NCBI RefSeq assembly: GCF_000174435.1
Contig: NZ_ACJN02000003.1
Span: 388,263 to 452,262, forward strand
DNA: 64,000 nucleotides
Origin: Desulfonatronospira thiodismutans ASO3-1
GTDB taxonomy: Bacteria; Desulfobacterota; Desulfovibrionia; Desulfovibrionales; Desulfonatronovibrionaceae
Direction: 5' to 3'
Made by a program: the position numbers and the translations under genes. Under the pieces are notes generated by a model. The model did not search any database. It was not told where the DNA came from and saw nothing but the letters and a program-made list of their open reading frames with translations. Shown piece by piece: positions 1 to 64,000 of the stretch. Numbering within the stretch: the first letter of the stretch is position 1; each line of letters starts with the position of its first letter.

Positions 1-1
1 G

Positions 2-133
2 CTCTATCTCGGGCAGACTACAGGCCGGGGCAAAAACGACCACACAGGCAAAGCAAACCGTTCACTCAAGGCTGTCCTGGGCTATCCCCTGACCCGAGAC
101 TTTCGGAAGCGATTGCGGGGGCTCAACCGGTGA
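2..133 (+). CDS. C-terminal end of an unidentified protein, cut by window edge
   Basis: The frame is open from the first base of the window and ends in TGA at 131-133, giving 43 residues rich in Arg, Lys and Gly (it ends RKRLRGLNR). The stop overlaps the GTG start of the IS66-type transposase by GTGA, which suggests translational coupling inside the insertion sequence. The residues do not resemble the usual IS66 TnpB C-terminus as I know it, so I do not name it. It could be an accessory open reading frame of the element or an unrelated gene end. Confidence 0.35.
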   Translation, partial: LYLGQTTGRGKNDHTGKANRSLKAVLGYPLTRDFRKRLRGLNR

Positions 134-1722
134 AAAAGAAAGTCCAATCCATCGATCTGGACCAAGAGCAGATCGACGCCCTTTTACAGCGCGCATCAAA
201 AAACGAGCTGGAAGAGACAGATCTGGATATCATCAAAGCCTTGGTCCAAGCCATCCAGCTTTTGCATCAGGCTGTGGACGATAAAGCTGCCTCCATCAAG
301 CGTCTCCTGCGCACGATCTTTGGCGCTTCTTCAGAGACAAAAAAGAAACTGTTCCAGGAGGATGACCAGCAAAACAAGGACCAGAAGAGTAGTCAAGATC
401 CTGTACAAAAGCCTCCTGATGAAAAACCACCCAAGGGACACGGCCGAAACGGAAAAGACGACTATACCGGGGCTGCAAAATGCATATACCCTCACCAAAC
501 CCTGAAGCCGGGCGATATCTGCCCCTTGTGCGGTCAAGGAAAAGTCTATCCCATAAAACCGAAGTTCCGCATTCGGATTACAGCCACAGCTCCACTTACA
601 GCCAAGATCCATGAGCTTAAGAGCCTTCGCTGTAACTGCTGTCTCGAGGTGTTCACCGCAGATCCTCCAGAAGACATTGGAGAAAAAAAATACGACGAAC
701 CTGCCCGGAGCATGATCGCCATCTTGAAGTACGGGAGCGGGTTTCCTTTTCATCGCTTGGAAAAGCTCCAGGAATCTCTGGGCATACCCCTGCCGGCCGC
801 AACACAATGGGATCTGGTCGAACAAACTGGAACACAGCTTCTTCCTGTGTATGATGAACTCATCCGCCAAGCGGCTCAAGGTGAGGTCGTGCATAACGAC
901 GACACCAACATGAAAATCCAGCAGCTTATCAAGGAGAACAAGGAAGCCGGGCCGAAAAGAAAAGGCATGTTCACCACCGGGATTGTCTCTGTACTTCAGG
1001 GACGCCATATTGCTCTCTTTGCCACCGGCAGACAGCATGCGGGGGAGAATCTGGAGGAGATTCTCAAAAAAAGAGACCACAACCTGCCCCCGCCAATACA
1101 CATGTGTGATGCCCTGGCCCGAAACATTCCCAAGGGCTTACAGATCATTTTAGCCAATTGCCTGACCCATGGCAGACGCAACTTTGTCGATATCCTGGAC
1201 AATTTCCCTGATGAGTGCCGGTATGTCATTGAACAGCTGGCTATTGTCTATAAAAATGATGACATGGCCAAAAAGCAGGAGATGTCTGCTCAAGAACGGC
1301 TTGTATGGCATCAACAGGAAAGCGCACCGGTTATGAGCGAACTCAAGTCCTGGGCCTGGGCCCAGCTGGAGGAGAAAAAAGTAGAGCCCAATTCAGGATT
1401 GGGCAAAGCCCTGGCTTACATGCAAAAACACTGGGATCCTCTGACTCTTTTTTTGAGAGAACCAGGTGCTCCCCTGGACAACAATATCTGCGAACGTGCC
1501 CTGAAAAAAGCCATCCAGCACCGGAAGAATTCTTTATTTTACCGCACCCTGCGCGGGGCCAGGATCGGCGATCTGTTCATGAGCTTCATTCATACCTGTC
1601 AGCTTAACAAAGTGAACTCCTTTGACTACCTGACCCAGCTTCAGAAAAACATAGAAGAGGCCCTCGCGGCTCCACAAAAATGGATGCCCTGGAACTATCG
1701 AGAAAACCTCCCCAACGAATAA
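130..1722 (+). CDS. IS66-family transposase
   Basis: DDE transposase of 530 residues that would cut and join the ends of its insertion sequence. The N-terminal part (about residues 35-70) is a leucine-rich helix like the IS66 leucine-zipper region. Next comes a basic linker, then a zinc-finger-like stretch with CPLCG and CNCC near residues 134-175. The catalytic core follows, with candidate acidic residues Asp257 or Asp258 (VVHNDD), Asp327 (HMCDA) and Glu455 (NNICERA); NNICERALK is the typical IS66 C-terminal signature. GTG start overlaps the upstream stop. Full length with no frameshift, so it may be active. The inverted repeat downstream at 1759-1789 may end its transcript. Confidence 0.9.
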   Translation: MKKKVQSIDLDQEQIDALLQRASKNELEETDLDIIKALVQAIQLLHQAVDDKAASIKRLLRTIFGASSETKKKLFQEDDQQNKDQKSSQDPVQKPPDEKPPKGHGRNGKDDYTGAAKCIYPHQTLKPGDICPLCGQGKVYPIKPKFRIRITATAPLTAKIHELKSLRCNCCLEVFTADPPEDIGEKKYDEPARSMIAILKYGSGFPFHRLEKLQESLGIPLPAATQWDLVEQTGTQLLPVYDELIRQAAQGEVVHNDDTNMKIQQLIKENKEAGPKRKGMFTTGIVSVLQGRHIALFATGRQHAGENLEEILKKRDHNLPPPIHMCDALARNIPKGLQIILANCLTHGRRNFVDILDNFPDECRYVIEQLAIVYKNDDMAKKQEMSAQERLVWHQQESAPVMSELKSWAWAQLEEKKVEPNSGLGKALAYMQKHWDPLTLFLREPGAPLDNNICERALKKAIQHRKNSLFYRTLRGARIGDLFMSFIHTCQLNKVNSFDYLTQLQKNIEEALAAPQKWMPWNYRENLPNE

Positions 1723-1756
1723 TCTCCTCCACGCCAAGCCAGCGCAATATCAACAG

Positions 1757-1790
1757 ACCCTCCTCCTGGACCTTGAGTCATGGAGGAGGT
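1757..1790. terminator. Hairpin after transposase gene
   Basis: CCTCCTCC (1759-1766) pairs with GGAGGAGG (1782-1789) across a 15-base loop. It lies 37 bases past the transposase stop and inside the proposed element end. No T run follows, so factor-independent termination is uncertain. Confidence 0.4.
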
Positions 1791-1962
1791 GTCTCAACTT
1801 GTGCTGTGATAACCGAAAATTGACCAGCCCCTGAACTGGCCCTCCAAGCAAAGCCTACGCCAGCTGCCGTGAAATTTTTTCTGCTTACGCACGTCTGCCG
1901 AAAGTACACATACAAAGGCCCTTTCAGGCATTGCCGGTACCAGACATTTCAAGGCCAACCAG

Positions 1963-2532
1963 ATGATTTTCCAGGAAAACGATCCCGGTGAGGGATTTTA
2001 CGGGATAGTTCAGGGAAAAGTAAAAATCTACAAATCCTCCCCCCTGGGCAAGGAGCATATTCTGCACATCTTCGGTCCCGGGGAGATCTTTGCCGAAGTT
2101 GCCGTTTTTGCAGGCAGAAACTTTCCTGCCAGTGCCCTGTGTCTTGAGGATACCAAACTTCTCTTTTTCCCCCGCAAACAGTTCAGACGCCTTATCAGCG
2201 AAAACCCTGACCTGGGCCTGAATCTGCTGGGCCTTTTATCCATGCGCTTGAGGAACATGGTGGGCAAGGTGGAAGAACTGAGCCTCAAGGAGGTACCCGC
2301 CAGGCTGGCCACACATCTGTTGCTCATCAGGGAAAACCTGGGCAAAGATCAGTTCGACCTGGATCTGAACAAATCCCAGCTGGCCGGCTTTCTGGGCACC
2401 ATCCCCGAAACTCTGTCCCGGGTGATACGCAAAATGAACGAAGAGGAATACATTGAAACAGCAGGCAAGAAGGTAACCCTTCTGGATATCTCGGGACTGG
2501 AAGATCTGGCCGCAGGCAATCTGAGACTTTAG
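1963..2532 (+). CDS. Crp/Fnr-family transcription regulator, 5' end lost
   Basis: The first ATG gives 189 residues: a cyclic-nucleotide-binding-like beta barrel (GEGFYGIVQGKVKIY, GPGEIFAEVAVF) to about residue 80, a dimerisation helix, and a C-terminal winged helix with SQLAGFLGTIPETLSRVIRKM as recognition region. Family members normally have 20-40 more residues. The frame stays open upstream to the stop at 1870-1872, and from 1891 reads like a genuine Crp N-terminal segment (ESTHTKALSGIAGTRHFKAN), but no ATG, GTG or TTG occurs there. It abuts the proposed IS66 end at 1888. No good ribosome site precedes ATG 1963. It lacks the cysteines of an Fe-S FNR sensor in the visible part. Probably inactivated, or expressed as a shortened protein. 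Confidence 0.8.
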   Translation: MIFQENDPGEGFYGIVQGKVKIYKSSPLGKEHILHIFGPGEIFAEVAVFAGRNFPASALCLEDTKLLFFPRKQFRRLISENPDLGLNLLGLLSMRLRNMVGKVEELSLKEVPARLATHLLLIRENLGKDQFDLDLNKSQLAGFLGTIPETLSRVIRKMNEEEYIETAGKKVTLLDISGLEDLAAGNLRL

Positions 2533-2864
2533 TGACTTACTCCTAAAACCCTGTCATAAAAAACAAGAAACTTAGACAGGATTAACAGGATTGACAGGAT
2601 AAGCAATCAGCGGCCCCGGTGAAATCAGCTGCGCTGTCCTTCGGAATTTCACAGGGCAAGCCGGAAGCCGCAGATTGCATTAGCCATCCAGCACTCACTT
2701 TCTTCCGGCACTCATGAATGCAGGAAAAAAGTGAGTGCTGGAGTGATTACCTTTTGGCCTGGCTTCCGGCCAGGACAAAAATGTTTTTCTCTTAATCAAT
2801 CTCTTAATCCTGTTAATCCTGTCAAAAAAGCTCTTTTCTTTATTGGATTGCGGGCATGGCCCGC
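2531..2864. repeat. Nested palindromic intergenic element
   Basis: This gene-free stretch holds several inverted repeats. GACAGGATTAACAGGATT (2575-2592) is perfectly inverted at 2806-2823. Inside, TCCAGCACTCACTTT (2687-2701) pairs with 2728-2742. GTGAAAT and ATTTCAC flank another small hairpin near 2620-2651. The left edge (AGTGACTTACTCCT, then CCCTGTCATAAAAAAC) matches, inverted, the end of the 250-bp repeats at 26.6 and 31.9 kb, and the right edge carries GCGGGCATGGCCCGC, like the other end of those repeats. No coding capacity was recognised. Confidence 0.75.
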
Positions 2865-2872
2865 GTTAGTAA

Positions 2873-3106
2873 CTATTTATTGTCCTTGGTGCCGGTATAA
2901 GTAAAGGCGCTGGAGTTCATCTTGTAAAACCTGCCCTGGTCAATGCCCACCACCTGTCCACAGGGACAGGCAAGGCCTCCTTTCTGCTCCAGGCCGTCAT
3001 AAAACCTGGTAATCCGGCTCTTGTGGCAGCGCAGGACTTCTCCGGAGCCCACCTTTCTGTATTTGAAAAGTTTTTTTTTACAGCCGGAACATTTGATTGT
3101 AAGCAT
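2873..3106 (-). CDS. Small zinc-ribbon-like protein
   Basis: A 77-residue basic protein starting MLTIKCSGCKKKLFKYRKVG, with CSGC near residue 6, a single Cys near 27 and a CPCG pair near 47-49. The spacing suggests a small zinc ribbon. The C-terminal half (GIDQGRFYKMN) matches no domain I know. Similar short proteins occur in deltaproteobacterial genomes, but I know of no assigned role. It is transcribed away from the photolyase gene, with about 50 bases between their starts, so the two may share a divergent promoter region. Confidence 0.65.
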   Translation of the reverse strand: MLTIKCSGCKKKLFKYRKVGSGEVLRCHKSRITRFYDGLEQKGGLACPCGQVVGIDQGRFYKMNSSAFTYTGTKDNK

Positions 3107-3160
3107 GCCTGTAGTTCATATTCATAATTTTATTCAACTGCAAGCGGCGAGGACTCTTTC

Positions 3161-4507
3161 ATGCGCGTTCACCCCCGTAGAATACAGGAGATAAGAACAG
3201 GCAACCAGGACTCAGGCCCGGTCATTTACTGGATGAGCCGGGACCAGAGAATAAAGGACAACTGGGCCCTGGTGCACGCCCAGGACCTGGCCCTGCACCT
3301 CTCGCGCCCCCTGAGGATTGTTTTTTGCCTGGCGGACGGGTTTTTGCAGGCAGGCCTGCGTCAGTTCGACTTTATGCTCAGGGGCCTGCATGAATGTGCC
3401 GGCGTTGCAGAAAGCCTGAATATCCCCCTGGACCTGGTACGGGGAGAAGCCGGCCTCGTTTTGCCTGCATACCTTGAAAAACACCGGGCATCATTTCTGG
3501 TCATGGATTTTGACCCCCTGCGAATAAAAAAATCCTGGCAAAAGGCAGTCCTGGACAAAACAGGCATACCGGCGCACTTAGTGGATGCCCACAATATCGT
3601 CCCCTGCTGGAGCACATCCCAGAAGCAGGAATATGCCGCCAGGACCATCCGGCCCAAAATTCACAGGCAGCTGGAGGAGTTTCTTGAAGACTACCCGGAT
3701 GTTAAGCCCCATCCATATCCAGCCCAGGCCGGGACCGGGGTTGATCCGGACGGGCTGTTGCAGGAGATGGATCTGGACAAAACCATAACACCTGTGAGGT
3801 GGCTAAGTCCCGGCCCTGCCGGTGCAGGCGAAGTTCTGGATGATTTCATGGCCCACAGGCTCTCCCTGTACCATGAACAAAGAAACGACCCCAACATGCA
3901 AGTTCTGTCCAACCTGTCCCCTTACCTGCACTTTGGACACACAAGTGCCCAGAGAGTAGCCCTGCAGGTCAAAAAACAGCTTGATACTCCAGTACAGTCA
4001 AGGGAAGCCTTCCTGGAAGAACTGATTGTACGCAGGGAACTTTCGGACAATTTCTGCCACTACAATCAAAACTACGACAATTTCCAGGGTCTGCCCGCCT
4101 GGGCGCAAAAGACTCTGGACAAACACCGCAGTGACAGCAGGGATTATCTCTATGAACCCCAGGCGCTGGAACAGGGCCTGACCCACGATCCCCTCTGGAA
4201 CGCGGCCCAGACTGAAATGGTCAAAAGCGGCAAGATGCATGGCTACATGCGCATGTACTGGGCCAAAAAGATCCTGGAATGGAGCAGAAGCCCTGAACAG
4301 GCCATTGACACAGCCATTTACTTAAATGACAAGTATGAACTTGATGGCCGAGACCCCAATGGGTACACAGGCATAATGTGGTCCATAGGCGGGGTGCATG
4401 ACCGGGGCTGGAAAGAAAGGAAAATTTTCGGAACAGTAAGATACATGAACTACAACGGTTGCAGACGCAAGTTCAATGTGGATGCCTACATCCAGAAATG
4501 GATATAA
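3161..4507 (+). CDS. phrB: Class II deoxyribodipyrimidine photolyase
   Basis: Flavoprotein of 448 residues that repairs cyclobutane pyrimidine dimers using light. The N-terminal Rossmann-like antenna domain starts at VIYWMSRDQRIKDNWAL. The C-terminal FAD domain carries class II signatures: NLSPYLHFGHTSAQR, RRELSDNFCHYN, THDPLWNAAQ, GKMHGYMRMYWAKKILEW, LDGRDPNGYTGIMWSIGG and YMNYNGCRRKF. Length and ending are complete. The start at 3161 opens the conserved antenna region after about 20 extra residues; a slightly later start is possible. Followed 18 bases later by an epimerase gene with its own ribosome site, so the two are probably co-transcribed. Confidence 0.93.
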   Translation: MRVHPRRIQEIRTGNQDSGPVIYWMSRDQRIKDNWALVHAQDLALHLSRPLRIVFCLADGFLQAGLRQFDFMLRGLHECAGVAESLNIPLDLVRGEAGLVLPAYLEKHRASFLVMDFDPLRIKKSWQKAVLDKTGIPAHLVDAHNIVPCWSTSQKQEYAARTIRPKIHRQLEEFLEDYPDVKPHPYPAQAGTGVDPDGLLQEMDLDKTITPVRWLSPGPAGAGEVLDDFMAHRLSLYHEQRNDPNMQVLSNLSPYLHFGHTSAQRVALQVKKQLDTPVQSREAFLEELIVRRELSDNFCHYNQNYDNFQGLPAWAQKTLDKHRSDSRDYLYEPQALEQGLTHDPLWNAAQTEMVKSGKMHGYMRMYWAKKILEWSRSPEQAIDTAIYLNDKYELDGRDPNGYTGIMWSIGGVHDRGWKERKIFGTVRYMNYNGCRRKFNVDAYIQKWI

Positions 4508-4525
4508 ACAGACAGGGAGAAAGAC

Positions 4526-5428
4526 ATGAAATATTTTATTCTCGGTGGAACCGGTTTTGTGGGAAAGCAGCTCCTGGATTTTCTCCTTGAGCAGGGAGAG
4601 GATGTAACCGCTCTGGTTCGGGACGAATCCAAAGTCAAAAACAAATCGCCCAGGCTCAGTCTTGTCCAGGGCGACCCCCTGAAAAAGGGTGACTGGCAGA
4701 ATCGGGTAAGCGAGGCGGACGTGGTCATCAACCTGGTGGGCTCCCCGGTAATGACCAGGTGGAACGACAAGTCCAAAAAACTCATCGAATCCAGTCGCGT
4801 GGATTCCACCAACAACGTGGTGGCGGCCATGAAGGACCTGGAACCCAGGACTTTCATCTGTGCCAATGCAGTGGGATACTACGGACCAAGGAGCGATGAA
4901 CGGGTGGATGAGAACACCGGACCGGGAAATGATTTTCTGTCCCACGTGGCCGTAAAATGGCAGGAAGCGGCCCAGGCAGCGGAAAAACTCGGGCACCGGG
5001 TGGTTGTGTCCAGGTTTCCGGCAGTCCTTGGACCCGGCGGAGGGGCCATGGCCCAGATGCTTCCCGTATTCAGGCTCGGCCTGGGCGGAAAACTGGGCAG
5101 CGGCAGGCAGTGGTTCCCCTGGGTGCATATCCTGGACCTGGTCCGGGCGCTGCATTTCATGAGCGCAAAAGAGGACATATCCGGCCCCGTAAATGTATGC
5201 GCCCCCCAGGAAATAACCAATGAAGACTTTACCCGGGCCATGTCCAGGGTGCTCAAAAGGCCTGCATTTTTCAAGGTGCCCGGACTGGCCTTAAAGATCA
5301 TTTACGGCGAAGTGGGAGACATGCTCCTCACTGGTCAACGCTGCGTCCCTGCAGTCCTGCAGAAGGCCGGATTCGAGTACATGTTCCCGGAGATAGAAAA
5401 GGCCCTGGCCGATATTGTCAGGAAGTGA
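4526..5428 (+). CDS. TIGR01777-family NAD-dependent epimerase (YfcH-like)
   Basis: Extended short-chain dehydrogenase-like protein of 300 residues. GGTGFVG at residues 8-14 is the nucleotide-binding glycine motif. ANAVGYYGPRSDE near 113-125 contains the family tyrosine region. The C-terminal DUF1731-like segment includes VCAPQEITNEDFTRAM and VPGLALKIIYGEVGDMLLTGQRCVPAVL, typical of the YfcH/SULA-type group. The substrate is not known for this group. ATG is preceded by GGGAGAAAG. It follows the photolyase closely, a pairing that suggests shared expression but not a proven shared role. Confidence 0.88.
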   Translation: MKYFILGGTGFVGKQLLDFLLEQGEDVTALVRDESKVKNKSPRLSLVQGDPLKKGDWQNRVSEADVVINLVGSPVMTRWNDKSKKLIESSRVDSTNNVVAAMKDLEPRTFICANAVGYYGPRSDERVDENTGPGNDFLSHVAVKWQEAAQAAEKLGHRVVVSRFPAVLGPGGGAMAQMLPVFRLGLGGKLGSGRQWFPWVHILDLVRALHFMSAKEDISGPVNVCAPQEITNEDFTRAMSRVLKRPAFFKVPGLALKIIYGEVGDMLLTGQRCVPAVLQKAGFEYMFPEIEKALADIVRK

Positions 5429-5452
5429 CTTTTAAGCAACACACCTCTACTG

Positions 5453-5577
5453 GATGCGACTGCAAAAAGTCCTTTTTTCAGTCTCAGGAGTCAGGAGACA
5501 GAAATCAGTAAAAACAAAGGTTTATAGAATTGACTTGTTCCTGAATTCTTAATTGCCTGACTTTTTGCAGTCGCATC
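5453..5577. repeat. Inverted repeat with 19-bp arms
   Basis: GATGCGACTGCAAAAAGTC (5453-5471) is perfectly inverted at 5559-5577, spanning 125 bases. The interior holds TCAGTCTCAGGAGTCAGGAG and no gene. A degenerate relative lies at 38951-39076. It sits 25 bases after the epimerase stop, so it could also shape the transcript end. Confidence 0.75.
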
Positions 5578-5629
5578 TTACCAGGGAGAAGCTGCAGTCA
5601 GCTGGAAACTGTTGTGGACAAATCGTGAG

Positions 5630-5848
5630 TTAGGCCTCTCTGAAAATTGCTTCTTCGACCGGTTTTGGAAGTTCGACTATGACAAAAAGCTCCTTTGGGA
5701 ATAAATAATCCTTGCCAGACTCGTCGATTACGCGGATTTGCTGATGTTTTTCAGCTTTTGGATCAGGAATTGCCTCGTAGAGTTTTCTCGCTTCTAACGA
5801 AGCTTCATATCCCTTATTTTTTATACAAATCACTAATTGATGCTCCAT
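5630..5848 (-). CDS. Small conserved protein of unknown function
   Basis: A 72-residue protein reading MEHQLVICIKNKGYEASLE at the start and FPKELFVIVELPKPVEEAIF near the end. The overall pattern (VICIKN.GYEASLE..K.Y; IRVIDESG.DYLFP) is one I associate with small uncharacterised proteins often found beside mobile or toxin-antitoxin genes. No catalytic motif was recognised. The start is set by a strong GGAGGGG ribosome site 7 bases upstream. A 37-codon open stretch ends 18 bases before it on the same strand. Confidence 0.6.
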   Translation of the reverse strand: MEHQLVICIKNKGYEASLEARKLYEAIPDPKAEKHQQIRVIDESGKDYLFPKELFVIVELPKPVEEAIFREA

Positions 5849-6100
5849 AATATCCCCTCCTGGAAATCAATCCAAGTACTTCTTGATCTTGAATTCTTTA
5901 TTGTTCACGTTTTCCTGCATCAGGGCAGACAGCAGTACGGCATTAAGGATGGAATCGCGTTTAGAACTACTTTTCCACATCAAAATGGCGGTTCTAAGAC
6001 TCACAATCAAGCAAAAAGCGAACTCTTTTCAAATATTTTCAATATATTGGGTGGTTCAGACCCGAACAACTGACTCTGGTCAAGATAGAGGCGCAGGCTA
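5849..6100. other. Gene-poor stretch between small genes
   Basis: No recognised gene. On the minus strand a short frame at 5980-5867 (37 codons, MWKSSSKRDSILNAVLLSAL...) ends just before the small gene at 5848, with open sequence further upstream. It might be the tail of a decayed gene or a short leader. I could not identify a DUF5615-type PIN toxin here, which would be the usual partner of the DUF433 gene that precedes this stretch on the minus strand. Confidence 0.4.
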
Positions 6101-6331
6101 TCAGACATGTGCTTTTCTCATGTCAGAATGTTCAATGTTCGCCTTGGCAAAAAACAGGGCCGCCTGAATATCTTCTCTTTTCAACTCAGGGTAGTCGCGC
6201 AGCAACTGATCCCAGGTAGATCCTTCAGCAATCTGTTCCAGAATGATGCCCAGGGGTATCCTTGTGCCCTTTATGACTGGCTTTCCGTTGCATACTTTTG
6301 GATTCCATTCAATTCTTTCTAAAAAATTCAT
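6101..6331 (-). CDS. DUF433 antitoxin-like protein
   Basis: A 76-residue protein with the DUF433 pattern: RIEWNPKVCNGKPVIKGTRI at residues 7-26, then a winged-helix-like segment (IILEQIAEGSTWDQLLRDYPELKREDIQAAL; each half is characteristic). DUF433 proteins commonly act as antitoxins for a downstream DUF5615 PIN-like toxin. No such toxin follows here, so it is an orphan or its partner has decayed. The start is supported by CAGGAGACAACCT before ATG. Confidence 0.82.
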   Translation of the reverse strand: MNFLERIEWNPKVCNGKPVIKGTRIPLGIILEQIAEGSTWDQLLRDYPELKREDIQAALFFAKANIEHSDMRKAHV

Positions 6332-6665
6332 AGGTTGTCTCCTGAGCCAATAACTTGTTCTGACATCAAATCGCCGCTTTTATCCGGCTGTCGGTCCGCG
6401 CAATTTCTATACAGCAACAGCCTCAAAAGCCACACTCAGATCCTCGGTGCTGGACAGAGAATAGTTCAGCTTCTTCCGGGTCGGACCTAACTAATTATCT
6501 GTTTACATGAGACAACTAAATCTCCGAATCCTGCATAAAATTAATCCAAGACAGTGTAAATTACGGTGGCCATATTTATAAATAAAGTGTCAAACACCAT
6601 TAACACAATTCTGGAGAGACAAAATGGAATACTGGTTTGCCGAACAAGAGGCGCCGTGGAGAGAC
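6332..6665. other. Gene-poor stretch between DUF433 and VapC genes
   Basis: No intact gene was seen. On the minus strand a short open segment ending near 6410 (KKLNYSLSSTEDLSVAFEAV) looks protein-like and could be the tail of a degraded gene. No terminator or obvious promoter was recognised. Confidence 0.35.
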
Positions 6666-7058
6666 TCAGCGCGCAACGAGAATCAGACCTTGCACCATTT
6701 CGAAATGCCTGTCCCGGGAAAAGAGTTTGTATCCGTGCTGAAAGGCAGAGGCTGCAATCCACATGTCATTGGTTGGGATGGGTGTGCCAGCGCTTTTGAG
6801 CTTGTCCAGTATGGAGGCATAAAAATCTGCTGTCTCTACATCAACGGCATGTACAACAACCCTGGGAGAATCCAGGAAAAAATCAAGTTCCTCCCTATTC
6901 TTGTCTTCCCTGTTTCCGCCCTTGAACCCTGAAAGCAACTCTCCAATGCTTATGGTGGAAATCCCGATTTTGTCCACCTTTCGCAGATAGTCTGCCACCT
7001 CCGGATCTCCTTTCAGGGCCAAGGAGTAGATGTTGGTGTCTATCATCACTCTTTTCAT
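6666..7058 (-). CDS. vapC: VapC-type PIN-domain toxin
   Basis: PIN ribonuclease of 130 residues, probably cutting tRNA or other RNA when its antitoxin is lost. Acidic active-site candidates are visible: IDTNIYSLAL (Asp7), ISIGELLSGF (Glu near 40), TNDMWIAASAF (Asp near 98) and SRDRHFEMV (Asp near 115). Its ATG overlaps the antitoxin stop by four bases, the usual toxin-after-antitoxin order with translational coupling. Length is typical of VapC. Confidence 0.9.
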   Translation of the reverse strand: MKRVMIDTNIYSLALKGDPEVADYLRKVDKIGISTISIGELLSGFKGGNREDKNREELDFFLDSPRVVVHAVDVETADFYASILDKLKSAGTPIPTNDMWIAASAFQHGYKLFSRDRHFEMVQGLILVAR

Positions 7059-7315
7059 GACCAGAGTTCCGGGTCTATCTGCCTTTCCCGGCTGATTTTA
7101 TCGCTGATTTCCCGGAATTCCCTTTCAGTCCATTTGCCGAATAGATCATCCAGATCACTGTATTCCCTGGAATATTTTTGCTCTTTATCCAACCCGAGTT
7201 CTTTTTTTACCATTTCCAGGATCAATCGGTTAGTGCTCTTTCCCTGCCTGGAAGCTGCCTGTTTCAGCTTTTCCGAGGTTTCCGGGTCTATGCCGCGCAA
7301 GGTAATTGCCTTCAT
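7055..7315 (-). CDS. vapB: Ribbon-helix-helix antitoxin (VapB/FitA-like)
   Basis: The predicted 86-residue protein begins MKAITLRGIDPETSEKLKQA, a ribbon-helix-helix DNA-binding start. Its C-terminal tail (YSDLDDLFGKWTEREFREI) would wrap the toxin. An upstream in-frame ATG at 7333 would add six residues, but a GGAGGA ribosome site lies six bases before ATG 7315, so the shorter start is preferred. It pairs with the PIN toxin downstream, with a four-base overlap, and probably represses its own promoter. Confidence 0.85.
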   Translation of the reverse strand: MKAITLRGIDPETSEKLKQAASRQGKSTNRLILEMVKKELGLDKEQKYSREYSDLDDLFGKWTEREFREISDKISRERQIDPELWS

Positions 7316-7834
7316 ACATCTCCTCCAAGGCATCTTATAAAGATTGCATGTTGAAATTATAAAATAGCATCATGGTAAGGGAAAATCAAGCCCTTTAACT
7401 CAAAGGAGACAACTTAACATAGAGATTTCTACGTAGGATCAGCAGTTTACCAAAAAGATGGGCAAGTTCTGAACATCCAAACCCGGGAGTAAGTCTAAAA
7501 AATATCCGCCTTGTAAAAGCAGGTCATGAAACTTAAAGACAGGCCAGCCTGTCTTGCCATGCATTGCCTGATGTGAGCAATCACGCGCAGTTATTACCCA
7601 TTTCAGGCTTGGTATGTTTTGGGCAATAAAGGCGGGTTTTTACCCATTTCATGCCTGGCCTGATTTGGGTAAAATGCTATCACTACAGCGAAACTTATGA
7701 CTGACCTCCGGGGACTGGCTCTCCCCGCACTTATTTTTTCCAATAAAACCAAAATCATTTGTAATAAAAATAAGTGCGGGGGTGCCTGTCCCCAATTGAG
7801 GCAGGTATAATATTTTATAAGCTTCGCTGTAGTA
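7316..7834. other. Repeat-bearing intergenic region
   Basis: Without a recognised gene. It contains GACAGGCCAGCCTGTC (7538-7553, a 16-bp palindrome). Two tandem, imperfect units of TTACCCATTTCA...TTTGGG follow at about 7589-7623 and 7637-7672. Then comes the GGGGAC palindrome at 7710-7793, which is bracketed by ACTACAGCGAA (about 7682) and TTCGCTGTAGT (about 7826). This resembles a small element with its own terminal repeats. Confidence 0.6.
7710..7793. repeat. GGGGAC...GTCCCC palindromic element, copy 1
   Basis: GGGGACTGGCTCTCCCCGCA and TTATTTTTTCC pair with AAAAATAAGTGCGGGG and CCTGTCCCC at the other end. Related to the copies at 33754-33831, 57810-57911 and 63604-63684. The outer bracket TTCGCTGTAGT also recurs near 63480. 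Confidence 0.75.
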
Positions 7835-9163
7835 CTATTTGCAGGTCTGTGTAAAACTGCGTTTGAAAATAAACAGCGCAGCCAGCGCCAGTGCCAGGCA
7901 GCCGGCGAAAATAAAGCTGTATGACCCGGACTGGTCCTGACCCAGGACATCAAGAAACATTCCCGCCGAGGCCGTGCCCAGGGCTCCGGATACAAAAAAG
8001 ACCAGGTTGAAAACGCCCATTCCAAGCCCAACGCGACCGTCGGGAAGAGTCCCGGACACAGCGCCTGCCAGTGAAGAATGTATAATGGTAAAGCCAGAGT
8101 TGGCCACGATGAGGCACAAAGCGCTTACTACCGGGCTCTGGCCGGCGGTTAAGATAATCAGGCAAAATCCTGTCATCAGGATCAGAAAACCTGTCCTGAC
8201 CACTGGAGCAGCTCCGCAGCGATCCACGAACCTGCCGGCAACCAGACCGGCCAGGGCAGCGCTCATGGCTCCGGGAAACAGATACAGCCCGATATGCAGA
8301 GTGGGCATGTCATAGATATGCCTGAACATAAGAGGCATAAGAAAAAAAGTGGCGAATATGGTGCCCATGGCCAGCAGAGCGGTGAGCAGGCCGTGCAGAT
8401 AGCCGGGGCTTCCAAACAGTTCCGGAGATACAAATGGATAAGAAATAGAAATGATGCGCCTTGCAAAAAGGGTCCCCAGAACCAGCGCCGGCAGCAGCAG
8501 CCACCACATAACCAGGTTGACCATAAACAGCAGGCAGCCCACAGTACCCGCCAGTAAAAGTGCGCCCGGCAGGTCCAGAGGCTTGCGCACAAGATCGCTC
8601 TGCCTGGGAAGGGCCCTTCTAAGCAGGTAAATGGAGGGCAAAAGAAGCAGGGGCATGAGAAAGAGATAGTTCCAGTGCAGGTATCCGGCAATAAGCCCCC
8701 CTATAATGGGACCTATGCCCAGACCGAAAGCCACGGTGGAGGCGATGAGACCCAGCAGCCGTCCCCGGATATGCACCGGGACATATACAGTGGCCAGCAC
8801 CATGGACAGGGCCGGAATCCCCGAAGCCCCGGCCGCCTGGATCATGCGCGCGGCCACCAGCATATGGTAGGAATCTGTAAAAAAACCCAGAAGGGACCCC
8901 AGGCAGAATATCAAAAGGCCTGCAGTAATGAGATCTCGAAGGTGAAATCTCTGCCCCAGCCTGGCATACATGACGGAACCAAAGGCAAAGATCACAATGT
9001 AGGCTGTTACCACCCAGCTGACCATTGCCGGAGATACAGCGTAGTCCGCAGCAATGTCCGGGACGGCCAGATTGAAGGTCACCCCGTTCAGGACCGATAA
9101 AAAAATAGTCAAAGACAGAAGCGGGGCTATGTACAGGCGCACCTGTCTGGGATCAAGATCCAT
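7835..9163 (-). CDS. MFS multidrug-type transporter (DHA2-like)
   Basis: Inner-membrane protein of 442 residues with at least 12 hydrophobic segments. The N-terminal half carries LSVLNGVTFNLAVPDIA and SWVVTAYIVIFAFGSVMYAR, then a loop Arg-rich signature (YARLGQRFHLRDLI). Later, motif C-like glycine/proline residues occur in VAFGLGIGPIIGGLIAGYL, a feature of drug:proton antiporters such as TetA(K)/EmrB relatives. The substrate cannot be told. The start ATG 9163 is 12 bases from the end of the Nudix gene, so they likely share a transcript. Confidence 0.85.
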   Translation of the reverse strand: MDLDPRQVRLYIAPLLSLTIFLSVLNGVTFNLAVPDIAADYAVSPAMVSWVVTAYIVIFAFGSVMYARLGQRFHLRDLITAGLLIFCLGSLLGFFTDSYHMLVAARMIQAAGASGIPALSMVLATVYVPVHIRGRLLGLIASTVAFGLGIGPIIGGLIAGYLHWNYLFLMPLLLLPSIYLLRRALPRQSDLVRKPLDLPGALLLAGTVGCLLFMVNLVMWWLLLPALVLGTLFARRIISISYPFVSPELFGSPGYLHGLLTALLAMGTIFATFFLMPLMFRHIYDMPTLHIGLYLFPGAMSAALAGLVAGRFVDRCGAAPVVRTGFLILMTGFCLIILTAGQSPVVSALCLIVANSGFTIIHSSLAGAVSGTLPDGRVGLGMGVFNLVFFVSGALGTASAGMFLDVLGQDQSGSYSFIFAGCLALALAALFIFKRSFTQTCK

Positions 9164-9174
9164 GGCAACTCCGG

Positions 9175-9810
9175 CTAATCAAATGCTGCCGGACGTTGCG
9201 GATCCATAAGGCAGGCTCTTACATGTTCAAGGTGGCGCTCATTGGTGCGGTTGGAGGAAAGAACAGGCAGATCGTCGAAATCAAAAAAATCCACCGCGGA
9301 AGTCTCGGGACTGGTCCGGGCATGGCCTCCGGTTATGCGGCACATGAAGACAATCTTGTAGGCATGGAAAAAGGAGATGGGCCGCCCTCCCCGGTTGGCG
9401 TCGTACACTCCCACCAGGCGCTCCGGAACCACGTTGTACCCGCTTTCCTCCCAGACTTCCCTGGCCACCATCTCCGAGGGTGTTTCCCCTACGTCGGCCC
9501 AGCCCCCGGGCAGGCACCACAGGCCGTCCTTTATCTCTTTTACCAGCATGATGCGCCCGTCCTGTATCACTGCTCCGCGCACATCCACCTTGACCGTGAC
9601 ATAGCCGCTCTGGTCCTGAAAAATGTTCATGGCCCGGGTGTAATCCATGTTGGAATGCATCTCGGCCATTTCCGCTGCTATTTCCTGCAGCCGGGAAAAG
9701 TTTTTCTCGTCGTGGTGATTCTTGCTGAATAAAAGCCCGATCCCGCTTATGGCCTGTATTTCCCTGGCCCAGCGAAGCCAGGCTGAAGCCGGATCTTCTT
9801 TTCCAGACAT
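9175..9810 (-). CDS. Nudix hydrolase with Nudix_N-like leader domain
   Basis: Hydrolase of 211 residues acting on a nucleoside-diphosphate-linked or similar substrate. The N-terminal ~60 residues (WAREIQAISGIGLLFSKN...) resemble the Nudix_N domain found before some bacterial Nudix domains. The Nudix box is complete: GGWADVGETPSEMVAREVWE followed by ESGY, near residues 97-120. Substrate unknown. It lies between the TRAP binding protein and the exporter, tightly spaced on the same strand (19 and 11 bases), suggesting one transcription unit. Confidence 0.9.
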   Translation of the reverse strand: MSGKEDPASAWLRWAREIQAISGIGLLFSKNHHDEKNFSRLQEIAAEMAEMHSNMDYTRAMNIFQDQSGYVTVKVDVRGAVIQDGRIMLVKEIKDGLWCLPGGWADVGETPSEMVAREVWEESGYNVVPERLVGVYDANRGGRPISFFHAYKIVFMCRITGGHARTSPETSAVDFFDFDDLPVLSSNRTNERHLEHVRACLMDPQRPAAFD

Positions 9811-9829
9811 TCAGGCCCCCTGAGAAAAA

Positions 9830-10909
9830 TTAATAATCACCATACTCAGAGGAAAACTTTTCATCCAGCTCCCTGGTAATACTAACAGCCTCCTCTGCAG
9901 GCAGTCCCCTGGCTTTTTTCTCTTCTATCCAGTCATCGACCACCATATCCAGGCGCTCGATCCATCTGTCCTCTTCTTCCCCGGACAATTCAATAACCTC
10001 AATGCCGTGCTCATCCCTGGCAAACTGAAGGCCCTCCCGGGAGGCATCCGCAAATATTTGGCCATACTTTATGACAAACTCCTCGTTCAGCTCTTCAAAG
10101 ATATCCTGCACGTCCTCAGGCAGAGAATTCCAGGCATCCTGATTCATCACCTTTACAAAGGGTATGTTGTACAGAAAAGGGGTTCTAGTTACATACTGGA
10201 CAACTTCCGCCAGCCTGAATCCTTTCATGGTATCCGTGGGTCCAAGAATGGAATTCACCAGGCCCTGGTCAAGGGCCAGGTAGGCCTCGGACATGGGCAT
10301 TGAATGAGGGACAGCCCCAAGGGTCTTCACGGGAACTGCACTGCCTCCAGCCGCACGCATCTCCAGGCGCTGCATGTCTTCCAGGGTTTCCACAGGTATC
10401 TTGCTCATAATATCTCCCGGGCCGGTGGCCCAGAACATGAGCACCTTGACACTGGAAAACTCATCCACTTCCAGGTCTTCCTTGAATTTTTTGTATCCCT
10501 CGTGAACAGTCAGGGATGCAGCTATTGAATTGGCATTGCGGTAACCGGGCAGCTCAAAGACCTCTGTCAGGGGAAACATCCCCGGAGTATAAGCCGGACA
10601 GGTACTTCCGATATCAGCAACACCATCTTCAACTCCACTGAATATCTCCCTGGCCCCGAGCAGTGACTCTCCTGCATGCAAATTGATCTTGACCCTGCCC
10701 TGAGTTCTTGTCTCCACCTCCTCTATCCAGGAATTATGTCCCTTTTCCACCTGGGGATGGGAGGCAGGCCAGAAAGTGACCATGCTCAGTTCAATGGGTT
10801 CATGGGGTGCTTCACCGACATCCTGACCGTTCTCCGCAGAACAGGCAAACATAAGGCTAACACAGGCCAGAATAAAAAGACTCGAGAAAAAAGCGGACTT
10901 GGTTTTCAT
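9830..10909 (-). CDS. dctP: TRAP transporter substrate-binding protein (DctP family)
   Basis: Periplasmic solute-binding protein of 359 residues. The N-terminus is a lipoprotein-like signal (hydrophobic SLFILACVSLMFACS, candidate lipobox Cys23). The DctP fold shows in GYKKFKEDLEV, WATGPGDIMSKIPVETLEDM and the family Arg region LEMRAAGGSAVPVKTLGAVP, with the late AYLALDQGLVNSILGP. These proteins usually bind carboxylates and work with DctQ and DctM membrane subunits; neither is nearby. An orphan binding protein may serve a transporter elsewhere or a sensor. First gene of a minus-strand run with the Nudix and MFS genes. Confidence 0.88.
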   Translation of the reverse strand: MKTKSAFFSSLFILACVSLMFACSAENGQDVGEAPHEPIELSMVTFWPASHPQVEKGHNSWIEEVETRTQGRVKINLHAGESLLGAREIFSGVEDGVADIGSTCPAYTPGMFPLTEVFELPGYRNANSIAASLTVHEGYKKFKEDLEVDEFSSVKVLMFWATGPGDIMSKIPVETLEDMQRLEMRAAGGSAVPVKTLGAVPHSMPMSEAYLALDQGLVNSILGPTDTMKGFRLAEVVQYVTRTPFLYNIPFVKVMNQDAWNSLPEDVQDIFEELNEEFVIKYGQIFADASREGLQFARDEHGIEVIELSGEEEDRWIERLDMVVDDWIEEKKARGLPAEEAVSITRELDEKFSSEYGDY

Positions 10910-10973
10910 ATCTCTATCCTCTCAGCATGTTTTATAACACCTTGTAAAACCAAAAATTAAGCACGACAATAAA

Positions 10974-10990
10974 GCCTGATCATATCAGGC
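10974..10990. promoter_or_regulatory. Palindrome between divergent dctP and ispG
   Basis: GCCTGAT (10974-10980) and ATCAGGC (10984-10990) form a perfect 7-bp dyad around CAT. It lies 65 bases upstream of the TRAP gene start and about 160 upstream of ispG, where an operator could sit. Which regulator binds is unknown; a weak hairpin is the alternative. Confidence 0.4.
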
Positions 10991-11153
10991 ATAACCTGTA
11001 ACACCCAGGGAATATTATCACCAGATGTAAAGTCACAGACAAAGACATGGACAAAATCTCTTCAGGGCAAGCAATAATGCCTTTTTCTTCAAGAAACAAG
11101 CAAATTTTTCAGGTCATGATTATGGGAAGGTTAAAAGCCCGGCAACCTTTTTC

Positions 11154-12251
11154 TTGAAGCCCGCTTTGCCTGGTGCTAAGTCCATGTGCATGCAAAGGCG
11201 AAAAACCCGCGAAATAAATATCGGCAATGTCGGCATCGGTGGAGACAACCCCATCCGGGTACAGAGCATGACCAACACACCCACCCGGGATGTGCAGGCC
11301 ACCCTGAAGCAGATAAACAGCCTGGTCCGGGCCGGTTGTGAACTGGTCCGCCTGGCTGTTCCGGACATGGAGTCTGCGCTTAGCCTGCCCGGGATAAAAA
11401 GCAGGTCTCCTGTACCCTTGATCGCGGATATTCATTTTGACCACCGCCTGGCGCTCAAATCGCTGGAGGCCGGGATGGATGGACTGCGCCTGAATCCCGG
11501 CAATATAGGAGGTCCAGGCAAGGTGTCCAGTGTGGTGCAGGAGGCTGGAAAACGCGGCGTGCCCATCCGTATAGGCGTCAACAGCGGGTCTGTGGAAAAA
11601 AAGCTGCTGGATAAGTACGGCGGTCCTGTACCCGAGGCCATGGTGGAAAGCGCCATGGGTCATGTCCGCCTCCTGGAGGAGCAGGGCTTTGAGCTTATCA
11701 AAGTATCCCTTAAGTCCTCCTCTGCACCGGATACCATTAAGGCCTACAGCCTCATGGCTGATGAACGTGATTACCCCCTGCACATAGGAATAACCGAGGC
11801 CGGCACACCCCTGCGCGGGGCTGCCAAATCCGGTGTGGGCCTGGGTATCCTCCTGCACCTGGGACTGGGCGACACCCTGCGTGTATCCCTGACCGGCAGC
11901 CCGGTGCAGGAAATGACCGTGGCCTGGGAAATTCTACGGTCCCTGGGGCTCCGGCAGAGGGGACCGGAAATCATATCCTGCCCCACCTGCGGACGGACAG
12001 AAATAGATCTTCCGGCCCTGGCCCAGGCGGTGGAAGACAGGCTAAGAGATGTGGACGAGGTGTTTACCGTGGCTGTTATGGGTTGCGTGGTCAATGGTCC
12101 CGGAGAAGCCAGGGAGGCTGATATAGGCCTGGCCGGGGGCCGGGATTGCGGCATAATTTTCAGAAAAGGTGAGGTAGTGCGCAAAGTAAGGGGAAAGGAG
12201 CTGATTCCAGAGTTCATGGCTGAACTGGACCGATTTTTGGGCTTGACATAA
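11154..12251 (+). CDS. ispG: 4-hydroxy-3-methylbut-2-enyl diphosphate synthase
   Basis: Fe-S enzyme of the MEP isoprenoid pathway, converting MEcPP to HMBPP. The barrel domain begins GNVGIGGDNPIRVQSMTNTP. The C-terminal ferredoxin-like domain supplies the cluster cysteines in SCPTCGRTEIDLP and VMGCVVNGPGEAREADIG. About 365 residues, the normal length. The start is unsure: TTG 11154 gives 365 residues, while ATG 11184 or 11190 (MQRRKTREI...) matches the usual start of the family better; none has a good ribosome site. Probably monocistronic, ending 147 bases before rpsF. Confidence 0.93.
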   Translation: MKPALPGAKSMCMQRRKTREINIGNVGIGGDNPIRVQSMTNTPTRDVQATLKQINSLVRAGCELVRLAVPDMESALSLPGIKSRSPVPLIADIHFDHRLALKSLEAGMDGLRLNPGNIGGPGKVSSVVQEAGKRGVPIRIGVNSGSVEKKLLDKYGGPVPEAMVESAMGHVRLLEEQGFELIKVSLKSSSAPDTIKAYSLMADERDYPLHIGITEAGTPLRGAAKSGVGLGILLHLGLGDTLRVSLTGSPVQEMTVAWEILRSLGLRQRGPEIISCPTCGRTEIDLPALAQAVEDRLRDVDEVFTVAVMGCVVNGPGEAREADIGLAGGRDCGIIFRKGEVVRKVRGKELIPEFMAELDRFLGLT

Positions 12252-12303
12252 CTTGAGCCTGCAAATAATTTGATGTGTTTGTTCCGGCAAGGATCAGTAC
12301 AGC

Positions 12304-12331
12304 CCGTGCCTGCTGATTACACATGGCACGG
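12304..12331 (+). promoter_or_regulatory. Leader hairpin upstream of rpsF
   Basis: CCGTGCC (12304-12310) and GGCACGG (12325-12331) form a 7-bp stem with a 14-base loop, about 70 bases before the rpsF start. Many bacteria have an S6:S18-binding leader with a CCG-containing stem in front of rpsF; this hairpin may be that autoregulatory element. I could not match the full consensus. Confidence 0.4.
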
Positions 12332-12398
12332 AGGCGATCATCAACCATTAAACCTTGCTCTCTTAAATGAGGGCCAATGACCAAAAGGAGTTACACTG

Positions 12399-12710
12399 AT
12401 GCAGGCAAGGTATGAAACGCTTTTGCTGCTGAACCCGGAGCTGGGTTCAGACGGAAGCAATGCACTGCTGGAGAAATTCTCCGGCGTACTGGAAAAAAAC
12501 GGCGGCCAGGTCATCAAGAATGACGACTGGGGACTGAAAACCCTGGCCTATCCCGTCAAAAAGCAGACCCGCGGTCGCTACATCCGCATGGAGTACTCCC
12601 TCCCGGCTGCCCAGGTCTCGGAATTCGAGCGCAACATCCGTATTGCAGACGGCGTGTTTAAGTTTTTGACAGTAAAACTGCCCCAGGAAAAGGTTCAGGA
12701 GGAAGAATAA
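12399..12710 (+). CDS. rpsF: Ribosomal protein bS6
   Basis: Small-subunit protein of 103 residues that pairs with bS18 on the 30S platform. The sequence [20 protein letters not shown] followed by [20 protein letters not shown] and [17 protein letters not shown] is typical bS6. AAAGGAG lies 7 bases before ATG. First gene of rpsF-rpsR-rplI-dnaB, a widespread order. Confidence 0.96.
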
Positions 12711-12712
12711 GT

Positions 12713-12970
12713 ATGGTATACAAGAAATTCGCCCCCCGGAAAAAGTTCTGCCGTTTCTGCGCCTCCAAGGAAAATATCCTGGACTACAAGAACGTGGATA
12801 TGCTCAAGGACTTCATTACTGACCGGGGCAAAATCATCGCCCGCAGGATCACCGGCAACTGCGCCAAGCATCAGAGGGCGCTCACCACTGAAATCAAAAA
12901 GGCCAGACAGATGGCACTGCTGTATTACACTGCAACTCACAGCACAGACGTCAGGAAAAAGACAACTTAG
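12713..12970 (+). CDS. rpsR: Ribosomal protein bS18
   Basis: An 85-residue basic protein that binds bS6 and 16S rRNA. It is a zinc-ribbon-type (C+) form: [12 protein letters not shown] near residues 11-22 and [10 protein letters not shown] near 48-57 supply the possible metal ligands. The core IDYKNVD-like segment reads [19 protein letters not shown]. It begins 2 bases after the rpsF stop. Confidence 0.96.
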
Positions 12971-12982
12971 GAGTAATCAAAA

Positions 12983-13465
12983 ATGCAGCTGATATTAAGA
13001 GCAGACGTGGACAACCTGGGTCGACTGGGCGACGTGGTCAGGGTCAAGCCAGGATATGCCCGCAATTATTTAATCCCTCAAAGACTGGCCTACCCGGCCA
13101 CCAAGGCAAATCTAAATATCTTTGAGCAGGAAAGAAAACGCCTGCAGGAAAAAATGGATGCCATCCGCCGCGAAGCCCAGAGTCTGGGAGAAAAGCTGGA
13201 GGAAGCAAATGTGGTCATGCCCGTGCGGGTGGGCGAACACGACAAACTTTACGGTTCTGTAACCACGGCCATGATTGCCGACGCCCTTGCCCAGCAGGGC
13301 ATTGATATCGACAAACGCAAAATAGTACTGGACAACCCCATAAGAAACCTCGGGGAATACGAAATCGGGGTCAAACTCCACCATGACATCCAGGCCAATG
13401 TAAAGGTCAGTGTTGTAAGACATGACAGCGAACAAGTCACCGGGCAGTCAGGGGAAGAATCCTGA
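12983..13465 (+). CDS. rplI: Ribosomal protein bL9
   Basis: Large-subunit protein of 160 residues. The N-terminal RNA-binding domain has LGRLGDVVRVKPGYARNYLI with the typical RNYLIP ending. A long helix rich in Glu/Lys follows, then the C-terminal domain (HDKLYGSVTTAMIADALA, QGIDIDKRKIVL). It starts after TAGGAGTAATCAAAA and overlaps the putative dnaB start by 44 bases. Confidence 0.96.
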   Translation: MQLILRADVDNLGRLGDVVRVKPGYARNYLIPQRLAYPATKANLNIFEQERKRLQEKMDAIRREAQSLGEKLEEANVVMPVRVGEHDKLYGSVTTAMIADALAQQGIDIDKRKIVLDNPIRNLGEYEIGVKLHHDIQANVKVSVVRHDSEQVTGQSGEES

Positions 13466-16199
13466 GGGCAGCGCTCATTCCGGTTCCGGCAGATCCTTTA
13501 AAGGCAAAGATGCCTCCAAAAGATCCGGCCAGGATCTGAGCCAGTCCCTGGGAAAAGTTTCCTCGGACCTGGTAAAAAGAATGCCCCCCCAGAACCTGGA
13601 GGCCGAACAGGCGGTTCTGGGCGGGGTTTTTTTATCCAACGAGGTCCTGCATACCCTGGTGGACGTTCTCAGCGAGGAGGACTTTTACTCCCCGGCCCAC
13701 CGCATAGTCTTCAGGACCTTCCTGGAACTTTACCGCCGCAATACTCCTGTGGACCTGGTCACCGTACACGAGGAACTGGAAAAAACCTCCCAACTGGAAA
13801 GCATCGGCGGAGCCGTATATCTGGCCTCACTCACCGAGGCCGTGGCTGCCTCGGCCAACGTGCATTTTTATGCCCAGATAGTTAAGGAAAAGTCTGTTCG
13901 CAGGCACCTGATACAGGCCGCAACCAACATTATCGCCCAGAGCTTCGAGCCGGCCAGCGAAATAAGCGATCTCCTGGACACCTCAGAGCAAAGCATATTC
14001 GCCATCAGCGAAGCCAAAACCAAGCCGGTTTTCAGATCCACCAAGGACCTGGTTGAAGATGTATTTAAGCTTCTGGAGCAAAGGGTAGAGCGCAAGGAAC
14101 TGGTCACCGGAGTGTCCACCGGATATCACAAGCTGGACGAAATAACCGCCGGTTTTCAACCAACTGATCTTATTATCTGCGCCGGCAGGCCCAGCATGGG
14201 CAAAACCGCCTTCGCCCTGAATATGGCCATGCGCTCGGCCGTGGCCCACGGGGTAAAAACAGCCGTATTCTCCCTGGAGATGTCCATGGAGCAGCTCATG
14301 ATGCGCATGCTCTGCTCATGGGGCAAGGTGGACCTGAAAAATCTTCGGACCGGATTTTTAAACGACGAGGACTGGACCAGGCTGCATCAAGCAGCCCAGG
14401 CCCTTTCCAGGGCTCCCATATATATCGATGACACTCCTGCTTTGTCTTCCATGGAGATGCGGGCCAGAAGCCGCAGGCTCAAATCTGAAAAAGGCCTGGA
14501 CCAAGTGGTGGTGGATTATCTGCAGCTTATGCGGGCGGGCAGATTCATCGACTCCAGGGAACAGGAAATATCCGAGATATCCAGGTCGCTTAAAGCTCTG
14601 GCCAAGGAGCTGAACGTACCAGTGGTAGCTCTGTCCCAGCTAAACCGCAAAGTCGAGGATAGGACCAACAAACGCCCTGTTCTGTCCGACCTGCGCGAAT
14701 GCGTCACCGGCGACACCCTGGTCTGCCTGGCCGATGGATGCAGGATACCGATCAGTGAACTGGTGGGAACCACCCCCAAGGTAATCGCCATGAACCGGCA
14801 AGGTAAACTGGTCAATGCCCGCAGCGACCTGGTCTGGCCGGTGGGACGGAGAAATATTCTGGAGGTTAAGCTGGCCAGCGGCCGCATCCTGCGAGTCACC
14901 GCAGACCATCGGCTTTACAGTGCCGGTGGCTGGTGCCGGGTTGCAACCCTGAAGCAAGGTGACCGGCTGGCCATCGCCCGGCAATTGCCGGAGCCGGAAA
15001 ACGATCTGGTCTGGCCCGACCGGCGGGTAGCCCTGCTGGCCCACTTAATCGGTGACGGCAGCTATCTTAAAGGTCAACCCCTGCGTTACACCACCGCTGA
15101 CGAAAGCAGTTCACACCTGGTGGAAGAAGCCGCCACCCAGGAGTTTAACGTCCGGGTTAATCGTCATTATCCCCAAAAAGGGGCCTGGCACCAACTGGTT
15201 TTCAGCGGCAACGGCAATCGCTGGCGTCCGGCCGGCTTGAACCTGTGGTTGCGGGAGTTGGGTATTTTTAACCAACGCTCCCACGAGAAGCGCATCCCCC
15301 GGGAGGTCTTTCGCCTGGGCAACCGCCAGATATTTCTTTTTTTGCAACATCTATGGGCCACCGACGGTACTGTTTACAGCCGCCGAGAAGGCCTGCGAGG
15401 CAGTCATGCCATCCACTTCAGCACTAACAGTCCCGGCCTGGCCGCCGATGTCTCGGCCCTGCTCCTGCGCTGCGGCATTATCAGCCGTACTCAGACAGTA
15501 CACCAAGCAGGCAGCCGCCCGTGGCGGATGGTGCATGTTTCAGGCTCCACCCAGCAGCGTCTTTTCCTGGAAAAGATTGGTGGATTCGGCCCCCGCCGCC
15601 GCGAACAGGTCCAAAAGCTTGCCGCCGAACTGGCCGCAACCCGCCCCAACCCCAACGTCGACACCCTGCCCAGGGAATTGTTCAACCATGTCCGTGCGGC
15701 GATGAGCGACCAAGGTATTACTCATCGACAAATGACCGCCATGCGCGGCACCTCCTACGGTGGTAACTCTCATTTCCGTTTCGCCCCTTCCCGCCGGATA
15801 CTCCATGAATATGCCGAAATTCTCGATGATGATCTGTTGCGCGCTCACTGCAAAAACGATCTTTTCTGGGATACGGTGGTGGCCGTGGAACCGGCCGGCC
15901 AAGAAGAAGTTTACGATCTTACCGTGCCGGAGCAAGCCTCATGGCTGGCCGACGGGATCATCAGCCACAACTCCGGAGCAATCGAACAGGATGCGGATGT
16001 CATTTTGTTTCTGTATCGCGACGGTGTATATAATCCCAAGGAGGACAACCCGCGCAGGGACGTTGCCGAGGTCATCATCGGCAAACAGAGAAACGGTCCA
16101 GTGGGAACCGTGGAACTTTCATACCTGGATCGCTTTACCGCCTTTGAAAACCTGACCCATGTCCCGGCCCCTTCCGAAGAAGAAGCTCAGAATCTTTGA
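13422..16199 (+). CDS. dnaB: Replicative DNA helicase DnaB with intein
   Basis: The precursor is 925 residues and the spliced protein would be 501. DnaB unwinds DNA at the fork as a hexamer. N-terminal domain: PPQNLEAEQAVLGGVFLS from about residue 55. RecA-like domain: Walker A in GRPSMGKTAFAL, then FSLEMSMEQLMMRML, DQVVVDYLQLM and NKRPVLSDLRE. At residue 427 an intein interrupts the conserved RE/SGAIEQDAD site, and the C-extein resumes with SGAIEQDADVILFLYR and GKQRNGPVGTV. The start at 13422 lies inside rplI; the only other in-frame ATG is 13581, so the N-terminus has a 50-residue low-complexity extension or begins at the later ATG. Ribosome site weak. Confidence 0.95.
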   Translation: MTANKSPGSQGKNPEGSAHSGSGRSFKGKDASKRSGQDLSQSLGKVSSDLVKRMPPQNLEAEQAVLGGVFLSNEVLHTLVDVLSEEDFYSPAHRIVFRTFLELYRRNTPVDLVTVHEELEKTSQLESIGGAVYLASLTEAVAASANVHFYAQIVKEKSVRRHLIQAATNIIAQSFEPASEISDLLDTSEQSIFAISEAKTKPVFRSTKDLVEDVFKLLEQRVERKELVTGVSTGYHKLDEITAGFQPTDLIICAGRPSMGKTAFALNMAMRSAVAHGVKTAVFSLEMSMEQLMMRMLCSWGKVDLKNLRTGFLNDEDWTRLHQAAQALSRAPIYIDDTPALSSMEMRARSRRLKSEKGLDQVVVDYLQLMRAGRFIDSREQEISEISRSLKALAKELNVPVVALSQLNRKVEDRTNKRPVLSDLRECVTGDTLVCLADGCRIPISELVGTTPKVIAMNRQGKLVNARSDLVWPVGRRNILEVKLASGRILRVTADHRLYSAGGWCRVATLKQGDRLAIARQLPEPENDLVWPDRRVALLAHLIGDGSYLKGQPLRYTTADESSSHLVEEAATQEFNVRVNRHYPQKGAWHQLVFSGNGNRWRPAGLNLWLRELGIFNQRSHEKRIPREVFRLGNRQIFLFLQHLWATDGTVYSRREGLRGSHAIHFSTNSPGLAADVSALLLRCGIISRTQTVHQAGSRPWRMVHVSGSTQQRLFLEKIGGFGPRRREQVQKLAAELAATRPNPNVDTLPRELFNHVRAAMSDQGITHRQMTAMRGTSYGGNSHFRFAPSRRILHEYAEILDDDLLRAHCKNDLFWDTVVAVEPAGQEEVYDLTVPEQASWLADGIISHNSGAIEQDADVILFLYRDGVYNPKEDNPRRDVAEVIIGKQRNGPVGTVELSYLDRFTAFENLTHVPAPSEEEAQNL
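14700..15971 (+). other. DnaB intein with LAGLIDADG homing endonuclease
   Basis: Residues 427-850 of the DnaB precursor (424 residues). It begins Cys (CVTGDTLVCLADG, block A), has VTADHRLYSAGGW (block B, TxxH-like), then two LAGLIDADG-type motifs: LLAHLIGDGSYL around residue 545 and FLQHLWATDGTV around 648. It ends VYDLTVPEQASWLADGIIS then HN (blocks F and G), followed by extein Ser851. All self-splicing residues look intact, and both endonuclease aspartates are present. The insertion point lies two residues before the site I recall for the Synechocystis DnaB intein. Confidence 0.95.
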
Positions 16200-16300
16200 C
16201 CTTTTTTAGCCATGAACCAAGTTTTTTCCTGTAATGTCAGCCACATGCCCCAAGCAGGCATGCCGGCACCATCAACAACCATCAGAAACCGGGGAGATGT

Positions 16301-17602
16301 ATGCAAGTCTTTGACAGGCACGAAGTCCTTGACAGAAAAGAAATCGAAAACCTGCAGGCCATAAGGCTTAAGAATACAGTTCACCAGGCTACAGCCTCCA
16401 CTTTCTACCGCAACAGCCTTGCCCGGGCCAGCGTTAAAGTCCCGGATATAAATTCCCACGAAGATATAGCCAGGCTACCGTTCACCACCAAAGAAGACCT
16501 GCGGGAACAATACCCTTTCGGTTTTCTGGCCATGCCCAAGGAAAAAATGGTCCGCCTGCACGCCTCTTCCGGAACCACCGGGTCTCCCACAGTAATTCTG
16601 CACACCCAGAACGACCTCAATGTCTGGGCCGACCTGGTGGCCAGATCCATGCACTGCGCCGGGGTCCGCTCCAGCGACGTCTTCCAGAACATGAGCGGAT
16701 ACGGGCTTTTCACCGGGGGGCTGGGCATACATTACGGTGCAGAGAGGCTGGGCTGCCTGACCATCCCCGCCGGCGTAGGGAACAGCAAGCGCCAGATCAA
16801 GATGCTCGGGGACTACAAGGTAAGCGTGGCCCATATTATTCCATCATACGCCCTGCACCTGGGCTCGGTTTTTGACGACCAGGGTGTGGATCCGCGCTCC
16901 ATGCACCTGCGCATCATGCTCATCGGGGCCGAGCCCCACAGCGAGGAAATAAGGAGCAGAATCCAGGAAATTTACGGGGTAAGAGCTTACAACTCCTATG
17001 GTCTGTCCGAAATGAACGGCCCTGGAGTTGCCTTCGAGTGCGAGTATCAGACCGGCATGCACCTGTGGGAGGATGCTTACCTGGCGGAAATAATCGACCC
17101 CGAAACCCTGGAGCCTGTTCCCCAGGGCCAGACCGGGGAGCTGGTCCTGACCACACTTACCCGGGAAGGAATGCCCATCCTGCGCTACCGCACCCGGGAC
17201 CTGACCCGTTTTATACCCGGAGAATGCCCTTGCGGGCGCAGCCACAGGCGTATAGATCGGATCACCGGCCGCTCCGACGACATGATCGTCATAAAAGGGG
17301 TGAACATCTACCCCATGCAGGTTGAAAAAATACTTATGTCCATTCCCGAAGTGGGACAGAACTATATCATCCAGCTTGAGCGCCAGGGTCACATGGACCA
17401 GATGCGGGTCAAGGTGGAAATAAGAGATGAATTTTTTGTGGAGGACATGCGCCGACTGCAGCAGATTCAAAACAAGATAGCCGGGCTCTTGAGAGAGGAA
17501 ATACTCATCAGTCCCAAAATAGACCTGGTGGAGCACAATACCCTGCCCCAGTCCCAGGGCAAGGCTACCAGGGTGGTGGACAAGAGGGAAGAAGGAAAAT
17601 AG
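16301..17602 (+). CDS. paaK: Phenylacetate-CoA ligase family enzyme
   Basis: Adenylate-forming ligase of 433 residues making an aryl-CoA from an aromatic acid, ATP and CoA. Characteristic pieces are LPFTTKEDLREQYPFG, the P-loop-like RLHASSGTTGSPTVI, YNSYGLSEMNGPGVAFEC, RYRTRDLTRFIPGECPCGR and RITGRSDDMIVIKGVNIYP. Sulfate reducers often carry several, sometimes linked to indolepyruvate oxidoreductase genes; none is adjacent. It begins after a GGGGAGATGT site with ATG 16301. Substrate specificity (phenylacetate or another aromatic acid) cannot be settled. Confidence 0.9.
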   Translation: MQVFDRHEVLDRKEIENLQAIRLKNTVHQATASTFYRNSLARASVKVPDINSHEDIARLPFTTKEDLREQYPFGFLAMPKEKMVRLHASSGTTGSPTVILHTQNDLNVWADLVARSMHCAGVRSSDVFQNMSGYGLFTGGLGIHYGAERLGCLTIPAGVGNSKRQIKMLGDYKVSVAHIIPSYALHLGSVFDDQGVDPRSMHLRIMLIGAEPHSEEIRSRIQEIYGVRAYNSYGLSEMNGPGVAFECEYQTGMHLWEDAYLAEIIDPETLEPVPQGQTGELVLTTLTREGMPILRYRTRDLTRFIPGECPCGRSHRRIDRITGRSDDMIVIKGVNIYPMQVEKILMSIPEVGQNYIIQLERQGHMDQMRVKVEIRDEFFVEDMRRLQQIQNKIAGLLREEILISPKIDLVEHNTLPQSQGKATRVVDKREEGK

Positions 17603-17625
17603 TTTAAAAGATGTAATTATTAACC

Positions 17626-17821
17626 ATGGTCCGGGGACTTTGCAAACAGGACGTAAAAACTCACTCCAAGGAAGCTTAAATCAAAACCTATACACGGGTT
17701 TAATATCCAGGATATTTTCTAATATCATGCTTTGAATCAAATTCGGTGTCTTACGGTTTTGATTAACGCTTCCTACGTCGTTCAGACAGTTTACGCCCAG
17801 TTTGCAAAGCCCCCGGACCAT
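17626..17821 (-). mobile_element. 200-bp terminal-inverted-repeat element, copy A
   Basis: Ends ATGGTCCGGGG (17626-17636) and CCCCCGGACCAT (17810-17821). The inverted arms run about 65 bases with mismatches: TTTGCAAACAGGACGTAAAA against TTTACGCCCAGTTTGCAAA, then GAAGC..AAATCAAAACC against GGTTTTGATTAACGCTTCC. No coding capacity, so a MITE-like element. Copies B and C (24434 and 54499) lie in the opposite orientation. It separates paaK from purE. Confidence 0.8.
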
Positions 17822-17904
17822 AAATCTGCAAGTTTATAGCTGGATTGTGCAGCTTGAACAGGTGGTGAATAGCTATAAAAAACCAGCAATCAGGAGTACA
17901 AAAC

Positions 17905-18387
17905 ATGCCCAAAGTAGCAATCTTTATGGGAAGCAAGTCCGATCTGGACCTGGTCAAACCATGCGCCAAGATTCTAAGCGACCTGGAAATCGAGCACTTC
18001 ATGACCATTTCCTCGGCTCACCGCACACCGGTGCGTACCAAAGAACTGGTGCAGGAGATGGAGTCCAAGGGCTGCAGGGTCTTTATCTGCGCCGCTGGAA
18101 TGGCTGCTCACCTGGCCGGGGCCGTGGCCGCCCAGACCATCAGGCCGGTTATCGGCATCCCCCTGGCTGCATCCAGCTTGAGCGGCTGGGACTCTCTGCT
18201 GGCCACAGTGCAGATGCCTCCGGGCTTTCCAGTGGCCACGGTTGCCCTGGACAAGGCCGGTGCCAGAAATGCAGCCTGGATGGCCGCCCAGATCCTGGCC
18301 CTGGAGGATGACGCCCTGGCCGGTAAAATCAGGCAGGCCCGGGAAAAGATGGCCCGGGACGTGGAAGAGGCGGCCCGGGATATATAG
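17905..18387 (+). CDS. purE: 5-(carboxyamino)imidazole ribonucleotide mutase
   Basis: PurE class I, 160 residues, moving the carboxyl group of N5-CAIR to give CAIR in purine synthesis. The sequence shows [19 protein letters not shown] at the start, [13 protein letters not shown] (active-site His), [39 protein letters not shown] and [21 protein letters not shown] 17905 follows a CAGGAGTACAAAAC site. Its stop overlaps the next start by one base (TAGTG). purD is close by on the opposite strand. Confidence 0.95.
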
Positions 18388-19028
18388 TGCAGGAACGTGT
18401 CAGTCCGGCCCTTATCTGCCTGGCCTGCATCTTTGCCGGCAGCCTGGTAATAGCCGCGGTCATTTCTTCCAAGATAATCAGCGTGGGTCCCATTGTGGTC
18501 CCGGCGGGCATCCTGGCCTACTGCCTGACCTTTGTGGCCTCGGATGTCATAAGTGAGATCTGGGGAAAAAACACGGCCAGGCAGGTGGTGGCCGGAGGCT
18601 TTGCAGCCCTGGTGGTCTGCCTGGGCCTGATACACCTGGCCCTGGCCTGGCCCGCCGCCCCTTTCTGGGAAGGGGGCCAGGCCTTTGAAGAGGTCCTGGG
18701 GGCTGCTCCCAGAATCATCCTGGCCTCTCTGGCTGCATACATTGTCAGCCAGTACCACGATGTCTGGGCTTTTCATTTCTGGAAAAAGACATTTCGCGGC
18801 AGGCACCTGTGGCTTAGAAACAATCTCTCCACCGCAGTATCCCAGCTCCTGGACAGCACCATCTTCATCTGTATAGCCTTTCTGGGGGTCATGCCTTTGC
18901 TGCCCCTGATCCTGGGCCAGATGGCGGTGAAGCTCATCATAGCCTTCCTGGATACCCCGCTGGTGTATCTTTTGGTATGGCTGCTCAAAAAACCCAGCAG
19001 CCAGGAAAAATACTCGACCATGGGATAA
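18387..19028 (+). CDS. yhhQ: VUT-family transporter (YhhQ-like, queuosine precursor type)
   Basis: Integral membrane protein of 213 residues, about six hydrophobic segments, of the COG1738 family; E. coli YhhQ moves the queuosine precursors preQ0/preQ1. Signature regions are [40 protein letters not shown] and [20 protein letters not shown], with a late [13 protein letters not shown]. The GTG start at 18387 overlaps the purE stop. Convergent with purD, 11 bases apart. The substrate is inferred from the family. Confidence 0.88.
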
Positions 19029-19039
19029 TAAATTAATTA

Positions 19040-20305
19040 TTACAGCCCCTTCTGGCCTATATCCCGGCGGTAGTACATGCCCTCAAAGGATATCTTTTCC
19101 ACGGCCCGGTAACAGCGCTCAATGGCATCCCCCAGGTCCGTACCCAAGGCTGTGACTCCCAGCACCCGGCCTCCACTGGTGACCAGACGCCCGTCTTTAT
19201 AAGCTGTTCCGGCGTGAAACACCCTGACCAGAGGATCGGTTTCAGCCTCTTCAATTCCGGTTATTTCATGCCCCTTGGTATACCTGGCCGGATACCCGCC
19301 CGCTGAAAGGACAACACATACGCTGGCCTCATCTTTTATCTGCAGACTTCTTTCAGCTGCCCTGCCGTGCACGCAGGCCATGATCACCTCCAGAAGATCC
19401 GAGTCCAAACGCATAAGCAGGGGCTGACATTCCGGGTCACCGAAACGGACATTGTACTCCAGCACCCTGGGGCCATCTTCACTGAAAATAAGTCCGGCGT
19501 ACAGGACTCCCTTGAAGGGCTGATCCGTCTGTTCAAGATGCTGCAGCATGGGCCTTATAACCAGGTCCGCGGTTTCCTGGTATTTTGCTGCAGGCAGCAC
19601 CGGGGCCGGGCTGTAAGCCCCCATGCCTCCTGTATTGGGGCCTGTATCGTTTTCCCCGATACGCTTATGATCCTGGGACGAGGGCAGCAGAAGAAAATTC
19701 CTACCGTCGCAAAGGGCCAGAAAGGATGCTTCTTCGCCGCTCAGGGCCTCTTCAATGACCACCCGCTCCCCGGCCTTGCCGAAAACCTGCTTCACCAGCA
19801 TGTCATCCAGGGCCTCCCGGGCCTGTTCAAAATCATCGGCCACGACCACTCCCTTTCCGGCAGCCAGGCCGTCAGCCTTGATCACCACTGGAAAATCCCT
19901 GCCTTGAACGTATTTTACAGCCTGGTTAAAGTCTTCAAACACTCTGTACCCGGCAGTAGGCACCTCGGCCTGGGACATGAGAGACTTGGCAAAGGCCTTG
20001 CTGCCTTCCAGCTGGGCAGGATAGGCTCCTGGTCCGAAACAGAGGATATTCTCCTTTTCCAGTGCATCCGTGAGCCCAAGGACCAAAGGCAGTTCCGGGC
20101 CGACAATAACCAGGTCCACCTTTTTCGTCCTGGCCAGTTTGACCAGTCCGGGTATATCGTCCACGTCTACGGCAACGTTTTCTCCTTCCAGGGCTGTTCC
20201 GCCGTTGCCCGGGGCTATGAACAGCCTCTCCACCCTGGGGCTCTGCCTTATCTTCCAGGCCAGGGCGTGCTCCCTTCCACCGGAACCAACTATCAAAACC
20301 CGCAT
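19040..20305 (-). CDS. purD: Phosphoribosylamine-glycine ligase
   Basis: ATP-grasp enzyme of 421 residues joining glycine to phosphoribosylamine in purine synthesis. Typical pieces: [19 protein letters not shown] at the start, [69 protein letters not shown] and [18 protein letters not shown]. Full length. Last gene of lptD-mutL-purD on the minus strand, 35 bases after mutL. Confidence 0.95.
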
Positions 20306-20340
20306 ATCTGCTCCTGTGAATTACAAGTTTGATCCTGAAA

Positions 20341-22083
20341 CTATCTGCGCTTAAAAAGCCTTTCCAGTTCTTTGCCGCCCAAGTCCATGCATATGGGCCG
20401 GCCGTGGGGACAAAAATTCATCTCTTTGCACTGCATGAGCTTATGAGCCAGGCTCAGGGCCTCGTCCCGGGTCATGGAACTGCCGGACTTGATGGATGTC
20501 CTGCAGGCCATGGCAATCAAAATCCCGTCCATATCCCTGGCCTTATCCTCCAGCATGGAGCGCAGCGCCTCCAGTCCTTCACCAGAAGTCAAAATATCCG
20601 GAAGGCCTTTTACCTGCAAAAGACTTTCATCCTGAAGCTCCAAAACAAAACCCAGGGACCTGAGCATTGACCATATCTCCTCCAGAAGATTCTTTTCAGC
20701 CTGGTGCAGCTCTATCTGCATGGGCATGGCCAGCATTCTGCTCTGAACAGATCCCTGTCTGCTCTTGAGATCTTCAAAGACCACCCTTTCATGTGCCCCG
20801 TGCTGGTCCACCACCAGCAACCTGCCAGAAGAATTAAGGAAAACCAGATAGTTGTTTTCCACTTGGCCCAGATAAGAAAGCCCCATATCCGGGGCATGAA
20901 CCGGGGGTGCAGGTTTTTTCGGGGGCCTGTCCCCATAATCCGGAGCGGTTTCATGGCGGAAGTCTTCCCTGAAAACAGGCATTTCCGGGCGGGTTTCCCC
21001 TGGGCCGGGACCATACCTGGGCGAGTCAGCTCTGCCGGCGACGTCAACCTCCTCTGCCGGCATTTCAGGTACTTGAAAATAATTTTTGTCCAACACCTTG
21101 CCCACCGCCCTGGACACCAGGGAGAAAACATGCTTTTCATTGCGAAAGCGCACCTCTGACTTGGCCGGATGCACGTTTACATCCACCTCTTCCGGGGGGA
21201 TCTCCAGGAAAATGACCGCCTGGGGGTACTCCCGGGAAAGAAGCCTGCCCTTGTAGGCCTGCTTCAGGGCCGAGATGAGGGTTTTATCCTTGACTGCGCG
21301 GTTGTTCACGTAAAAGAGCATGCGCTCTCCCCTGGCCTGGGCGTTTTCCGGGGCTGAGGCCACCCCGTGCACCCGGAAATCCCCCTGATCCAGCTCCACT
21401 TCCTTCAAATCCCGGCACAACTGCTCCGGCCACACCCTGGACAGTCTTTCCTTGAGGTTTTCATTTGCAAAGAATCGATGCAGGCTGCGTCCCTCGGAGT
21501 ACAGCTCCAGGTCAACCTCCAGGTTGGCCAGGGCCAGGCGGATAAAATTTTCCGAGCACTTTTTGGCCTCTGTGTTTTTGGTTTTTAAAAACTTGAGCCT
21601 GGCCGGAATATTGGCCAGCAGATTCTGCACTTTAACCCTGGTGCCTGGATCCATGGCCTCTGGACCCTCTTCCAGATGATCTCCGTAAAGGATCTCCAGA
21701 AAACTGCCCTCATCCCGGCCCTGGACGCAGGAAGAAAGCCTGAGCCTGGATACGGAGGCTATACTGGGCAGAGCTTCCCCCCTGAAGCCGAAGCTCTGCA
21801 CCGAGACCAGGTCCTGCATGCTGAAAATCTTGCTGGTGGCATGCCTGGTAACCGCCAGGGCCATATCAGCAGGCAGCATGCCCGCTCCGTCGTCAACCAC
21901 CTCCACCAGGGCCTGCCCTCCCTGCTCCAGGTACACCTGGACACTTCCAGCTCCAGCATCCAGGCTGTTTTCCACAAGCTCCTTGACCACGCTGGAAGGC
22001 CTTTCCACCACTTCTCCGGCGGCTATTTGATTCTGAAGACCCGGAGGAAGGACTTTTATACCGTTCACACTCAGATCCCCCAT
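20341..22083 (-). CDS. mutL: DNA mismatch repair protein MutL
   Basis: 580 residues. N-terminal GHKL ATPase: AAGEVVERPSSVVKELVENS then LDAG, with GFRGEALPSIASVS. Proline-rich linker around residues 330-390. C-terminal dimerisation and endonuclease domain carries DQHGAHERVVFEDL, close to the DQHAx2Ex4E nicking motif, plus CRTSIKSGS and FCPHGRPICMDL near the end. This is therefore the endonuclease-type MutL, as in bacteria without MutH. Its start overlaps the lptD stop by 13 bases. Confidence 0.95.
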   Translation of the reverse strand: MGDLSVNGIKVLPPGLQNQIAAGEVVERPSSVVKELVENSLDAGAGSVQVYLEQGGQALVEVVDDGAGMLPADMALAVTRHATSKIFSMQDLVSVQSFGFRGEALPSIASVSRLRLSSCVQGRDEGSFLEILYGDHLEEGPEAMDPGTRVKVQNLLANIPARLKFLKTKNTEAKKCSENFIRLALANLEVDLELYSEGRSLHRFFANENLKERLSRVWPEQLCRDLKEVELDQGDFRVHGVASAPENAQARGERMLFYVNNRAVKDKTLISALKQAYKGRLLSREYPQAVIFLEIPPEEVDVNVHPAKSEVRFRNEKHVFSLVSRAVGKVLDKNYFQVPEMPAEEVDVAGRADSPRYGPGPGETRPEMPVFREDFRHETAPDYGDRPPKKPAPPVHAPDMGLSYLGQVENNYLVFLNSSGRLLVVDQHGAHERVVFEDLKSRQGSVQSRMLAMPMQIELHQAEKNLLEEIWSMLRSLGFVLELQDESLLQVKGLPDILTSGEGLEALRSMLEDKARDMDGILIAMACRTSIKSGSSMTRDEALSLAHKLMQCKEMNFCPHGRPICMDLGGKELERLFKRR

Positions 22084-24347
22084 TCTCCCAGGTTCAACAG
22101 TTTAATGTGAAAGGCGAAGCTGTGATCGTAATCCGTCTTTTTGTATTCAAACATAAATCCATAACACTGGTGCCTGTACTCGGCCGAAAGCCTGTTCTCC
22201 AGGGCCCTGGAATGTTCCATGTCTCTTTTCATGGAGGCCTCAAAGCGCCATTTGCGAAAATAGTCCAGGTCCATGCCCACTTCCAGGATATTTATCCTCT
22301 CATCCACTGTTCTTTTGTATTCGTCTATCTCATTTAAAAAATCCAGGCTGAACCAGGTGCTGGCCACATCCGGCCAGGTCAGGGTAAGTGTATGTTCGTG
22401 CTCAGTGACCATGGTTTCGTAGAAAGAATACCAGGTTTTGTTGCTGAGTGTAATGTACTGATTGGGGTTGAAGCTGATCTCGGCCAGAAGATCCGAAAAC
22501 GGTCTGCGGTTGTACTCCCGGCTGTGGCTGCGCCTGGCCTCCCTGAAGTCGTATGACTGCTCCAGTTCCACGCGCAAAAAATTCCGGTAGTCCTTACTTA
22601 AAACCGGTTCCCCCTCATCTGTCCCCTGGCGGACGCGCTCCAGTCTGCGGGTGAATATATTTCTAAGGCTGTATGTCAATTCCTCTCTGGCAGCGATGCG
22701 ATCGGTGGAATCGAAGCTTGGATATTTATCCTGGTCCTTGTCAGGTATGTAGTCAAACTCCAGTTCAGGGAGCATGGAATGCTTTACTCCGGTCCAGGCT
22801 GACTCGCCCACACTTCCCCATTTTACTTCAGGGGCCGGTCCCATCTCAAATATGCGCTGCAGTTCAGTATCCGCCCGGATATTAAAATCATATATCCCCC
22901 TGGTTTGAAACCGGCTGTCAGTATCGCGCTCTACCGGTTCATCCTGGAAACTGTCCACGAAGTAGCCGGTCTGCCTCCAGCCTGCGCTGGGAATTATCCT
23001 TCCCCATCCGCTTCTAATGGGCATGCTAAGCCTGGGATGAACATCCAGCCTGGTGGCGGTGGTGCCGTACTCCCTCCAGAAATAGACGCCCTCGTTGGAT
23101 GATTCCAGTTCAAAAGGCGAATCTCCCAGCCTGGTGCGATACAGATCCAGGTTGACTTCAGGCAGCCTCTGCACTGTAGGATTTCTGCGTGCAGGCTTAT
23201 TTCTGTTTCTGTATTCCAGGTTGTCGGTATACACCAGTCTGGTGTTAAATCCCAGATTGTTCCAGTTGCGGCTGGCACTGAAAATATTGTTTCTTCTTAG
23301 CCGGTCTTTGCCCTGGATGTCCCGGCCGAATTCATCCTCGAACTCGTCCCGGCTGGCATAATATCCAGAGTGACCATCACTGAACTCCCGCAGGTAATTC
23401 TGATCCGAAACATAGTCCACATCCAGGCGGAAGGTCCAGTCCGTGGCCGGATCATAATGATCGTATTTGCCCCTTATCCAGTAGCGGTCACGGTTGGGTC
23501 TGAACAGGCCGTCATCCTCGAACCTGCTTGGTTCATTGCCCTGGTCGTGGACCTGCCTGTCCCTTAGCCAGTCCGCTCTCCACAGGCCCTTTCTGTGCAG
23601 CCTCGGCGTATGGCGGTATTCCACCCCGGGCATGAACCCGCGATCGGTGTAGTAGTTGGCGTAAAAAGTCATGTCCCTTTGATCGTCTATAACGTGATAG
23701 TAGGGAAGATTGAAATTGAAGCCGTATTCCGAGCCCTGGCCGAAGGTGGGGAAAAGAAAACCGCTCTGTCTCTTTGTTTTCACCGGGGCTATCATGTACG
23801 GTGAATACAGGATTGGGCGGTCCTTGACCCGGAATCTGGGATGCCACAGCCTGGCATAGCCTTCCACGGTGACTTCGCCCCGGCTGGATTTGATGGACCA
23901 GGGTGCGGGTCGGTCATCACAGGAAGTCATTATCCCGTCTTCATAAGTATACGTATGCGGACCGGTCTTTTCCATACGTTCCCCGGAAAAATAGACATTG
24001 TCCTGGGCCATGAATACTTTGCCCTCTTTGATCCAGCCCACATGATTGTCCAGATCCAGTTCAGCCTCCCGGCCCTCAATGTGATCTCCTTCAAACCTGG
24101 CCTGAATATTCCCCTTGAGATATATCCAGTTGGTATCAGTATGCAGCCTGGCGTAATCAGCCTGAACATAATCATCCATCCGCCACATCAAGACATTGCC
24201 GAAGGCTTCCACCAGGTTTTTCTCCTGGTCCACGTACATTTGATCCGCCTCAAGCTCCCAGGGTTCATCTGAAGCCCAGGAACAGCCGGCGATTAAAAGC
24301 ATGCCCGCCAGGAAAATAAAAAATGCCAGGTTAATCTTATACAGCAC
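22071..24347 (-). CDS. lptD: LPS-assembly protein LptD
   Basis: Outer-membrane beta-barrel of 758 residues that inserts LPS into the outer leaflet together with LptE. Signal peptide at residues 1-26 (hydrophobic FFIFLAGMLLIAG). Periplasmic OstA/LptA-like jellyroll: ELEADQMYVDQEKNLVEAFG, then LKGNIQARFEGDHIEGREAE. The C-terminal two-thirds is a barrel of alternating aromatic/charged strands (LYSPYMIAPVKTKRQSGFLF opens it). The organism thus has an asymmetric outer membrane. First gene of a unit with mutL and purD. Confidence 0.93.
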   Translation of the reverse strand: MLYKINLAFFIFLAGMLLIAGCSWASDEPWELEADQMYVDQEKNLVEAFGNVLMWRMDDYVQADYARLHTDTNWIYLKGNIQARFEGDHIEGREAELDLDNHVGWIKEGKVFMAQDNVYFSGERMEKTGPHTYTYEDGIMTSCDDRPAPWSIKSSRGEVTVEGYARLWHPRFRVKDRPILYSPYMIAPVKTKRQSGFLFPTFGQGSEYGFNFNLPYYHVIDDQRDMTFYANYYTDRGFMPGVEYRHTPRLHRKGLWRADWLRDRQVHDQGNEPSRFEDDGLFRPNRDRYWIRGKYDHYDPATDWTFRLDVDYVSDQNYLREFSDGHSGYYASRDEFEDEFGRDIQGKDRLRRNNIFSASRNWNNLGFNTRLVYTDNLEYRNRNKPARRNPTVQRLPEVNLDLYRTRLGDSPFELESSNEGVYFWREYGTTATRLDVHPRLSMPIRSGWGRIIPSAGWRQTGYFVDSFQDEPVERDTDSRFQTRGIYDFNIRADTELQRIFEMGPAPEVKWGSVGESAWTGVKHSMLPELEFDYIPDKDQDKYPSFDSTDRIAAREELTYSLRNIFTRRLERVRQGTDEGEPVLSKDYRNFLRVELEQSYDFREARRSHSREYNRRPFSDLLAEISFNPNQYITLSNKTWYSFYETMVTEHEHTLTLTWPDVASTWFSLDFLNEIDEYKRTVDERINILEVGMDLDYFRKWRFEASMKRDMEHSRALENRLSAEYRHQCYGFMFEYKKTDYDHSFAFHIKLLNLGEWGI

Positions 24348-24433
24348 GAAAAAAGCCCTTTGGTTCAGGGGTGATTCTTGGTAAATACTTGTGGATCACT
24401 TTTTGTAACTATTCAGCATCTGCGTACGAAAAG

Positions 24434-24635
24434 CCAGGGGCCGGGGGTTCGGCAAACTGGGCGTAAACTGTCTGAGCGACGTAGGAAGCGTTAATCAAAA
24501 CCGTTAAACACCCAGCTTGATTCAAAGCATAATATAATTGAATATTTTCTGGCTGAAAAAACTTGAAGAGGTTTTGATTTACGCTTCCTTGGAACGAGTT
24601 TTTACGTCCTGTTTGCCGAATTTCCGGACCACTGG
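24434..24635 (+). mobile_element. 200-bp terminal-inverted-repeat element, copy B
   Basis: Left CCAGGGGCCGGGGGTTCGGC and right GCCGAATTTCCGGACCACTG are the outer ends. Inside, GGAAGCGTTAATCAAAACCG faces GGTTTTGATTTACGCTTCC. It shares its ends with copies A and C, but the middle (TTGATTCAAAGCATAATATA) is mostly different. It fills the space between divergent lptD and phoH. The remainder (24636-24894) holds no recognised gene. Confidence 0.8.
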
Positions 24636-24894
24636 AGCTCATATCATTAAGGTGAACAGTTACCACTTTTTTAGAAAGCCGGCTTGCAATTTTGTTTGTT
24701 CCCGGGAACCCACAACCCACTGTCCCGGCTTGTGTTTAAAAATAATAAAGTATAAAAGAGGCTGTCAGGAAAGGCCGCCATCAAGCGTGTCTTCGGGTTC
24801 ATACCCCATGATGCCTCTGTGCTCAACATCAAAAAAACTGGTTTTGCCCGGCAGGGCATAAAATATTACGCAATGAAACAAAACTGGAAGCAAA

Positions 24895-25905
24895 ATGCCT
24901 GAAAACAACACAGATCAGCTGCAATTCAGCAATTCCGCCTACGTTCAGGAGCTGTGCGGCCCCCAGGGCCGCAACCTGGAGACGATTCATCAGCAGACCG
25001 GGGTGCAGATAGAAAGCCGCGGGGGCTCCATGACTCTGACAGCAAAGGACCAGGGCGACCTGGAACTGGCCAGAAGCAGCCTGCTTCAGCTCTACGCCCT
25101 TATCGAATCCGGCTACAAGGTCTACCCCGAGGATGTGGAGGCGGCTCTAAGGATCCTCAGGCAGGACATAAAGGCGGACCTGAAAAAAATATTCAAGAAG
25201 GAAGTCTTTGTTGTTTCCAGCAAGAAGACCATAGCCCCCAGAAGTTCCACCCAGAGGGCCTACCTGCAGGCCATAAAGGAAAAAGACCTGGTTTTCGGAA
25301 TAGGCCCGGCCGGCACGGGCAAGACCTACCTGGCCGTGGCTGTGGCCATATCCTACCTCATGCAGAGGGTGGTCAAACGGATAATCCTGGCCAGACCGGC
25401 TGTGGAGGCCGGGGAAAAACTGGGATTTCTCCCGGGGGATATGCTGGAAAAAGTCAATCCCTACCTGCGCCCTCTGTATGATGCCCTGCACGACATGCTG
25501 GAATTCAACAAGGTCCAGGAACTTCTGGAGAGCGGAATGATCGAGGTGGCCCCCCTGGCCTTCATGCGCGGGCGGACCCTGAACGAATCCTTTATCATCC
25601 TTGATGAGGCCCAGAACACAACCCCGGAACAGATGAAAATGTTTCTTACCCGCATGGGACTTGGTTCCAAGGCAGTTATAACCGGGGACATCACCCAGGT
25701 GGATCTGCCGGGAGCCGCTGTATCCGGGCTTATTCAGTCCCGGGATGTACTCAAGGGAGAAGAAGGCATCAAATTCATCTACTTCAATGAACATGATGTC
25801 ATCCGCCACAGCCTGGTAGCCAGGATAATCAAGGCCTATGAGCGTTTTGATCAGGCCCGCCTGGAAAAAAAGGAAGAAGGAAGAAAATCAGAACATGATG
25901 AGTAA
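24895..25905 (+). CDS. phoH: PhoH-family ATPase
   Basis: 336 residues: a KH-like N-terminal segment (VQELCGPQGRNLETIHQQTG near 15-36) and a P-loop domain with FGIGPAGTGKTYLAVAVAIS and FIILDEAQNTTPEQMKMFLT (Walker B). Members hydrolyse ATP and are linked to RNA metabolism, often neighbouring ybeY as here, 27-33 bases upstream. The start is supported by ATG after GGAAGCAAA; an upstream extension is not needed. Confidence 0.92.
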   Translation: MPENNTDQLQFSNSAYVQELCGPQGRNLETIHQQTGVQIESRGGSMTLTAKDQGDLELARSSLLQLYALIESGYKVYPEDVEAALRILRQDIKADLKKIFKKEVFVVSSKKTIAPRSSTQRAYLQAIKEKDLVFGIGPAGTGKTYLAVAVAISYLMQRVVKRIILARPAVEAGEKLGFLPGDMLEKVNPYLRPLYDALHDMLEFNKVQELLESGMIEVAPLAFMRGRTLNESFIILDEAQNTTPEQMKMFLTRMGLGSKAVITGDITQVDLPGAAVSGLIQSRDVLKGEEGIKFIYFNEHDVIRHSLVARIIKAYERFDQARLEKKEEGRKSEHDE

Positions 25906-25938
25906 GTTGCATTCACAGCGCCCGGAAGGAGCTTGCCT

Positions 25939-26370
25939 TTGAAAATAAACGTGGAATTAAGCGCCCCTCTTGTCCCGGTCCTGTGCCTTAGCCGCAGGGA
26001 AGTCCGGGACATAATCCGGAGGATACTGGAAAATCTGGACTGCCGGGAATCATCACTAAACCTGGTTATCACCGACGACTCCCGCATGCAGCATCTGAAC
26101 TCGGCCTTTCTCTTCTGCCCCGGCCCCACGAATGTCCTGGCCTTTGAGGAAGAATCCAGGCATGAATCGGGATTTCTGGGAGAGGTCTTTATCAGTGCCC
26201 AGGCTGTAATACGCGAGTCAATCCTTTATAGCCAGCCCATATTTGAGCATTTTGTCCGCCTGCTGGCCCACGGCATTGAACACCTGGCCGGCTTTGAGCA
26301 CGGCCCGGAAATGGAAGACCGGACCCTGCACCTGCAAAGAACCATTAAAGCAGAGGAATACGGGCTTTAA
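25939..26370 (+). CDS. ybeY: Endoribonuclease YbeY
   Basis: Zinc-dependent RNase for rRNA maturation, about 143 residues. The metal site is HGIEHLAGFEH (HxxxHxxxxxH) near the C-terminus. TTG 25933 and TTG 25939 are both in frame; AAGGAG at 25926-25931 sits one base from the first and seven from the second, so 25939 is preferred. Close behind phoH, a common pairing. Ends 279 bases before psd. Confidence 0.92.
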   Translation: MKINVELSAPLVPVLCLSRREVRDIIRRILENLDCRESSLNLVITDDSRMQHLNSAFLFCPGPTNVLAFEEESRHESGFLGEVFISAQAVIRESILYSQPIFEHFVRLLAHGIEHLAGFEHGPEMEDRTLHLQRTIKAEEYGL

Positions 26371-26395
26371 ACCCTAAAAAAATCTAAAGCAGGCT

Positions 26396-26646
26396 ATGCC
26401 CGCAACCCAAGCGAAAAATTTACCCTTGGCCACTTAACTGTCTATTCTTTCGCTTATCATCGGTATCGGGATCGGGATCGGGGTCGAAGTCTGAATCAAA
26501 TCCGGTAGGCAAAGTCATGTAAAAAGCTGCCCGGTATTTTCGATACCGATTCCGATACCGACACCGACCCCGACAAGAGTGGAAAATTCCAGCGCCATAG
26601 CACAAATTTTTCTTTTTTTATGACAAGGTTTCAGGAGTAAGTCACT
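26396..26646 (+). repeat. 250-bp direct repeat with hexamer hairpin, copy 1
   Basis: It runs from ATGCCCGCAACCCAAGCG to TTTCAGGAGTAAGTCACT. The core is a long hairpin: GGTATCGGGATCGGGATCGG (about 26461-26480) against GATACCGATTCCGATACCGA (about 26540), in 6-base steps. Copy 2 at 31690-31938 is closely similar over its entire length, in the same orientation. The psd ribosome site (CAGGAG) appears to lie in its 3' end. Confidence 0.85.
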
Positions 26647-26649
26647 GAC

Positions 26650-27312
26650 ATGCAAAAACCTCACTTTCACATCCGCCCCGAAGGATTGAACATCATCTCC
26701 CTGACTGTGCTGGTCACCCTGGTCTTCTCCCTGCTTGGCTGGGCCTTTTTTTCCATCATCGGCTTGGTGGCCTCTTTTTTCGCTCTTAATTTCTTCCGGG
26801 ACCCGGAAAGGGTGACCCCGGACGCACCCGGTGTTGCAGTGGCTCCTGCAGACGGCAGGGTGGTCAAGGTTGAGACCATGCAGGATCCTTTTACAGGAGA
26901 ACAAAGAACCGCCATATGCATCTTCATGAACGTCTTCAACGTCCATGTAAACAGGTTTCCCCTGACAGGTACGGTCCAGGCCATAAACTACCAGCCCGGA
27001 AAGTTTATCAACGCCTCCCTGGACAAAGCCTCCCTGGATAATGAAAGATGCGCCCTGCACTTTGAGGATGAAGACCGCCGGGGATGGACCATGGTTCAGA
27101 TAGCCGGTCTTCTGGCCAGAAGGATAGTGTGCTATGCTGAAACAGGAGACAAGCTGTCCAGGGGACAAAGATTCGGCCTGATAAAACTGGGCTCCAGGGT
27201 TGACCTTTACCTGCCGCAGGGGTATGAAAGTAAAGTAAGCGTAGGCGAAAAAACCATTGCCGGACAAAGCATAATCGCCCGCAAAACCGATTCAGCGTCT
27301 GGAAGCACATGA
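26650..27312 (+). CDS. psd: Phosphatidylserine decarboxylase, short type
   Basis: Pyruvoyl enzyme of 220 residues making phosphatidylethanolamine from phosphatidylserine. It belongs to the short (archaeal-type) Psd group: hydrophobic N-terminus (LTVLVTLVFSLLGWAFFSII), VAPADGRVVKVETM, CIFMNVFNVHVNRFPLTG and self-processing site LGSRVDLY, where Ser182 would become the pyruvoyl group. ATG 26650 is preceded by CAGGAG at 14 bases. The stop overlaps the pssA start by four bases. Confidence 0.93.
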   Translation: MQKPHFHIRPEGLNIISLTVLVTLVFSLLGWAFFSIIGLVASFFALNFFRDPERVTPDAPGVAVAPADGRVVKVETMQDPFTGEQRTAICIFMNVFNVHVNRFPLTGTVQAINYQPGKFINASLDKASLDNERCALHFEDEDRRGWTMVQIAGLLARRIVCYAETGDKLSRGQRFGLIKLGSRVDLYLPQGYESKVSVGEKTIAGQSIIARKTDSASGST

Positions 27313-28076
27313 CTCAGAATACAACCGGACCAAAACATAAAGGATTTTACATCCTGCCCAACCTTCTGACCACTGCGGCCCTTTTCGCAGGGTTTCTGGG
27401 GATACTCTGGGCCATTGAAGGCAGGTTTGAACTGAGTGCCCTGGCCATCCTGGCCGCCTGCATATTTGACGGGCTGGACGGCAAAATCGCCAGGCTCACC
27501 AAATCAGCCTCGGACTTCGGCATCCAGTTCGATTCCCTGTCAGACCTGGTTTCCTTCGGAGTATGTCCGGCTGTTACCATCTACTTGTGGCAGACGCACA
27601 ACTTCGGCCAGGTGGGCCTTGTAGTGCCTTTTCTATTCATGGCCTGTGGAGCCCTGCGTCTGGCCAGGTTCAACCTGCAGACCAAAAATTTGCCCAAGAA
27701 ATTTTTCGTGGGCCTGCCCATCCCGGCTGCCGCCTGTACCCTGGCTGCGCTTATCCTTTTCAGTACCTATCTGCCGGAGGTGATCCTGGTCCACATACTG
27801 CCGACCTTTACCCTGGCCCTGGCCTTTGTCCTCAGCCTGCTCATGATCAGCAAGGTCAAGTACGCTTCTTTCAAAGAACTGGAAATGGTCCGCCTGCACC
27901 CGTTTTCCTCCACTGTAACCGCCATCATGCTTTTCGTGCTGGTGGCCTCGGAACCCAAACTGATTATTTTCATTGTCTTTATGACCTATATAATTTCAGG
28001 TATACTGTACACCTATCTCTACCTGCCCCTGCGCAAGCCCGCTCACCTACGGGAGCCCCGCAAGGAGTTCCCGTAA
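27309..28076 (+). CDS. pssA: CDP-diacylglycerol-serine O-phosphatidyltransferase
   Basis: Membrane enzyme of 255 residues making phosphatidylserine from CDP-diacylglycerol and serine. The CDP-alcohol phosphatidyltransferase motif D-G-x2-A-R-x8-G-x3-D-x3-D reads DGLDGKIARLTKSASDFGIQ then FDSLSD, near residues 54-80. Hydrophobic helices before and after. It overlaps psd (ATGA), so the two PE-synthesis steps are co-translated. 28077-28293 lacks a recognised element before leuA. Confidence 0.94.
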   Translation: MTQNTTGPKHKGFYILPNLLTTAALFAGFLGILWAIEGRFELSALAILAACIFDGLDGKIARLTKSASDFGIQFDSLSDLVSFGVCPAVTIYLWQTHNFGQVGLVVPFLFMACGALRLARFNLQTKNLPKKFFVGLPIPAAACTLAALILFSTYLPEVILVHILPTFTLALAFVLSLLMISKVKYASFKELEMVRLHPFSSTVTAIMLFVLVASEPKLIIFIVFMTYIISGILYTYLYLPLRKPAHLREPRKEFP

Positions 28077-28293
28077 AAACCATTTTTTCTCATAATCAAT
28101 CCTTGAGGGATACTTTCCGCATCCGTACAGGATAAACCTGCAGAGCAATGCGTACGTCTGGAATAGCTCATCTGCTTTGTTGCTCATGGACTTTTACGCC
28201 GGATTAGTATAAAAGTGTCAGGCTTTGTAACTGGTCAGTATACCCAGTATCTGCTTTTACTGTGATTACAAAAAAATAAGCCAGGAGATGGAT

Positions 28294-29838
28294 ATGTCTG
28301 ATAGAATCTATATTTTCGATACCACTTTGCGCGACGGAGAACAGTCACCCGGGGCCACCATGAACGCCGGGGAAAAGATACGTCTGGCCAGACAGCTGGA
28401 ACGCCTGGGAGTGGACGTCATAGAGGCCGGATTCCCCGCTGCCAGCACCGGGGACCAGGAGGCTGTGGCCGAAATTGCAGCCGCGGTGAAGGACTGCCAG
28501 GTGGCCGGTCTTTGCCGTGCGGTCAAAGAGGACATGGACAAGGCCTGGGAAGCGGTAAAACACGCTGCCCAGCCAAGGCTGCATACCTTTCTGGCTACAT
28601 CGGATATTCACATGAAATACAAGCTGGACAAAACCAGGGATCAGGTCCTGGAGATCGCCCACGAAGCGGTGACCTATGCCGGAAGTCTCTGTCCAAGCGT
28701 GGAATTTTCGGCCGAGGATGCCTCCCGCTCCGATCCCGCGTTTCTTGTGCAGGTGGTGCAAACCGCCATAGACGCCGGGGCCAAAGTGATAAATATCCCG
28801 GACACCGTAGGTTATGCCCAGCCCCAGGAATATGCCGAACTCATCGACTATCTTCTGACCAACGTAAAAGAAAGTGAACGGGCCATATTCAGTGTGCACT
28901 GCCACAACGACCTGGGCCTGGGAGTGGCCAATACCCTGGCCGCATGCAAAGCAGGGGCCAGGCAGGCGGAAGTAACCCTGAGCGGCATCGGGGAACGCGC
29001 CGGCAACGCGGCCCTGGAAGAACTGGTCATGGCCCTTAACGTACGCAAAGGTTTCTACAACCTGGAAACAGGCATAAACACCGAGCAGATCTATCCCTCC
29101 TGCCGGCTGCTGTCCATGATCATAGGCCAGCCCATACCGCCCTACAAACCCATTATCGGCGGCAATGCCTTCGCTCACGAGTCCGGCATCCACCAGGCCG
29201 GAATGCTCAAGAACCGTGAGACCTACGAGATCATGACCCCGGCCAGCATAGGCAAGGCCGGCAGCGATATAGTCATAGGCAAACATTCCGGCAGGCACGC
29301 TCTGAACCAGAAGCTGGAAGAACTGGGATACCGCCTGACCAGGGATCAGTTGACCCAGGTGTCGGAAGTGGTCAAATCCCTGGCGGACAAGAAGAAAAAG
29401 CTGTACATGGAGGACGTGGAGGCCATTGTCCTGGAAGAGGTCTACCGCATCCCGGACAAGTTCAAGCTCATCTACCTGAGTTCCATTTCCGGCAACATGG
29501 CCATCCCCACTGCAGCCATGAAGATGGAAGTGCTGGGCGAGGAAAAACAGCTTTCCGACTTCGGTGTGGGAGCCATTGATGCGGTCTTCAACACCATCGA
29601 CCGTCTTGTGCAGCGCAACCCCACTCTGCTTCGCTATTCAGTAAGCGCCATTACCGGCGGCGCTGATGCCCAGGGCGAAGTCACGGTGAAGCTGGAAGAA
29701 AACAGTGTCACCTCGGTGGGCAGAGCGGCCGACCCTGACGTTATTGTCGCCAGCGCCAAGGCATACATTAACGCCCTGAATCGGCTGGCCAAAAAGGAAA
29801 CCGATCCCAAGGCGGAACAGAGCCGCAACATTCCCTGA
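28294..29838 (+). CDS. leuA: 2-isopropylmalate synthase
   Basis: First committed enzyme of leucine synthesis, condensing acetyl-CoA with 2-oxoisovalerate; 514-516 residues. Catalytic barrel: YIFDTTLRDGEQSPGATMN, SVHCHNDLGLGVANTLAACK, GIGERAGNAALEELVMAL. Regulatory domain at the end (AVFNTIDRLVQ...VKLEENS...TSVGRAADPDVIVASAKAYI) is the leucine-sensing part. ATG 28288 is one base after AGGAG, whereas in-frame ATG 28294 is six bases after, so the latter is preferred. leuC follows after 35 bases. Confidence 0.95.
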   Translation: MSDRIYIFDTTLRDGEQSPGATMNAGEKIRLARQLERLGVDVIEAGFPAASTGDQEAVAEIAAAVKDCQVAGLCRAVKEDMDKAWEAVKHAAQPRLHTFLATSDIHMKYKLDKTRDQVLEIAHEAVTYAGSLCPSVEFSAEDASRSDPAFLVQVVQTAIDAGAKVINIPDTVGYAQPQEYAELIDYLLTNVKESERAIFSVHCHNDLGLGVANTLAACKAGARQAEVTLSGIGERAGNAALEELVMALNVRKGFYNLETGINTEQIYPSCRLLSMIIGQPIPPYKPIIGGNAFAHESGIHQAGMLKNRETYEIMTPASIGKAGSDIVIGKHSGRHALNQKLEELGYRLTRDQLTQVSEVVKSLADKKKKLYMEDVEAIVLEEVYRIPDKFKLIYLSSISGNMAIPTAAMKMEVLGEEKQLSDFGVGAIDAVFNTIDRLVQRNPTLLRYSVSAITGGADAQGEVTVKLEENSVTSVGRAADPDVIVASAKAYINALNRLAKKETDPKAEQSRNIP

Positions 29839-29873
29839 TCAATATACAATCGAGATAGATAAGGAGAGGAGAC

Positions 29874-31133
29874 GTGGGAAAAAACCTGGCCGAAAAAATT
29901 CTGCAGAAGCATAGTCCAGAGGAGATAAAAAAACCCGGGCAGATAATACCCTGCCGGGTAAGTCTGGTCCTGGCCAACGACATAACCGCCCCCTTGGCGG
30001 TGGATTCTTTCCGCAAGATGCAGGCGCCAAGAGTATTCGATGCGGACAAGATAGCCCTGGTCTGCGATCATTTCACCCCCAACAAGGACATCGCCTCTGC
30101 CGAGCAGGTGCAGAAAGTACGCCGTTTCGCCCGGGAAATGAACATCACCCATTACTACGAAGGCGGCAACGTCGGGGTGGAGCACGCCCTGCTGCCAGAA
30201 CTGGGACTGGTGGGACCGGGAGATGTGGTGGTGGGGGCTGACAGCCACACCTGCACCTACGGCGGCCTGGGGGCCTTCGCCACGGGCATGGGCAGCACCG
30301 ATATCGCTGCGGCCATGGCTCTGGGGGAGACATGGTTCAAGGTCCCGGAAACCATAAGGGTGAACATGAACGGAAGCCTGGATGAATTTACTACATCCAA
30401 GGACCTCATTCTGAATCTCATAGGACGCATCAAAGTGGATGGAGCCCTGTACCGGGCCCTGGAATTCGCTGGTGATACCCTGCCGGAGCTGGACGCTGAA
30501 GCCAGAATGACCATGGCCAACATGGCCATTGAAGCCGGGGGCAAAGCCGGGCTCTTTCCCGTGGACCAGGTCACCCTGGACTACTGCCGGGAGCATGGCC
30601 GCCTGGGCGACCATCTCCTTGAACCTGACGGGCAGGCCGGATACTGCATGCAGGTGGATATGCAGGTCAGCGGCATGCCCCCACAGATCGCCTGTCCGCA
30701 CCTGCCGGACAATGTAACCGGGGTGGACGACCTGGAAGAGATAAAAGTGGACCAGGTGGTTCTGGGATCATGCACCAACGGCCGCATCTCGGATCTAAGG
30801 CAGGCCGCACACATATTGAAGGATCGTAAAGTGAACAAAAACGTTCGCTTTATCGTCCTGCCGGCTACTCCTAAAATATATGCCCAGGCCCTGGAAGAGG
30901 GCCTGCTGGAAATATTTTTAAAAGCCGGGGGAATAATAGGACCTCCCACCTGTGGTCCCTGCCTGGGCGGGCACATGGGTATTCTGGCCTCGGGAGAAAC
31001 CTGCCTGGCCACCACCAACCGCAATTTCAAGGGCCGCATGGGCAGCCTGGAAAGCAAAGTCTACCTGGGCTCACCCTACGTGGCCGCGTCTACAGCTGTA
31101 GCCGGGCGCATCATTCACCCCGCGCGGGTTTAA
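29874..31133 (+). CDS. leuC: 3-isopropylmalate dehydratase large subunit, archaeal type
   Basis: Aconitase-family subunit of 419 residues isomerising 2- to 3-isopropylmalate. Cluster ligands: VLGSCTNGRISDL and PPTCGPCLGGHMG. Substrate region: VVGADSHTCTYGGLGAFATG. The shorter length and paired LeuD resemble the archaeal-type LeuC/HacA group, common in deltaproteobacteria; homoaconitase is therefore an alternative, but leuA upstream favours leucine. GTG start after AAGGAGAGGAGAC. Confidence 0.93.
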   Translation: MGKNLAEKILQKHSPEEIKKPGQIIPCRVSLVLANDITAPLAVDSFRKMQAPRVFDADKIALVCDHFTPNKDIASAEQVQKVRRFAREMNITHYYEGGNVGVEHALLPELGLVGPGDVVVGADSHTCTYGGLGAFATGMGSTDIAAAMALGETWFKVPETIRVNMNGSLDEFTTSKDLILNLIGRIKVDGALYRALEFAGDTLPELDAEARMTMANMAIEAGGKAGLFPVDQVTLDYCREHGRLGDHLLEPDGQAGYCMQVDMQVSGMPPQIACPHLPDNVTGVDDLEEIKVDQVVLGSCTNGRISDLRQAAHILKDRKVNKNVRFIVLPATPKIYAQALEEGLLEIFLKAGGIIGPPTCGPCLGGHMGILASGETCLATTNRNFKGRMGSLESKVYLGSPYVAASTAVAGRIIHPARV

Positions 31134-31154
31134 TCATTCTGCAGGAGCAAAGAT

Positions 31155-31646
31155 ATGCATTTCAAAGGCAAAGCGCACAAGGTAGGAGACCATATAGATA
31201 CCGACGCCATAATCCCGGCCAGGTGCCTGGTGACCACTGATCCGCAAGAACTGGGCCGGAACTGCATGGCCGGCCTGGAAGAAAACTGGGTCAGCCGGAT
31301 AAACAAGGGGGATATTCTGCTGGGGGGCAAAAACTTCGGCTGCGGCTCTTCCCGGGAGCACGCCCCCATAGCCATACTCGGGGCAGGGATTCCCGTGGTC
31401 GTAGCCCACAGTTTCGCCCGCATATTTTACCGCAACGGCTTCAACATGGGCCTGGTCCTGCTGGAGGTGGGCGATGAAATAAGCAGGCTAAGCGATGGTG
31501 ATGAGCTGGAAATAAAGGCCCTGGAAGGCAAGATTATCAACCATACTACAGGGGACACTGTAAACAGCCTTCCAGTTCCTGAGTTCATGGCCGATATCCT
31601 GGCCAAAGGCGGACTCATCAACTATGTCCGGGAAAAAGTGGCCTGA
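31155..31646 (+). CDS. leuD: 3-isopropylmalate dehydratase small subunit
   Basis: 163 residues forming the swivel domain of the LeuCD enzyme. Features: [40 protein letters not shown] with [13 protein letters not shown]. Start after GCAGGAGCAAAGAT. leuB, which often accompanies these genes, is not found downstream; a 250-bp repeat and a convergent gene follow. Confidence 0.94.
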
Positions 31647-31689
31647 AGGCGCACTGCTCCGCAAATATCCACTGTCTGTAATGCGGGCC

Positions 31690-31938
31690 ATGCCCGCAAC
31701 CCAAGCGAAAAAGTTACCCCTGACCATTTACTGTCTATGCTTACGCTTATCATCGGGGTCGGTATCGGTATCGGGGTCGAAGTCAGAATCAAATCCGGTA
31801 GGCACAGTCATGTAAAAAGCTGCCCGGTATTTTCGATACCGATTCCGATACCGACCCCGACCCGGACAAAGGCGGAAAAATCCAGCGCCATGGCTCAAAT
31901 TTTTCTTGTTTTTTGTAGCAGGGTTTCAGGAATAAGTC
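31690..31938 (+). repeat. 250-bp direct repeat with hexamer hairpin, copy 2
   Basis: Same ends and orientation as 26396-26646. GTATCGGTATCGGGGTCG faces CGATACCGATTCCGATACCG. The whole 31647-31968 gap between convergent leuD and the TtuA-like gene is this element plus short flanks, with GCGGGCCATGCCCGC at its left edge. No gene seen. Confidence 0.85.
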
Positions 31939-31968
31939 TCTAAGACCGGTATGTGCTTCAGCGGCTGT

Positions 31969-32868
31969 TTACCGGTGCATAACCTCCCTGATGCGGCATA
32001 CCCCGCAGATATCCCCGGTGGTGGGGTAGCCGCACCTGGGACACGGTCCGGGCTTTTCTCCCCCCTCCTGGTCGATATGGTCAAATGCCTGCCTGCCCCG
32101 GTTCAAAAAACCCTCGTAAAAGCTGATCTTGCGCCCGGGCTGCTCATGTTCCAGTTCGTCCAGCAAGTACTTGTAATAGGTAAAACTGGCCCCCTTGCTG
32201 TAAGGACATGGGGCATAACAATAATCTATTCCTGCCAGGAAACTGTAGTTGGCGGTTTCGAATTCACTGAGCCGGTAAAGGGGTTTGACCTTGCGCACAA
32301 AGCCCTGCTCCGCAGGCAGATCCGGTCCCTGGGAGCCCAGGTAGGAAACGTCCCAGCGCATGACATTGGAAAAAAGCCTGGCCGCCTCATCATCGAGGTT
32401 ATGCCCTGTTGCCAGGACACTGAAGCCGTTGTCCAGGGCGAACCTGTTGAAATAGTATCTTTTAATACGCCCGCATACGGAACATACAGGCCTGTTGAAC
32501 TTTTTGCGTACCTCAGGGATGGGCATCCCCTCCTTTTCCATTTCCAGCACGTGCAGTGAGATCCCAAGATCACGGCAGAATCTTTCCACGTGATCCCTGG
32601 CTGTTTCCGAAGATCCGGGAATAGCCAGATCTATATACAGTCCGGCCGTGTTGTAGCCCAGAAGATGCAGCTCCCTGGCCAGGGCCAGAGAATCCTTGCC
32701 TCCGCTCAGTGCGATGAGTATCCTGTCTTCTTTGCTGAAAAGCGTTCTTTCTTTGATGGCCTTTTCCACCTGCCTGGAAAAAAACACCTTGAAACACTCC
32801 GGGCAGAATCCGGCGTTGTGGCTGGGCAGAGCTACTGCAGCAATTTTTTTGCATCTTGTGCATTTCAT
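31969..32868 (-). CDS. TtuA/TtcA-type tRNA sulfurtransferase
   Basis: PP-loop ATPase of 299 residues likely to thiolate a tRNA uridine. N-terminal zinc fingers CTRCKK and CPECFK (residues 3-25), ATP loop ALSGGKDSLALA near 53-64, Fe-S cysteines in RPVCSVCGRIKR and CPYSKGASFTYY, HNLDDEAARLF, and a C-terminal zinc finger CPRCGYPTTGDICGVC. This layout matches TtuA (2-thioribothymidine) more than TtcA. The MoaD-like gene three bases upstream supports a carrier-fed sulfur transfer. Substrate tRNA unproven. Confidence 0.88.
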   Translation of the reverse strand: MKCTRCKKIAAVALPSHNAGFCPECFKVFFSRQVEKAIKERTLFSKEDRILIALSGGKDSLALARELHLLGYNTAGLYIDLAIPGSSETARDHVERFCRDLGISLHVLEMEKEGMPIPEVRKKFNRPVCSVCGRIKRYYFNRFALDNGFSVLATGHNLDDEAARLFSNVMRWDVSYLGSQGPDLPAEQGFVRKVKPLYRLSEFETANYSFLAGIDYCYAPCPYSKGASFTYYKYLLDELEHEQPGRKISFYEGFLNRGRQAFDHIDQEGGEKPGPCPRCGYPTTGDICGVCRIREVMHR

Positions 32869-32871
32869 GGA

Positions 32872-33066
32872 TCAACCTCTGGAAGCTGTTTTTCTGACTG
32901 TAATACTGTCTTCCGGGTCTATCTGTCTGTCCGGAGTCAGAAGCTCGCCATTACGGATGACAATGGCCTGGTTGGGCCTTAGCTCGAGTTTTTTTAACAG
33001 GTTTAATACAGTGGTTGCCCTGTCAATATCCGCCCATTGGTTTTCGGGCTCGATAAGGATTTGCAT
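32872..33066 (-). CDS. ThiS/MoaD-like sulfur carrier (TtuB-like)
   Basis: A 64-residue beta-grasp protein; MQILIEPENQWADIDRATTV, AIVIRNGELLTPDRQIDPED and SITVRK follow the MoaD/ThiS pattern. Carriers normally end Gly-Gly, the residue activated by an E1-like enzyme; this one ends TASRG, with a single C-terminal glycine before TGA. It lies three bases before the TtuA-like gene, so it probably supplies it with sulfur. The ending is unusual and could also mean that a different E1 or protease is involved. Confidence 0.8.
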   Translation of the reverse strand: MQILIEPENQWADIDRATTVLNLLKKLELRPNQAIVIRNGELLTPDRQIDPEDSITVRKTASRG

Positions 33067-33213
33067 GTTAATACCCTTTTATTTTTTTAAAAAATCTAAT
33101 ACAGTCAGTCCATTCACACCCACCGAATCCAGTGGTGGTTGTTTTACAGCGAAGAAGCCTGGGGCAAATACCCCGGAAAAAACAAGATCAGTTTTTTGTT
33201 AAAGGAGTTTCAT

Positions 33214-33573
33214 ATGAGCAAGAAGATTTTGGTGGTGGATGATGAACTGCACATCCGCATGCTTTACCAGGAAGAATTCGAGAACAGCGGGTACAATGTG
33301 GTCACCTCGGATGGCAGCGAGCCCATACTTTCTCTTCTGGACCAGGAAAACCCGGACCTGGTGGTCCTGGACATCAAGCTGGGCCAGGACAAATCAGGTC
33401 TTGACCTTCTGCAGGAAATAAGATCCAGAGATCAGAGCCTGCCGGTTATCCTCTGCACGGCTTATGACAGTTTCCAGCACGACCTCAAATCCATCGCTGC
33501 GGACCACTATGTGGTCAAATCCGTTGACCTCACTGAACTGATGGAAAAAGTTAAACAGATTCTTAAAAAATAG
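33214..33573 (+). CDS. Stand-alone response regulator receiver protein
   Basis: A 119-residue receiver domain without output domain. KKILVVDDELHIRMLYQEEF gives the acidic pair; LVVLDIKLGQDKSGLDLLQ contains the phospho-acceptor Asp near 52; LCTAYDSF the Thr/Ser switch; YVVKSVDL the Lys near 102. The start is set by AAAGGAGTTTCAT before ATG 33214; an upstream in-frame ATG (33139) lacks this. No histidine kinase nearby. A strong hairpin follows the stop. Confidence 0.9.
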   Translation: MSKKILVVDDELHIRMLYQEEFENSGYNVVTSDGSEPILSLLDQENPDLVVLDIKLGQDKSGLDLLQEIRSRDQSLPVILCTAYDSFQHDLKSIAADHYVVKSVDLTELMEKVKQILKK

Positions 33574-33594
33574 TTCTGAAAAAATGCCGGTGTT

Positions 33595-33623
33595 TTCCCG
33601 GGAGCTTCCTGTGCTCCCGGGAA
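33595..33623 (+). terminator. Strong hairpin after response-regulator gene
   Basis: TTCCCGGGAGC (33595-33605) and GCTCCCGGGAA (33613-33623) form an 11-bp perfect stem with a 7-base loop, 21 bases past the stop. The sequence after it is ATTGAACAATTG, without a T run, so the hairpin might need a factor or act as a 3' stabiliser. Confidence 0.55.
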
Positions 33624-33723
33624 TTGAACAATTGTTGTCAGTTAATGGTTAAAGAAAAAAGCCTGAATTAACTGCCCTGCCCCACTTAACAATCAACCTG
33701 GTTGCGGGCGAAGCCCCTTTACC

Positions 33724-33877
33724 GTAACCATTCAGAGGGCAGATACCGGCCAGGGGGACAGTCCCGCACTTATTTTTTGAAGAACCATTTTCAGCTGTTG
33801 GCATTGGAAAAATAAGTGCGGGACAGTCCCCTGGCCTTGTGCCATCAGTCACCACCGAGGTTCCCCTGAATGGTTAC
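33724..33877 (-). repeat. GTAACCATTCAG hairpin with nested insert
   Basis: GTAACCATTCAG (33724-33735) pairs with CTGAATGGTTAC (33866-33877). Inside is the GGGGACAGTCCC palindrome at 33754-33831. Compared, inverted, with the uninterrupted copy at 46887-46948, the extra material is 33753-33840, flanked by GCCA at 33749-33752 and 33841-33844. It lies between the receiver gene and the end of mltG. Confidence 0.8.
33754..33831. repeat. GGGGACAGTCCC palindromic element, copy 2
   Basis: GGGGACAGTCCCGCACTTAT at the left is inverted at ATAAGTGCGGGACAGTCCCC. Almost identical in its arms to 63604-63684; the 30-base middle (about 33778-33810, TTTTCAGCTGTTGGCATTGG) is also similar. Confidence 0.8.
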
Positions 33878-33892
33878 ATTTACCGGACCAAG

Positions 33893-34900
33893 TCACCGGA
33901 CCATGATCTGATAGCGGTAGACAGCCCGGTTATGTTCCTGCAGGGTTTTGCTGAAGTGGTGGGTTCCGTCGTTTCTGGAAACAAAATAGTAATACCCATG
34001 TTCCTGTGGATCCAGGGCAGCCTCAATGGATGCTCTGCCGGGTGAACAGATGGGGGTCGGGGGAAAACCCCGGTGATGATAAGTATTGTAAGGATTGTCC
34101 CTGTCATCCAGATGCCTGCGCCTGAGCCTGCCTTCAAAATCTTCCCCCAGGCCGTAGATTATGGTGGGGTCGCATTGCAGAAGCATGTTGCTCTCGAGGC
34201 GGTTGTGAAAAACGCCTGAAATTTTACGGCGCTCCGGGGCGATCCCGGTTTCCTTTTCAATGAGGGAAGCCTTATTCACCATGTCGTAGATCTCGTCAAA
34301 AGACATTTCCCCCCATAGATCACTGGTGGACTTCCAGAACTGATTGATCATTATGCGGGCCAGCTTTTCAGCACCCACATCCCTGCTGGGAGAGATATAG
34401 TAGGTTTCTGGATACAAAAAGCCTTCGGCGCTGGAAGCATGGATGCCCATCTCCTCCAGAAAATCCTTATCCTTGACCACCCCTTGAAACTCCTCAAAGG
34501 ATGCAAGCTCTCTTTTTTCCAGTATCCGGGCCACATCCCACCAGGCGGCTCCCTCGGGTATCTGCAGGCGGAGCAGTTGTTCCCTGCCGGTACTCAGGTG
34601 CTCCAGCATTTCCTGCATGGACCACTGAGCATCCACCTGGAAATGTCCTGCCTGGACTTTTGTAGCCTTGCCCTGCAGCCATCCCCAGTAGTACATTACT
34701 GTGGCATTATCGATGAGCCCCATGGACTCAAGATGATAAGCAATGCTCTTAAAGCTCTGCCCGGGACTTATGCGCACAATTTCCTTGCTGCTCTCCGGGC
34801 TCTGGGGGGAGTGCACCAGGTGATGAAAGTACCATGCGCTGAGTCCAGTACCCAGCACAAGGAGCAAAAAAAGATACAGCAGTACTCTTTTGGCGTTCAT
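33893..34900 (-). CDS. mltG: Endolytic murein transglycosylase MltG
   Basis: Inner-membrane protein of 335 residues that cuts nascent glycan strands. One transmembrane helix at 7-29 (LYLFLLLVLGTGLSAWYFH). LysM-like/YceG domain with catalytic Glu in ASLIEKETGIAPERRKISGV, then FHNRLESNMLLQCDPTIIYG, and the closing YYFVSRNDGTHHFSKTLQEH. Starts one base after ruvX on the same strand. ruvX-mltG pairing is frequent in bacteria. Confidence 0.93.
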   Translation of the reverse strand: MNAKRVLLYLFLLLVLGTGLSAWYFHHLVHSPQSPESSKEIVRISPGQSFKSIAYHLESMGLIDNATVMYYWGWLQGKATKVQAGHFQVDAQWSMQEMLEHLSTGREQLLRLQIPEGAAWWDVARILEKRELASFEEFQGVVKDKDFLEEMGIHASSAEGFLYPETYYISPSRDVGAEKLARIMINQFWKSTSDLWGEMSFDEIYDMVNKASLIEKETGIAPERRKISGVFHNRLESNMLLQCDPTIIYGLGEDFEGRLRRRHLDDRDNPYNTYHHRGFPPTPICSPGRASIEAALDPQEHGYYYFVSRNDGTHHFSKTLQEHNRAVYRYQIMVR

Positions 34901-34901
34901 T

Positions 34902-35324
34902 TCAACCCTCCCTCAAGGGAATACCTGCCAGGAAAGACTCCAGGATAATAACGGCTGCTGCCTGGTCCAGGCTTTCTTTTTGTTTTTCAACCCTGATGCC
35001 GCATCTGTTCAGAATGTCTTCCGCCTCCATGGAAGTATAGGCTTCGTTAACGGTATATATCGGCAGATCGGTACGCCTGTCCAGGCTCTGCATGAAATTT
35101 TCGGCCTGCCTGCAGGTAAGGCTTTTTTCTCCGTCAGGCCCCAGGGGCAGGCCCAGCACTATGGCCTCTATCCCCCTTTCCTGGATTATATTCAGAAGTT
35201 CAAGAAAAAGATTCTCCCGGGTGCTGCGATGGATGGTTTTCAGGGGAAAGACCATTTTTCCCTTTTCATCGCTTACAGCCAGGCCGACTCTTTTTATGCC
35301 GAAATCTATTCCCAGATACTTCAT
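34902..35324 (-). CDS. ruvX: Putative pre-16S rRNA nuclease RuvX/YqgF
   Basis: RNase H-like protein of 140 residues, starting MKYLGIDFGIKRVGLAVSDE, with VLGLPLGPDGEKSLTC and the closing VNEAYTSMEAEDIL and DQAAAVIILESFL. Family members process the 16S rRNA 5' end and were once thought to be Holliday resolvases. It lies 12 bases after the large FAD/Fe-S gene. Confidence 0.93.
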   Translation of the reverse strand: MKYLGIDFGIKRVGLAVSDEKGKMVFPLKTIHRSTRENLFLELLNIIQERGIEAIVLGLPLGPDGEKSLTCRQAENFMQSLDRRTDLPIYTVNEAYTSMEAEDILNRCGIRVEKQKESLDQAAAVIILESFLAGIPLREG

Positions 35325-35336
35325 AAGTGGTTCATG

Positions 35337-38300
35337 CTATCCCGCCTTTACCAGGAGCATGTTGTCATCCCTTTCGGCTTTTTTCATCCTCTGCAAAAAG
35401 TCCTTTCTCCAGGTGTTTCCCAGAAGCCTTTCTGCAGCATACTCAGCCGTATGCAGAACCCTGCGCTTTTCACCCAGCATCTCCATGCACCTTCCAATGC
35501 CTATCTTACACGAGGGGCAGCCTACCAGCAAGGGTACTCTTGAGTCTACTCCGGACAACTGCTCCCCGAGGTTCTGAACTTTCTGCTGCCGTACAGGGTT
35601 GAACACCCTGGGAGAACTCATGGCCCCGAGCCCGCTTTCACCGCAGCATCCAGGGCTCATCTGCACATCGAGGTTCAAGCCTTCCCTGAACTTCTGGGCG
35701 TAAATCTCCCCGGCTTTCAAAGGATTGATGTCCTCCCATTCCACGTGACAGGAATGATGGTACAAAACCTGTGCCGGTTCCGTGGCGGAAGACATCTCCA
35801 GGTTCTCCAGCAGGTACTGCATAACATCCTGATGCTTCAGATGTGATCCATTGCCCCGCATCCGATACCCCTCAATGCCTTCCCGGCACGTGCCGCAAGA
35901 GGTAAGTATATGAGTGAATTCCAGGCCCTGCCACTGAAAATCGGATATGAGGCGGTTTAAAAGCTGAACATTCTGCCTCTCCATCTTGCGCATGCCCTCC
36001 TCGTCGCCCGATGCCAGAAGAGGATAGCCGCAGCACAAATGGGTCCTGGGCAGAACAATGTTTACACCGGTTTCAAGGAGCAAAGCCATTCCGGCAAGCC
36101 CGATGGAAGGATAGAAAATCCCTGCCCCGCAACCAGGGAAATACAGCAGTGCCCTGGAACTGTCGCTCTTTTCGGAAACAAAAAGATTTTGCCTGGAAAG
36201 ATCCAGAATTTCCGAAAGATTACGGTACTCCATGGCCGGAGCCCTGGATTGAAAAACCGGGCTTTTAGCTCTTTTTCGCCAGAAAGCCGGCATCATGCCC
36301 ACCAGGGCGTTTTGAAATCTCTGTCCCACAGCCGCCGCCTTGGCCATCCTGGGAATCTGCCTGGAAGGATCGCTGGAAGCGTAATCAAGAAGCCTGTCCT
36401 TTATGGCGTGTCCGGAAACTTTTCTGTCCTTGAGATAATTTCTTGCTTCCAGGGATACTTTACCTCCCTTGATTTTTACCGGACAGATTTTTGTACAGCG
36501 TCCGCAGGCGGTGCAATGCTCCACAATGGTTCTAAGCTCCCTTAAAACATCCGGGTCCGGATCACCATGTACCAGCATGGAATAATACAGGGCTTCGATA
36601 AGACCGGCCAGTGAGATATTCTTGTTTCTGGGGTGGTACAGTTTGCCTTTCTGGGGAATGAACATGGGGCAGGCCTGTTTGCATTTGCCGCAGTGCGAAC
36701 AGTTCTGAATGCTTTTCAAAAGGTTTATGAGTAGATCGCTCTCGTCAAGCCCCGCCCTGCGCAGGTCCTCTATAAGCTGATTGAAAGAAAAGGTGTACGG
36801 AACTGAAATGAGTTTTCTCTGTACCAGCTTCTGGGGGTTGAAGATGTTTCTTGGATCCACCTCTTCCTTGTAAACTTTCAGGGCTTCGATTTTGTCCCGG
36901 GAAAGGTATTTGATTTTGGTCAAACCGATGCCGTGCTCTCCAGAGACCTGTCCGTTGAGCCGGAGCACCTCGTCAAAAACTTTACCTGCAGCAGCCTCGG
37001 CCAGACGCATCATTTCCGGGTCATTGGAATTAACCGGGAGGTTTACATGGCAATTGCCGTCCCCGGCGTGCATATGGTTGGCTATTATCACCCTGCTGCG
37101 TAAAAGATCCTGAAGAATATCCTCAAGCATGTCCCTGTGTTCGGGATACCGGCTTTTAAGGTCCTGAAAGAAAAACACAATCTGCAGCTCGAAAATCTGT
37201 TCCGGCAGTGCCTCCTTGGTCATTTGCTGCTTCAGGATATTCGAGGCCACCTGCAGTTCCATGAGGATATATTCATCATCAATACTCACCCCGGGCAAAT
37301 CCAGGACCCTGTTCAGGGCCTTGCGGTAGGCCAGGGCCAGGTAGTACAGGTTCAGATTTTCGAGAAAATCCGCAAACTCCGGAATCACATCCAGAGGAAT
37401 GACCACGTCCTCGTTTATTTTAAACCCGCTGGTATGCTTGGTTATGGCCGAAAGGCGGTGGCGGTCCTCCCAGAACTCCTCGGCCTCTTTGTCATCACTG
37501 GCCACGAATACATCCACCTGGTCGTACGGGGAGACAAGATCAACCACCTTCTGCACGGCATCTTCCAGGGCACCGGCGTCATCCGAATCCAGCTGCAGTA
37601 TGAGTACGGATATGGGCTCCCCCTCGTAAGTGGACGATTTTTTTTGGTATTCAATGGCCTGGACATACTTGGTCCCGAATTCTTCCAGGGCAGAGATTTT
37701 GACCTTGTCCCCGCTTTTCCTGATCTCGTCGCGCAGGGCCACGATCTCTTTTATCACCTGCATGGCGTTGTGCATGCTGTGCCCGTAAAATTCCAGGCAC
37801 AGCACCCGGTAATGAGCAAGCTGGGGGTACAGGGTAAAACTGGCCTCGGTAATCAGACCGTCCACGCCTTCCTTCTGAATTCCAGGAAGTCCCCCCAGGA
37901 ATTTGTTGGTAACGTCCTTGCCCAGTCCCGGCGTGCGGATATCATCTCCGGTAAGATTGATGGTCTTGATCAACTCGCCCTGTTCATCCAATACTTCAAA
38001 AGTCACTGTTTCATGGGACAGAATCTTGTGCCGGGGATGGTTCACGCGCCGGACCTGGATAATATCCCCGGTGGGAGTGACCATCTTGTAGCTTAAAATA
38101 TTGTCCAGGGTGGTTCCGTATTCAAAGGCAAAGGGACCGCCTGCGTTTTCGGAAATATTGCCCCCTAAGGAGGAGGCCGCCTTGGAAGCCGGATCCACTG
38201 TAAACAAAAGTCCTTTGCGGTCGGCAGCCTTGATGGCGTCCAGGGTGACCACCCCTGACTGGGCGGTCAGCACCATGGTTTCCGGATCTATGTCCATGAT

Positions 38301-38882
38301 GGCTTTCAGCCTGCCGGTGTTAAGAACCACCGTTCTCCTGGAACAGGGTATGGCTCCCCCGGTGAGACCTGTTGCCCCGCCCCTGGGTACCAGGCCAAAC
38401 TCCATCTCGTTGGCCAGGCGCACCACTGCCTGGACCTGGGCCGTATTTTCAGGGAAAAGGACCATCATGGGCATGTCCAGGCGAAGATCAGTGGCATCAG
38501 TGGAACATTCAAGCAAAGTTGAAGGGTTGGTGGCTATATTTTCTGATGAGAGATGCCTGCTGATTTTTTTACGGACCTTTTCCTTGAATCTCTGGTCTTC
38601 AAGGTACTCATGCCAGTAATTTTCCAGGCCCTGGGATATAATCCGGTAAAACTTGGGGGCAAGTCCGCCGCGCTCATTTTCAAGCCTGGAAAAAACGCTT
38701 TTTTGTACCGACTGCGGGTTGATAAAGGGATTGTACCTGATGATAAAAAGCTCATATGCCAGTTCAAGGGCCAGCTTTTTCACCGATTCAGGCCAGCCCT
38801 CAAACTGGCTGGAGCTGATACTTAAAACCTGATCAATAATTATTTCCGGTTCAATGGAAGAGTGTGGCTGTTTATTGGGCAT
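35337..38882 (-). CDS. FAD-linked, 4Fe-4S and CCG-domain dehydrogenase fusion
   Basis: 1181 residues. FAD-binding domain (PCMH type) from about 135: MMVLFPENTAQVQAVVRLAN, VPRGGATGLTGGAIP, SAASSLGG-like KAASSLGGNISENAGGPFAF. GlcD-like substrate domain to about 690, ending SGEHGIGLTKIKYLS. Ferredoxin clusters: NCSHCGKCKQACPMF and HCTACGRCTKICPVKIKGG. The C-terminal CCG-type region has YFPGCGAGIFYPS, HLCCGYPLLASG, HSCHVEWEDINPLKAGE and SPGCCGESGLGAMSS. Such fusions act as D-lactate or related 2-hydroxyacid dehydrogenases passing electrons to quinone or a redox partner. The substrate here is not shown by the sequence. Operon with ruvX and mltG. Confidence 0.9.
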   Translation of the reverse strand: MPNKQPHSSIEPEIIIDQVLSISSSQFEGWPESVKKLALELAYELFIIRYNPFINPQSVQKSVFSRLENERGGLAPKFYRIISQGLENYWHEYLEDQRFKEKVRKKISRHLSSENIATNPSTLLECSTDATDLRLDMPMMVLFPENTAQVQAVVRLANEMEFGLVPRGGATGLTGGAIPCSRRTVVLNTGRLKAIMDIDPETMVLTAQSGVVTLDAIKAADRKGLLFTVDPASKAASSLGGNISENAGGPFAFEYGTTLDNILSYKMVTPTGDIIQVRRVNHPRHKILSHETVTFEVLDEQGELIKTINLTGDDIRTPGLGKDVTNKFLGGLPGIQKEGVDGLITEASFTLYPQLAHYRVLCLEFYGHSMHNAMQVIKEIVALRDEIRKSGDKVKISALEEFGTKYVQAIEYQKKSSTYEGEPISVLILQLDSDDAGALEDAVQKVVDLVSPYDQVDVFVASDDKEAEEFWEDRHRLSAITKHTSGFKINEDVVIPLDVIPEFADFLENLNLYYLALAYRKALNRVLDLPGVSIDDEYILMELQVASNILKQQMTKEALPEQIFELQIVFFFQDLKSRYPEHRDMLEDILQDLLRSRVIIANHMHAGDGNCHVNLPVNSNDPEMMRLAEAAAGKVFDEVLRLNGQVSGEHGIGLTKIKYLSRDKIEALKVYKEEVDPRNIFNPQKLVQRKLISVPYTFSFNQLIEDLRRAGLDESDLLINLLKSIQNCSHCGKCKQACPMFIPQKGKLYHPRNKNISLAGLIEALYYSMLVHGDPDPDVLRELRTIVEHCTACGRCTKICPVKIKGGKVSLEARNYLKDRKVSGHAIKDRLLDYASSDPSRQIPRMAKAAAVGQRFQNALVGMMPAFWRKRAKSPVFQSRAPAMEYRNLSEILDLSRQNLFVSEKSDSSRALLYFPGCGAGIFYPSIGLAGMALLLETGVNIVLPRTHLCCGYPLLASGDEEGMRKMERQNVQLLNRLISDFQWQGLEFTHILTSCGTCREGIEGYRMRGNGSHLKHQDVMQYLLENLEMSSATEPAQVLYHHSCHVEWEDINPLKAGEIYAQKFREGLNLDVQMSPGCCGESGLGAMSSPRVFNPVRQQKVQNLGEQLSGVDSRVPLLVGCPSCKIGIGRCMEMLGEKRRVLHTAEYAAERLLGNTWRKDFLQRMKKAERDDNMLLVKAG

Positions 38883-38950
38883 TGACTATAACCTTGTTAC
38901 ATGTTTTCCGGGTCTTTCCCGGTTGATTTTTTTAAGTCCTCCCCTGAAAA

Positions 38951-39076
38951 GATGTGACTGCAAAAAATCATTTTTGTCTCGCGAACCACGCGAACCACGC
39001 GAACCACGCGAAGCGCGTGGCAGGACGCGTGGTTGATTTCTGAATTTTTTATTTCCCTACTTTTTGAAAGTGCATA
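38951..39076. repeat. Degenerate copy of 5.5-kb inverted repeat, with 9-bp tandem
   Basis: GATGTGACTGCAAAAAATC starts the element and CTTTTTGAAAGTGCATA ends it, matching the 5453-5577 element with mismatches; the shared right half reads TGAATT..TTATTTCCCTACTTTTTG. Inside, GCGAACCAC repeats three times (38981-39008), followed by a hairpin of CCACGCG and CGCGTGG. Confidence 0.65.
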
Positions 39077-39493
39077 TAAAAAGTGTCTCGCGCGGAGTAT
39101 TGTCTTTACAGCAATAAGCTCGGCAAGAGAACAGTCAAACTTTTTTACGCTTAAAAAAGCACCCAGGCTCGTGCCGGATCACCGGCAGATACGGCCGATT
39201 ATAGTACGATTTATAAAAAAGTCTGGGCGGGCAACCCCGAAATCGACTGCGTTTTCATGTCTGGTAAAATCGCAGCACAATCTGGAGGGTTGCTTAAAGG
39301 ATGGACTGCGAGGGACTTTTGAGCATAATTTCACAATCATCTGTACTGTTTTAAGAACAAGAAAAGGTATCCGCATTGTAAAGTTGCTGAAATGTTAATC
39401 AGTTCCGGTTTATCTGTTTTGGCCGAGCTTAATGGCTATTAATCCAAAAGTATACTATCATGTCTAACTTAATAGTTATCGGTTGTAAAGTCA
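39077..39493. other. Intergenic stretch without recognised gene
   Basis: Short frames in this area (including 39033-39398) show no protein-like composition or ribosome site. I see no terminator, tRNA or clear promoter here. Confidence 0.4.
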
Positions 39494-39904
39494 TTATCCA
39501 TGGATGCGGGCAAAAGCTATGGCCTCATCCATTCGTGGGTACAGATAGTTTTCAAATTCTGCGTCAGGTTCTTCCAGGTCAAAGCAGTAACCGTCCTCTC
39601 CCAGCAGTCCCTGGGGCACGGGATTGCCCAGTTCCTCGGGATCGCTAACTGAGTCTGCATAAAAACACACCGAAAGCCACCTGCCATCTGCGTCTTCCAC
39701 CACGTCCACAAGGCAGAAAAGCGGTCTATTGGACTGTTCAGGCAGTTTGGCCCGCAGGCTGGCTGTTACCCCGGTTCTTATCACCAGTTCAAGCTCAGCA
39801 CCTTTATCCTCCAGTTCCAGGGCAAGCCATTTAAAAACAGGTTTGATCCCGCGGGGATCCTCCTGCCAGTCTTCTAAAAAAGCCTCTATCTCCGACATTT
39901 CCAA
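39494..39904 (-). CDS. Small acidic conserved protein of unknown function
   Basis: 136 residues, strongly acidic. Starts (MEM)SEIEAFLEDWQEDPRGI, continues PVFKWLALELEDKGAELELV, then CLVDVVEDADGRWLSVCFYA and ends ENYLYPRMDEAIAFARIHG. It reads like a compact alpha/beta domain; I do not recognise the family. The start is TTG 39904 or ATG 39898; AAGGAG lies 4 bases before the former and 10 before the latter. It follows the SNF symporter after a strong hairpin, so it may be separately transcribed. Confidence 0.6.
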   Translation of the reverse strand: MEMSEIEAFLEDWQEDPRGIKPVFKWLALELEDKGAELELVIRTGVTASLRAKLPEQSNRPLFCLVDVVEDADGRWLSVCFYADSVSDPEELGNPVPQGLLGEDGYCFDLEEPDAEFENYLYPRMDEAIAFARIHG

Positions 39905-39926
39905 GCAGCTCCTTTTCAGGATTGAC

Positions 39927-39960
39927 GGTTTCCGGGCTCCTGTTCAGGAACCCGGAAACC
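39927..39960 (-). terminator. Strong hairpin between symporter and small gene
   Basis: GGTTTCCGGG (39927-39936) pairs with CCCGGAAACC (39951-39960); the loop contains TCCTG and CAGGA, which extend the stem. No T run follows on the minus strand. It lies 15 bases past the symporter stop. Confidence 0.5.
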
Positions 39961-39974
39961 GGTTATGGATAAGC

Positions 39975-41336
39975 TTAACCTCCGAAAAAGGTGTCGTATA
40001 TACCCATAATCATTATAACCAGGATAAGTGCCGGCACCACGTAGCGGATAAGCAGCACCCACCAGTTGCCCAGAGAGATAAGCCCGGCGTTCTTGTTGCC
40101 TTCCTGAACGGCATTTCTGGCTCCCCATATGTAGCCTACGAATATGGCGGTCAAAAGACCTCCCAGGGGCAGAAAAATGCTGTTGGCAAACCAGTCATAG
40201 GTATCGAGCATGTCCATACCCAGACCGGGAAAAGTCACATCGCTCAGCACACTGTAGCCCAGGGTGGTAGGCAGGCCGACCACAAAGATTATGATCCCCA
40301 TGGTAACGGCGGCACTGCCGCGGGTCCACCCCTTTTCATCTATAAGCCAGGCCGTGACCACCTCCAGCAGGGATATGGCCGAGGTCAAAGCGGCAATGCT
40401 CAGCAATATGAAAAAAAGCAGTCCGAAAAGCACTCCCAGAGGCATTTCGGCAAAAACCGCAGGCAGGGTGATAAACACCAGGCCGGGACCACCGTCCGGG
40501 GAGAATCCCAGGGCGAAAACCGCCGGGAATATGGCCAGGCCAGCCATAATGGCGATGCCGGTATCCAGACCCACAACCGAGGCTGAATTGCCCGGAATCT
40601 CGTCTTTTTCCCGCAGGTAACTGCCATAGGTAATTATAGCCCCCATACCCAGGCTCAGGGTAAAAAAGGCCTGAGATATAGCCCCCAGAAATGTCCTGGG
40701 ACCCACGTCCCCGAAATTGGGTTGCAGGTAATAGGCCAGCCCCTCTCCGGCTCCAGGCAGGGTAACGGCCCGGATAATCAGGATCACCAGAAGCACCAGG
40801 ATGGCCGGCATGAGGATGGTCACCCATTTCTGAATACCTTTGACTACTCCTGCGGCAATGATGCTTACGGTCAGGATCATGAAAATGGCCTGCCATATGA
40901 TGGGTTCCCAGACACTGGTGATGTGGCCGACAAATACTTCTGCATGGTCTATTTCCGCTGCTGTGGCGGACAGAACTACTTTGTAGATGTAGGCCAGGGA
41001 CCAACCGGCCACAACTGAATAATACGAAAGGATAACGAACCCAGTAAACACCCCAAGAGCACCCACAAGCCACCACGGGGTATTCGGGGCCAGGGCCTTG
41101 AATGCTCCCACGGGATTTTTGTTGGTCTTACGGCCCAGGATGACCTCGTTGATCATGACCGGATAACCGATTAGAATAATGGCCACCAGATAGATAACCA
41201 GAAAGGCGGCTCCGCCATGTTCCCCGGTCATGTAGGGAAAACGCCAGATGTTGCCCAGTCCCACTGCCGAACCCGAGGCCGCCAGGATAAAGCCAATCCT
41301 GGTGGCCCAGCTTTCCCGAAAGTTTAAATCCTGCAT
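39975..41336 (-). CDS. Sodium:neurotransmitter symporter (SNF) family protein
   Basis: LeuT-fold amino-acid/sodium symporter, about 453 residues and 11-12 hydrophobic helices. TM1 signature: FILAASGSAVGLGNIWRFPY, with the unwound GSAVGLGN region. Then GGAAFLVIYLVAIILIGYP, YYSVVAGWSLAYIYKV and, later, LGMGAIITYGSYLREKDEIP. Sodium-coupled uptake of an amino acid or osmolyte is likely; the substrate is unknown. ATG 41336 (MQDLNFRESW) follows GCAAAGGGGCGAGATCAG and is preferred to an upstream TTG at 41393. Confidence 0.9.
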   Translation of the reverse strand: MQDLNFRESWATRIGFILAASGSAVGLGNIWRFPYMTGEHGGAAFLVIYLVAIILIGYPVMINEVILGRKTNKNPVGAFKALAPNTPWWLVGALGVFTGFVILSYYSVVAGWSLAYIYKVVLSATAAEIDHAEVFVGHITSVWEPIIWQAIFMILTVSIIAAGVVKGIQKWVTILMPAILVLLVILIIRAVTLPGAGEGLAYYLQPNFGDVGPRTFLGAISQAFFTLSLGMGAIITYGSYLREKDEIPGNSASVVGLDTGIAIMAGLAIFPAVFALGFSPDGGPGLVFITLPAVFAEMPLGVLFGLLFFILLSIAALTSAISLLEVVTAWLIDEKGWTRGSAAVTMGIIIFVVGLPTTLGYSVLSDVTFPGLGMDMLDTYDWFANSIFLPLGGLLTAIFVGYIWGARNAVQEGNKNAGLISLGNWWVLLIRYVVPALILVIMIMGIYDTFFGG

Positions 41337-41700
41337 CTGATCTCGCCCCTTTGCATTTTTTGAATTAACAGATTTTAACTCCCCTGACTGCAAGCAATTA
41401 CTATTCAGACCATGCCTCTGGGTAGAAATGCCTCAAAACCCCTTCATCCCGGAAATAATCCGGTGTAATGAAGCCTGGAAGCCTTTTGAGGCTGCAAGCT
41501 AAAACCGTGCTTACACATTTTGGAGATTTTTTGCATCAAATTTTTTTTAACAATTTTGTACATTAAATCACTGAACTGAACATATTGCCAAAACCTCTCA
41601 TCTTGAATTAATAGTGTCTGACATATATCTGCAAATCATACACCGGACGGCCAGTTGAGCTGCCGTCAGGCTCAAACTGAAAAACTCAAGGAAATGCCCC
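41337..41700. promoter_or_regulatory. Divergent intergenic region, symporter/GltB-like
   Basis: AT-rich centre (41520-41580, including an eight-T run) between divergent genes. Promoters for both must lie here, but I could not place -35/-10 boxes confidently. No repeat family member was recognised. Confidence 0.35.
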
Positions 41701-44700
41701 ATGTTCTCTACTCCCAGGATCCAGGAAAAGGACGCATGCGCTGTTATAGCCCTTGTGGACAAACAGGGAAGCCCCACACATGCCAATATTGTTCAGACTA
41801 TAGATGCCCTGCGCAAAATGGGACACCGCTCCGGAGACATCAACGGCGAAGGAGACGGATGCGGGCTGTCCACGGATCTGCCCAGGGGGGTATGGATGAA
41901 GCGCCTTTCCAGGTCCGGACTGAATCCTTACCTCGCAGAAAGCAGAGGTTTTTTTGCAGGCCATTTTCTTATTCCCCTGGACCTCAAGGATAAATGGTCC
42001 CATATCCAGGAAAAGGCCAGGGCAATTTTAAAGGATGAAGGTTTTGACCTTCTCACCGAAATAGAGGGCAACACCCGCAACCAGGAACTGGGGCCCAGAG
42101 CATCTTCTGAAGCCCCGCTTTTCTGGCAGCTGGCCGGAATAGCTCCGGATGGATCCCGCCGGGCTGCAGCCAGACGGCTCTTTCTGGCCCAGATGCGCCT
42201 GGAAGAGGAACTTCCCCGCCTGGAAACCGCATCTCTGAGCCTGGACAATGCCATATACAAGCTCCAGGGAATGCCGGACATGCTGCCCAAAGTCTATCCC
42301 GAGCTTCGAGACCCGGACATGGCCTCGGTCATGACCCTGGGGCACAGCCGTTATTCCACCAATACCCTGCCCACTGTACTTCGCTCGCAGCCTTTCTCCA
42401 TGCTGGGCCACAACGGAGAAATAAACACCATAGAAAAGCTTGAGTCCACGGCCAGGATGCTGGGCATAAGACCTGTACCCGAAGGCAGCGACTCTCAGAA
42501 CCTCAACAGGATCCTGGAAGGCCTGGTACACCAGCACGGCCTGGACATCATGGAAGCCCTGGACATGGTCTTTCCACCCATCCACAGCCTTGTGAAGAAT
42601 TACCCTGACGAGCTCAAAAACCTTTATTCCCTGTATCGCTGGTTTTTCCCCTGCTCGGCCCAGGGTCCTGCCGCCATAGTGTCCAGATACGGGGATATGT
42701 GCCTTGGAAGCGTGGACGCACTGGGACTTCGCCCCCTGTGGTTCGGTGAAAGCGAAACCCATTATTTCCTGTCCTCGGAAAAAGGTGTTGTAGATCTCAA
42801 ATACAACGTACGCGATCCCAGGCCCCTGGCTCCCGGTGAAAAGATCGCCATCCGCTGCGGCAGGGAAGCCAGGGCCCAGGTCATGGATTACAATACCTGC
42901 CAGGAACAGCTTTTGAAAATCATGCAGGGCAGACCGGGCAGCAATGAAAAACTTGCATTTCTCTACTCCATGTTCAACCACGAGCCGGCCTTTTGCAGTG
43001 ACCATGAGGCCCTGGAACTGGTGCGCCAATTCATGTCCCAGCCCATGAATACAGACCATTCAGGCAGACTGTCTGCATATGGATGGCAGAAGTACGATAT
43101 AAATATCCGCAAGCGGGTCGCCCAGGAAGGCAGGGAAGCCATAGGCTCCATGGGGCACACCGGTCCCCTGGCATGCCTTATGACCCATGCCCTGCCCAAC
43201 CTGGCGGATTTTTTCAAGGAAAACGTGGCTGTGGTCACCAACCCGGCCATAGACCGCCAGCGGGAAGCGGAACATTTTTCAACCAGAGTGGTAATCGGCT
43301 CAGGCCCGGACATCCGGCCTCAGAGCTCCAGGCAGGCCCTGGGACTGGAACTGGGCACTCCTGTTCTACTAGGAGGCCGCGGCCTTGAAGACACTTTGAC
43401 TCTGAAACAGGAACAAAACCTGGCCAGAAAATTCAACAGTGCCCTGCTGGAAGAAGTGATGGCCTTTTTCACCGGACAGGGGCATGATACCGCCCGGGCG
43501 GCAGTGCTGGACTGCACTTATGTTCCTGGGCAGGGCCTGAACCTGGCCCTGGATTCACTGGCCCACCAGGCCGCGGAAAAGGTGAGCTCCGGCAGTATGC
43601 TTCTGGTGCTGGATGATTCCGGTTCCTTCCAGGAAGAGCGCGTGCATATGGACCCGGGCCTGGCCACGGCATGGGTAGTGGAAAAACTGGTCCGGGCCGG
43701 CCTGCGCCGCAAGGCCTCTGTGGTGGTTCGCTCCGGAGCGGTGCGCAACCTGCATGACATTATGTTTCTTGTGGGTCTGGGAGCGGAAGCGGTGAACCCA
43801 TACCTTCTGTGGCGAATTTCAGCGGATTTTGCCACAGAAAAACTGAGCCCGGAAAAGGCTGTTGAAAATACCATGCAGGTACTGCAGGCAGGTATGGAGA
43901 AAATCATGTCCACCATGGGTATACATGAGCTCTGCGGCTACGGGCGGATTTTTTCCTCTGTGGGACTTAGCCGACATCTGGCTGAACAGATGCAGGTGGC
44001 CAACTTCTGCGAGTCAGAAAACACAGGCATTGGCCTGGATTTTCTGGAAAAACAGGACAGCCTGCGCCTGCAGCGGGCCGGGGACACAACCGAAACAGGC
44101 CTTTACTCAGAACCTTCCAGAAACCAGAAGGTGGGACGGACTCTACGCAAGGTCGCCCAGGGCAGGACCGGTTATGCAGAGATGGCTGCCTCCCTGGAAG
44201 AAATAGACCGGGAAATTCCCACCGGAATGCGCCATCTTCTGAGCCTGCGTGAAGCACCAAGCGACGATCAGTTGACCCAGGACCAGGTGGATATTTCCGT
44301 GGGACGCCATGACCTGCCTCTGGTCATAGCGGCCATGTCCTTCGGATCCCAGGGGGAAAACTCCTTTCGGGCCTATGCCATGGCAGCCATGAAGGCCAAT
44401 ATCATATGCATGAACGGAGAAGGAGGCGAAATTCCGGACATGCTCGGTGGGTTCAGACACAACCGCGGGCAGCAGATTGCTTCGGGCCGGTTCGGGGTCT
44501 TTATGGGTCTTTTAAACTCCACCGACTTCCTGGAGATAAAGATAGGCCAGGGGGCCAAGCCAGGAGAAGGCGGACACCTGCCTGGCAGCAAGGTCTCCCC
44601 CATGGTGGCCCAGGCCCGCAAATGCAAACCCGGGATCACTCTTATCTCCCCGTCCAACCAGCACGACATTTACTCCATAGAAGACCTGGCCCAGACCATA

Positions 44701-46266
44701 ACCGAACTCAAAACCGCCCATCCCAGGGCCAGAGTATCAGTAAAAATCCCGGTTACCAGTGGCGTAGGTACCATAGCAGTGGGCATAGCCAAGGCCGGGG
44801 CTGATATTATAAATTTAAGCGGCTATGAAGGCGGAACCGGGGCTGCCAGGGAGCACGCCAAGAGATACGTGGGCCTGCCGGTGGAAATCGGTGTCAGCCG
44901 GGCCCACCAGGCCCTGGTGGAATCCGCTCTCAGGCACAAGGTGGAACTGTGGTGCGATGGCGGGGTAAGAAACGGCCACGAAATCATAAAGCTCATCCTT
45001 CTGGGAGCCAACAGGGTGGGTCTTGGCACCCTGGCCCTCATGGGAATCGGTTGCATAAGCTGCAGACGCTGCCACCTGGATCGCTGCCCCATGGGCATAT
45101 CAACGCAACTGCGTACCAGTGAAGAGGCAAAAGAAAAGGGAGTCAAAAGTTTCCGTCCCAGAACAGCAGAAGTTGAAGCGGAAAACCTGGCCAGACTTCT
45201 GGGAGCCATAGGCGATGAAATGCGCATGCGCCTGGCCCGCATGGGGCAAAAAAACCTTAGCGACCTCACCGGACGCACCGACCTGCTTTTTCAGGAACAG
45301 GGGCATGACCAGGTGGACCTGTCTGACCTGCTGCGAACCGCCGACCACCCCGTTGAGGATGAAGTATCCGAGCAGGGCCGGGTGGTGCGAAAACCCCTTA
45401 ATTACCTCACCCGGCTCATATCAGATCTGGCCATGGATCATTTTTCCGCCGGAGACCTGCGGGTGAATTTCGCTGAAGAGGGTGTCAGCAGTTCCGACCG
45501 GGCAGTGGGGACCTACCTGGCCGGGGCCATGGAGCGCAGGTATCCTGAACGCCGGGACCTGCTGGCCGCCCTGCGCCTGGGAGACTCGGTCCCGGGCAAC
45601 GGTCTTTGCGCCTTTGGCACCTCCCACCTGGAAGTGGTTGTTCAGGGCGGATCCCAGGACGGAGCCGCCAAAGGCTTTTTTGGTGGACAGCTGGGAGTGC
45701 TCAAGGGAAATAATTACCAGGGACGTTACATAGACGGCTCCACAGGCAAGAGCTTTGCTTACGGGGCCATAGACGGGCTGCTCATGATCCAGAATATGGC
45801 CGACTCCAGGGCCTGCGTGCGTCTTTCAGGAGCGGACGTGGTCTTTGGGGGGCGTATCACCGCTCCTGTAAACGACCAGAGCGGCAACCTGGCTGTGAAT
45901 TCTCACCTCAAGGGCTTTGCTTTCGAGTACATGACCGGAGGAAGGGCTGTGGTCCTTGGCGATCCAGGTCCATGGCTGTGCTCCGGGATGACCGGAGGAG
46001 TGGTCTACCAGTGTCTGTATCCTGAATACGACTTCGGCCAGGACAATATAAAACGCCGTCTGGCCAGGGGAGCCAACGTGGTCATCACCCCCATTTCAGA
46101 TCAGGGCATAAAGGATGTCCAGGAACTGCTCGGGCCTTATATCCAGGAACTGGAAAAAAGCCTGCAGATGGAGGAGGCCGCAATAGTAAAAGATATACTG
46201 GAGCATGCCCAGACACGCTTTGCAGCCATAGTGCCCAAGCCTTTGTGGGTCAAATCGGCTGAGTAG
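41701..46266 (+). CDS. gltB: GltB-like glutamate synthase large subunit
   Basis: 1521 residues. N-terminal class II glutaminase: EKDACAVIALVDKQGSPTHA, with Cys13 as likely nucleophile after loss of 12 residues, then MGHRSGDINGEGDGCGL. FMN domain near 870-1220: IGQGAKPGEGGHLPGSKVSP, SPSNQHDIYSIEDLAQTI, YEGGTGAAREHAKRY. Cluster CISCRRCHLDRCPMG has the Cx5Cx4C spacing of the GltB 3Fe-4S site. GXGXG-type C-terminus: GGQLGVLKGNNYQGR. It would make glutamate from glutamine and 2-oxoglutarate. No gltD is adjacent, so the electron donor is elsewhere or a ferredoxin. The nucleophile motif CAVIA departs from the usual CGxG. Confidence 0.88.
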   Translation: MFSTPRIQEKDACAVIALVDKQGSPTHANIVQTIDALRKMGHRSGDINGEGDGCGLSTDLPRGVWMKRLSRSGLNPYLAESRGFFAGHFLIPLDLKDKWSHIQEKARAILKDEGFDLLTEIEGNTRNQELGPRASSEAPLFWQLAGIAPDGSRRAAARRLFLAQMRLEEELPRLETASLSLDNAIYKLQGMPDMLPKVYPELRDPDMASVMTLGHSRYSTNTLPTVLRSQPFSMLGHNGEINTIEKLESTARMLGIRPVPEGSDSQNLNRILEGLVHQHGLDIMEALDMVFPPIHSLVKNYPDELKNLYSLYRWFFPCSAQGPAAIVSRYGDMCLGSVDALGLRPLWFGESETHYFLSSEKGVVDLKYNVRDPRPLAPGEKIAIRCGREARAQVMDYNTCQEQLLKIMQGRPGSNEKLAFLYSMFNHEPAFCSDHEALELVRQFMSQPMNTDHSGRLSAYGWQKYDINIRKRVAQEGREAIGSMGHTGPLACLMTHALPNLADFFKENVAVVTNPAIDRQREAEHFSTRVVIGSGPDIRPQSSRQALGLELGTPVLLGGRGLEDTLTLKQEQNLARKFNSALLEEVMAFFTGQGHDTARAAVLDCTYVPGQGLNLALDSLAHQAAEKVSSGSMLLVLDDSGSFQEERVHMDPGLATAWVVEKLVRAGLRRKASVVVRSGAVRNLHDIMFLVGLGAEAVNPYLLWRISADFATEKLSPEKAVENTMQVLQAGMEKIMSTMGIHELCGYGRIFSSVGLSRHLAEQMQVANFCESENTGIGLDFLEKQDSLRLQRAGDTTETGLYSEPSRNQKVGRTLRKVAQGRTGYAEMAASLEEIDREIPTGMRHLLSLREAPSDDQLTQDQVDISVGRHDLPLVIAAMSFGSQGENSFRAYAMAAMKANIICMNGEGGEIPDMLGGFRHNRGQQIASGRFGVFMGLLNSTDFLEIKIGQGAKPGEGGHLPGSKVSPMVAQARKCKPGITLISPSNQHDIYSIEDLAQTITELKTAHPRARVSVKIPVTSGVGTIAVGIAKAGADIINLSGYEGGTGAAREHAKRYVGLPVEIGVSRAHQALVESALRHKVELWCDGGVRNGHEIIKLILLGANRVGLGTLALMGIGCISCRRCHLDRCPMGISTQLRTSEEAKEKGVKSFRPRTAEVEAENLARLLGAIGDEMRMRLARMGQKNLSDLTGRTDLLFQEQGHDQVDLSDLLRTADHPVEDEVSEQGRVVRKPLNYLTRLISDLAMDHFSAGDLRVNFAEEGVSSSDRAVGTYLAGAMERRYPERRDLLAALRLGDSVPGNGLCAFGTSHLEVVVQGGSQDGAAKGFFGGQLGVLKGNNYQGRYIDGSTGKSFAYGAIDGLLMIQNMADSRACVRLSGADVVFGGRITAPVNDQSGNLAVNSHLKGFAFEYMTGGRAVVLGDPGPWLCSGMTGGVVYQCLYPEYDFGQDNIKRRLARGANVVITPISDQGIKDVQELLGPYIQELEKSLQMEEAAIVKDILEHAQTRFAAIVPKPLWVKSAE

Positions 46267-46355
46267 TCAGGTTCTGGCAGGACCTCTTGCTCGATAAACA
46301 ATCGGTGCTGAAGCAAAAGAAGAGGTGCTGCGCCGACTTTTCCTCATAATTTTAT

Positions 46356-46384
46356 TTGACAGGTTTGTCTTTTATCGATATAGG
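46356..46384 (+). promoter_or_regulatory. Candidate promoter of the Rrf2 gene
   Basis: TTGACA (46356-46361) and TATAGG (46379-46384) are 17 bases apart. They lie 56 bases before ATG 46440, in a suitable place for the regulator gene. Confidence 0.55.
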
Positions 46385-46439
46385 ACTAATCAACTCCTGT
46401 TTATCCTTTATATTTTTTAAAAAAATCAAGGAGCAGCAC

Positions 46440-46871
46440 ATGATGCTTACCAGGGGAGGAGAGTATGCCGTTCGCTGCGTGCTCTACCTCGCGGCCTGCA
46501 CAACACCCGGCCAGGTGGCCCCTAAAAAGGAGGTGGCCCAGGCCATGCAGATTCCGGAGTCATTCATGGCCAAGGTGGCCCAGACCCTGTCCAGGGCCGG
46601 TATTATTCAGATTACCCAGGGAGCCAGAGGAGGCTACAGACTGCTCAAAGACCCTTCCCGGCTTTCCCTTCTGCAGGTCGTGGAGGCCGTGGATGGAGAA
46701 ATATTTCTCAATCAATGCATAATGAGCCCTGAGTCATGCAGGCGAAGCCCTTCCTGCGGGGTACACAGAGTCTGGGAGACTGCCAGGCAGCGTTTGAGGC
46801 AGACCTTAGATGAAACAGATTTTGCCACCCTGGCCCGGGAAGAGGTGTGCAGCCAACAGCAAAAGGAGTAG
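46440..46871 (+). CDS. Rrf2-family transcription regulator
   Basis: About 143 residues. Winged helix from RGGEYAVRCVLYLAACTTPG, recognition region IPESFMAKVAQTLSRAGIIQ, wing TQGARGGYRLLKDPSRLSLL. Three cysteines in NQCIMSPESCRRSPSCGVHR (spacing Cx6Cx5C) could hold an Fe-S cluster, as in IscR, NsrR and RsrR. ATG 46440 is preferred because CAAGGAG lies seven bases ahead; an upstream ATG at 46356 is in the promoter. cydA begins 245 bases downstream, so it may sense oxygen, NO or Fe-S status and control the bd oxidase; this is inference. Confidence 0.9.
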   Translation: MMLTRGGEYAVRCVLYLAACTTPGQVAPKKEVAQAMQIPESFMAKVAQTLSRAGIIQITQGARGGYRLLKDPSRLSLLQVVEAVDGEIFLNQCIMSPESCRRSPSCGVHRVWETARQRLRQTLDETDFATLAREEVCSQQQKE

Positions 46872-46886
46872 ATTCAAAGATTTGGA

Positions 46887-46948
46887 GTAACCATTCAGTG
46901 GGACCTCGGTGGTGGCTGATGGCCGGTATCTGCCTCCTGAATGGTTAC
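46887..46948 (+). repeat. GTAACCATTCAG hairpin, uninterrupted copy
   Basis: GTAACCATTCAG (46887-46898) pairs with CTGAATGGTTAC (46937-46948). Loop part reads ACCTCGGTGGTGGCTGATGG and CCGGTATCTGCC. This is the empty-site counterpart of 33724-33877. It lies 16 bases after the regulator stop. Confidence 0.8.
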
Positions 46949-47116
46949 GATTTGGACCGTCCATATCTGCCTGCGGGAGCTATTGCACCTGCTCAGGCCC
47001 TCTTCAGGCTGTATAAAGTCCTGATGAGCGCGGCAACAGGCTGCAAAGATTAAACATTTCTCCAGGCAGTCACTGATAGATCAGCCTTACAAACCTATTT
47101 AACCAGGGGAAGACTT

Positions 47117-48454
47117 ATGGATGTTTTGTTACTTTCAAGACTTCAATTCGCCATGACTACCTTCGTCCATTTCATTTTCGTCCCCCTGACTCTTGGCCTG
47201 TCTCTGCTGGTGGCCTACATGGAGACCAAGTTCATCCGCACCGGTGACGAAACATACAGGCGCATGGCCAAGTTCTGGGGAAAACTCTTTCTTATCAACT
47301 TTGCTCTGGGAGCAGTCACCGGAATTGCCTTAGAGTTCCAGTTCGGAACCAACTGGTCCAGGTATTCAGCCTATGTAGGTGACGTTTTCGGGTCTTTGCT
47401 GGCCATAGAGGCCACCATGGCCTTTTTCCTGGAGTCCACCTTCCTGGGCGTCTGGATTTTCGGCTGGAAGAAGCTCCCGCCCAAACTGCACAATGCCAGC
47501 ATCTGGCTGGTGGCCCTGGCGGCCAATCTTTCCGCATTCTGGATTATTATGGCCAACGGCTGGATGCAGAACCCTGTGGGCCATTTGATGGGAGACGGCC
47601 GGGCCGAACTGGCAAGCTTTATCCAGCTGGTAAGCAACGAATTCGCCTGGCAGCAGTTCATCCATGTCCTGAGCGCCTCCTACGTCCTGAGCGGTTTCTT
47701 TGTCCTGGGCATTTCCGCCTGGCACCTGGCCAGGGGGTCCCATGTGGACTTCTTCCGGAAATCATTTCGTATCGCCGCTCCGTTCACCCTGGTCTTCGCC
47801 CTTGTGGTGGTCGTCCATGGCCATCACCACGGCTCCACGGTGGCCAAGTATCAGCCGGAAAAGCTGGCGGCCATGGAATCCCACTGGGAGACCCGGACCA
47901 ATGCCCCGCAGTACCTGCTGGTCATCCCTGACCCGGCCAATGAAGGCAACAGGCTGGAACTGCTACCCATCCCAGGAGGGCTTTCCATGCTGGCCTATCA
48001 TTCCTTTGATGCCGAGGTAACCGGTCTCAAGGACTTTCCGGAAGAGGACCGCCCTCCTGTCTGGGCGACATTTATGTCTTTTAGAACCATGGTGGCCCTG
48101 GGCATGCTCTTTCCCGTGCTGGCTGCCTGGGCCTGGATAAGGCGTAAAGACCCGGCCTCTTCCCCCAGGATGCTCAGGCTTCTGCCCTGGATTATTCCGC
48201 TGCCCTACGTAGCTGTCCAGCTGGGCTGGATAGTGGCTGAGATGGGTAGACAACCCTGGATTGTTTACGGAATGATGCGCACCGAAGAGGCCTTTTCGCC
48301 GGGTATAACCACCGGACAGGTGGCTGGTTCTCTGGCCGGCTTCTTCGCCATCTACGGACTCCTGGTGGCCCTGTGCATATTCCTGTTGTCCAAATACGGG
48401 CGTAAAGGCCCGGCCCCGGCCGAGTCCGGGGAAGAAACCGCAGGGAGCAACTAA
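47117..48454 (+). CDS. cydA: Cytochrome bd oxidase subunit I
   Basis: Quinol oxidase haem subunit of 445 residues. LSRLQFAMTTFVHFIFVPLT carries the axial His near residue 19; FLINFALGAVTGIALEFQFG and LAIEATMAFFLESTFLGVWI are conserved helices; VAEMGRQPWIVYGM is the family GRQPW motif. The Q loop is short, so it is of the shorter CydA/CioA type. GGGGAAGACTT ribosome site. Followed 72 bases later by cydB. Helps in oxygen defence of anaerobes. Confidence 0.95.
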   Translation: MDVLLLSRLQFAMTTFVHFIFVPLTLGLSLLVAYMETKFIRTGDETYRRMAKFWGKLFLINFALGAVTGIALEFQFGTNWSRYSAYVGDVFGSLLAIEATMAFFLESTFLGVWIFGWKKLPPKLHNASIWLVALAANLSAFWIIMANGWMQNPVGHLMGDGRAELASFIQLVSNEFAWQQFIHVLSASYVLSGFFVLGISAWHLARGSHVDFFRKSFRIAAPFTLVFALVVVVHGHHHGSTVAKYQPEKLAAMESHWETRTNAPQYLLVIPDPANEGNRLELLPIPGGLSMLAYHSFDAEVTGLKDFPEEDRPPVWATFMSFRTMVALGMLFPVLAAWAWIRRKDPASSPRMLRLLPWIIPLPYVAVQLGWIVAEMGRQPWIVYGMMRTEEAFSPGITTGQVAGSLAGFFAIYGLLVALCIFLLSKYGRKGPAPAESGEETAGSN

Positions 48455-48526
48455 TGGCCTTTATCAATGAAAAATCAAGTTTCAACTGCATGCTGTGCAG
48501 GTTCATAATTAAACTGGAGGTATCCC

Positions 48527-49552
48527 ATGCTTGAGACCACCTGGTTTTTGCTCTGGGGAATATTGTGGGCAGGCTATTTCGCCCTGGACGGATACGATTT
48601 CGGCCTGGGCATAAACATGCCCCTGCTGGCTGAAAGCGAGACCGACAAACGGGTTATGTACAACGCGGCCGGACCTTTCTGGGACGGCAACCAGGTCTGG
48701 CTGATAACCGCAGGCGGAGTGACCTTTGCCGCATTCCCGGCCACTTATGCGGTCCTGTTCAGCAGCCTGTACACCCCTCTTCTTCTGCTTCTCTTCGCAC
48801 TCATTTTCAGGGGGGTGTCCTTTGAATTCAGGCGCAAGGTGGACAGTGATTCCTGGAGAAGGTTCTGGGACGGATGCAATGTACTGGGCAGCCTCATCCC
48901 GGCCCTGCTCTTCGGAGTGGCCTTTGCCAATATCTTTATGGGCATTCCCCTGAATGCTCAGCAGATAAATGAAGGCAACCTTCTGACCCTTCTGAACCCT
49001 TACGGCCTGGCCGGAGGAATACTTTTCGTCCTGCTCTTTTCCATGCACGGCAGCCTGTGGCTGGCTGTCAAGTCCATGGGCGACATGGAAAGAAAAGCTG
49101 TTAACCTGGCCAACAGGGTCTGGGGTGCGGTGCTGGTCATGGTGGTCGCTTTTCTGGCCCTGACTGTGATGTACACCAATCTGTTCGACAATTATGCCGC
49201 CAACCCGCTTTTGCTGATAATACTGCTCATACCCGTGGCCGGGCTGGTGCTGGTAAAGATGTTTCTGCATCAAAGGGTGTACTGGAAGGCCTGGGCCTCT
49301 TCCGCCGCCACCATTATCGGGGTGACCATGTTCGGAGTAATAGGCATGTATCCCAAACTGCTGCCTTCAAGCATTGACCCGGACTTCAGCATGACCATCG
49401 CCAACTCCGCCTCCAGCACCCTGACCCTGCAGATTATGCTGGGAGTGGCCCTGGTCTTCTGCCCCCTGGTCATTGCCTACCAGACCTGGGTACATCTCAA
49501 ATTCAGCCACAAGATAACCGACGAGGACCTGGAGTACGAAGAGGCTTATTAA
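48527..49552 (+). CDS. cydB: Cytochrome bd oxidase subunit II
   Basis: 341 residues with about eight membrane helices. LDGYDFGLGINMPLLAESET, GPFWDGNQVWLITAGGVTFA, FPATYAVLFSSLYTPLLLLL and FRGVSFEFRRKV are the CydB signatures. ATG follows ACTGGAGGTATCCC. A hairpin (49581-49639) and a toxin-antitoxin pair separate it from cydD. Confidence 0.95.
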   Translation: MLETTWFLLWGILWAGYFALDGYDFGLGINMPLLAESETDKRVMYNAAGPFWDGNQVWLITAGGVTFAAFPATYAVLFSSLYTPLLLLLFALIFRGVSFEFRRKVDSDSWRRFWDGCNVLGSLIPALLFGVAFANIFMGIPLNAQQINEGNLLTLLNPYGLAGGILFVLLFSMHGSLWLAVKSMGDMERKAVNLANRVWGAVLVMVVAFLALTVMYTNLFDNYAANPLLLIILLIPVAGLVLVKMFLHQRVYWKAWASSAATIIGVTMFGVIGMYPKLLPSSIDPDFSMTIANSASSTLTLQIMLGVALVFCPLVIAYQTWVHLKFSHKITDEDLEYEEAY

Positions 49553-49580
49553 AATGAAAATTGGGCACTGCCCGCAACCA

Positions 49581-49639
49581 TAACCATTCAGGGGGTCCTC
49601 GGTGGTGATTACTGGCACCAGACCTCCCCTGAATGGTTG
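49581..49639 (+). repeat. GTAACCATTCAG-type hairpin, short copy
   Basis: TAACCATTCAGGGGG and CCCCTGAATGGTTG pair around TCCTCGGTGGTGATTACTGG and CACCAGACCT. It lies 29 bases after the cydB stop, so it may end or protect the cydAB transcript. The core matches the copy at 62083-62154. Confidence 0.75.
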
Positions 49640-49647
49640 ATTTTTTG

Positions 49648-49676
49648 TTGACATTATACCATCTGGTAGCATATAA
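49648..49676 (+). promoter_or_regulatory. Promoter with operator of the HigBA-like genes
   Basis: TTGACA (49648-49653), a 17-base spacer, ATATAA (49671-49676). The spacer contains a dyad TACCA-TC-TGGTA (49657-49668), a likely operator for the antitoxin. ATG 49683 is six bases beyond the -10 box, so the transcript would start almost at the initiator codon. Confidence 0.65.
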
Positions 49677-49682
49677 AAAGTT

Positions 49683-49961
49683 ATGGCCTGGTCGGTTCGA
49701 GTCAAGAAAAAAGCTGTCAAAAAAGCACGGGAACTGCCAAGGACAGCTAAAGAAAACCTCTTTGCTCTTATGCGGGAAATGGAAGAATCCGGGCCAGTAA
49801 GAGGAAACTGGAAAAACTATTCAAAGCTCGGTAAGAACCGGCACCATTGCCATATTAAAGGCGGCCATCCGGCCTATGTGGCCGTTTGGGAAGAAAGTGA
49901 AGGAGAGATCAACCTTATTGAGGTAACTTATGCAGGCACTCACGAAGACGCACCCTACTGA
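49683..49961 (+). CDS. RelE/HigB-like toxin
   Basis: 92-residue basic protein: MAWSVRVKKKAVKKARELPR, then GPVRGNWKNYSKLGKNRHHC and HIKGGHPAYVAVWEESEGEI, closing YAGTHEDAPY. The pattern of a lysine-rich start and a HxGGHPAYVA core fits the RelE/ParE/HigB ribosome-dependent nuclease superfamily. Toxin first, antitoxin second is the HigBA order. It overlaps the next gene by 32 bases. No ribosome site precedes ATG, in line with a leaderless message. Confidence 0.82.
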   Translation: MAWSVRVKKKAVKKARELPRTAKENLFALMREMEESGPVRGNWKNYSKLGKNRHHCHIKGGHPAYVAVWEESEGEINLIEVTYAGTHEDAPY

Positions 49962-50283
49962 GGCCATTGAGCTACGCATCACAGGCCCCAGGGATAAAAA
50001 GGATGAAGTGCTTCGCGAAATTAAAAAGCATGGCTATACTGACTCAAGCGACTCCATCCCCTGGAGAGAGCTCTTCCAGGAGTTTGAAAATGAACCCGAA
50101 TACAGCGTGGCCCTGCGTGGAGCGCGTAACAGGGAAGGACTTACTCAGACAGAACTTTCCAGGCTGACTGGGATTCCCCAGGGGCATATCTCCAAGATGG
50201 AGAACGGCAGGATGGAGATAGGCAAGGAACGGGCCAGACGTCTGGCTGAAGTTTTGAACATGGATTACCGGGTCTTTCTTTAA
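49930..50283 (+). CDS. Xre-family antitoxin (HigA-like)
   Basis: 117 residues. The helix-turn-helix is at the C-terminal half: LRGARNREGLTQTELSRLTG, IPQGHISKMENGRMEIGKER. The N-terminal part (IELRITGPRDKKDEVLREIK) may contact the toxin. GAGGTAACTT sits five bases before ATG. It would bind the dyad in the upstream promoter. The pair lies inside the cydAB-cydDC cluster. Confidence 0.85.
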   Translation: MQALTKTHPTEAIELRITGPRDKKDEVLREIKKHGYTDSSDSIPWRELFQEFENEPEYSVALRGARNREGLTQTELSRLTGIPQGHISKMENGRMEIGKERARRLAEVLNMDYRVFL

Positions 50284-50316
50284 GTTCCTGGGTCCGTATT
50301 ATTCGAGCAGCTGATT

Positions 50317-51993
50317 TTGTCCCAGACCCAGGCACTGAAATGGCTAAACAGCTTCAGGAAAACCGCTGGTACAGCCCTGGCCCTGTCCATAGGCCTGAAC
50401 CTGTGTGCGGGCATCCTGCTCATTGTCCAGGCCGGAGCTCTGGCCTGGAGCGTACACCAGGTGGTTTTTGAAGGCCTGGGACTTGGCCGGGTCATGCCCG
50501 CCCTGTGGCTTATACTGGCCCTGGTGCTGGCCAGGGCCATGCTTGTCTGGTACGGATCAAGCCTGGCCGGACAGGCTGCGGCCCGGACCAAGGAAAAAAT
50601 CCGCCGGCAACTCCTGGAGCACCTGTCCCGGGCCGACCCCTCGGGGTTGACCAGTCATTCCACGGGACAACTGGTACACTTGAGCACCGACGGGGTGGAA
50701 GAAGTGGACGGATACTTTTCCGGATATCTGCCCCAGATGGCCCTGGCAGCCATGCTTCCCCCGGCAATCCTGGTCTTTATCCTGCCCCTGGACTGGATAT
50801 CCGGCCTTATCCTTCTGTTTACCGCCCCCTTTATTCCCTTTTTCATGATTCTCATCGGCCGCCGGGCCCAAAAGCTGAACCAGCAGCAATGGCAAAAAAT
50901 CACCCGCCTGACCCACAGATTCTTAGACGCCATTCAGGGCCTGACCACCCTCAAGATATTCAATGCCGGCAAAAGAGAGGCCCGGGTGGTGGATGAAATA
51001 TCTAAGGAATACGGCAAAAGCACTCTGTCTGTTTTGCGGGTTGCATTTTTAAGTGCCCTGATTCTGGAATTCATGGCTACAGTCAGCATAGCCGTGGTGG
51101 CGGTGATTATTGGATTCAGACTTCTCTGGGGTGAGATTGATTTTATGGCCGGTTTTTTCATTCTCATCCTGGCCCCGGAGTTCTACCTGCCTCTGCGCAA
51201 CCTGGGCAGCAGGTTTCATTCCCGGGTCTCGGCCATTGCAGCTGCGGAAAACATGATGCAACTAATGAGTCTTCCCCGGCGCCGGGATAACACCGGAACA
51301 ACCATCCCCAGCTTCTCCCGGACCAGAATACGCTTTGAAAATGTAAGCTTTGGTTACGCTCAAGACCAAGAGGCCGTGCACAATCTCGATTTTATAACCC
51401 CGGCCCCTGGCCTGACCTGCCTCACCGGACCCAGCGGCAGCGGGAAAACTACGGTCCTGCGCCTTGTCCTGGGTCTTGTAACACCCCGGCAGGGCCAAAT
51501 ATATGTCAATGACGCGAACCTGTCGCATCTAAACAATGAAGCCTGGCTCAGGCATGCGGCCTATCTTCCCCAAAAGCCTCACCTGCTTGGCTTGAGCGTT
51601 CTGGAAAACATCAGACTGGGCAATGAAAACGCCTCTGCACAAGAGGTGTACCTGGCCGCCCAGAAGGCCGGCATCCACCAGGAGATTCTGGCCCTGCCCC
51701 ATGGCTATGCAACCGTTCTGGGAGAAGACGGCCAGGACCTGTCCGGAGGCCAGCGCCAGAGGGTGGCCCTGGCCAGGGCCTTTGTCCGCCCCTGCCCCCT
51801 GGTGCTGGCTGATGAGCCTGGAGCCGGTCTGGACCGGAAAAACCGGAATATAATTCACGCCGCCCTGCTGGAAATGGCTGAAGAAAGAACAGTTATAATA
51901 TGCACCCATGACCAGGATGTACTCCCCGGGGCGGACCTGGTAGTACAGCTGAAGGACATGCCCCCCGGGCAGGATATGGTGCAGCGGCCATGA
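50317..51993 (+). CDS. cydD: CydD-type ABC exporter subunit
   Basis: 558 residues: six-helix membrane domain then an ATPase with GPSGSGKTTVLRLVLGLV (Walker A), LSGGQRQRVALARAFVRP (signature) and LVLADEPGAGLD (Walker B). CydDC exports cysteine and glutathione to the periplasm, needed for cytochrome bd assembly. TTG 50317 is assumed, 33 bases after the antitoxin stop; the ribosome site is poor. It overlaps cydC by four bases. Neighbouring cydA and cydB support the assignment. Confidence 0.92.
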   Translation: MSQTQALKWLNSFRKTAGTALALSIGLNLCAGILLIVQAGALAWSVHQVVFEGLGLGRVMPALWLILALVLARAMLVWYGSSLAGQAAARTKEKIRRQLLEHLSRADPSGLTSHSTGQLVHLSTDGVEEVDGYFSGYLPQMALAAMLPPAILVFILPLDWISGLILLFTAPFIPFFMILIGRRAQKLNQQQWQKITRLTHRFLDAIQGLTTLKIFNAGKREARVVDEISKEYGKSTLSVLRVAFLSALILEFMATVSIAVVAVIIGFRLLWGEIDFMAGFFILILAPEFYLPLRNLGSRFHSRVSAIAAAENMMQLMSLPRRRDNTGTTIPSFSRTRIRFENVSFGYAQDQEAVHNLDFITPAPGLTCLTGPSGSGKTTVLRLVLGLVTPRQGQIYVNDANLSHLNNEAWLRHAAYLPQKPHLLGLSVLENIRLGNENASAQEVYLAAQKAGIHQEILALPHGYATVLGEDGQDLSGGQRQRVALARAFVRPCPLVLADEPGAGLDRKNRNIIHAALLEMAEERTVIICTHDQDVLPGADLVVQLKDMPPGQDMVQRP

Positions 51994-53633
51994 AGGAGCT
52001 CGGCAGACTGCTGTCCATTATGCTGCCCCAGTGGAAATGGCTGCTTCTGGGTATGCTTTGCTCCTTAGTCACCCTCCTGGCCAACGCCGCCCTTTTGTCC
52101 CTGGCAGCCTGGTTTCTGGCCTGCATGGCCCTGGCCGGTATAACCGGAGTCCCCTTCAACTATCATCTGCCGGCCGGCGGCATCCGCACCCTGGCCATTG
52201 TGCGCACCGCGGGCAGGTATGCTGAAAGACTTTTTTCCCATGAAGCCACCTTCAGGCTCCTGGCCCACATGCGGGTCTGGTTTTTCAGCCGCCTGGAGCC
52301 CCTGGCCCCGGCCGGTCTGGCCAGCATACACAGTGGTGATGTCTTTTCGCGCATCAAGGCCGACATTGACCACTTAGACCAGTTTTACCTGCGCTTCGTC
52401 CTGCCCCTTTGCACTGCGGCTGCGGCCCTGCTGGCTGTATTTTTGTTTGCAGGATGGTTCAGCCCTGCCCTGGCCCTTTATCTTTGCTGTCTGTGGATTC
52501 TGGCCGGAGGTGTTTTGCCCCTGGTTCTTCTCAGGCAGGGAATGAGCATCGGCCAGGGACAGGTACAGTCTCTTTCCAGGATGCGCACCCTGGGGGTGGA
52601 CCTCATCCGGGGCCTGGAAGAACTGGTGGTCCTGGGACAGACCAAGAGTATTCTTGATGAGCTGGATAAGGAAAACAAGATTCAGACCAGTATTCAGGCC
52701 AGGTATTCTAAGCTGGAGGCCTGGGCCGAAGGGGGCATGACCCTGTTTGTCGGGCTTTCAGTATGGGGCACCCTCATAATCGTCATCCCCCTGGTGCAGT
52801 CAGGAAAAATTTCCGGTGAAAATCTGCCCATGCTGGCGGTACTGGCCCTTCTAAGCTTTGAAGGAGTGCAGCAGCTTCCTTCGGCATTCAAGGCCTGGGG
52901 CAGAATCAGGGCCTCAGCCCGGAGGCTTTTCTCCATTATTGACCAGAACCCCCTGGTGCAGGACCCCCCTGAGGCCCTGCCTGCTCCTGAACAGTTCAGC
53001 ATTGAATTTAGAGAGGTATCTTTTTCCTATCCCGGAAGAAGTAAGCAGGTGTTAAAATCCATGAGCTTTCAGGTCCGCTTTGGTGAAAAAGCAGGCATAA
53101 CCGGCCCGTCAGGAGCCGGCAAAACCAGTATTTTCAATCTCCTGCTTCGTTTCTACCCCCTGCAGCAGGGACAGATACTTCTAGGCGGACGAAACATCCA
53201 GGATTACAGGGCCGAAGACGTGCGCTCCTGGACAGGGGTAGTATCCCAGGATTGTTTTCTGTTCAACTCCAGCATCAGAGAAAACCTGCTCCTGGCAAGC
53301 CCCCATGCCCGGGACAAAGACCTGTGGCAGGCCCTGGCCCGGGCCAGGCTGGAAGATTTTGTCACTTCTCTGCCGGACAGCTTAGATACCCGGGTGGGGC
53401 AGGCGGGACTCAGGCTTTCCGGGGGTCAGGCCAGGCGGCTGTGCATCGCCCGGACACTGCTTAAGGATACGCCCATACTTCTGCTGGATGAACCTACAGA
53501 AGGCCTGGACAAAGATACTGAAGCAGCCCTCTGGGACACCCTGCAGGAGGTCATGGCCCAAAAGACGGTCATCCTCATCACCCACCGCAGCATGGGCCTG
53601 GAATACATGGACCGGGTCATCAGCATGGACTGA
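51990..53633 (+). CDS. cydC: CydC-type ABC exporter subunit
   Basis: 547 residues, partner of CydD. Membrane part to about 320, then SYPGRSKQVLKSMSFQVRFG, ITGPSGAGKTSIFNLLLRFY, LSGGQARRLCIARTLLKDTP and ILLLDEPTEGLDKDTEAALW. ATG overlaps the cydD stop (ATGA). RTAGRYAERLFSHEATFRLL is a typical CydC membrane-loop region. Confidence 0.93.
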   Translation: MKELGRLLSIMLPQWKWLLLGMLCSLVTLLANAALLSLAAWFLACMALAGITGVPFNYHLPAGGIRTLAIVRTAGRYAERLFSHEATFRLLAHMRVWFFSRLEPLAPAGLASIHSGDVFSRIKADIDHLDQFYLRFVLPLCTAAAALLAVFLFAGWFSPALALYLCCLWILAGGVLPLVLLRQGMSIGQGQVQSLSRMRTLGVDLIRGLEELVVLGQTKSILDELDKENKIQTSIQARYSKLEAWAEGGMTLFVGLSVWGTLIIVIPLVQSGKISGENLPMLAVLALLSFEGVQQLPSAFKAWGRIRASARRLFSIIDQNPLVQDPPEALPAPEQFSIEFREVSFSYPGRSKQVLKSMSFQVRFGEKAGITGPSGAGKTSIFNLLLRFYPLQQGQILLGGRNIQDYRAEDVRSWTGVVSQDCFLFNSSIRENLLLASPHARDKDLWQALARARLEDFVTSLPDSLDTRVGQAGLRLSGGQARRLCIARTLLKDTPILLLDEPTEGLDKDTEAALWDTLQEVMAQKTVILITHRSMGLEYMDRVISMD

Positions 53634-53699
53634 CGCTCAAGACGGAATCAAGGAACCTCTGCCTTATTTACTGCCTGGATGTACTTTATAAGTCACCTT

Positions 53700-54422
53700 T
53701 CACCCGGCATCCTGGATGCGGGAGCACATCTTTTCCCAGTGCGAGCCTCTCCAGTAAATACGCTCACAGCCGGGACAGATTTCAAAGTAATCAAAGTATT
53801 TTCTGGTTCTGGGTTTCAAACGTTGAATTATTTCGGACTTGGGCACCGGTTCAAGAACCTGGTTGCATCTAAGGCACCTGGAAAAACTACAGGTAAGATC
53901 CAGGCCGTAAATACGGGCCACCTCCCTTAGCTGGTCATCAGGATTACAGGCGCGTATCAATCGTCCGTGCATTATCTCTTTGCGTTTCAAGAGCCCTCTG
54001 TCTCTGGACAGTACAATGCGGCGCTCCCGGGCAGCCAGAACAGCCACTTGCCGGTCACTGTAGCTGTTGTCCCACAAGGTATCCTGCCCCAGCATGCGCA
54101 AAAGCATGGCCAGCTTGCCCACATTGACATCAGCTATAAACCTGGTTTCCGGCCAGGCCTCGGGGCGAAGCCTGGTGGAACTGGCCACATCCACAGGAGC
54201 CTCTACCGACCGGACCACAATCTTTTCACCTGGAGAGGGAATATGATCAAAACCGGCCTCTCGCTCATCCGCGATAATTTCTCCCACCTCTGTATGCGGT
54301 ACCCCCAGTGCTTCAATAATATCCTTGATGGAAGCCCTTCTTTGGAGTACATATTCAAGAGGATATTTAAGCCCGAAGTGCTCCCGCAGTTCGCGGTGAA
54401 AATAAAATGTGATGTACTTCAT
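53700..54422 (-). CDS. Mut7-C RNAse-domain protein with ubiquitin-like N-terminus
   Basis: About 240 residues starting MKYITFYFHRELREHFGLKY. N-terminal ubiquitin/MoaD-like domain to about 80 (SIKDIIEALGVPHTEVGEII). Mut7-C domain after it: FIADVNVGKLAMLLRMLGQD, REVARIYGLDLTCSFSRCLR, with CLRCNQVLEPV and CPGCERIYWRGSHWEKM forming a zinc ribbon. The PIN-like fold suggests RNase activity. An upstream in-frame ATG at 54590 would add 56 residues that come from the neighbouring repeat element, so 54422 is preferred. Confidence 0.88.
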   Translation of the reverse strand: MKYITFYFHRELREHFGLKYPLEYVLQRRASIKDIIEALGVPHTEVGEIIADEREAGFDHIPSPGEKIVVRSVEAPVDVASSTRLRPEAWPETRFIADVNVGKLAMLLRMLGQDTLWDNSYSDRQVAVLAARERRIVLSRDRGLLKRKEIMHGRLIRACNPDDQLREVARIYGLDLTCSFSRCLRCNQVLEPVPKSEIIQRLKPRTRKYFDYFEICPGCERIYWRGSHWEKMCSRIQDAG

Positions 54423-54498
54423 TGCCCTGAGTAAATAAATGGATTGTAATTTTTCACCACCTGCTAAAGCTGGACAATCCAAGCGTCTACTTGCAGAT

Positions 54499-54697
54499 CC
54501 ATGGTCCGGGGGCTTTGCAAACAGGGCGTAAACTGTCTGAACGACGTAGGAAGCGTTAATCAAAACCGTCAAACACCGAATTTGATTCAAGGCGTGTTAT
54601 TAAAAATATACTGGCTTTCAATACCGTGTATAGGTTTTGATTTACGCTTCCTTGGAGAGAGTTTTTACGTCCTGTTTGCAAAGTTCCCGGACCATGG
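54499..54697 (+). mobile_element. 200-bp terminal-inverted-repeat element, copy C
   Basis: CCATGGTCCGGGGGCTTTGC starts it, and CAAAGTTCCCGGACCATGG ends it. Inner arms GGAAGCGTTAATCAAAACCG and GGTTTTGATTTACGCTTCC match copies A and B. It lies between the divergent Mut7-C and yjbQ genes. Its sequence extends the Mut7-C frame upstream and would mislead start selection. Confidence 0.85.
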
Positions 54698-54733
54698 TGA
54701 AAAATGGCATAATATTACATGAGGAGGTAAATC

Positions 54734-55129
54734 ATGGATTCCATAGGGGTCAAGAGTACCAAAAGAGAACAGTTTCTGGACATTACCCGGGAAGTACAGG
54801 AGTACCTTTCATCCAACAAAATGAACAGCGGGGTACTGACCCTTTACTGTTCGCACACCACAGCAGGCCTGACCATAAACGAAGGAGCGGACCCCTCAGT
54901 GGTCCGGGATATCCTGGTCAATCTGGAAAGGCTTATCCCCCGCAACGGGGATTACCAGCATATGGAGGGCAACAGCGACGCCCATATCAAAAGCAGCCTC
55001 ATGGGACCATCACTACAGCTCATTGTGGACAACGGCAGGCTCATGCTGGGCACCTGGCAGAAGATATTCTTTACCGAATTCGACGGTCCCAGATCCAGAA
55101 AGGTCTGGCTCAAGTGGACTACTGGATAG
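54734..55129 (+). CDS. yjbQ: YjbQ family protein (UPF0047)
   Basis: 131 residues. Signature LYCSHTTAGLTINEGADPSV and LERLIPRNGDYQHMEGNSDA then HIKSSLMGPS. YjbQ relatives have been given a weak thiamine-phosphate synthase activity in complementation work; the true role is unsettled. GAGGAGGTAAATC precedes ATG. Its 3' end overlaps trmFO by 11 bases on the other strand. Confidence 0.92.
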   Translation: MDSIGVKSTKREQFLDITREVQEYLSSNKMNSGVLTLYCSHTTAGLTINEGADPSVVRDILVNLERLIPRNGDYQHMEGNSDAHIKSSLMGPSLQLIVDNGRLMLGTWQKIFFTEFDGPRSRKVWLKWTTG

Positions 55130-56447
55130 CCCCGAGTCTGGAAAGCCACTTATCAAAACTTTCCTGAGCCCTCTGGGCATGCAGCTCCTTGCGCCTGGCC
55201 TTTTTGGCCCGGGCCTTCAGCGGCGGGAACAGCCCGAAATGAATATTGCTGGGCTGAAAATACCTGGCATCGCTTTGCAGATGATTCATGAGTGCACCCA
55301 GGGCTGTGTCCCTGGGTGGGGCGGGTGGATCGATCCCTCTTGCTTCAAGCCCCAGACGCAGACCCAGCCATAGTCCGCAGGCGGCTGATTCCAGGTATCC
55401 TTCCACCCCGCTTATTTGCCCGGCCAGGTAAACTCCGGGTCTGGCCTTAAGTTCCAGATTCCGGGTCAATACCTGGGGAGCATTGACAAAAGTATTTCTG
55501 TGCATGCTGCCCAGGCGCAGAAACTCGGCATTTTCCAGACCGGGTATCATGCTAAAGACCCTTTTTTGCTCCCCAAGCTTCAGCCTGGTCTGAAATCCCA
55601 CCAGATTGAAGGCGGTCTTCTCTAAGTTTTCCGCCCGCAACTGCACCACGGCAAATGGCTGCTCCCCAGTTCTTGGATTCACCAGGCCCACGGGCTTCAG
55701 CGGACCAAAGGCCATGGTCAACTCGCCCTTTTCAGCCATGGCCTCGATGGGCATGCACCCCTGGAAATGCTTCTCCTCTTCAAAATCCCGGGCCGGGACT
55801 TTTTCCGCACCAACAAGTTCATGGTAAAACCGGTAATACTCCTCTTCACTCATGGGGCAGTTGAGATAATCGTCGTCTTCAGGCCGGTACCTGGAGCCCC
55901 AGAAAGCTTTGTCGTAATCAATGGATTCCGCGCTGACTATGGGGGCTATGGCGTCATAAAAATACAGGTCCTGGGCCCCGATAACCCGGAACAGACTCTG
56001 GGCCAGAGGATCGCTTATAAGCGGACCGGCTGAGAGAATCACTGCATCAAATCCCTGGAGCTCCGGGTCGTCCAGGTCCTGGATTTCCCGTCTATGCACC
56101 CGGATAAACTCATGCTCCTCCACCCTGCTGGTCAAGTGCTGTGCAAATCTGTCCCGGTCCACGGCCAGGGCCTTGCCTGCAGGCACCCGGTGCATGAGAG
56201 CCGCTTCCATGACTAAGCTGCCCAGCCTGTGCATCTCCTGCTGCAAAAGCCCCACTCCGGTCACTGGCTCCATGGAGCGAAATGAATTGGAACAGACCAG
56301 CTCGCCCAGGCTCTGGCTTTCGTGGGCCGGGGAATACTTTTGCGGCTTCATCTCGAAGATGGTCACCCATACCCCCTGACGGGCCAGCTGCAGAGCAGCC
56401 TCACATCCGGCCAGCCCCCCACCGATTATGGCAATGCTTTGATTCAT
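55119..56447 (-). CDS. trmFO: tRNA U54 methyltransferase TrmFO
   Basis: Folate- and FAD-dependent enzyme of 442 residues making ribothymidine at U54. Dinucleotide fold: IAIIGGGLAGCEAALQLARQ; GELVCSNSFRSMEPVTGVGL; late AGQISGVEGYLESAACGLWL. The type is that of Gram-positives and several deltaproteobacteria, in place of TrmA. ATGA overlap with the MOT1-type gene upstream. Confidence 0.95.
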   Translation of the reverse strand: MNQSIAIIGGGLAGCEAALQLARQGVWVTIFEMKPQKYSPAHESQSLGELVCSNSFRSMEPVTGVGLLQQEMHRLGSLVMEAALMHRVPAGKALAVDRDRFAQHLTSRVEEHEFIRVHRREIQDLDDPELQGFDAVILSAGPLISDPLAQSLFRVIGAQDLYFYDAIAPIVSAESIDYDKAFWGSRYRPEDDDYLNCPMSEEEYYRFYHELVGAEKVPARDFEEEKHFQGCMPIEAMAEKGELTMAFGPLKPVGLVNPRTGEQPFAVVQLRAENLEKTAFNLVGFQTRLKLGEQKRVFSMIPGLENAEFLRLGSMHRNTFVNAPQVLTRNLELKARPGVYLAGQISGVEGYLESAACGLWLGLRLGLEARGIDPPAPPRDTALGALMNHLQSDARYFQPSNIHFGLFPPLKARAKKARRKELHAQRAQESFDKWLSRLGAIQ

Positions 56448-57658
56448 ATGGAAAGTTTTTCAGATTTGAGGATATAGGCCACGATTATACCCACAATAAA
56501 CCCGGCTGCCAGATTGGTGGCCAGGGTGATGCCCACAATGGTGAAGACCACGAAAAATTCCTTGCGCTCCTTTAAATCCATTATGGTCAGGGCCAGTTGA
56601 CTGCCTGCAAAAACAAGCAGCACTCCCAGCACGGCCATGGGGATGAGATAGAGAATGCCCAGGATGTTCACCCCGAGCAACACAGCCAGGAAAATGAATA
56701 TGGCCCCAATGATCACGTTGGAGCCCGGGGTCCTGGCTCCAAAGCGGTAATGGGCGGCCAGTCCCCCGGCCCCGTGACAAAGAGGCATACCCCCCACGAA
56801 AAAGGAAAAGAAATTGGCTAGGGCCATGGTGATGCAGTTGGCCTTATAGGTAGCCCTGTGGGCGGCCTCTCCGAAATACTGCCTGGATAGATCCACGTTG
56901 GCGATGACCGCATTGCCCAGGGTCATGGGCAGCTGCGGCAGGACCAGCACCAGCAGGGCAAAGGAGAAGTCCACACCCGAAGGAAACCCGAAAGGCATGA
57001 ACTCCGGCAGATTGAAACCTGGCGACACCTGGGACAGCCCCTCCCGGGTGCCCAGCAAAAGACCCACCAGCATGCCCCCCAGGACCACCACCAGGGCTGC
57101 GGGGAGTTTTTTGTTGTCCAGAAGAAGCAGGGTGACTACCCCGCCCACCAGGCCCAGGACCAGACCAAAAGGCACGGGACCTATGTCCTGGATTACCAGA
57201 TAGGGCTCGGCTGCTTCCTGAAGCTTCTGAAAAGTGGAAGTGCCGATCATGAAGCGCACCCCCTCGGCCATGAGCAGCAGGCCTGTGGAAAGCTGCACTC
57301 CCCGGACGACCTCCTTGGGAGTATACTTGCCTATCAGAGTCATGGCTCCGGTAAGGGCAATAACCAGCAGAAGCACTCCGATAAGCAGAGAAGAGGCCAT
57401 GATTTCCGAGGCTGTAATGCCCGTGGCCACGGCATAAGCGCCAATGACCTTCATGGGTTCTACAGGCACGGGAATACGGTAGTACATCCCGGACAGCAGG
57501 TAGAACAGTCCCACCGAGAAAAAAAGCCCCAGGGGGTTCAGGCCGTTGACCAGGATCATGGCTATGCCCAGGGGGAGAACCACGCCCAGATCTCCAAGAG
57601 AGCCGGCCAGTTCCTGACGGTTGAATTTGTATGGCACGCCCATAAATGCTAAATACAA
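56444..57658 (-). CDS. MOT1-type molybdate/sulfate transporter
   Basis: Membrane protein of 404 residues, about 11-12 helices. The pattern ELAGSLGDLGVVLPLGIAMI, then YRIPVPVEPMKVIGAYAVAT and GGMPLCHGAGGLAAHYRFGA matches MOT1/SulP-like transporters. Other members import molybdate; some move sulfate. Molybdoenzymes (formate dehydrogenases) are common in sulfate reducers, so molybdate is a reasonable guess. It overlaps trmFO, forming one transcript. Confidence 0.85.
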   Translation of the reverse strand: MYLAFMGVPYKFNRQELAGSLGDLGVVLPLGIAMILVNGLNPLGLFFSVGLFYLLSGMYYRIPVPVEPMKVIGAYAVATGITASEIMASSLLIGVLLLVIALTGAMTLIGKYTPKEVVRGVQLSTGLLLMAEGVRFMIGTSTFQKLQEAAEPYLVIQDIGPVPFGLVLGLVGGVVTLLLLDNKKLPAALVVVLGGMLVGLLLGTREGLSQVSPGFNLPEFMPFGFPSGVDFSFALLVLVLPQLPMTLGNAVIANVDLSRQYFGEAAHRATYKANCITMALANFFSFFVGGMPLCHGAGGLAAHYRFGARTPGSNVIIGAIFIFLAVLLGVNILGILYLIPMAVLGVLLVFAGSQLALTIMDLKERKEFFVVFTIVGITLATNLAAGFIVGIIVAYILKSEKLSI

Positions 57659-58142
57659 AAAGAAAACGCTGCTGACAAGAAGTTATTCATGACTCGAATT
57701 GCACCAGTGCTGCTGCTGACCAGGACCCGTGAGATCCCTGTATGCAGCAGAGATGATCAAATCGCAAAACAAGACCCGGATGTATCTGTCAGCGCATTTA
57801 AGGAAAGCAGGGGACAGGCACTCCGGGACCCACTTGAGCATCATTTTGTGCATAAAATATCTCATTTTTTGGGACAATCACGCCTCAGGCGTGACGGAAG
57901 AGCCAGTCCCCATGCCACATGCAAAGCGCTGACAGATACACCCGGATGAAGACCGATGGGAGCGGAGTTCGATCTCAGGAGCGCAATATCGCGGGCTGGA
58001 CTGGGAAAGCGGGGGCTGATGATAATTGAAAAGAATCGCCTACTGGTTGCCTGGAGTGGGCAAGCCCAGGTTCTCCAGTCATTTTTGTGGTACAGGGCTG
58101 AGTTTACGAGGTCGGCTGAAGCGACCTGTTCGATGCGCTCAG
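57659..58142. other. Intergenic region with palindromic element
   Basis: No convincing gene. 57810-57911 is the GGGGACAGGC/GCCAGTCCCC palindrome. From 57912 to 58142 I see nothing recognisable. Confidence 0.5.
57810..57911. repeat. GGGGACAGGCAC palindromic element, copy 3
   Basis: GGGGACAGGCACTCC (57810-57824) faces GAAGAGCCAGTCCCC (57897-57911); both ends match the inverted copy at 7710-7793. It also contains TCACGCCTCAGGCGTGA (57878-57894), which recurs with one change at 63585-63601. Confidence 0.7.
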
Positions 58143-58550
58143 TTATTCAGGAGAAATAATTTTAACAGTTGGGAAATAGGTCTGGTACCTGTTTTTATCT
58201 CGTGTGATTAATTCAAGATCTAATACAGCGGCTTGTGCCCCGATAAAAAAGTCCGGCAATGGGGACTTCTTTGCACCTTTATGCTTTCGGTATTTAAAAA
58301 AAGCTTTACCAGCAAGGAAGAGAGATTCCCTGGGTATTTCCAGCATCTGAAATCCGCTCTTTGAAACAGCAGCTTCCAATTCCTCAATCTTATTAAATCC
58401 GATGGAAATTTCGGAATATATAATTTGGTTAATGTATAAAGGAGCATGATGGGCATATTCAGAAAGAGCAGCCTCCGACCATTCAGCCCAGACAGGATCA
58501 TCAAGAAAAACATCCAGGATAATATTGGAATCAACAAGAAGACCTTTCAT
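58143..58550 (-). CDS. PIN-domain toxin
   Basis: 135 residues: MKGLLVDSNIILDVFLDDPV (Asp7 active-site candidate), IYSEISIGFNKIEELEAAVS (Glu near 46), PLPDFFIGAQAAVLDLELIT (Asp near 100) and TRDKNRYQTYFPTVKII. This is a VapC-type RNase. Its ATG overlaps the antitoxin stop (ATGA). Second PIN-type module in the window and unlike the first. Confidence 0.88.
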   Translation of the reverse strand: MKGLLVDSNIILDVFLDDPVWAEWSEAALSEYAHHAPLYINQIIYSEISIGFNKIEELEAAVSKSGFQMLEIPRESLFLAGKAFFKYRKHKGAKKSPLPDFFIGAQAAVLDLELITRDKNRYQTYFPTVKIISPE

Positions 58551-58774
58551 AAATCATCTCTGGTGAGTGCCATAATTTCGTCTGTGGTCATTTTGACAGT
58601 CGCCACCCCGCGAAGTTTTTTAAACTTGCGGGTTGCCCGGGCTGTTCCTTCTCGCTTTACCAAAAAGACCCGGTCTCCCTCTTGTAAAAAATCAATCTCT
58701 GTATCCGGGGTTATCCCTAATTTTTCCCGTATATTAACTGGTATCGTAACCTGCCCTTTTGTCGTCACCCTCAT
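58547..58774 (-). CDS. AbrB/MazE-type antitoxin
   Basis: 75 residues. Swapped-hairpin start: MRVTTKGQVTIPVNIREKLG, then ITPDTEIDFLQEGDRVFLVK. The C-terminal tail (LRGVATVKMTTDEIMALTRD) would bind the PIN toxin. GGAGGG lies four to six bases before ATG and overlaps a dyad at 58783-58802 that is a likely self-operator. Confidence 0.88.
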   Translation of the reverse strand: MRVTTKGQVTIPVNIREKLGITPDTEIDFLQEGDRVFLVKREGTARATRKFKKLRGVATVKMTTDEIMALTRDDL

Positions 58775-58782
58775 TTTTCCCT

Positions 58783-58802
58783 CCAGTATTACGTATTACT
58801 GG
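58783..58802 (-). promoter_or_regulatory. Operator-like dyad before AbrB-type antitoxin
   Basis: CCAGTA (58783-58788) and TACTGG (58797-58802) enclose TTACGTAT, itself centred on TACGTA. It ends nine bases before the antitoxin start and partly covers the ribosome site. Confidence 0.5.
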
Positions 58803-58872
58803 TAAGAATAATACATGCTTTTTTATAAATCAAATTTTTTTTATCGAACTCCTGCCATTTTGAGAGCTTTGT

Positions 58873-59664
58873 TCATCCCGGGCCTTGAATATGCAAAGGA
58901 CGCCGCGCCACGAAGAACTCATAGGCGTAATAATCGCAGTAGAGGCGGTGCATCTCGGGCTCCCGGGCGAGCTGGTCCAGTATGGCCGAGACCTCATCAT
59001 CTCCCGCATACTTGCTGCGCAAACTTTCAATGCGCGCCTCCATGGGTGTGTAGAAATCTTCCCACCATGCTTCATCCGGCAACGTGAAGTGCCCCACAAG
59101 ATCGAATCCACAGTCCAGTATAGATGCCACATCGTCGCCCACCCACCCCATGTCTGGATAGTCCAGGTCGAAACCGGCCTTCACTTCGGCAGGCGCATTC
59201 TCCTTGCGCCAGACCGCATCGGTAAAGACAAGGTAGCCCCCGGGGCTCAAAAGTCCATAACAGAGGTAAAGGGCGTGTTGCAGTCCGATGCTGTAGAGCG
59301 CGCCCTCGGACCAGATAAGATCAAAACTTCCAGGCGTTTGCTCCAGGCGGTCCATATCTTTGACCATTGCTGTGACGCGTTTCGAAAGCCCGTGCTGCGC
59401 AATAGCCGCCTGCAAATGTTCAATGCTCGGCGTATGGCTGTCAACGGCCACTATTGAACCTGGCGTCAGTTCGGCAAGGTAAAGGGTCTGTCCCCCGACC
59501 CCGCAACCCAGGTCAAGGATCGCGGGGGACTTGGACAGGTAGCGGCAAAGGGCCAGGGCCCTGACGGCACTGGCGCGGTTGCCGGGGCCCTGGCGGGGCA
59601 GGGTCTCGTAAACCTCGAAAAAAATCTCCCAGAAGCGGGGGGCTGGTTCATTCATAGCGTTCAT
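58873..59664 (-). CDS. SAM-dependent methyltransferase
   Basis: Class I methyltransferase, about 263 residues. Motif I: AILDLGCGVGGQTLYLAEL; acidic loop IVAVDSHTPSIEHL; motif IV-like SFDLIWSEGALYSIGLQHAL; then LLSPGGYLVFTDAVW. The target cannot be told; the closest pattern is ubiE/SmtA-like small-molecule enzymes. TTG 59682 and ATG 59664 are both possible; ATG is preferred. No ribosome site was found; a dyad covers the start. Confidence 0.8.
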   Translation of the reverse strand: MNAMNEPAPRFWEIFFEVYETLPRQGPGNRASAVRALALCRYLSKSPAILDLGCGVGGQTLYLAELTPGSIVAVDSHTPSIEHLQAAIAQHGLSKRVTAMVKDMDRLEQTPGSFDLIWSEGALYSIGLQHALYLCYGLLSPGGYLVFTDAVWRKENAPAEVKAGFDLDYPDMGWVGDDVASILDCGFDLVGHFTLPDEAWWEDFYTPMEARIESLRSKYAGDDEVSAILDQLAREPEMHRLYCDYYAYEFFVARRPLHIQGPG

Positions 59665-59685
59665 ATTTGACAATTTAGTCAAATA
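59664..59685. promoter_or_regulatory. Dyad at the methyltransferase start
   Basis: TATTTGAC (59664-59671) and GTCAAATA (59678-59685) are perfect 8-bp arms around AATTTA. Its position at the ATG suggests an operator or an RNA hairpin that hides the start. Confidence 0.45.
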
Positions 59686-60098
59686 TTTTTTTGAATATTT
59701 ATGGTTTCATCCAGTTTACAAAATAAACATGCCTGCACTAATAATTATTATTAGAATAGGGTTATATAGCAGGTTTTGGACTTCCCATAGTGGAATCTAA
59801 CTGAACAACGAAGCAGCCTGTACCAAAAAAACCTTCTCTGGCAAGGGAAAGATGCAGACTTCATTTTCGACTAAAATGCGCTTCGCTGTCCTTCGCAACA
59901 TTAGCTGGAAAGCGGGTGCTCCGCACACACGGCTTTAAAGTATAAAGAACCTCAAAAAAGCGAGCTCTAATTTCAGCCAGAAAGCCTTGCATGGCTTCGG
60001 CCAGATGCAACTGTTAACTTTTTTCAAGATTGTTCATGTCCAGACTTTTCTACAGGCGCATATAAGCATATAAAAATGAGATTACTGGAAGGTGTTAT
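59686..60098. other. AT-rich intergenic region before PilZ gene
   Basis: No gene was recognised. Base composition becomes AT-rich here and stays so through the PilZ gene. GGAAGGTG is the ribosome site before ATG 60099. A segment GCGCTTCGCTGTCCTTCG near 59879 resembles a piece of the 2.6-kb element. Confidence 0.45.
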
Positions 60099-62063
60099 AT
60101 GAAAAGATCAGTTAAAGAAAAACAAATCAGCATTTTTCTACATGCATTGTTTGAATCCAGTGACATTGCGCCTGCTTTTAAAAAAAATCTTAACCCAATC
60201 AAGATTCTGACTCATATTTATTTATATAAAACAGGATGCGCTGACATAGCAAAAAAAATCAAATTTGATAGTTTGCCAGCTACAAAAAATAATGAAAGAC
60301 ACATGGTAAATAAAATATGTAACTTCTTTAAAGATTCAGACCCTCACCAAAAAAACGATGTGGCAAGCTATCTCGTTCAAAATTACCCAGACGAAGTAGA
60401 CTGTCTGTGTCCTGATTTTATTTTAACAAAAATCAGAGCAATCATCAAAAAAATCAACAAGAATGACTTACATGAAGACCATGTGGAAAAACTGGTTTGG
60501 GAACATATCTGCGATAAAAAAATATATCATAAATTTTTGGACAATATCTTATTGTTCATTGAAGATAGAAGCATCGAAAACAACAATCTCGCTAAATTTT
60601 TGACCACCAAAAAAGCTGACCTGAAGGAAAACACATTTTACAAATGGATCATCAGGCAGAATTTCATTCAAAAACTGGATTATGCAGAGCTGGGACTGGC
60701 TCATTCCGCCAAAATGGCTGAATTTGTGGATCAGGACAAAATGCTTGGCACCATTTGCTTTTTAGACTTTGCCACCGAAGATTTAAAGCAAAAGTTTCAC
60801 CATATGCTGGTAAAAAAATATAAAACTTCAAAGATGTCAGACATGTTTTTAGAGCTTTTTTCTGAAAGCAGACAAAAAAATGAACTATTCGGAAAAGCAG
60901 TTGTAATATTTGGATTTTTTATCATTATGTTTAAGTTTGATGATTTTGTAGATTTCTACCAGACCACCATGGTGCCTGACGATCACCGGAATGACTGGAC
61001 AAATTACAGCTACAAAGACTATTGCTACAAAATCCTGGAAGGTTTTCAATCTGGAATAAAAAGCGATTATGTGTCGTCACATTTCAGACTGTCAACATTA
61101 AAAGACCAGGATACCATGCAAAAGATATCTTTTGTTTTCTGGAAAAACACCTTTTTAAAAGAAAAAATCAAGCATGAATGTTGCCCTGTTCAGTCTGCCC
61201 AGAATAAAAAAATCCATAAATACAAAAGCATAACAAAAGATAAAATAAATGATCGCAGGTTATTAAAAATAATCGAACATTTGTTTTCTAAAAAGATAAA
61301 TATTTCTGTTTATTCATTTAAAAGTAATGATCCATATATTAATCTGGAATGTACGCCTCTCAAAATGGAAAATGATGGATTTCTGATTTTTTACAACAAT
61401 AAAGATCTAGAATTTAAAATGGATAGCATACCGTTTTCTGTAAAATGCAGATTCCATGTATTTGACGACTCTCTTAACAAAAGATACTATGTTTTTGAGA
61501 CTGAATTGATGCATGTTTTTCCTGCAGACGACCATAACATATTAAAACTGAATTATCCTGTAGAGTACAATTTATCTGATAGACGTCTGGATAGATATAT
61601 ACCTGCCCCCAGTGATATTTACACCCTGTCAATCTGGGAGGCGAACAACGAACAACCAGAAATGACTATACAAAAGCCCCCCTTATGCAGAAACTTTAAG
61701 CAGGACAGCATGAAAATCCTGAATATTTCTTCTGGCGGTATCAGGCTGTCTTTTAAAACTCACCACCTTGAAAAAATTGAACATGAATTCGCCTTGCAAC
61801 AGGCATACATTTTTAAAATCACCCTGAGTTATCATGACAAGCCTGCTGACATATATCTTACTGCTGTTGTCAGAAATCTCAACTGGTTTCATGAACCTGA
61901 GCCTGAAATTGAAGTCGGCTTCCAGTTTATCCAGGAAGCTTTTTTCAGCTCCAACAAAAAAATTTCCTGGTCTGACATCACTAAAAAAGGATCATGGCAT
62001 ATAGGATCATGGATTTTTGGAAACAATATGGAAAAGTGCAAAGATTTTTCCGTTAAAAATTAG
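60099..62063 (+). CDS. Large AT-rich protein with C-terminal PilZ domain
   Basis: 654 residues. A YcgR-like segment from about 405 (INISVYSFKSNDPYINLECT, SIPFSVKCRFHVFDD) leads into a PilZ domain: R495-R-L-D-R499 fits RxxxR, and N542-I-S-S-G-G547 fits D/NxSxxG, the c-di-GMP-binding pair, with VGFQFI as last strand. The first ~390 residues are helical, Lys- and Phe-rich, and not recognised; a hydrophobic patch (AVVIFGFFIIMFKF near 267-281) may be a buried helix or membrane contact. Codon use is much more AT-rich than the neighbours, a sign of transfer. Possible role: c-di-GMP receptor for motility or surface control. A hairpin repeat follows 20 bases after the stop. Confidence 0.75.
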   Translation: MKRSVKEKQISIFLHALFESSDIAPAFKKNLNPIKILTHIYLYKTGCADIAKKIKFDSLPATKNNERHMVNKICNFFKDSDPHQKNDVASYLVQNYPDEVDCLCPDFILTKIRAIIKKINKNDLHEDHVEKLVWEHICDKKIYHKFLDNILLFIEDRSIENNNLAKFLTTKKADLKENTFYKWIIRQNFIQKLDYAELGLAHSAKMAEFVDQDKMLGTICFLDFATEDLKQKFHHMLVKKYKTSKMSDMFLELFSESRQKNELFGKAVVIFGFFIIMFKFDDFVDFYQTTMVPDDHRNDWTNYSYKDYCYKILEGFQSGIKSDYVSSHFRLSTLKDQDTMQKISFVFWKNTFLKEKIKHECCPVQSAQNKKIHKYKSITKDKINDRRLLKIIEHLFSKKINISVYSFKSNDPYINLECTPLKMENDGFLIFYNNKDLEFKMDSIPFSVKCRFHVFDDSLNKRYYVFETELMHVFPADDHNILKLNYPVEYNLSDRRLDRYIPAPSDIYTLSIWEANNEQPEMTIQKPPLCRNFKQDSMKILNISSGGIRLSFKTHHLEKIEHEFALQQAYIFKITLSYHDKPADIYLTAVVRNLNWFHEPEPEIEVGFQFIQEAFFSSNKKISWSDITKKGSWHIGSWIFGNNMEKCKDFSVKN

Positions 62064-62082
62064 ATAGTTCAACCTGAAAGAC

Positions 62083-62154
62083 GTAAGCATTCTGGGGGTC
62101 CTCGATAGTGATAACTGGCACTAGGCTTGATTCCGGCACCCCATGAATGCTTAC
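62083..62154 (+). repeat. GTAAGCATTC hairpin, compensated variant
   Basis: GTAAGCATTC (62083-62092) and GAATGCTTAC (62145-62154) pair perfectly. Compared with other copies (GTAACCATTC/GAATGGTTAC) both arms differ at one matching position. Core GGGGGTCCTCGATAGTGATA then ACTGGCAC agrees with 49581-49639. Confidence 0.75.
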
Positions 62155-62257
62155 TGAAAGACTACCACAGACGCCGGGCGAAAAATTCCGGAAAGCCCCC
62201 CGGTGAAACAGGAAGAAATTTCACTGGACAAGCGCGAAATGTGAATTTAAGACGTTA

Positions 62258-63325
62258 TTAACTTTTCAGGTTGCGGGAGAATTCAAGCATCCTCTCCACG
62301 GCCACCCTGGCCCGGCGGCCTGTTTCAGGATCAACGTGGATCTCGTTTTCTCCGGTTTCCAGGGTATGGGCCAAGTTCTGCAGGCCGTTCATGGCCATCC
62401 AGGGACAATGGGCGCAGGCGATGCATTCCACTGTCTCCCCGGCGATGGGGGCTGGAACAAACTCCTTGCCCGGGGCTGCTTGGCGCATTTTGTGAAAGAT
62501 TCCCCGGTCAGTAGCCACGATGAATCTTTTGTTGGGCAACTCCTTAGCCGCCTTGATAATCTGGGTGGTGGAACCCACTACGTCAGCCTGCTCTATGACC
62601 TCCCGCGGCGACTCCGGATGCACCAGGACTCCGGCATCTGGAATGTCCAGACGCATCTGCTTCAAGGCCTCGGCCTTAAATTCTTCGTGCACTACACAGG
62701 CCCCGTCCCAGGATATCAGATCAGCCCCGGTTTGTTGCCGGACATAGTCTCCCAGATACTTATCCGGTGCCCAGAGAATCTTTTCGCCCTTTTCATGCAG
62801 GTGTCTGACCACTTTTTCGGCTATACTTGAGGTGACCACCCAGTCTGAGCGGGCTTTCACCTCGGCGCTGGTGTTGGCATAAACCACCACGGTACGCTCC
62901 GGATGCTCATCACAGAACGTTGCAAAATCCTCAGCCGGACACCCCAGGTCCAGGGAACAGGTGGCGTCCAGGTCCGGCATGAGCACTTTTTTTTCAGGGT
63001 TGAGTATTTTGGCTGTCTCGCCCATAAAGCGCACCCCGGCCACCACCAGGGTGGAAGCGGGATGTTCGTTGCCGAAGCGGGCCATGTCCAGGGAATCCGA
63101 TGTGAATCCCCCGGTCTCGGCAGCCAGCTCCTGCAGTTCAGCTGAAACATAGTAATGAGCCACCAGAACGGCATCTTTTTCCCTGAGCAGTATTTTTATC
63201 CTGTCTTTCAGTTCCTGCCTGGATTTCGGGGCCATATCCTCTTCAAGCTCTTCAATAGTCTTTCCCTGGGGCAGATATTGCTTGATAACTTCCGAATCCA
63301 GAGCTCTTGCATTCTTTTCAACCAT
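62258..63325 (-). CDS. nadA: Quinolinate synthase
   Basis: 4Fe-4S enzyme of 355 residues making quinolinate from iminoaspartate and dihydroxyacetone phosphate for NAD. Cluster cysteines: [29 protein letters not shown] and [14 protein letters not shown]. Also [16 protein letters not shown] and [20 protein letters not shown]. Longer, E. coli-like form. ATG follows AAGGAGGAAGT. nadB and nadC are not nearby. Confidence 0.95.
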
Positions 63326-63560
63326 ACTTCCTCCTTAAAGCTGCTGCATCTGACTGAATATAATAATATAGAACCAAACACCATCCCGGTCAACTTGCCT
63401 CAATTCAGGCTCAACAGCCAGAGACAACAGGTTTCGAGAGTGCCTGTCACCAATTGGACAGGCTGGAAAATTATTGCATTTTCGCTGTAGTGCTGAAAGG
63501 GCGCAAAAACCTCCATGGGCCGAATCCAGGAACCTGCAAGAGATGTAAAATGGCTTATTC

Positions 63561-63730
63561 GTAACCATTCAGGGGGTGCCGTAATCACGCCTCTGGCGTG
63601 ACCGGGGACAGTCCCGCACTTATTTTTTTCTGATGGACAATTTTTGGCTGTTGGCGTTGGAAAAATAAGTGCGGGACTGTCCCCAGGCCTGGTGCCAGCA
63701 ATCAATACCGAGAAACCCCTGAATGGTTAC
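63561..63730 (-). repeat. GTAACCATTCAG hairpin with nested insert, second copy
   Basis: GTAACCATTCAGGGGG (63561-63576) and CCCCTGAATGGTTAC (63716-63730) enclose TCACGCCTCTGGCGTGA (63585-63601) and the GGGGACAGTCCC palindrome (63604-63684). CTGGTGCCAGCAATCAATAC after it corresponds, inverted, to the core of the short copies. Confidence 0.8.
63604..63684. repeat. GGGGACAGTCCC palindromic element, copy 4
   Basis: GGGGACAGTCCCGCACTTAT and ATAAGTGCGGGACTGTCCCC are inverted arms around about 40 bases (TTTTTGGCTGTTGGCGTTGG). Near-identical arms to 33754-33831. Confidence 0.8.
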
Positions 63731-63847
63731 GCTTATTCGGTTCTGTTTGCAGGCTCTAATACTTGCGGTCATGGGTACTTTGCTGTTATCAGATCTGTAA
63801 CAGGCCGCTTAAGGCACTGCCTCAAACCTTTTAACCCACCATTTACC

Positions 63848-64000
63848 ATGACCAGACCCGAAATCCTGGCCCCGGCCGGGCAAGAGGCCTCGTTTCTGGC
63901 CGCCCTGGCCGCAGGAGCGGATGCAATATACTGCGGGCTCAAACATTTCTCGGCCCGGGCCGAGGCGGACAACTTTTCCCTGTCCCGGCTGGCGGCCCTT
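63848..64000 (+). CDS. U32 peptidase-family protein, N-terminal part
   Basis: 51 residues are visible before the window ends: MTRPEILAPAGQEASFLAAL, then AAGADAIYCGLKHFSARAEA and DNFSLSRL. EILAPAG...AL.AGADAIY.G is the opening of U32 family proteins, several of which (RlhA, TrhP) are needed for hydroxylation of rRNA or tRNA. The exact subgroup cannot be decided. Confidence 0.85.
   Translation, partial: MTRPEILAPAGQEASFLAALAAGADAIYCGLKHFSARAEADNFSLSRLAAL

Follow-up and report, generated by a model that had tools for sequence, protein, structure and literature searches.

The window analysed here, a 64,000-nucleotide stretch of the Desulfonatronospira thiodismutans ASO3-1 genome, holds what appears to be one palindrome in two lengths, and the question it raises is how the two are related: was an inner hairpin inserted into the shorter form, or has it been lost from the longer one?

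Filled and short states at one locus

Reverse complemented, the 154-bp copy at 33724-33877 aligns end to end with the 62-bp copy at 46887-46948 except for a single 92-bp block, which consists of the 88 bases 33753-33840 and one GCCA; this tetranucleotide occurs on both sides of the join in the longer, “filled” copy and once in the shorter. A first-pass annotation had described the inverted hairpin as equal to the 62-bp copy plus 88 bases, with GCCA flanking the join. Alignment and flanks bear this out, although “equals” is slightly strong, the arms being identical at 57 of 62 positions (five differences, read by eye from the alignment). The filled strand also folds far more stably than the short form (-14.5 kcal/mol for the latter). 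The features are listed below by window coordinates, with strand where one applies; family 1 and its K centre are described in later sections.

33724-33877, minus strand: filled family-1 MITE-like element, 154 bp, with K centre (alignment; DNA fold -47.4 kcal/mol, z -10.3)
33717-33724: left copy of a worn 8-bp target duplication, CTTTACCG, its G common with the element end (read directly)
33878-33885: right copy of the worn 8-bp target duplication, ATTTACCG, 7/8 equal to the left copy (read directly)
33749-33752: GCCA, first direct repeat, within the hairpin foot (GGCCA/TGGCC) (sequence, filled-copy flanks, fold)
33841-33844: GCCA, second direct repeat, immediately outside the hairpin foot (sequence, filled-copy flanks)
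33754-33765: first palindromic motif, GGGGACAGTCCC
33820-33831: second palindromic motif, GGGACAGTCCCC
33763-33822: K hairpin, CCCGCACTTATTTTT...AAAAATAAGTGCGGG
46887-46948, plus strand: short (“empty”, 62-form) copy, whose orthologue in the sister species is filled (C275:4286-4439)
46879-46886: left 8-bp target duplication, GATTTGGA, of the short copy 46887-46948
46949-46956: right 8-bp target duplication, GATTTGGA, of the short copy 46887-46948
49581-49639, plus strand: further short copy with another junction (retains ACCAGACC), short in the sister species too
63562-63729: filled K-centre copy, where the sister species has a clean empty site with one copy of the target duplication

That these are filled and empty states of one nested palindrome, as had been proposed, holds at a single orthologous locus. 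A sister species, represented by a Desulfonatronospira MAG (G006), has a filled 154-bp element in place of the window's 62-bp copy; the 8-bp duplication, GATTTGGA, is the same, and the flanks are 98-100% identical. The 4,780-bp G006 contig C275 aligns to window positions 46920-51233 at 98%, and the other flank agrees over 341 bp. An unprompted comparison of the two species returned, at this locus, 92 bp present in G006 and absent from the window, with a 4-bp overlap of GCCA. Among 16 present/absent differences between the species, one concerns the inner hairpin alone, and most of the others with family-1 sequence are whole elements. The sequence examined has three family-1 loci common to both species: one is filled in both, the focal one differs, and one (49581) is short in both, which indicates that short forms are stable.

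The filled copy in G006 is nearest to the window's copy at 33724 in both its insert (0.95) and its arms (0.92), the best of 20 K copies for each, as expected if a filled element arrived whole. The arms of the short copy in the window's own genome (G000) carry two private changes, with no foreign tract visible by eye. No outgroup in the genus holds the focal locus (two of seven genomes match, both of them the ones already compared), so the direction of change there rests on the pattern across the family, from which we infer loss. For a single site, a library or assembly slip at one hairpin is also possible.

A MITE-like outer element

The end sequence TAACCATTCAG has 268 exact occurrences (131 + 137) in the 4.1-Mb genome, compared with 0 for a reversed control, and the motif GGGGACWGTCCC has 442 (224 + 218) genome-wide, compared with 2 for its control. 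Contig C1 has, in the 800 kb surveyed, 54 pairs of ends no more than about 300 bp apart. The paired copies, which we call family 1, are mostly 42-200 bp long and multi-copy, with inverted ends and no coding sequence. For 50 of the 54 C1 end pairs (those >230 bp being excluded), the 8 bases outside GTAACC...GGTTAC show 79% identity, compared with 30% when shuffled, and are exactly repeated in 23. Whole elements are present in one and absent from the other of the two species, with a single target copy at clean empty sites; six such sites, involving forms 58, 87, 156, 171, 176 and 168, have at least 100 bp of flank at >=90% on both sides. The constant 8-bp duplications, together with the clean empty sites that the sister species shows, mark the outer palindrome as a MITE-like, non-autonomous transposon with GTAACCATTCAG ends, and the REP label first given to it does not fit. 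This transposon moves as a whole. It usually takes the form of a nested palindrome, made up of arms, GGCCA-GGGGACTGTCCC, a centre (J or K) and GGGACTGTCCCC-TGGCC.

Family 1 resembles the bacterial MITEs of DDE transposases in being short and multi-copy, with inverted ends and a constant 8-bp duplication. The IS66 family duplicates 8 bp, and the IS66 of this genome (GTAAGCGTCC, 8-bp GTTATTGT) shares with family 1 both the GTAA start and the 8-bp duplication, but for the one IS66 type compared the ends (GTAAGCGTCC.. and GTAACCATTCAG..) differ beyond GTAA, and on that mismatch we rejected IS66 as a proven mover of family 1. End pairs with matching 8-bp target duplications occur up to 12 kb apart; the two long pairs that we opened contain an Rpn-like nuclease-type ORF and host genes (names assigned by eye), with no DDE gene recognisable by eye and no autonomous GTAACCATTCAG-ended element. 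In the literature naming Desulfonatronospira with inverted repeats we found no description of these elements, and related searches returned general REP, MITE and slippage papers. These elements form a new family, nested and MITE-like, in which the hairpin has most likely been lost again and again.

A second MITE-like family, with CACTACAGCGAAACTTAT ends and duplications of about 4 bp (e.g. TTAG and TTAA, by eye), is found in many places in G000 and G006 (e.g. C1:562642-562798 and window 7681-7834), and its exchangeable centres are TTTTGCCG..CGGCAAAAG, the K hairpin, or GGGACTGTCCC doublets and singlets. At G000 C1:531269-531475, a family-1 element lies inside a family-2 element; G006 has family-2 copies without family 1. 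Three long palindromic repeats (CCATGGTCCGGGGGCTTTGCAAACAGG...) of a multi-copy element, 83-88% similar, lie at window positions 17611-17878, 24434-24631 and 54444-54710, and a related copy at C1:382182-382438 has GTAACTATTCA ends and an exact 8-bp duplication, CTGGAATT. The window also holds a 240-bp repeat pair, 87-90% alike, at 26385-26622 and 31679-31915.

Junctions, arms and probable hairpin loss

We catalogued 106 elements in G000 and 46 in G006, among them 53 short and 93 filled copies; the G000 catalogue is non-random, with 800 kb of contig C1 near-contiguous and the remainder selected around hits. The 53 short copies have many different junctions, and some retain ACAAGG/ACCAGGCC or one GGGGACTGTCCCC, which are parts of the supposed insert. 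Junctions were classified for the 39 short copies with a good filled parent (the 14 without one being excluded): 14 are GGC|CG, 9 have one GGGGACWGTCCCC, and 16 are others. Microhomology of at least 3 bp is found in 23 of these 39 (mean 3.6), compared with 5.5% of random cuts (mean 0.73); it occurs in 5 of the 16 other junctions, and in five of nine 88-bp forms the microhomology is 3 or less against the best-scoring parents. Subfamily A (18 copies examined) also shares CGGT and GGCC, which are as long as TGGC, but the GGC|CG (TGGC) junction is the preferred one; GGC|CG is thus commoner than repeat length alone explains, which tells against slippage pure and simple.

The annotation had read the repeated GCCA as a 4-bp duplication left by an insertion, to be checked by whether the flank is always duplicated. 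It is so in only part of the family: among the 58 of 93 filled copies that were parsed (35 unparsed ones being excluded), the flank repeat is at least 4 bp long in 32 and only 3 bp (GGC) in 26. These shorter flanks, and the varied junctions of the short copies, are outcomes of the kind that the annotation itself had named as refuting an insertion. Filled and short states have, moreover, switched repeatedly and independently. On a tree of the arms of these 58 filled and 15 empty copies (62 columns), a single clade of empties is rejected (p-AU 2.7e-11), the 15 “GGC|CG” rows including C1:1179151, which has microhomology ACTG and by that criterion is a different junction. The empty state changes 13 times, of which at least nine changes are forced by starred branches, the safer figure given that the tree is weakly resolved with many open forks; a shuffled label is no more scattered (13.7). 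The empty copy C1:681611 and the filled copy C1:508696 match at every arm position (61/61).

The filled/short pair probably reflects recurrent loss of the inner hairpin through slipped-strand deletion between the TGGC/GGC repeats at its foot. Loss is favoured because junctions, flank counts, arm tree, microhomology, folds and the nearest-copy result combine; slippage as its mechanism is what we infer from them. In the orientation of the short copy, the stem (GGCCA...TGGCC) includes the right TGGC, and the left TGGC is found a few bases beyond it. A polymerase at work on the strand would stall a few bases inside the hairpin foot, and the nascent end would unpair and re-anneal to the other TGGC (or GGC) just past the hairpin; the intervening roughly 92-114 bp would be skipped and one TGGC would remain, and the 62-bp form would arise in this way from a filled family-1 element. 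Loss between two GGGGACTGTCCCC copies would likewise give the 88-bp form. The repeat that remains is one TGGC in the 62-form and one GGGGACTGTCCCC in the 88-form. An established route to hairpin loss is deletion between direct repeats at the foot, which, as outlined in PMC4134008, needs a hairpin and short repeats and leaves one repeat behind. Family 1 likewise has a hairpin and short foot repeats, one of which is left after loss, but compared with the system outlined there the loss would be a repeated natural event in a transposon family.

Nested cores and alternative readings

The centres of family 1 behave in two ways. J centres follow the arms (Mantel r 0.51, 0/2000 shuffles as high), and K centres are uncorrelated with them (Mantel r 0.015, 886/2000 shuffles as high). 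The sequence examined contains 87 K or K-like hairpins: 28 lie in GGGGACWGTCCCC and 45 in GGGGACWGGCWC modules, many of the latter in the second MITE-like family with its CACTACAGCGAAACTTAT ends, and the 14 elsewhere include those in a cobalamin riboswitch and in loops P3 and P12 of RNase P RNA. The K hairpin segregates independently of the MITE arms and recurs in unrelated elements. Tentatively, K (CCC[C]GCACTTA[T/C]TTTT...AAAA[A/G]TAAGTGCGGG[G]) might be a separate mobile module, planted in and removed from other palindromes, a possible but rather doubtful reading in which its hosts would be the cobalamin riboswitch, RNase P RNA (P3 and P12) and, in two unrelated MITE families, the two GGGGAC modules. 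K may move by itself or be exchanged by recombination. Targeting of hairpin tips by K was considered and rejected, flank complementarity at the 14 other-context sites being not clearly above shuffles (85/1000 as high).

In the RNase P RNA (L097:6811-7343; G000 C1:786811-787343), a K-like hairpin, CCCCGCACTTACTTTT...AAAAGTAAGTGCGGGG, occupies P3 and is also twice nested in P12; that of G006 has a short P3 and, in P12, a single hairpin of this kind, and those of other relatives have related GCAC(T/C)(T/C)ACTT hairpins in P12. The cobalamin riboswitch (L075:5401-5633; G000 C1:285401-285633) has a K-type hairpin in a variable loop.

A further candidate for removing the hairpin is a Y1 (HUH) transposase, which would cut at the left and right TGGC of a REPIN-like hairpin and rejoin the flanks, the repeat then being a pair of cleavage sites and no duplication. 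The annotation's remark that HUH enzymes leave no duplication loses force here, because the same pattern results when excision or deletion acts on two TGGC copies already in place. Family 1 does resemble the REPINs of RAYT/TnpA_REP as presented in PMC3116915: two inverted motifs and a spacer form one hairpin, singlets arise by spacer loss, and what is lost is a hairpin plus a short 5' tail (ACAA in family 1), ending inside the right stem, an asymmetry of the same sense as in REPIN excisions in P. fluorescens SBW25. One junction is strongly preferred (14/39), and Y1_Tnp genes are present, with 31 matches in the window's own genome and 4 in G006. Excision by such an enzyme is nonetheless unlikely. 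The family-1 motif head is GGGGACWG, and the modules, which reside inside MITEs, carry GGGGAC without the GTAG/CGTC type of tag given for REP/RAYT systems in the sources drawn on (PMC3733652, PMC8266576); the other junctions (16/39) would be left unexplained; and at the 16 of 35 Y1 loci examined (12/31 own, 4/4 G006) GGGGACWGTCCC flanks only one 57-aa fragment (L131), with no motif-bordered RAYT gene among them, so that a RAYT as owner of GGGGACWGTCCC was rejected for these loci, this nearby fragment aside. The full-length Y1 loci L133-L135 are flanked by quite different palindromes.

Those three loci (G000 C1:99074-102394, 1277642-1280962 and 1199223-1202540) have full-length Y1 genes bordered by palindromes of their own, e.g. 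CACATTTCGCGTCAAACGCGAAATGTG, and are candidate RAYT/REP sets unrelated to family 1.

Gene conversion, by which the short state would have been made once or a few times and then spread to other members by recombination over the arms, is slightly less likely again. The lack of correlation between K inserts and arms implies that exchange between copies occurs, and such exchange could also carry the empty state; J/K exchange requires at least six forced changes, and C1:275548 seems to be a mosaic by eye, with left and right arms from different subfamilies. J centres, however, track the arms, arms of about 25-37 bp are short for homologous recombination, and the private changes in the focal arms come with no sign of a foreign tract.

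In the 800-kb census, 16 motif groups fall outside paired family-1 ends, and by eye these are worn family-1 copies, family-2 copies or odd singles. Insertion of a GGGGACAGTCCC element into a 62-bp palindrome with duplication of 4 bp, which would account for the existence of filled and empty alleles of one locus and for the TGGC repeat that is exact in 32 of the 58 parsed filled copies and at the focal site, is the least probable reading and is rejected as the main one on account of the mixed junctions, the 3-bp flanks in 26 of 58 and the scattered empties: the flanking repeat belongs to the hairpin stem, short copies retain pieces of the supposed insert, at least nine independent switches would all need the same spot, and no free unit with a ACAAGGCC spacer is found among the 16 groups.

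With recurrent hairpin loss as the probable account, the pair shows how a filled and an empty site with a neat short repeat can be misread, as the repeat may be the endpoint of a hairpin deletion and not the scar of an insertion. If K is a mobile module, GGGG-ACWGT-CCCC would be the family-1 empty site, two ACWGT copies would be a 5-bp duplication, and the genome would hold Russian-doll elements with exchangeable cores. With two comparable species and nested palindromes of this kind in the hundreds, the genus lets one measure directly how often and by what rules hairpins are naturally lost and hairpin cores are exchanged between transposons.

Follow-up and report, generated by a model that had tools for sequence, protein, structure and literature searches.

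A lineage-restricted N-terminal domain on a predicted YcgR-type PilZ protein of Desulfonatronospira thiodismutans

A 654-codon gene of Desulfonatronospira thiodismutans ASO3-1 (60099-62063, + strand, in the 64,000-nucleotide stretch of DNA analysed here, "the window") encodes a large N-terminal domain followed by what appear to be the PilZN and PilZ domains of a c-di-GMP receptor. Judged from sequence comparison, the combination is a lineage-specific, conserved and uncharacterised architecture of a well-known receptor type. We suggest, with a probability of roughly two in three, that the protein is a cytoplasmic receptor of the YcgR/MotI type in which a soluble N-domain stands in place of a membrane anchor and acts as a partner-binding output module. 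The open reading frame is preceded by GGAAGGTG, which resembles a ribosome-binding site ahead of the ATG, and full-length homologues were found in other genomes. When the gene was compared with the copy in a congener (G006), the C-terminal part gave a dN of 0.29 and a dS of 1.84 (dN/dS about 0.16), which indicates that this part is under purifying selection; dS was saturated in the N-terminal part.

The PilZ module and the domain ahead of it

Both PilZ binding motifs predicted for the C-terminal part of the protein are present. R495xxxR499 (RRLDR, 61581-61595, +) is the sole RxxxR match in the protein, and N542xSSGG547 (NISSGG, 61722-61739, +) is the sole match to [ND]x[SG]xxG; the two lie 43 residues apart, a long spacing. 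An alignment of 13 relatives, long and short, shows no change at R495, R499, S544 or G547, and the motifs are therefore not a product of chance. The sole plausible Pfam match of the protein is to PilZ (PF07238; E 0.002, residues 539-611), which at 18.9-21.6 bits falls short of the curated cutoff of 22.5 and leaves RxxxR outside the matched stretch. Motifs, invariant residues and this weak match together delimit a PilZ domain with a C-terminal extension at residues 495-654 (61581-62060, +).

Ahead of it lies a probable PilZN barrel of the YcgR N-like type, at about residues 386-494 (61254-61580, +). No PilZN model matched the protein in the Pfam scan, which fits the report that public profile HMMs miss divergent PilZN domains (PMC11800159). 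Its assignment comes instead from alignment with a family of shorter PilZ proteins of about 350 amino acids, to whose soluble part residues 390-654 align with an hhalign probability of 99.8 and an E value of 2.7e-29. Against the PilZ domains of the window's own genome the C-terminal half scored weakly (probability 11), a result set aside since that alignment contained wrong-strand rows. In addition, when an AlphaFold model of the full protein (pLDDT 42.7, from a 6-row alignment) was searched with Foldseek against 350,542 chains, the best matches were MotI/DgrA (5vx6, E 9.9e-5) and VCA0042 (1yln), which are both PilZN-PilZ proteins. Because confidence in the model is low (pLDDT 43), these matches support but do not prove the assignment, and the C-terminal half (about 386-654) is probably a divergent YcgR-type PilZN and PilZ module. 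To this extent the original prediction of a PilZ-type effector with a YcgR-like double barrel is supported. The binding motifs suggest that the protein probably binds c-di-GMP. The same genome has 19 GGDEF matches above the family cutoff and nine PilZ matches, the 654-residue protein included, so that both the ligand and further such receptors are to be expected in the cell.

The front of the protein had been described as 390 residues matching no nameable family. The absence of a match was confirmed by profile searches, but the length is nearer 360 residues (1 to about 360, 60099-61178, +, the boundary being approximate), since about 386-490 belongs to the C-terminal module. Nothing credible was found in Pfam for residues 1-394 or in NCBIfam for the N-terminal 360 or so; PHROGs returned chance-level matches at most, and comparison of the protein with PDB sequences gave no credible relative and one meaningless match in one search. 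A 25-residue match to a phage late-transcription coactivator (PF16805, phrog_254; E 0.04-0.19) is absent from the homologues scanned, and we rejected it as chance. The N-domain likewise does not align with the family of about 350 amino acids (hhalign probability 0.1). Structure prediction, suggested as a check together with the profile searches, yielded no fold: the pLDDT was 43-45 throughout, the N-domain of the homologue from S. aerotolerans reaching 44.9 (6-row alignment), and a Foldseek search with the N-domain model, which returned no match, is made meaningless by the low confidence of that model. Both AlphaFold models (pLDDT 43-45) place helices first, followed by a beta-alpha-alpha-beta-beta-alpha stretch. 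G217, Y241, K242, T243, F250, G272, F316, R330 and W348 are invariant in an alignment of the window's protein with the G010 and Solidesulfovibrio members. Hydropathy in a 19-residue window peaks at 1.79, at residue 263 and so within the N-domain, and nothing at the N-terminus resembles the transmembrane-like segment of the short PilZ family.

Relatives and their genomic neighbourhoods

A single-sequence search of 101 genomes recovered full-length homologues of about 600 amino acids and many matches confined to approximately residues 448-648. Of 348 genomes in the class, 19 were positive with a profile of the N-domain; these belong to four genera, Solidesulfovibrio among them, and to one order (Desulfovibrionales). 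In a sample of 395 genomes taken from the phylum, the profile found the window's own genome only. The architecture is thus new in being absent from the databases, as had been proposed, but it is not peculiar to this gene. Wherever the frame of a member was reconstructed, the PilZ module comes after the N-domain, and intact copies exist in 13 further members of the set covering the order. The copies in G006 (L032:3296-5271) and G010 (L033:6427-8432) each have one frameshift beside a homopolymer, which may be an assembly error, the alternatives being a pseudogene or phase variation. Five other genomes of the window's genus, represented by small or incomplete assemblies, lack the N-domain. The tree of the C-terminal domain is compatible with the long form having arisen once, though support is weak (48/82). 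In the literature searched we found no paper pairing Solidesulfovibrio with PilZ, and an earlier mention of the architecture in a central review of PilZ-related domains (PMC6989793) is possible.

The PilZ proteins of about 350 amino acids are spread over the Desulfovibrionales, and the majority begin with a transmembrane-like stretch that has no comparable counterpart at the front of the long proteins. Short, membrane-anchored forms occur in a conserved mnmG - pilZ - corC (CBS) - lnt run at L006, L007, L009, L014, L027 and L028 (checked with Pfam in L014 and read from the sequence at the other loci), in several Desulfovibrionales genomes. There the PilZ gene keeps company with genes for a CorC-like protein and an apolipoprotein N-acyltransferase. 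The window's own genome also encodes a second short paralogue, soluble and 284 amino acids long (L002:1477-2331, contig C2), near a histidine-kinase-like gene.

No neighbour of the long form is conserved across all genera. At six loci in Solidesulfovibrio, a run of MoxR, DUF58, DUF4381, vWA/TPR and BatD genes encloses or immediately adjoins the gene. The parts of this run were confirmed by Pfam at L037, L038, L065 and L066, and the open-frame layout at L039 and L063 is consistent with it. In G045 (L034:1374-7624) the gene overlaps an RR-HK gene, which is followed by genes for a receiver protein, an RR-GGDEF diguanylate cyclase and an RR-PAS-HK hybrid kinase. The window, G006, G010, G025 and G033 showed no shared neighbour of the Bat or two-component kind.

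An AT-rich replacement segment

The original prediction held that the base composition of the gene departs sharply from that of its flanking genes, and it does. With a GC content of 0.337 (GC3 0.365), the gene is the lowest of the 45 ORFs of at least 120 amino acids in the window, which average 0.532 with a standard deviation of 0.051. The runner-up is a nearby PIN-domain gene. At 58143-58774 (-), adjoining the AT-rich segment, lies an AT-rich pair consisting of a MazE/AbrB-type antitoxin and a PIN-domain toxin; with this pair beside the segment, the locus has the look of a variable site.

Comparison with G006 delimits a replacement segment of 2.5 kb (59660-62162, GC 0.35): the flanks match up to 59659 and again from 62163/62198 onwards. 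The flanking DNA is 91-93% identical, the methyltransferase and NadA proteins encoded there are 88% and 94% identical, and the two genes past NadA are 98% and 89% identical. Between the same flanks G006 has, in place of the PilZ gene, a metallophosphoesterase-like gene, identified from its sequence rather than by a family search. Of this phosphoesterase-like gene the window retains 37 bp from the 3' end, at 62163-62199 (94.6% identity to G006 C114 1565-1601). G006 carries its PilZ copy on a different contig, next to a gene for a UvrD-like helicase; the best match to that helicase gene in the window's genome is only 28% identical. The two PilZ proteins are 57-58% identical, whereas neighbouring genes reach 88-98%. 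Given these non-syntenic copies and this disparity in identity, the gene sits in variable regions; either related bacteria have passed it between them, or it has changed at a much higher rate than the genes around it. It stands by itself in the window, as an accessory gene.

The horizontal acquisition that had been proposed is therefore borne out in part. The lineage-specific replacement segment and the high divergence from the congener's copy speak for it; a distant donor is not indicated, as every homologue detected belongs to the same order and searches of phage, plasmid and viral-contig collections gave no similar sequence. Moreover, the gene is also below its surroundings in GC in G006, in G010, in two of three g7 genomes and at three Solidesulfovibrio loci, so that low GC is partly a trait of the family and no proof of a recent AT-rich donor.

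The gene had also been placed alone between repeats, which is correct for its downstream side. A REP-like inverted repeat, a member of a genome-wide family, forms a hairpin at 62083-62154; its arm has about 199 matches in the genome with up to three mismatches, against one for a reversed control, and nine in the window where 0.24 would be expected. Upstream, however, the closest matches are more than 10 kb from the gene. REP-like repeats also occur at 63561-63730, and another palindrome core, GGGGACAGTCCCGCAC, is present in 23 identical copies. A perfect 24-nt inverted repeat at 63601-63687 gave an Rfam match to mir-4484, an animal microRNA; the match is below cutoff and almost certainly spurious.

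Proposed mechanism, alternatives and known systems

In YcgR-type proteins, binding of c-di-GMP rearranges PilZN against PilZ. We infer the binding, conformational switch and output of the present protein along the same lines. The membrane anchor of most short Desulfovibrionales relatives would have been replaced by a soluble, largely helical domain of about 360 residues. c-di-GMP, which the GGDEF proteins of the genome could supply, would be bound between the RxxxR and NxSxxG motifs and shift the PilZN and PilZ barrels against each other, and this shift would reposition the N-domain, the putative partner-binding output module.

It is conceivable, though we doubt it, that the protein is strictly a YcgR/MotI flagellar brake or clutch, its PilZ module binding stator or rotor at high c-di-GMP and its N-domain adding affinity or localisation. 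The nearest solved structures found by Foldseek are indeed MotI/DgrA and VCA0042, and E. coli YcgR, a flagellar brake, is a precedent (PMC11800159, PMC10140304). However, a matching fold does not reveal which partner is bound, no flagellar gene adjoins any long member examined, and the Solidesulfovibrio members sit with MoxR/Bat genes.

Those same genes raise the alternative, in our view an unlikely one, of a family-wide adaptor for MoxR AAA+/vWA (Bat) envelope machinery. The N-domain would then be a new output or adaptor fold, found only in Desulfovibrionales so far, that binds MoxR or vWA proteins and lets c-di-GMP switch the contact and so control the machinery. The association at the six Solidesulfovibrio loci argues for such a role, but no such neighbour exists in the window, G006, G010, G025, G033 or G045, and the best MoxR match of the window's genome is on a different contig from the PilZ gene. 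No paper linking PilZ, MoxR and aerotolerance was found in the literature searched. We consider the MoxR/Bat machinery a candidate partner in Solidesulfovibrio only.

That the gene is instead an acquired, AT-rich and fast-evolving accessory in decay, with no cellular role, strikes us as improbable. Its low GC, its 58% identity to the congener's copy against 88-98% for its neighbours, its non-syntenic position, the frameshifted copies in G006 and G010 and its absence from the five small or incomplete assemblies of the genus would fit decay; but the 654-codon frame is intact, the binding residues are kept, dN/dS in the C-terminal part is low and intact copies persist across the order-wide set. 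Hardly tenable is a degenerate GGDEF-like N-domain regulating or sensing the nucleotide, a resemblance suggested by eye by the predicted beta-alpha-alpha-beta-beta order at about 216-280 and a conserved hairpin glycine, since no member scanned had a Pfam GGDEF match and hhalign of the N-domain and its middle part against the genome's own GGDEF domains gave a probability of 0.1-0.2%, in a comparison set slightly blurred by stop-free rows read on the wrong strand (L071 and L077) that remained in the alignment.

If the reading as a cytoplasmic receptor with a soluble output domain is right, an undescribed domain family is attached to c-di-GMP receptors of sulfate-reducing bacteria, and a single order employs the same PilZ module in three settings: tethered to the membrane, without such an anchor, or joined to a large soluble domain. 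It would also connect c-di-GMP with the MoxR/Bat operon in a way that can be tested. The general understanding of PilZ receptors is unchanged by this protein.

Lineage-specific extra domains on YcgR-type proteins have a precedent in the spirochaete YcgR-GAZ and YcgR-NpzN, which, like the present protein, keep the binding motifs (PMC11800159). The arrangements differ: GAZ is inserted between PilZN and PilZ, and the pentahelical NpzN domain follows a long transmembrane helix (PMC11800159). In the 654-residue protein the additional 360 or so residues lie ahead of PilZN, and it has no comparable transmembrane segment. YcgR, MotI (DgrA) and VCA0042 resemble its C-terminal half, with both binding motifs, and include the best Foldseek matches; they differ from it in the roughly 360 extra residues ahead of PilZN, in the flagellar context, none of which was seen here, and in that the present protein is too divergent for the Pfam PilZN models. 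To the short Desulfovibrionales PilZ proteins, residues 390-654 are homologous over nearly the whole length, with the same invariant residues; in most of these proteins an N-terminal transmembrane segment takes the place of the long form's soluble N-domain, and they occupy a different genomic site, often the mnmG-pilZ-corC-lnt run.
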